Origin: Thermodesulfobacteriota bacterium
GTDB taxonomy: Bacteria > Desulfobacterota > Desulfobacteria > Desulfobacterales > RPRI01
Length of the DNA: 13,180 nucleotides
Direction of reading: 5' to 3'
Assembly (NCBI GenBank): GCA_030836965.1
Contig: JAUPLM010000090.1
Coordinates: 1 to 13,180, forward strand
Shown here: piece by piece, positions 1 through 13,180 of the stretch
How positions within the stretch are numbered: the first letter of the stretch is position 1
Layout of the letters: each line of letters starts with the position of its first letter
Made by a program: the position numbers and the translations under genes
Notes under the pieces: model-generated
Database searches by the model: none
What the model saw: only the letters and a program-made list of their open reading frames with translations
Told to the model about the DNA's origin: nothing

Positions 1-73
1 TACCGCGGACGGGGAAACCTTTGGACAGGTAAAACCGATGAAAATCCCGGAAATTCTGGAGGAAAACAAGTAG
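1..73 (+). CDS. C-terminal end of a probable NuoE/HoxE-like [2Fe-2S] subunit (partial)
   Basis: The frame starting at base 2 is open from the window edge to TAG at 71-73 and encodes 23 residues, including GQVKPMKIPEILEENK. That ending resembles the last strand and helix of NuoE/HoxE/HydC-type thioredoxin-like subunits, which commonly close with a pattern like YGxLTPEKVxEIL. The next gene encodes a NuoF-like protein, and NuoE-like genes usually sit directly before nuoF-like genes, which supports the call. The iron-sulfur cysteines would lie outside the window, so the family cannot be confirmed. If correct, the protein would hold a [2Fe-2S] cluster and dock on the flavoprotein. The tail is short, so another protein family remains possible. 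Confidence 0.45.
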   Translation, partial: TADGETFGQVKPMKIPEILEENK

Positions 74-94
74 CAGGGTTTTTGAACAGATCAC

Positions 95-325
95 CTGAAG
101 CCATGTCAGGGTATGGGCTCATGCGATCTGCCGGAAAATATACAGTGACATAATCAACGCCCCCGGTTGATCGACAAAGATCAGACAGGCAAAGATAAAT
201 AACGGCTTCGTGAGCACTTATCCTCTGAGGCTGTTCGGAACTGATGGATGCGGATTTGTTGCCGTTGCAGAAATAAGGAAAGAATCCGGCGGATCGCATG
301 AGCCCATACCCTGATATGGCTTCAG
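95..325. repeat. Large palindromic element, copy 1 (40-bp arms around a 151-bp core)
   Basis: The left arm (95-134) and right arm (286-325) are reverse complements at 38 of 40 positions. Both mismatches (G105 with T315, T129 with G291) would be G-U pairs in RNA. The core (135-285) contains a small hairpin ATCAAC/GTTGAT at about 153-171 and a conserved pair AACGGC (201-206) and GCCGTT (261-266). The core is clearly related to that of the second copy at 10785-11007, while the arms share no visible similarity with the arms of that copy. No open reading frame of note and no transposase is present. The element fills most of the gap between the NuoE-like tail and the hoxF-like gene. It could be a non-autonomous mobile element, a structured RNA or both. 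Confidence 0.85.
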
Positions 326-403
326 ATTAGGCGTTATGCAACTTTCTCACAGAGCTGATTATTTAAGAGTTTATCAACCTTTTTAAAGAGAGGGAGAACT
401 CGG

Positions 404-3400
404 ATGAATCGATTAACTCCTGAAAGCCTGAACAAGCTTAGTTCCGAGATGAACCGTTTCATGGCCGTCCGTTTCATAGACGATATTCCCGCAGGGCGTC
501 CGGTTTATCCTTATCATCTGATGATTTGCGGTGGTACAGGCTGTCATGCATCCAAAAGTATGGAAATAGTCCACCGCCTTGCCGACGCAATTGAACGGAG
601 GCAAATCGGGGATAAGGTAATTATTATCGAGACAGGCTGCAACGGATTCTGTGCTCAGGGGCCGGTCATGGTTGTCTACCCCGGTGGCATTTTTTATGAG
701 TACCTGAAAGCCGACCATGTCGATGAAATACTTGACCGGCATATTCTTAAAGGTGATCCCGTTGAAAATTTCATGTATCACGATCCTGTCACCGGCCGCG
801 TTATCCCCCGTTTGAAGGATATCCCGTTCTTTTCCATGCAGCAGACCCGGGTACTGAGAAACAAGGGGTTAATAGCAGCCGAGCGTATTGATGAATACAT
901 AGGAACCGGCGGGTACCTGGGTGCATGTAAAGCGCTTTTTGAAATGAATTCCGAGGATATTGTAAAAGAGATCAAGATTTCAGGCCTGCGCGGGCGTGGC
1001 GGCGCAGGATTTCCCACCGGTCTGAAATGGGAATTTGCCAGCCGTTCACCGGGTCCGGTCAAATACATTCTCTGCAATGCCGATGAAGGTGATCCGGGAG
1101 CGTTCATGGACCGGAGCGTGCTTGAGGCCGACCCCAATTCAGTTCTTGAAGGCATGATTATCGCGGCCAAGGCAATCGGATCTCATCAGGGGTATATATA
1201 CTGCCGGGCTGAATATCCGCTTGCCGTCAAACGGCTCAATATCGCCATCGAACAGGCACGCCATTACGGTCTTCTCGGGAAAGATATACTGGGTTCGGGT
1301 TTTGACTTTGACCTTGAGATATACAGGGGCGCCGGAGCTTTTGTATGCGGAGAGGAAACAGCTCTTATGACCTCTATCGAGGGGAAGCGGGGCACACCCC
1401 GTCCAAGGCCGCCATTCCCGGCCGTTTCCGGTTTATGGAAAAAACCGACTGTTTTAAACAATGTCGAAACTCTGGCCAGCGTGGCACAAATCATCATTCA
1501 CGGAGGGAAATGGTATGCGGAGCTTGGTACCTTGCGCAGCAAGGGATCCAAAATCTTCGCCGTTACCGGAGACGTCAACAATGTCGGGCTGGTTGAAGTT
1601 CCTATGGGAACTGCTCTGGGCGATATTATCTTCGATATTGCAGGCGGCATTCCGAAAGGGAAAAAGTTCAAAGCCGTGCAGCTTGGAGGTCCTTCCGGAG
1701 GTTGTATACCGGGGCAGCATCTGAACACGCCTGTTGATTATGAGTCGCTTACCCAGCTTGGAGCGATCATGGGATCCGGCGGCATGATCGTAATGAATGA
1801 AGACAAATGCATGGTGGATGTCGCGCGGTTTTTCATGGATTTTTGCGCCGATGAGTCTTGCGGCAAATGCACTCCGTGCCGGGTGGGAACACGCAAGATG
1901 CTCGAAGTGCTTACCAGGATCTGCGAAGGCAAAGGCAGGTCCGGAGACATTGAAACCCTGGAGAGGTGGGCGGATATAATGCGTAATACCGCTTTGTGCG
2001 GTCTCGGCCAAACGGCTTCCAATCCTGTGCTTTCCACGCTCAGGTATTTCCGCCATGAATATGAATCCCATATCCTGGAGAAACGATGCCCGGCAGTTGT
2101 ATGTGCCGGAATTTTCGATGCTCCATGCAAGCATGCCTGTCCGGTCGGCATGGATATACCCGACTATATAGCGCTGATCCGGGAGAACAGAATAGAGGAT
2201 GCATACAAGGTGCTGTTAAAAACCAATCCGTTTCCAAGCATCTGCGGGCGGGTCTGCGAACACCGCTGCGAGCTGAAATGCAGACGATCCATGATGGATG
2301 AACCTATCAGCATAAAATACCTTAAACGATATATAACAGATCATGCGGGGAGGCCGCCCGTCAAGTCTGCGGCTGTGACGCGCAAGGAAAAGATTGCCGT
2401 CATCGGCGCAGGTCCGTCAGGACTGACTGCCGCCAGGGATCTGGCTATGCGCGGCTACAGGGTAACAATTTTTGACCAGTCCCCCGAGGCCGGTGGAATG
2501 CTGAGATGGGCCATTCCTGCTTACCGCCTTCCCCGTGATGTGCTCCGGCGGGAAATTCAGGACATCTTTGATCTGGGAGTCGAATTTAAGGGAAATATCT
2601 GCATCGGCAGAGATCTTTCGTGGGAGGAGATTGCAGGCCGGTTTCAGGCGGTATATCTGGCCATCGGCGCTCAGCGGAGCGCTGCGGCTGATTTGCAAAG
2701 TATCGAAGGTGTCCGTGTGTCAGGCGCGGTAGAGTATCTCAGGGAGTATAATCTCGGTCACAATCCGTATACCGGCCGGAAGGTCGTGGTTGTCGGCGGA
2801 GGTAATGCGGCTATCGATGCAGCCCGCTGCGCTGTCAGGCTGGGAGCTGAAGATGCGGCCATTCTCTATCGTCGCCAGAAAGCCGATATGCCGGCTCAGC
2901 CGGACGAGATTCTGGCAGCGGAACAGGAGGGTGTCCGGATATGCGTCATGGGCGCTCCCCTGCGGTTTGAAGAAACGGCAGGCCCGCTGAAAAAACTTAT
3001 CTGCCAGCGTATGACCCTCGGTGAATTTGACGCCGGCGCGAGACGAAAACCGGTTCCGGCAACAGGTGATCAGTTTGTGATGGAAACAGATCATGTCATA
3101 CTTGCAATAGGACAACAACTTGATGTTGCAGGTGACATACGAAGCACCGGGGTGGGGATCAGCCGCAGAGGCCTGATCGAAATTATGCCTGACAAAAAAA
3201 GCCGGACTGCGGGAACGATGATATTTGCAGGTGGAGATGCTGTCAGGGGGCCTGATACGGTAATCGGCGCTATTTCCGACGGCCACGCGGCTGCCGTAGA
3301 AATAGATTCGGCCATACGGGAAAGAAACGCGGAACCTGCCTATGAGCCGCCCCAGCCGGAAGCAATTGTAATTCCCGGATTACCGGAAGCTCAGACCGAA

Positions 3401-3556
3401 TCAAAACCAAGGGTATCAATGCCCGAAGCCGATCCGGCTCAACGTAAAACGGATTTCAGGGAGGTTGAGCTCGGATTTACTTCCGGTGCGGCGCTTGAAG
3501 AGGCCGGTCGCTGTCTCCGGTGCAATCTTAAGGAAGTTGAAGCCGGGGAATCCTGA
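404..3556 (+). CDS. hoxF: HoxF/NuoF-like flavoprotein fused to a GltD/NfnB-like NAD(P)-binding module
   Basis: This is the diaphorase subunit of a soluble hydrogenase, 1050 residues, far longer than a plain NuoF (about 430-600). Residues 37-115 form a thioredoxin-like [2Fe-2S] domain with C42, C47, C79 and C83. The NuoF core follows: FMN/NADH motifs GLRGRGGAGFPTGLKW (194-209), CNADEGDPGAF (224-234) and CGEETA (315-320), an SLBB region, then the [4Fe-4S] motif ESCGKCTPCR with C486, C489, C492 and a later C532. From about 560 comes a GltD/NfnB-like part: eight cysteines (562, 567, 575, 579, 614, 618, 622, 626) suited to two [4Fe-4S] clusters, an FAD motif GAGPSG (668-673), a second Rossmann motif VVGGGNAAIDAA (796-807) and the FAD-closing GGDAVRGPDTVIGAI (943-957). 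A terminal CxxC is at 1037-1040. The start ATG follows AGGGAG (391-396) by 7 bases. NADH oxidation or NAD reduction is expected from the NuoF part. In NfnB the GltD-like part carries the bifurcating FAD and binds NADPH; the same role here is inference. Confidence 0.9.
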   Translation: MNRLTPESLNKLSSEMNRFMAVRFIDDIPAGRPVYPYHLMICGGTGCHASKSMEIVHRLADAIERRQIGDKVIIIETGCNGFCAQGPVMVVYPGGIFYEYLKADHVDEILDRHILKGDPVENFMYHDPVTGRVIPRLKDIPFFSMQQTRVLRNKGLIAAERIDEYIGTGGYLGACKALFEMNSEDIVKEIKISGLRGRGGAGFPTGLKWEFASRSPGPVKYILCNADEGDPGAFMDRSVLEADPNSVLEGMIIAAKAIGSHQGYIYCRAEYPLAVKRLNIAIEQARHYGLLGKDILGSGFDFDLEIYRGAGAFVCGEETALMTSIEGKRGTPRPRPPFPAVSGLWKKPTVLNNVETLASVAQIIIHGGKWYAELGTLRSKGSKIFAVTGDVNNVGLVEVPMGTALGDIIFDIAGGIPKGKKFKAVQLGGPSGGCIPGQHLNTPVDYESLTQLGAIMGSGGMIVMNEDKCMVDVARFFMDFCADESCGKCTPCRVGTRKMLEVLTRICEGKGRSGDIETLERWADIMRNTALCGLGQTASNPVLSTLRYFRHEYESHILEKRCPAVVCAGIFDAPCKHACPVGMDIPDYIALIRENRIEDAYKVLLKTNPFPSICGRVCEHRCELKCRRSMMDEPISIKYLKRYITDHAGRPPVKSAAVTRKEKIAVIGAGPSGLTAARDLAMRGYRVTIFDQSPEAGGMLRWAIPAYRLPRDVLRREIQDIFDLGVEFKGNICIGRDLSWEEIAGRFQAVYLAIGAQRSAAADLQSIEGVRVSGAVEYLREYNLGHNPYTGRKVVVVGGGNAAIDAARCAVRLGAEDAAILYRRQKADMPAQPDEILAAEQEGVRICVMGAPLRFEETAGPLKKLICQRMTLGEFDAGARRKPVPATGDQFVMETDHVILAIGQQLDVAGDIRSTGVGISRRGLIEIMPDKKSRTAGTMIFAGGDAVRGPDTVIGAISDGHAAAVEIDSAIRERNAEPAYEPPQPEAIVIPGLPEAQTESKPRVSMPEADPAQRKTDFREVELGFTSGAALEEAGRCLRCNLKEVEAGES

Positions 3557-3605
3557 ACTTATCGCAAAGCAGGCAGGCTGTTAATACGCAAAGGAGAAAA
3601 TGTAA

Positions 3606-5675
3606 ATGGAAAATATTCCAAAGCAGGTAAACGTGACTATTGACGGTTTCCGGTTATCTGTTCCGGAAGGAATGACGATCCTGGAAGCCGCCCGTGAAAA
3701 CAACATCCGGATACCTACCCTTTGCCATCATCCTGCGTTGTCGGCATGGGGCGGATGCCGCCTGTGCGTTGTTCAGGTGGATGGCAGTCCCAAACTTGCA
3801 GCAAGTTGCGTTATGCCGGTGCGTGATGGAATGACGGTCATTACGAACAGCAGCAATATCATTGCCGCACGCCGCACGATTCTGGAGTTTCTGTTTGCCG
3901 AGCGGAATCACTATTGCATGTTCTGTTCCCAGAGCGGGGATTGCGAATTACAGGCGCTGGCATATGAACTGCAGATGGATCATCTCACAGTGCCTAACTC
4001 CTATGAGCAGTTCCCCGTTGATATTACAAGTGAATATATGGCGATTGACCATAATCGCTGTGTGCTTTGCGGACGATGCGTTCGTGCCTGCCGTGAGATT
4101 GCTGGAGCATATGTTCTCAATTATCAGGGACGCGGCATACGGAATCAGGTTACTTTTGACCTTGATGTGAGCCGGGGTGAATCCTCCTGCATGGGCTGCG
4201 GGGCATGCCTGCAGGTTTGTCCCACCGGAGCTATTTTTAACCGCTACCGTACTCATCGTACGGTGAAAGGACATCCTAAAGAGAAACTTATAGCCTCGGA
4301 TGCTTTTTGTCCCAATTGCGGCCTGATGTGCGAAACTCGCACTATTACGGAGGATAATCAGCTGATCCGGATTGACGGCCTTATCACGCCCGGCATCCTG
4401 GGTCCCGAGCGCGGCCAATTGTGCGTAAAAGGACGCTTTGAGCCTCTGAAAACCCCGGGTAAACGACTATTTTACCCTATGATCAGGGAAGATGACGGCA
4501 TATGGAAGAAGGTCTCGTGGAAAGCGGCCATGGATCTGGTAGAAAAGAGTATGAGTACAAGAAAAAAGGGGACGTTCGGGCTGGCTTCCAGCCGATGCGC
4601 CAACGAACATCTCATGATATTCCGTGATCTCATGCTTAAAGGCTGGGCGGCCGATTCACTGGATACTCTTGACGGCCGTTCCCTCAGAAATCTGGCCGGC
4701 GCATGGAAAGAGATGGGGAAGACTTTTCTTGGACTGAAAGAGGCTCCCTGGCAGCGCATATCCGATGCAGACCATATTTTTATAGATGGCGCAGATTCTT
4801 TTAAAACCCAGCCGCTGATAGGAGGATTGATAAGGCGGGCGATTATCGAAAAAGGAAGTACTGCGTTTACTATCGGAACAAATGATCCGGTCAGCCCCTG
4901 GAGTACCGGTTTTGTGCCTGTGGCTGCCGGAAATGAACAGCCCGTAATGGCGGCATTCCTGGCTCAGTCGCTCAGAATCCATACTCCTCAACTGTCGCCG
5001 GGCTGGGAACCGGTTCTTTCAGAGATGAAAAAGTTAAATGTGCAGAGCTGTCTGGATCAGGCCGGTATGGATGATTCCGCAAAAGCAGCGTTTATGGCTG
5101 CGGTTGATGCATTTGTGAAGAGCAGGAATCCGATAATCATTGCAGGGAAGGAAATTACCGATCTGCCGCAGAACGGCAGTTTATGCCATCTGATGCTCCT
5201 GTCGCTGCTCAAGGGTATTTTGCCTGAAAATGCACTGAGGTTTGTGATTCTCAAAGAAAACGGCAACAGCGCGGGGGCTCTGAGGCTTGCAATACGCTCA
5301 GGAACACCGGCCGGGAGATGGAAGCGCGGACTGATGATGCTGGATGATGAGGATCTCCAGGACTCGCCGGTTCCGGAGCAGCTAACCGGCGCGGAATTTC
5401 TGGCTGTAATAACTCCTTATTTCCCGGAAGCTCTGAAAGATGTCGCTCATGTACTTATTCCGAGGCCTTCATTGCTTGAAGAGGAAGGAACATATACTTC
5501 TCTTGACGGGTATAAAACCCGCACCCTGTATCCTATCCTGAAGAGGCCGAAAGATGTGAGTGAGTCCTGGCAAACTCTGCTGGCTCTGATGCAGCGCACC
5601 GAGTTCCATCCCAGTTATGCAAGGTGGAAAGATATAAGAGAAAGAGTTGCCGGCGAAATGCAATCCGGACTGTAA
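3606..5675 (+). CDS. hoxU: NuoG/HoxU-like iron-sulfur electron-transfer subunit with a molybdopterin-oxidoreductase-like C-terminal region
   Basis: This subunit would wire the flavoprotein to the hydrogenase small subunit. Its N-terminus is a plant-type [2Fe-2S] domain with C40, C51, C54 and C68. Next is a His-Cys [4Fe-4S] site: H102, C104, C107 and C113. The one-residue gap between His and the first Cys is the HoxU-type spacing as I recall it, unlike the three-residue gap of NuoG. Two ferredoxin-type [4Fe-4S] sites follow (C152, C155, C158, C162; C195, C198, C201, C205), then an FdhA-type [4Fe-4S] site (C235, C238, C242, C273). Residues about 290-689 resemble the molybdopterin-binding fold of NuoG and formate dehydrogenases. 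No catalytic Cys or Sec is seen in the expected region around LDGRSLRNL, and the C-terminal dinucleotide-binding domain appears absent, so this part is probably structural. At 689 residues it is much longer than typical HoxU (about 240). AAGGAG at 3591-3596 precedes the ATG by 9 bases. Confidence 0.87.
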   Translation: MENIPKQVNVTIDGFRLSVPEGMTILEAARENNIRIPTLCHHPALSAWGGCRLCVVQVDGSPKLAASCVMPVRDGMTVITNSSNIIAARRTILEFLFAERNHYCMFCSQSGDCELQALAYELQMDHLTVPNSYEQFPVDITSEYMAIDHNRCVLCGRCVRACREIAGAYVLNYQGRGIRNQVTFDLDVSRGESSCMGCGACLQVCPTGAIFNRYRTHRTVKGHPKEKLIASDAFCPNCGLMCETRTITEDNQLIRIDGLITPGILGPERGQLCVKGRFEPLKTPGKRLFYPMIREDDGIWKKVSWKAAMDLVEKSMSTRKKGTFGLASSRCANEHLMIFRDLMLKGWAADSLDTLDGRSLRNLAGAWKEMGKTFLGLKEAPWQRISDADHIFIDGADSFKTQPLIGGLIRRAIIEKGSTAFTIGTNDPVSPWSTGFVPVAAGNEQPVMAAFLAQSLRIHTPQLSPGWEPVLSEMKKLNVQSCLDQAGMDDSAKAAFMAAVDAFVKSRNPIIIAGKEITDLPQNGSLCHLMLLSLLKGILPENALRFVILKENGNSAGALRLAIRSGTPAGRWKRGLMMLDDEDLQDSPVPEQLTGAEFLAVITPYFPEALKDVAHVLIPRPSLLEEEGTYTSLDGYKTRTLYPILKRPKDVSESWQTLLALMQRTEFHPSYARWKDIRERVAGEMQSGL

Positions 5676-5697
5676 ACTGTTTTATGGAGGTGAGTTA

Positions 5698-6243
5698 ATG
5701 ACAAAACCTAAAGTGGCTACTGTATGGTTGGAAGGATGTGCCGGATGCCACATGTCTTTCCTGGATCTGGACGAGAAACTTCCGGATGTGCTTGCGGCTG
5801 TTGATCTTACCGTAAGTCCGGTTACGGACTTCAAGAATTTCGATTTTGGTTCTCTAACAGTGGGAATTATAGAAGGCGGCATCGGCAATAAGGAACAGGA
5901 GGAGGTCGCAGTTAAACTGAGGGAGCATTGCACAATCCTTATCGCGTGGGGCGACTGCGCCGTTTTTGGCGGAATCAATACTCTGCGTAATGCAATTCCG
6001 GTAATGGAACTGATGCGCTATGGCTATCAGGCGACAGCCGGCACGGTTTCGGGTGTTCTGCCGGTCAACGAAGAATTGCCGGTTCTTCTGGATCAGGTGA
6101 TTCCGGTCAATCAGTTGGTAAAGGTGGATGTGTATGTTCCCGGATGTCCGCCTTCTCCGGAAGCCATTGCTTACTGCCTTACGGAAATATTAAAGGGACG
6201 AATGCCGGTCGTCCTTCCCCCGAGCATGATGCACTTTGACTGA
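5698..6243 (+). CDS. hoxY: [NiFe]-hydrogenase small subunit, HoxY-like
   Basis: The 181-residue protein is a short, soluble-type small subunit that would bind the proximal [4Fe-4S] cluster and pass electrons between the Ni-Fe site and the HoxU-like subunit. The four expected ligands are visible: C14 and C17 in WLEGCAGCHMSFLD, C87 in WGDCAVFGG and C150 in VPGCPPSPEAI. There is no twin-arginine signal peptide and no extra ferredoxin-like C-terminal domain, so it is cytoplasmic and of the group 3 type. The chosen ATG is preceded by TGGAGGTGA (5685-5693); an in-frame ATG at 5647 overlaps the upstream gene and lacks this site. It lies 22 bases after the HoxU-like gene and its stop lies just before the large-subunit start, as in one operon. 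Confidence 0.92.
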   Translation: MTKPKVATVWLEGCAGCHMSFLDLDEKLPDVLAAVDLTVSPVTDFKNFDFGSLTVGIIEGGIGNKEQEEVAVKLREHCTILIAWGDCAVFGGINTLRNAIPVMELMRYGYQATAGTVSGVLPVNEELPVLLDQVIPVNQLVKVDVYVPGCPPSPEAIAYCLTEILKGRMPVVLPPSMMHFD

Positions 6244-6256
6244 GGAGACCTATTAT

Positions 6257-7687
6257 ATGAGCGACAATCGAAAAATAACAATAAATCCGATTTCCCGTAT
6301 TGAAGGCCATGGCAAAGTAGTAATCCATCTGGATTCGGACGGCAATGTGGAGGACGCGAAATTTCATGTCACCCAGTTCAGGGGGTATGAACGGTTTTGC
6401 CAGGGCCGGCCTTTTGAGGAAATGCCGATCATAACACAGCGAATCTGCGGAATCTGTCCGGTCAGTCATCAGCTGGCTTCAGCCAAGGCGTGTGATGCCA
6501 TTCTGGGTGTGAGAATTCCTGATACGGCCACGGCACTGAGAAGGCTTATACATATGGGGCAGTTTATCCAGTCGCATGCGCTCCATTTCTTTTATCTTGC
6601 AAGCCCGGATCTGCTTTTCGGATGGGACTCTGATCCTGAGGTGCGTAATGTGGTAGGCGTGATAGGGGCTTATCCGGCGATAGCAAAAAAGGGTATACAT
6701 CTTAGAAAATTCGGCCAGGATGTAATAAGAGCCCTTGGCGGGAAAAGCGTACACCCAGCTTATGCAATTCCGGGAGGCGTTATTAACTGTCTGGCGGAAC
6801 GGGAGAGGGATAATCTCCTGACCGGATTTGCACAGGCCTATGATGCCTGTTATACAGCCCTGGATTTCATCAAGGAATGGCTTGAAAAAAACCGGTTCGA
6901 AATCAAACGGTTTGCCAATTACGAATCGCTCCTGGCCGGCCTTGTGGATGATGCCGGTTGTCCGGATATGTACAACGGCAAGCTGAGGATACGGCACAGC
7001 TCAGGAACTCCCGGGGTGGAGTTTGATCCTGAGGATTACCTGAAATTTATAGCCGAACATGTCGAGAGCTGGTCCTACCTGAAATTCCCTTATTTCAAAG
7101 AGCATGGATTTCCACAAGGTTTTTACCGGGTAGGGCCACTGGCCAGGATCAATATGGCCGATGCGGTGAGCACGCCCAAAGCTCAGGCCGAGTTGCTGAT
7201 ATACAGGGAAAAAACACGCGACGGATTGAGCGGGTCCACTCTTCTGTTTCATTACGCCAGGATGATCGAACTGCTTAACTGCCTGGAAGCAGCCGAAAAA
7301 CTATTGCAGAGCGAAGCCATCTGCGGTACGGATATCCAGAATCGAGGGCATGTTTCAAACAACGAAGGGGTCGGGGTGATCGAGGCTCCTCGCGGAACCC
7401 TCATCCACCATTACAAGGTGGATAAACATGGTGTTATTGAAGACGTAAATCTGATTGTGGCTACAGGACACAATAATTATGCAATGAATCTATCCGTAGG
7501 CATGGTTGCGTAGGAAGATATCCGTGAGGGGCGAGTGCGTGAGGGCATATTAAACCGTATCGAAGGCGCCATCAGGTGTTATGATCCATGCCTTTCCTGC
7601 TCGACCCACGCCCTTGGTCAAATGCCGCTCCATGTCCAGGTTTACAGCAAAGAAGGGCAACTGCTGGTTCAACTTCAAAAGGACTGA
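6257..7687 (+). CDS. hoxH: [NiFe]-hydrogenase large subunit, HoxH-like, interrupted by an in-frame TAG at codon 419
   Basis: This is the catalytic subunit carrying the Ni-Fe(CN)2CO centre. The N-terminal L1 motif [10 protein letters not shown] provides C64 and C67, preceded by [11 protein letters not shown] near the start. The family region [11 protein letters not shown] and [14 protein letters not shown] follows, then a TAG at 7511-7513. Beyond it the same frame continues with [20 protein letters not shown], giving C445 and C448 (L2 motif), the H451-A452 maturation cleavage site, a 25-residue C-terminal peptide and a TGA at 7685-7687, 476 codons in all. The 418-residue product ending at TAG would lack two Ni ligands and be inactive. 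ATG at 6257 follows GAGGAG (6242-6247) by 9 bases; a TTG at 6236 lies inside hoxY and is unlikely. It could be a recent pseudogene, a sequencing error, a read-through or pyrrolysine codon, or a split subunit. Confidence 0.85.
7511..7513 (+). other. In-frame TAG (amber) codon inside hoxH
   Basis: The codon falls between VGMVA and [11 protein letters not shown], 26 codons before the first L2 cysteine. Length and motif spacing on both sides fit an uninterrupted large subunit, so a single-base substitution rather than an indel explains it best; CAG, AAG and GAG are one step away. TAG also appears to end the left-edge gene (71-73) and the universal stress protein gene (11031-11033), so it is not absent as a normal stop here. 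Confidence 0.9.
7514..7687 (+). pseudogene. HoxH C-terminal segment (L2 motif and cleaved tail) downstream of the amber codon
   Basis: These 57 sense codons are in the hoxH frame and fully conserved in character: [16 protein letters not shown] is the canonical L2 box of group 3 large subunits. No further stop or frameshift is present. A GTG at 7535 with GAGGGG (7526-7531) only 3 bases ahead could allow internal initiation, giving a 50-residue peptide with both Ni-binding cysteines, but the spacing is poor. The segment also carries the ribosome binding site of the protease gene. It is marked as a pseudogene piece only because of the upstream stop; it may well be translated as part of hoxH. Confidence 0.6.
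7677..7683 (+). promoter_or_regulatory. Ribosome binding site of the hydrogenase protease gene, inside the hoxH tail
   Basis: AAAAGGA overlaps the last hoxH codons and lies 7 bases before the GTG at 7691. It supports that start over later candidates and implies translational coupling to the end of the full-length hoxH frame, beyond the amber codon. Confidence 0.6.
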
Positions 7688-7690
7688 CAA

Positions 7691-8263
7691 GTGAATGTTT
7701 TTCAGAACGCTGAAAAGGTAAACTTCCTGATCATCGGCTTTGGCAACCGCCATCGCAGGGACGACGGTATAGGACCGTATGTGTCGGATCAGTTGAAGTT
7801 GAGCCTTGGAAATACCCCCGGTATCCGGATTGTATCTCTTCATCAGCTTGGTCCCGAACTGGCGGAAGATCTGTGGACCGCGACCGGGGTTATTTTTATC
7901 GACGCTGACAACGGGCCGCTGCCGGGAGGTTGTTCATGGAGCGATGTCCGGCCGGTTTCCGGCATGAACAGGAATATCCACAGCCTGCTAGTAAACACCT
8001 TGCTGGGAATGACGCAATTAATTTATAACCGGTGTCCGCCGGCATGGATGGTTTCGGTTAAGGGATATGATTTTGGTTTCGGCGAGGGATTGAGCCCGGA
8101 AGCGGCAGATAGCGCAAACCGGGCAGCCGGGGAAATAATCAATTTTATCATGAACGGCTTTGTAAATCCCGCGCAGAATGCGTCAGCGTATTCCTCTGCT
8201 GGTTCGTGTGATCCGATGTTATGTACCGCTAGGCTGATTAATAACAGGAAAGGTTTAATATAA
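7691..8263 (+). CDS. hoxW: Hydrogenase maturation endopeptidase, HyaD/HybD/HoxW family
   Basis: The 190-residue protein should remove the C-terminal peptide of the large subunit after Ni insertion, cutting at the His-Ala junction of the L2 motif. The family signature GFGNRHRRDDGIG is at 16-28, with D25 at the position of the metal-binding Glu/Asp of HybD. FIDADNG (69-75) offers D71 and RNIHSLL (94-100) offers H97, matching the three Ni-sensing ligands of the family. It starts with GTG 3 bases after the hoxH TGA. The last 40 or so residues have no motif I recognise. An intact protease in this position argues that the hoxH tail is, or until recently was, translated. Confidence 0.88.
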   Translation: MNVFQNAEKVNFLIIGFGNRHRRDDGIGPYVSDQLKLSLGNTPGIRIVSLHQLGPELAEDLWTATGVIFIDADNGPLPGGCSWSDVRPVSGMNRNIHSLLVNTLLGMTQLIYNRCPPAWMVSVKGYDFGFGEGLSPEAADSANRAAGEIINFIMNGFVNPAQNASAYSSAGSCDPMLCTARLINNRKGLI

Positions 8264-8273
8264 GGAGCAAACC

Positions 8274-8687
8274 ATGGGCGGCTTAACCGACATACTGATC
8301 ATTGATGATGACAAAGATCTGGTTCAGGCGATGCAGATCATTCTGGAACGGCATAATTACGGTGTCCGGGTAGCCTATAACGGAAAAGAGGGGTATGATA
8401 AAATAGAAGCAAAGCCCCCCGATCTTGTTATACTTGATGTCATGATGGCGACCGATACCGAAGGGTTCGATCTGGCATATAAGCTGAAACAGCTTCCCGA
8501 ATACCGGAATATCCCAATTGTAATGGCGACATCCTTTCCCCGGACTATGGCCGAGCAGGGACCGGAGAGGTTTCAGCACATACTGGGTGAATCATGGCCG
8601 GTATCGCACTTTATAGAGAAGCCCATTGATCCTGAGGAATTGCTGTCGGTTATCGGAAAAATACTTTCTGAGTGTAAAACGGAATAA
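8274..8687 (+). CDS. Single-domain response regulator (CheY-like receiver)
   Basis: The 137-residue protein is one receiver domain with no output domain. The acidic pocket is D11, D12 and D13 in LIIDDDKD, the phosphoacceptor is D55 in VILDVMM, the switch threonine is T86 and the conserved lysine is K116 in FIEKPID. AGGAG (8263-8267) lies 6 bases before the ATG and overlaps the end of the protease gene, so it is probably cotranscribed with the hydrogenase genes. Having no DNA-binding domain, it would act by protein contact or in a phosphorelay. The histidine kinase 165 bases downstream is the obvious candidate partner, though this is inferred from position only. Confidence 0.9.
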   Translation: MGGLTDILIIDDDKDLVQAMQIILERHNYGVRVAYNGKEGYDKIEAKPPDLVILDVMMATDTEGFDLAYKLKQLPEYRNIPIVMATSFPRTMAEQGPERFQHILGESWPVSHFIEKPIDPEELLSVIGKILSECKTE

Positions 8688-8708
8688 TGAAGATTTCGTA
8701 AAAAAATT

Positions 8709-8798
8709 ATTCTCACACAAAGCTCACGGAGGAGGCAACGAAAAACCTGAATACTTTTATTATATCTTTCTTAGTGCCTTTGTGCCTTCGTGTGAGAA
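8709..8798. repeat. Imperfect hairpin repeat of the ctttgtgcctt/tgtgagaa type
   Basis: The left half begins TTCTCACACAAAG (about 8709-8722) and the right half ends CTTCGTGTGAGAA (8786-8798). Together they form an interrupted inverted repeat around an AT-rich centre. The right half repeats the unit CCTTTGTGCCTTCGTG. Similar degenerate hairpins made of CTTTGTGCCTT-like units are, to my knowledge, common between genes in environmental Proteobacteria and Desulfobacterota. A T-rich stretch at 8805-8809 follows, so it might work as a weak terminator between the response regulator and the kinase. The short reading frame crossing it is not a credible gene. Confidence 0.65.
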
Positions 8799-8852
8799 GT
8801 TGACTTTTTACTAGTCCGTCAAATATAGTTTCCTGCGGAAGGAGGCCTGCTG

Positions 8853-10736
8853 GTGCGACTCGGATACGAGCTTATCAGAGAACAGTTGTTCTTCCGCAAA
8901 GAACTTATTGAACGATTGCCATGGTTAATCCGGTTAAGATGGATAGTGGCTGTTGCCGGTATAACAGCGTACGTTGCCGTTTATTTTTTACGGCAGACAT
9001 TGCTGCCGCTCCCTTTGGCGATGATTCTTTTCACCGTTTTTCTGTACAATCTTCTTTTCAGGTTCATCTGGCAGCACGCCCTTCCCTTTAAATATCAGAA
9101 TGACCCTTCATCGACCCAATCGCATGTTTATAATGCCCGGGAAGTTCAATCGTTCAGTATTTTTGCCCATGTCCAGATATCAGCCGACCTTCTGGCCCTT
9201 TTTATGGCAATTTACTATTCAGGAGGTATCCGCAGTCCGTTTGCACATTTTTTCATATTTCATATAATCCTGGCCGGAATCCTGCTGACGCCGGCAAGCT
9301 GCTATATTTATGGAATACTTGTTTTCATGATGATGGGCGGTCTCATTTTGCTCCAGCAATGGTCGCTGGTCCCCATATATACGGTATGGTTTCAGAATGT
9401 CCCGTTATCCGGTGAATTCACGCCAAACGAGATCATCATCCGGTATTTTACGCTGGTAACGGTTATTATTGTCACGGCATTTCTGGTGACGACCATAAAG
9501 CTGGGCCTCAGAACCAAAGGGAGAGAACTGCTCAGGCTGTCAAAAGCGCTTGACGAGAGCAACAGCAAGCTCACGGCTCTCTATGAGATGGTCCGGGAAA
9601 TGGGGCTATGTTCGGAAAAACAAGCTCTGATGGATTCAGCAACCCGCCGGGCTGCCGGAATAATGGGAGTAAAGGCATGTTCCATCAAATTAATTGATGA
9701 ACAGAAGGGGACTCTTCGCTTCGCTTCAACTTACGGACTCAGTGAAGATTACACCAAATCGAAAGACGGTATTGATATTAATAAGAGCCCGATCAACCGG
9801 AAAATAATCGAAGGTTCCTTCAGCGCCATAGGGAATATTGAGGAAAGGGACTATTTCCAGTACCCGGAAGATATCCTGAAAGAAGGGATTGCATCCATGA
9901 TCTGCCTTCCCCTTCGTGTTGACAAGATGGTTCTCGGCGTATTCTGCGTATACAGCAAAACAGCGCGCTATTTTACAGAAAGCGATGTCAGGTTTTTTGC
10001 TCTGATGGCCAGCCTGACCGCGCTGGAAATTGAAAAACTCAACGCACAGCTCAACCGTACCTGGTTTTTACAAAAAGTCGCCCATCAGCTCCGCTCTCCG
10101 TTGCATGCTGTTGCCGGCCTGCTCAAGATATTGCAAAACGGTTATCTTGGCCCGGTAAATGTCCGGCAGGAAGAGACTCTTCTACGCTGTGAAAAACGGC
10201 TGGAGATATCGGACAGCTTAATCAGCGATCTGCTCAGATTGAGCATCAGACGGGAAACTCTGATCCGCGAGGAACTGCATCTGGTGAATGCGCGGCAGGT
10301 ACTGCTCTCTTTATCGGAAATGTTTGAAACTCAGGCGAGGGAAAAATCCATAGATATTGCCTACCGGATTGATGAGACGCTGCCGGCCATACAGGCAACA
10401 GAAAGACTGCTCGACGATCTCTTTTCGAATCTGATTTCAAATGCCGTAAAATATACGCCGCCCGGAGGGAGTATTACTGTCAGTCTGTCGCGAAGCGATG
10501 AAGATAAAATAAGGCTTGATGTTGCTGATACGGGTATCGGTATTCCGGAAGATGCCTCTTTACACCTGTTTACAGAGTTCTTCAGAGCCGAAAACGCCAA
10601 GGCCTTTACTGAGGCGGGAACCGGACTTGGCCTGGTTATTGTCAAGGAAATACTCGACCAGTTGAAAGGTACGGTTTCCGTCAAAAGCCGTGTCGGTGAA
10701 GGAAGCACATTTACCTGCCATATTCCCATAAGGTGA
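8853..10736 (+). CDS. Membrane-bound sensor histidine kinase with GAF domain
   Basis: The 627-residue protein has six predicted membrane helices in its first 220 residues (about 29-48, 50-73, 107-123, 130-147, 150-168, 197-217) with no large extracytoplasmic loop, so it probably senses within the membrane or through the GAF domain at about 240-395. The HisKA region has H411 in VAHQLRSPLHAV. The ATPase domain shows the N box NLISNAVKYTPPGG (526-539), G1 DTGIGIP (559-565) and G2 GTGLGLVIVKEI (589-600). There is no receiver domain, so phosphate must pass to a separate protein such as the preceding response regulator. It starts with GTG; AAGGAGG (8839-8845) is 7 bases upstream. The signal is unknown. 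Confidence 0.9.
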   Translation: MRLGYELIREQLFFRKELIERLPWLIRLRWIVAVAGITAYVAVYFLRQTLLPLPLAMILFTVFLYNLLFRFIWQHALPFKYQNDPSSTQSHVYNAREVQSFSIFAHVQISADLLALFMAIYYSGGIRSPFAHFFIFHIILAGILLTPASCYIYGILVFMMMGGLILLQQWSLVPIYTVWFQNVPLSGEFTPNEIIIRYFTLVTVIIVTAFLVTTIKLGLRTKGRELLRLSKALDESNSKLTALYEMVREMGLCSEKQALMDSATRRAAGIMGVKACSIKLIDEQKGTLRFASTYGLSEDYTKSKDGIDINKSPINRKIIEGSFSAIGNIEERDYFQYPEDILKEGIASMICLPLRVDKMVLGVFCVYSKTARYFTESDVRFFALMASLTALEIEKLNAQLNRTWFLQKVAHQLRSPLHAVAGLLKILQNGYLGPVNVRQEETLLRCEKRLEISDSLISDLLRLSIRRETLIREELHLVNARQVLLSLSEMFETQAREKSIDIAYRIDETLPAIQATERLLDDLFSNLISNAVKYTPPGGSITVSLSRSDEDKIRLDVADTGIGIPEDASLHLFTEFFRAENAKAFTEAGTGLGLVIVKEILDQLKGTVSVKSRVGEGSTFTCHIPIR

Positions 10737-10784
10737 TCGGACCGGTATATACACGAGTCAAGCCTTTCAACTTGAGACCTTTAA

Positions 10785-11007
10785 AGGCCGGCAGACATAT
10801 CCGGTTTTGCCGTTTTGCAAGAAATTATTATGAAACATAACAACGCCCCCTGATTGTCAACAAATAGACAAAGGCAGAGACGAAATAACGGCTTCGTGGG
10901 TTTAAATCCTCTGGGGCTGTCCAGGTCTGATTGGAGCGGATATGCTGCCGTTGACAAAGCCTTTTCCGATCTTGCCAAACGGCAAAACCGGATATGTTTG
11001 CCGGCCT
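10785..11007. repeat. Large palindromic element, copy 2 (37-bp arms around a 149-bp core)
   Basis: The left arm (10785-10821) and right arm (10971-11007) are reverse complements at 35 of 37 positions; the mismatches are G10794 with T10998 and T10816 with C10976. The core 10822-10970 aligns with the core of copy 1 at a nearly constant offset of 10686 bases: an ungapped hand count over 155-266 against 10841-10952 gives about 77 of 112 identical. Identical blocks include CAACGCCCCC, AACGGCTTCG and GCCGTT. The arms bear no resemblance to those of copy 1. It occupies the gap between the convergent kinase and universal stress protein genes, where its stem could end transcription from both sides, although no T-run follows. 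Confidence 0.85.
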
Positions 11008-11030
11008 AATATCGGATAAATACAGGTCCC

Positions 11031-11972
11031 CTAATTTACTACCCAGACGGCCATCTTTTTAGCCATATGCAGAATTTTCCTGCTTACTCTTCCGATAAAG
11101 AACTCATCAACAGCTGAAAGACCGCGCCTTCCCACCAGAATGGTTCCGAATCCACCCTCTTTTGCCTCAACTAGAATGCTGCCGGCCCTGCTTGACTTTT
11201 CGGTAAGAATTTTCGCTGATATCCTTGATGAAGCAATACCGGCGGAAACAAGTTTTCTTTTGGCTTCTTCAACAGCCGGTTCGATTTTTCTCCTGTTCAT
11301 TTCGGTCCAGTCGGTCACTATATCGGAGAAGGATGCTTCACTTAAACCTTGCCGGGCTGTGCCGATTGATCTTATTACATTGCATAGCATTATTTCACAA
11401 TCCGTATTGTTCAGCATGGAGCCGGCACTTGAGACACATTTCATGGATCCCTTCGATCCGTCAAATGCTATAAGAAATTTTTTAGGATTCGGCTTGCCTC
11501 CCACAATAACAAGAGGGATATTAACCAGATTTCCTATCAGTTTGTTTGCCACGCTTCCTAATACGATATCTTTTAAATTGCTGTTTCCGGTTCGTCCTAC
11601 TACAACCGCATTATAACCGCCGGTATCCGCTTCGTTCAAAATATCCCGGGCTATACCTGCTTTTCTCCCCTCAATTTTGACCGACACGGCATCAGGCTGG
11701 AAGCCTGCCGTATAAAGAATTTTGCAGGCTTTATTCACTGAGGCGTTGATGATTTTTTTCTGATGTGTGGCCCAGGCTCTGACAGGCGCAAGCTTGGAAC
11801 GGTACTCAGGGCTTTTTTCCAGATCCCAGAATGATTCGGGTATTTCCGAATCAACATGAAGAAGAACTATTTTACTTCCTTCAGGCTTAAAAACGCTTCC
11901 CGCGTACCGGACAGCAGATACAGACTGACTGGATCCGTCGATGGGAATAAGCACTTTTTTTACCGGCTGCAT
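11031..11972 (-). CDS. Tandem-domain universal stress protein (UspE-like)
   Basis: The 313-residue protein has two Usp domains. The first opens with KKVLIPIDGS (D12) and carries a full ATP-binding signature G-2x-G-9x-GS at 126-140 (GRTGNSNLKDIVLGS). The second opens with FLIAFDGS (D171) and has GRRGLSAVDEFFIGR at 281-295, where Arg replaces the usual Ser/Thr, so nucleotide binding may differ there. I chose the ATG at 11972 because AGGAG lies 8 bases upstream on the - strand; a longer frame beginning at 12023 would overlap the CBS gene and add residues before the conserved first strand. It is last in a three-gene - strand cluster. Usp proteins support survival under starvation or redox stress; the specific role here is unknown. 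Confidence 0.9.
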   Translation of the reverse strand: MQPVKKVLIPIDGSSQSVSAVRYAGSVFKPEGSKIVLLHVDSEIPESFWDLEKSPEYRSKLAPVRAWATHQKKIINASVNKACKILYTAGFQPDAVSVKIEGRKAGIARDILNEADTGGYNAVVVGRTGNSNLKDIVLGSVANKLIGNLVNIPLVIVGGKPNPKKFLIAFDGSKGSMKCVSSAGSMLNNTDCEIMLCNVIRSIGTARQGLSEASFSDIVTDWTEMNRRKIEPAVEEAKRKLVSAGIASSRISAKILTEKSSRAGSILVEAKEGGFGTILVGRRGLSAVDEFFIGRVSRKILHMAKKMAVWVVN

Positions 11973-11980
11973 AATAACCA

Positions 11981-11986
11981 CTCCTT
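11981..11986 (-). promoter_or_regulatory. Ribosome binding site of the universal stress protein gene
   Basis: On the - strand this reads AAGGAG, 8 bases before the ATG at 11972, and it touches the stop codon of the CBS gene (11986-11988). It fixes the start and suggests translational coupling of the two genes. Confidence 0.6.
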
Positions 11987-12663
11987 CAAAAAATTTCCCG
12001 TTTGTTTTCAGTATGATCAACATAGTAGAGCAGGTCGGCTTTATTTCTCAGATCTGACAGCAGATTTTTGAATTTTGACCGGTCAACTCCGTATGCCCTG
12101 ATATAAACATTACGGAATCCGTGCTGAACCTTTTCATAAGAGGTAAGAATGCTTGCCATGCGACCGCCGTAATTTCTGATTATATCGGCAACCTCTTTTA
12201 TAGAGCCGGGGAGATCTTTGACTCTGAACCCGAAATGGATTCCCTTTTTAGCTATACCTGTAAGAGAAAGGATAACCTTGAAAATATCAGCCTGAGTTAT
12301 AACCCCGACAAGGTGTTTGTCCTTATCAACTACCGGCGCTCCCGATATGTTGTTTTCAAGAAGCATCGAAGCGGTTTCCTCTATCGTGAAATCGAACGGG
12401 ACGGTTAAGGGTTTTTTGCTCATGATATCTTTTATTTTGATTTTTGATATAAGATATAAAAGCTCGTGAACATCAAGGGTTGTAGCATCCGATGCCGATG
12501 CCTTTTTAAGATCGCGGTCCGATACAATCCCGACAAGCTTTCCTTTTTTCATTACCGGGAGCATATTTATTTTATGCTGCTTTGTTAAATTTATCGCATC
12601 CTGCATGGAATCATTTTCATCGATTGTTATAACTTTTTTACTCATCCAGTTTTTGACTAACAT
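11986..12663 (-). CDS. CBS-domain pair with C-terminal ACT-like domain (AcuB-like)
   Basis: The 225-residue protein begins with two CBS motifs: MSKKVITIDEND to GIVSDRDL (7-52) and DIMSKKPLTV to GVITQADIF (79-128), a pair that typically binds adenine nucleotides and reports energy state. Residues about 141-217 (GIHFGFRVKDLPGSIKEVAD and onward) look like an ACT domain, giving the AcuB-like layout known from Bacillus and many anaerobes. No enzymatic domain or membrane segment is present, so it is a regulatory protein whose target is unknown. A strong AGGAGG lies about 6 bases before the ATG. It ends 13 bases before the universal stress protein start, so the two are likely one transcript. Confidence 0.88.
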   Translation of the reverse strand: MLVKNWMSKKVITIDENDSMQDAINLTKQHKINMLPVMKKGKLVGIVSDRDLKKASASDATTLDVHELLYLISKIKIKDIMSKKPLTVPFDFTIEETASMLLENNISGAPVVDKDKHLVGVITQADIFKVILSLTGIAKKGIHFGFRVKDLPGSIKEVADIIRNYGGRMASILTSYEKVQHGFRNVYIRAYGVDRSKFKNLLSDLRNKADLLYYVDHTENKREIF

Positions 12664-12754
12664 TTTTTCCTCCTTTTGATATCGTTAAACTATATGATAT
12701 AATAAATATAAACAGAAGGTGGATTCTCCGCTGCCCGCAATGGGGAAGTTCGGT
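12664..12754 (-). other. Intergenic gap before the CBS gene, AT-rich possible promoter
   Basis: The 91 bases between the STAS-like and CBS genes include a strongly AT-rich stretch (about 12683-12711, TATATGATATAATAAATATA on the + strand) that could hold a -10 region for the CBS and Usp genes. No convincing -35 box or hairpin was found, so a separate promoter is only possible. Confidence 0.25.
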
Positions 12755-13093
12755 TCATATGGTATCAAATATTATGCTTTCCTTTTTTATTTTACATTCA
12801 GGCCGCATGTTGTCAGGCCATGATTTCATCAGGAACAAGGCTTTTTCACCTGATAATATGATGCGGTTTGCATATCTGGCTATATCGCCTGCGTTGTAAC
12901 GGAAAACATTGACTCCGAAAGGTTCGATGTTCCCAATAAAATCGGTGTTGATAAATATTTTTTTAGAGACCTTAAGACAGTCTTGAATTGAATACAGGAG
13001 ATGAAGTGCCGATGATCCGTCAAAATCGCCGACAAGTTTAATCTGAATATTTTCTCCGGTTCTGTCAATATAAATCCTGAAATTTGTTGCCAT
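12755..13093 (-). CDS. Small STAS-like protein without the usual phosphorylatable serine
   Basis: The 112-residue protein has the alternating strand-helix pattern of STAS/anti-sigma-factor-antagonist domains: IQIKLVGDFDGSSALHLLYS (17-36), a central strand KKIFINTDF and a helix from about 58. The conserved Asp-Ser-Ser/Thr-Gly of SpoIIAA-type antagonists is replaced by IEPFG (56-60), so control by phosphorylation at that site is not expected. AAGGAGA lies about 6 bases before the ATG on the - strand. The gene is separated from the CBS gene by 91 bases. The assignment rests on pattern only; it may be an uncharacterised family. Confidence 0.6.
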   Translation of the reverse strand: MATNFRIYIDRTGENIQIKLVGDFDGSSALHLLYSIQDCLKVSKKIFINTDFIGNIEPFGVNVFRYNAGDIARYANRIILSGEKALFLMKSWPDNMRPECKIKKESIIFDTI

Positions 13094-13180
13094 GACGTCT
13101 CCTTGCGTATTTCAGATATGGCAAATATATGTTTTTCAAAATTCTCGCCGGAATTCGGCTCGGCCGTCCAAGGCTGACTA

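Follow-up and report, generated by a model that had tools for sequence, protein, structure and literature searches.

The window, meaning the whole 13,180-nt stretch of contig JAUPLM010000090.1 that was analysed, comes from a Thermodesulfobacteriota bacterium and carries two palindromes. The first lies just upstream of a NuoF-like gene, beside hydrogenase genes, and the second is flanked on one side by a histidine kinase gene and on the other by a convergent universal-stress-protein gene. A repeat search confirmed the earlier observation that the palindromes are two copies of one small element, with related cores in constant register and arms that are 95% complementary within each copy. The two cores are direct repeats at a constant offset of 10,686 bases and share 77% and 79% identity, while the arms of copy 1 and copy 2 are, as originally predicted, unlike each other. 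The predicted arms and core are real, but the limits first given to the element were too narrow, as degenerate terminal repeats are found outside the arms. The features are as follows.

74..94 (boundary approximate), + strand: copy 1, left outer terminal repeat, degenerate; read by eye in the 32-copy alignment
95..135, + strand: copy 1, left arm; inverted repeat, 41 nt, 95% complementary
136..284, + strand: copy 1, conserved core; family alignment and search of its own genome
285..325, + strand: copy 1, right arm; inverted repeat with 95..135, 149 nt apart
326..348 (boundary approximate), + strand: copy 1, right outer repeat, ATTAGGCGTTATGCAACTTTCTC; the family end in reverse
10774..10784, + strand: copy 2, left outer repeat, GAGACCTTTAA, shortened; by eye against the family end
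10785..10822, + strand: copy 2, left arm; inverted repeat, 38 nt, 95% complementary
10823..10969, + strand: copy 2, conserved core; 30 matches in its own genome and a covariance-model match
10970..11007, + strand: copy 2, right arm; inverted repeat with 10785..10822, 147 nt apart
11008..11030 (boundary approximate), + strand: copy 2, right outer repeat, degenerate; by eye against the family end

Both copies fold far better than shuffled sequences (z of -11.3 for copy 1 and -9.9 for copy 2; 0 of 200 shuffles as good). The covariance-model match to copy 2 spans 10823-10970 (E 6e-30), copy 2 itself being a row of the model. The core of copy 1 contains GCCCC in the 159-163 region and a GGCAA/TTGCC variant of the second of the two core helices described below. 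Elsewhere in the window, the nickel-dependent hydrogenase frame (PF00374; 6236-7687) stops at a TAG at 7511-7513, and a stretch that by eye resembles the usual C terminus runs on in frame beyond it. This TAG may be an in-frame amber stop, a sequencing error or a case of recoding.

The genome from which the window comes (hereafter the source genome) is represented by 2.14 Mb in 442 contigs and is 64% complete. Searches of it gave 29 matches with copy 1 and 30 with copy 2, corresponding to 36 places, 32 of them with a core; four of the 36, which scored under 70, were dropped before the 32 were aligned. The original prediction had depended on the existence of further copies, and at least 32 are present in this genome. 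After exclusion of the five aligned copies at a contig end, all 27 remaining copies have inverted arms. The complete unit, as seen in the best-kept copies of genome G002, is roughly 280 bp long and gene-less, and consists of a core of approximately 150 nt, inverted arms of 33-46 bp and short ends. Aligned copies extend past the arms to GAGASCTTTGMATA at both ends, which form terminal inverted repeats, and the flanks between these repeats and the arms differ at the two ends of the element. Both ends could be read by script in 24 of 69 copies from the genus, and eight of these 24 have an exact 5-bp target duplication, where about 0.02 would be expected by chance. The transposition itself, with its target duplications, looks like that of an ordinary DNA element. 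The best-kept G002 copies are 96-98% identical across the ~280-bp unit, which indicates that some movement is recent. The end pattern was found in nine of 10 same-genus genomes (the source genome included), with a single match for the reversed control. The gene to the right of window copy 2 is matched in G002 (88% over 1,658 bases); its left neighbour is unmatched in the stretch compared, and no empty site for this copy is readable in G002. In a search for an autonomous partner, no transposase with these ends was found: none of the four matches to the transposase family PF01609 in genome G001 had element ends in its stretch, and the end-bearing loci that were inspected were, where classable, core-bearing or core-less copies or members of a second MITE family. 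A search with one exact core pattern found no viral contigs with the core. The family probably consists of non-autonomous, MITE-like DNA transposable elements of Desulfobacterota.

The second MITE family, of about 130-200 bp, is unrelated and occurs in the same genus (L270, L273, L277, L285 and others). It has the same GAGASCTTTG end, and its ends read GAGACCTTTGCATAACRCCCCC... at one side and GAGACCTTTGAAGAAC at the other. At locus L044 of the source genome, the left flank matches genome G007 (L132) and the right flank matches G002 (L264); the core type differs at the left flank common to L044 and L132, as if copies had recombined. The element also lies between the same two homologous genes, presumably dsrP and murA, in genomes of two families of the order (L002 on contig C48 of the source genome and L133 on C26 of G024). 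This common position may be a coincidence, an old insertion or a preferred site.

The core is found well beyond the genus. A DNA search detected it in seven of 59 genomes, the source genome included. One exact pattern was matched by 40 stretches of named genomes, whose titles were all those of Desulfobacterales, Desulfobacteraceae, Deltaproteobacteria or Proteobacteria MAGs. A covariance model (R1) was trained on loci from several of the genomes searched, so that part of its matches are not independent. Within the order it found the core in 21 genomes out of 340, representing nine families, and across the phylum in five out of 395, three of which belong to one family outside the order. Inverted arms surround the core in 19 of 22 newly fetched loci and were not found at L317, L320 and L327. 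The arms are matched within copies and lineage-specific between genomes, those of G024, G059 and G033 still being recognisably alike. The ends vary as well. In G059 and G060 they are GAGGGGTCGGGGAGTTT, with an exact 8-bp duplication in five of nine copies; in G468 they are GTAACTTCTCAAAAAGTC, with an exact duplication in none of five copies and seven of eight bases duplicated in two of the five; and in G133 and G206 they are TTATTACTCCGGCAA. Homologous cores thus sit on at least two types of end, with 5- or 8-bp duplications. Two kinds of outer flank surround homologous arm-core-arm units in G024 alone, and the core is present in eight of the nine G024 loci with a GAGGGG end. The core is older than the arms and ends.

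Covariation between the arms of a stem is standard proof of a functional RNA. As originally proposed, the arms remain paired although their sequence changes, and this was seen in nearly every lineage examined. The same departure from consensus occurred in both arms 465 times in 59 copies of the genus, compared with a mean of 166 (maximum 225) when right arms were shuffled among copies. The corresponding values are 89 compared with 18 (maximum 31) in 30 copies of G024 and 52 compared with 19 (maximum 38) in 12 copies of G059, all for copies with enough flank only. The G024 statistics come from 30 loci among the 95 matches listed, several of which are pieces of one copy, with 40 of 126 candidates scored. 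Since subfamily structure inflates counts of this kind, rare states are the better test: where a state is present in two arms and no more, both arms belong to the same copy in seven of 13 cases in the genus, 17 of 26 in G024 and eight of 11 in G059. Departures in one arm are common (473 in the genus, 99 in G024 and 43 in G059), and the nearest arm is a copy's own opposite arm in only 12 of 59, 18 of 30 and six of 12 copies, respectively, indicating that correction is incomplete. Copies in the genus have, on average, a closer neighbour in an arm of another copy (0.14-0.15) than in their own opposite arm (0.22, from an alignment that takes in non-arm bases). At one orthologous site (L042 in the source genome and L099 in G002), a matched C-G/T-A change is found in both arms, together with one-arm differences; in the orthologous-looking pair L032/L110, a paired change in the arms was not clear.

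If pairing were selected in an RNA, single-arm mismatches should be mostly G-U. The counts were 39 G-U to 34 A-C in the source genome and 25 to 16 in G024, and the pooled excess (64 to 50) is not significant (p 0.22). Within G024, the arms are as variable (diversity 0.178) as the non-block core (0.164), with the outer flanks at 0.211 and 0.228. Compensatory change under RNA selection, one of the readings first proposed, is not supported as the main cause of arm pairing by either result, nor by the orientation of the segment between the arms.

Three groups have arm-core-arm units in both orientations when the ends are taken as reference. Judged against the outer flanks, 16 of the 30 G024 copies lie one way and 14 the opposite way, with 11 orientation changes on the core tree out of a possible maximum of 14, most inner branches of this tree being weak. 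Among the 13 copies of G059 and G060 the numbers are five and eight, with three changes among 12 on the core tree, and among 58 copies of the genus they are 16 and 28, the other 14 being unclear. One genus subfamily has a single orientation only (by eye), while G133 and G206, with one copy each, have opposite orientations (by eye). No pair of orthologous copies with opposite orientations was found. The occurrence of both orientations points to exchange between the arms at the DNA level. Arm pairing therefore seems to be kept mainly at that level, and template switching from one arm to the other would be the simplest means. The covariation is real, but RNA selection explains it less well than correction of the arms in the DNA does. 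The suggestion that the element is copied as folded single-stranded DNA would hold in part if replication fold-back is the cause of the correction; the transposition itself looks ordinary.

Four blocks of the core are conserved between lineages, namely CACGCCCCC, CAGGCAGAGACGA, TGGGGCTG and GCTGCCG. The potential helices GCCCC/GGGGC and GGCAG/CTGCC, with about 96% of cells paired, are interleaved and would form a pseudoknot. GGCAG/CTGCC has 95.6% of its cells paired and two-sided changes in two of its pairs, one of which was top-ranked in a scan of 120 cores. These helices were assessed in an alignment of 36 of 38 references (L095 and L189 left out) chosen from the 120 cores. The two 5-bp helices together have six two-sided cells compared with 1.0 in shuffles, and none of the 500 shuffles reached six, although relatedness of the cores inflates this count; the number of pairs was reached by 30 of 500 shuffles and the number of pair types by 332 of 500. 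The consensus fold of the core is weak apart from these helices (-5.85 kcal/mol). The inner stem AACGGC/GCCGTT of the original prediction is present in both window copies, but as a family stem it was rejected, with 61.6% of cells paired in the 36 aligned cores and all 500 shuffles pairing at least as well. Its 3′ strand overlaps the 3′ strand of GGCAG/CTGCC. In several copies of separate lineages, a palindrome of the GTCCGCC..GGCGGAC type takes the place of the core's short apical hairpin (L009, L039, L040 and L051 in the source genome; L136, L138 and L358 in G024). The original prediction had recognised no named family, and the copies tested matched none in Rfam 15: there were no matches for the window at gathering scores, for copy 2 with E values of up to 5 allowed, or for five other loci with a limit of 0.5.

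Conservation of the blocks between lineages, together with weak constraint among the G024 copies (diversity 0.115 compared with 0.164 in the non-block core, p 0.036), suggests that it is propagation that depends on the blocks, and not a function of individual copies for the host. The core could act as folded single-stranded DNA, as a binding site for a protein or in RNA form, and its conserved blocks, with the possible pseudoknot, suggest that it may have a cis-acting or RNA role in propagation. A bolder reading, which is conceivable and put forward tentatively, is that the core represents a functional, pseudoknotted nucleic acid of a new class and is itself the selfish unit. It would have spread through Desulfobacterota on unrelated MITE ends, inside a self-correcting invertible hairpin whose sequence is irrelevant and whose pairing is not, and it might be a ribozyme-like or protein-recruiting RNA or folded single-stranded DNA.

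It is rather unlikely that the element is a structured non-coding RNA gene dispersed by transposition, with a functional core and arms that form a long closing stem kept by compensatory mutation. Such an RNA would account for unrelated arms at near-constant spacing around the core in many lineages, for the conserved blocks and the possible pseudoknot (95.8% of cells paired; six two-sided changes compared with 1.0 in 500 shuffles), and for the slightly lower block diversity in G024. It is at odds with the lack of a significant G-U over A-C excess in the arms, the presence of the core in both orientations relative to the ends and its loss from orthologous sites (below). The core consensus fold is also weak beyond the named helices, pair-type counts are no better than shuffled ones while relatedness inflates the rest, and the copies tested matched no Rfam family.

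Some elements have the same ends but lack a core. At the G002 sites orthologous to L009 and L040 of the source genome, only ends and arm fragments are kept, with no core, and L009 and its G002 counterpart have the same 5-bp duplication, CTTTA. L339 in G060 has a perfect inner hairpin with a four-base loop and an exact 8-bp duplication. The core-less forms at the two orthologous sites look like deletions because pieces of arm remain, and core loss fits both palindrome deletion and a host without need of single copies. The original prediction had also raised the insertion of a core into pre-existing palindromes. In its fullest form, with the core as an independent unit that entered palindromes or MITEs more than once and in either orientation, this is improbable. 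Homologous cores on different ends, the two kinds of outer flank in G024 and the existence of core-less elements with the same ends speak for it, and it may yet apply to a deep origin of the family. Against it, the orthologous core-less forms keep arm fragments, as deletion would leave, and the core has arms in 27 of 27 source-genome copies uncut by a contig end and in 19 of 22 newly fetched loci. A programmed switch, in which a site-specific recombinase flips the core to control neighbouring genes, is very improbable, since arms that differ between copies, and wholly between lineages, leave no fixed recombination site and the copies are dispersed in their tens, even though both orientations occur in three groups and copy 1 lies just upstream of the NuoF-like gene beside the hydrogenase genes.

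The explanation we favour, and consider probable as a whole, is a MITE-like family with DNA-level arm correction, an inverting core and cis-acting core blocks. After insertion, a copy would be mostly free of selection. One arm would be copied onto the other, and the core inverted, when the polymerase switches template from arm to arm or by some other exchange between them. The arms would therefore change together and remain complementary as their sequence is gradually replaced. Instability of the palindrome would delete the core from some copies. Least surely, the core may be kept between lineages because its blocks, possibly pseudoknotted, act in cis in propagation.

In dispersed copies, strong arm covariation is better explained by a DNA process, of which inversion of the loop is the tell-tale. 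DNA-level arm correction is accordingly a confounder for covariation-based RNA discovery, as it imitates the signature of a conserved RNA. The core, present in at least 10 families (nine of the order and one outside it) and on different ends, is also a concrete target in its own right for a new structured element.

No description of the element was found in titles and abstract openings among the literature matches listed, in which subscription papers are thinly covered. The element is best classed as a MITE-like family: the kind is known, and what is unusual is its hairpin core, which is conserved and invertible. Like bacterial MITEs, it is short, gene-less and multi-copy, with terminal inverted repeats and target duplications; unlike them, it has an inner palindrome and a conserved core of ~150 nt that occurs in both orientations and on unrelated ends. 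A Geobacter MITE is reportedly located inside an operon. HEARO and omega RNAs are mobile structured RNAs that are likewise multi-copy with a structured core, a resemblance that we draw from general knowledge, whereas the element copies tested matched no Rfam 15 family. The MITE-like M1 and M2 repeats of pithoviruses, compared here by description and not by sequence, are also palindromic, with arms of ~50 bp and putative target duplications, and their similarity patterns have been read as possible concerted evolution (PMC10664404). M1 and M2 differ in their 37-bp internal sequence, TA duplication and giant-virus hosts, and a conserved invertible core is not among the features described for them in that report (PMC10664404). 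The closest parallel in mechanism is template switching between inverted-repeat arms, which in yeast genes leads to arm homogenisation together with inversion of the spacer (PMC8604942), and template-switch correction of inverted repeats has also been described for RNA hairpins (PMC8794818). The spacers inverted in yeast are 2-5 bp (PMC8604942), whereas those found here are about 150 nt, in dispersed bacterial copies with orientations near balance. Because the published spacers are far shorter than 150 nt, homologous recombination between the arms, which would leave similar traces, is an equal candidate to template switching. The present family would allow arm correction and inversion to be measured in bacteria.
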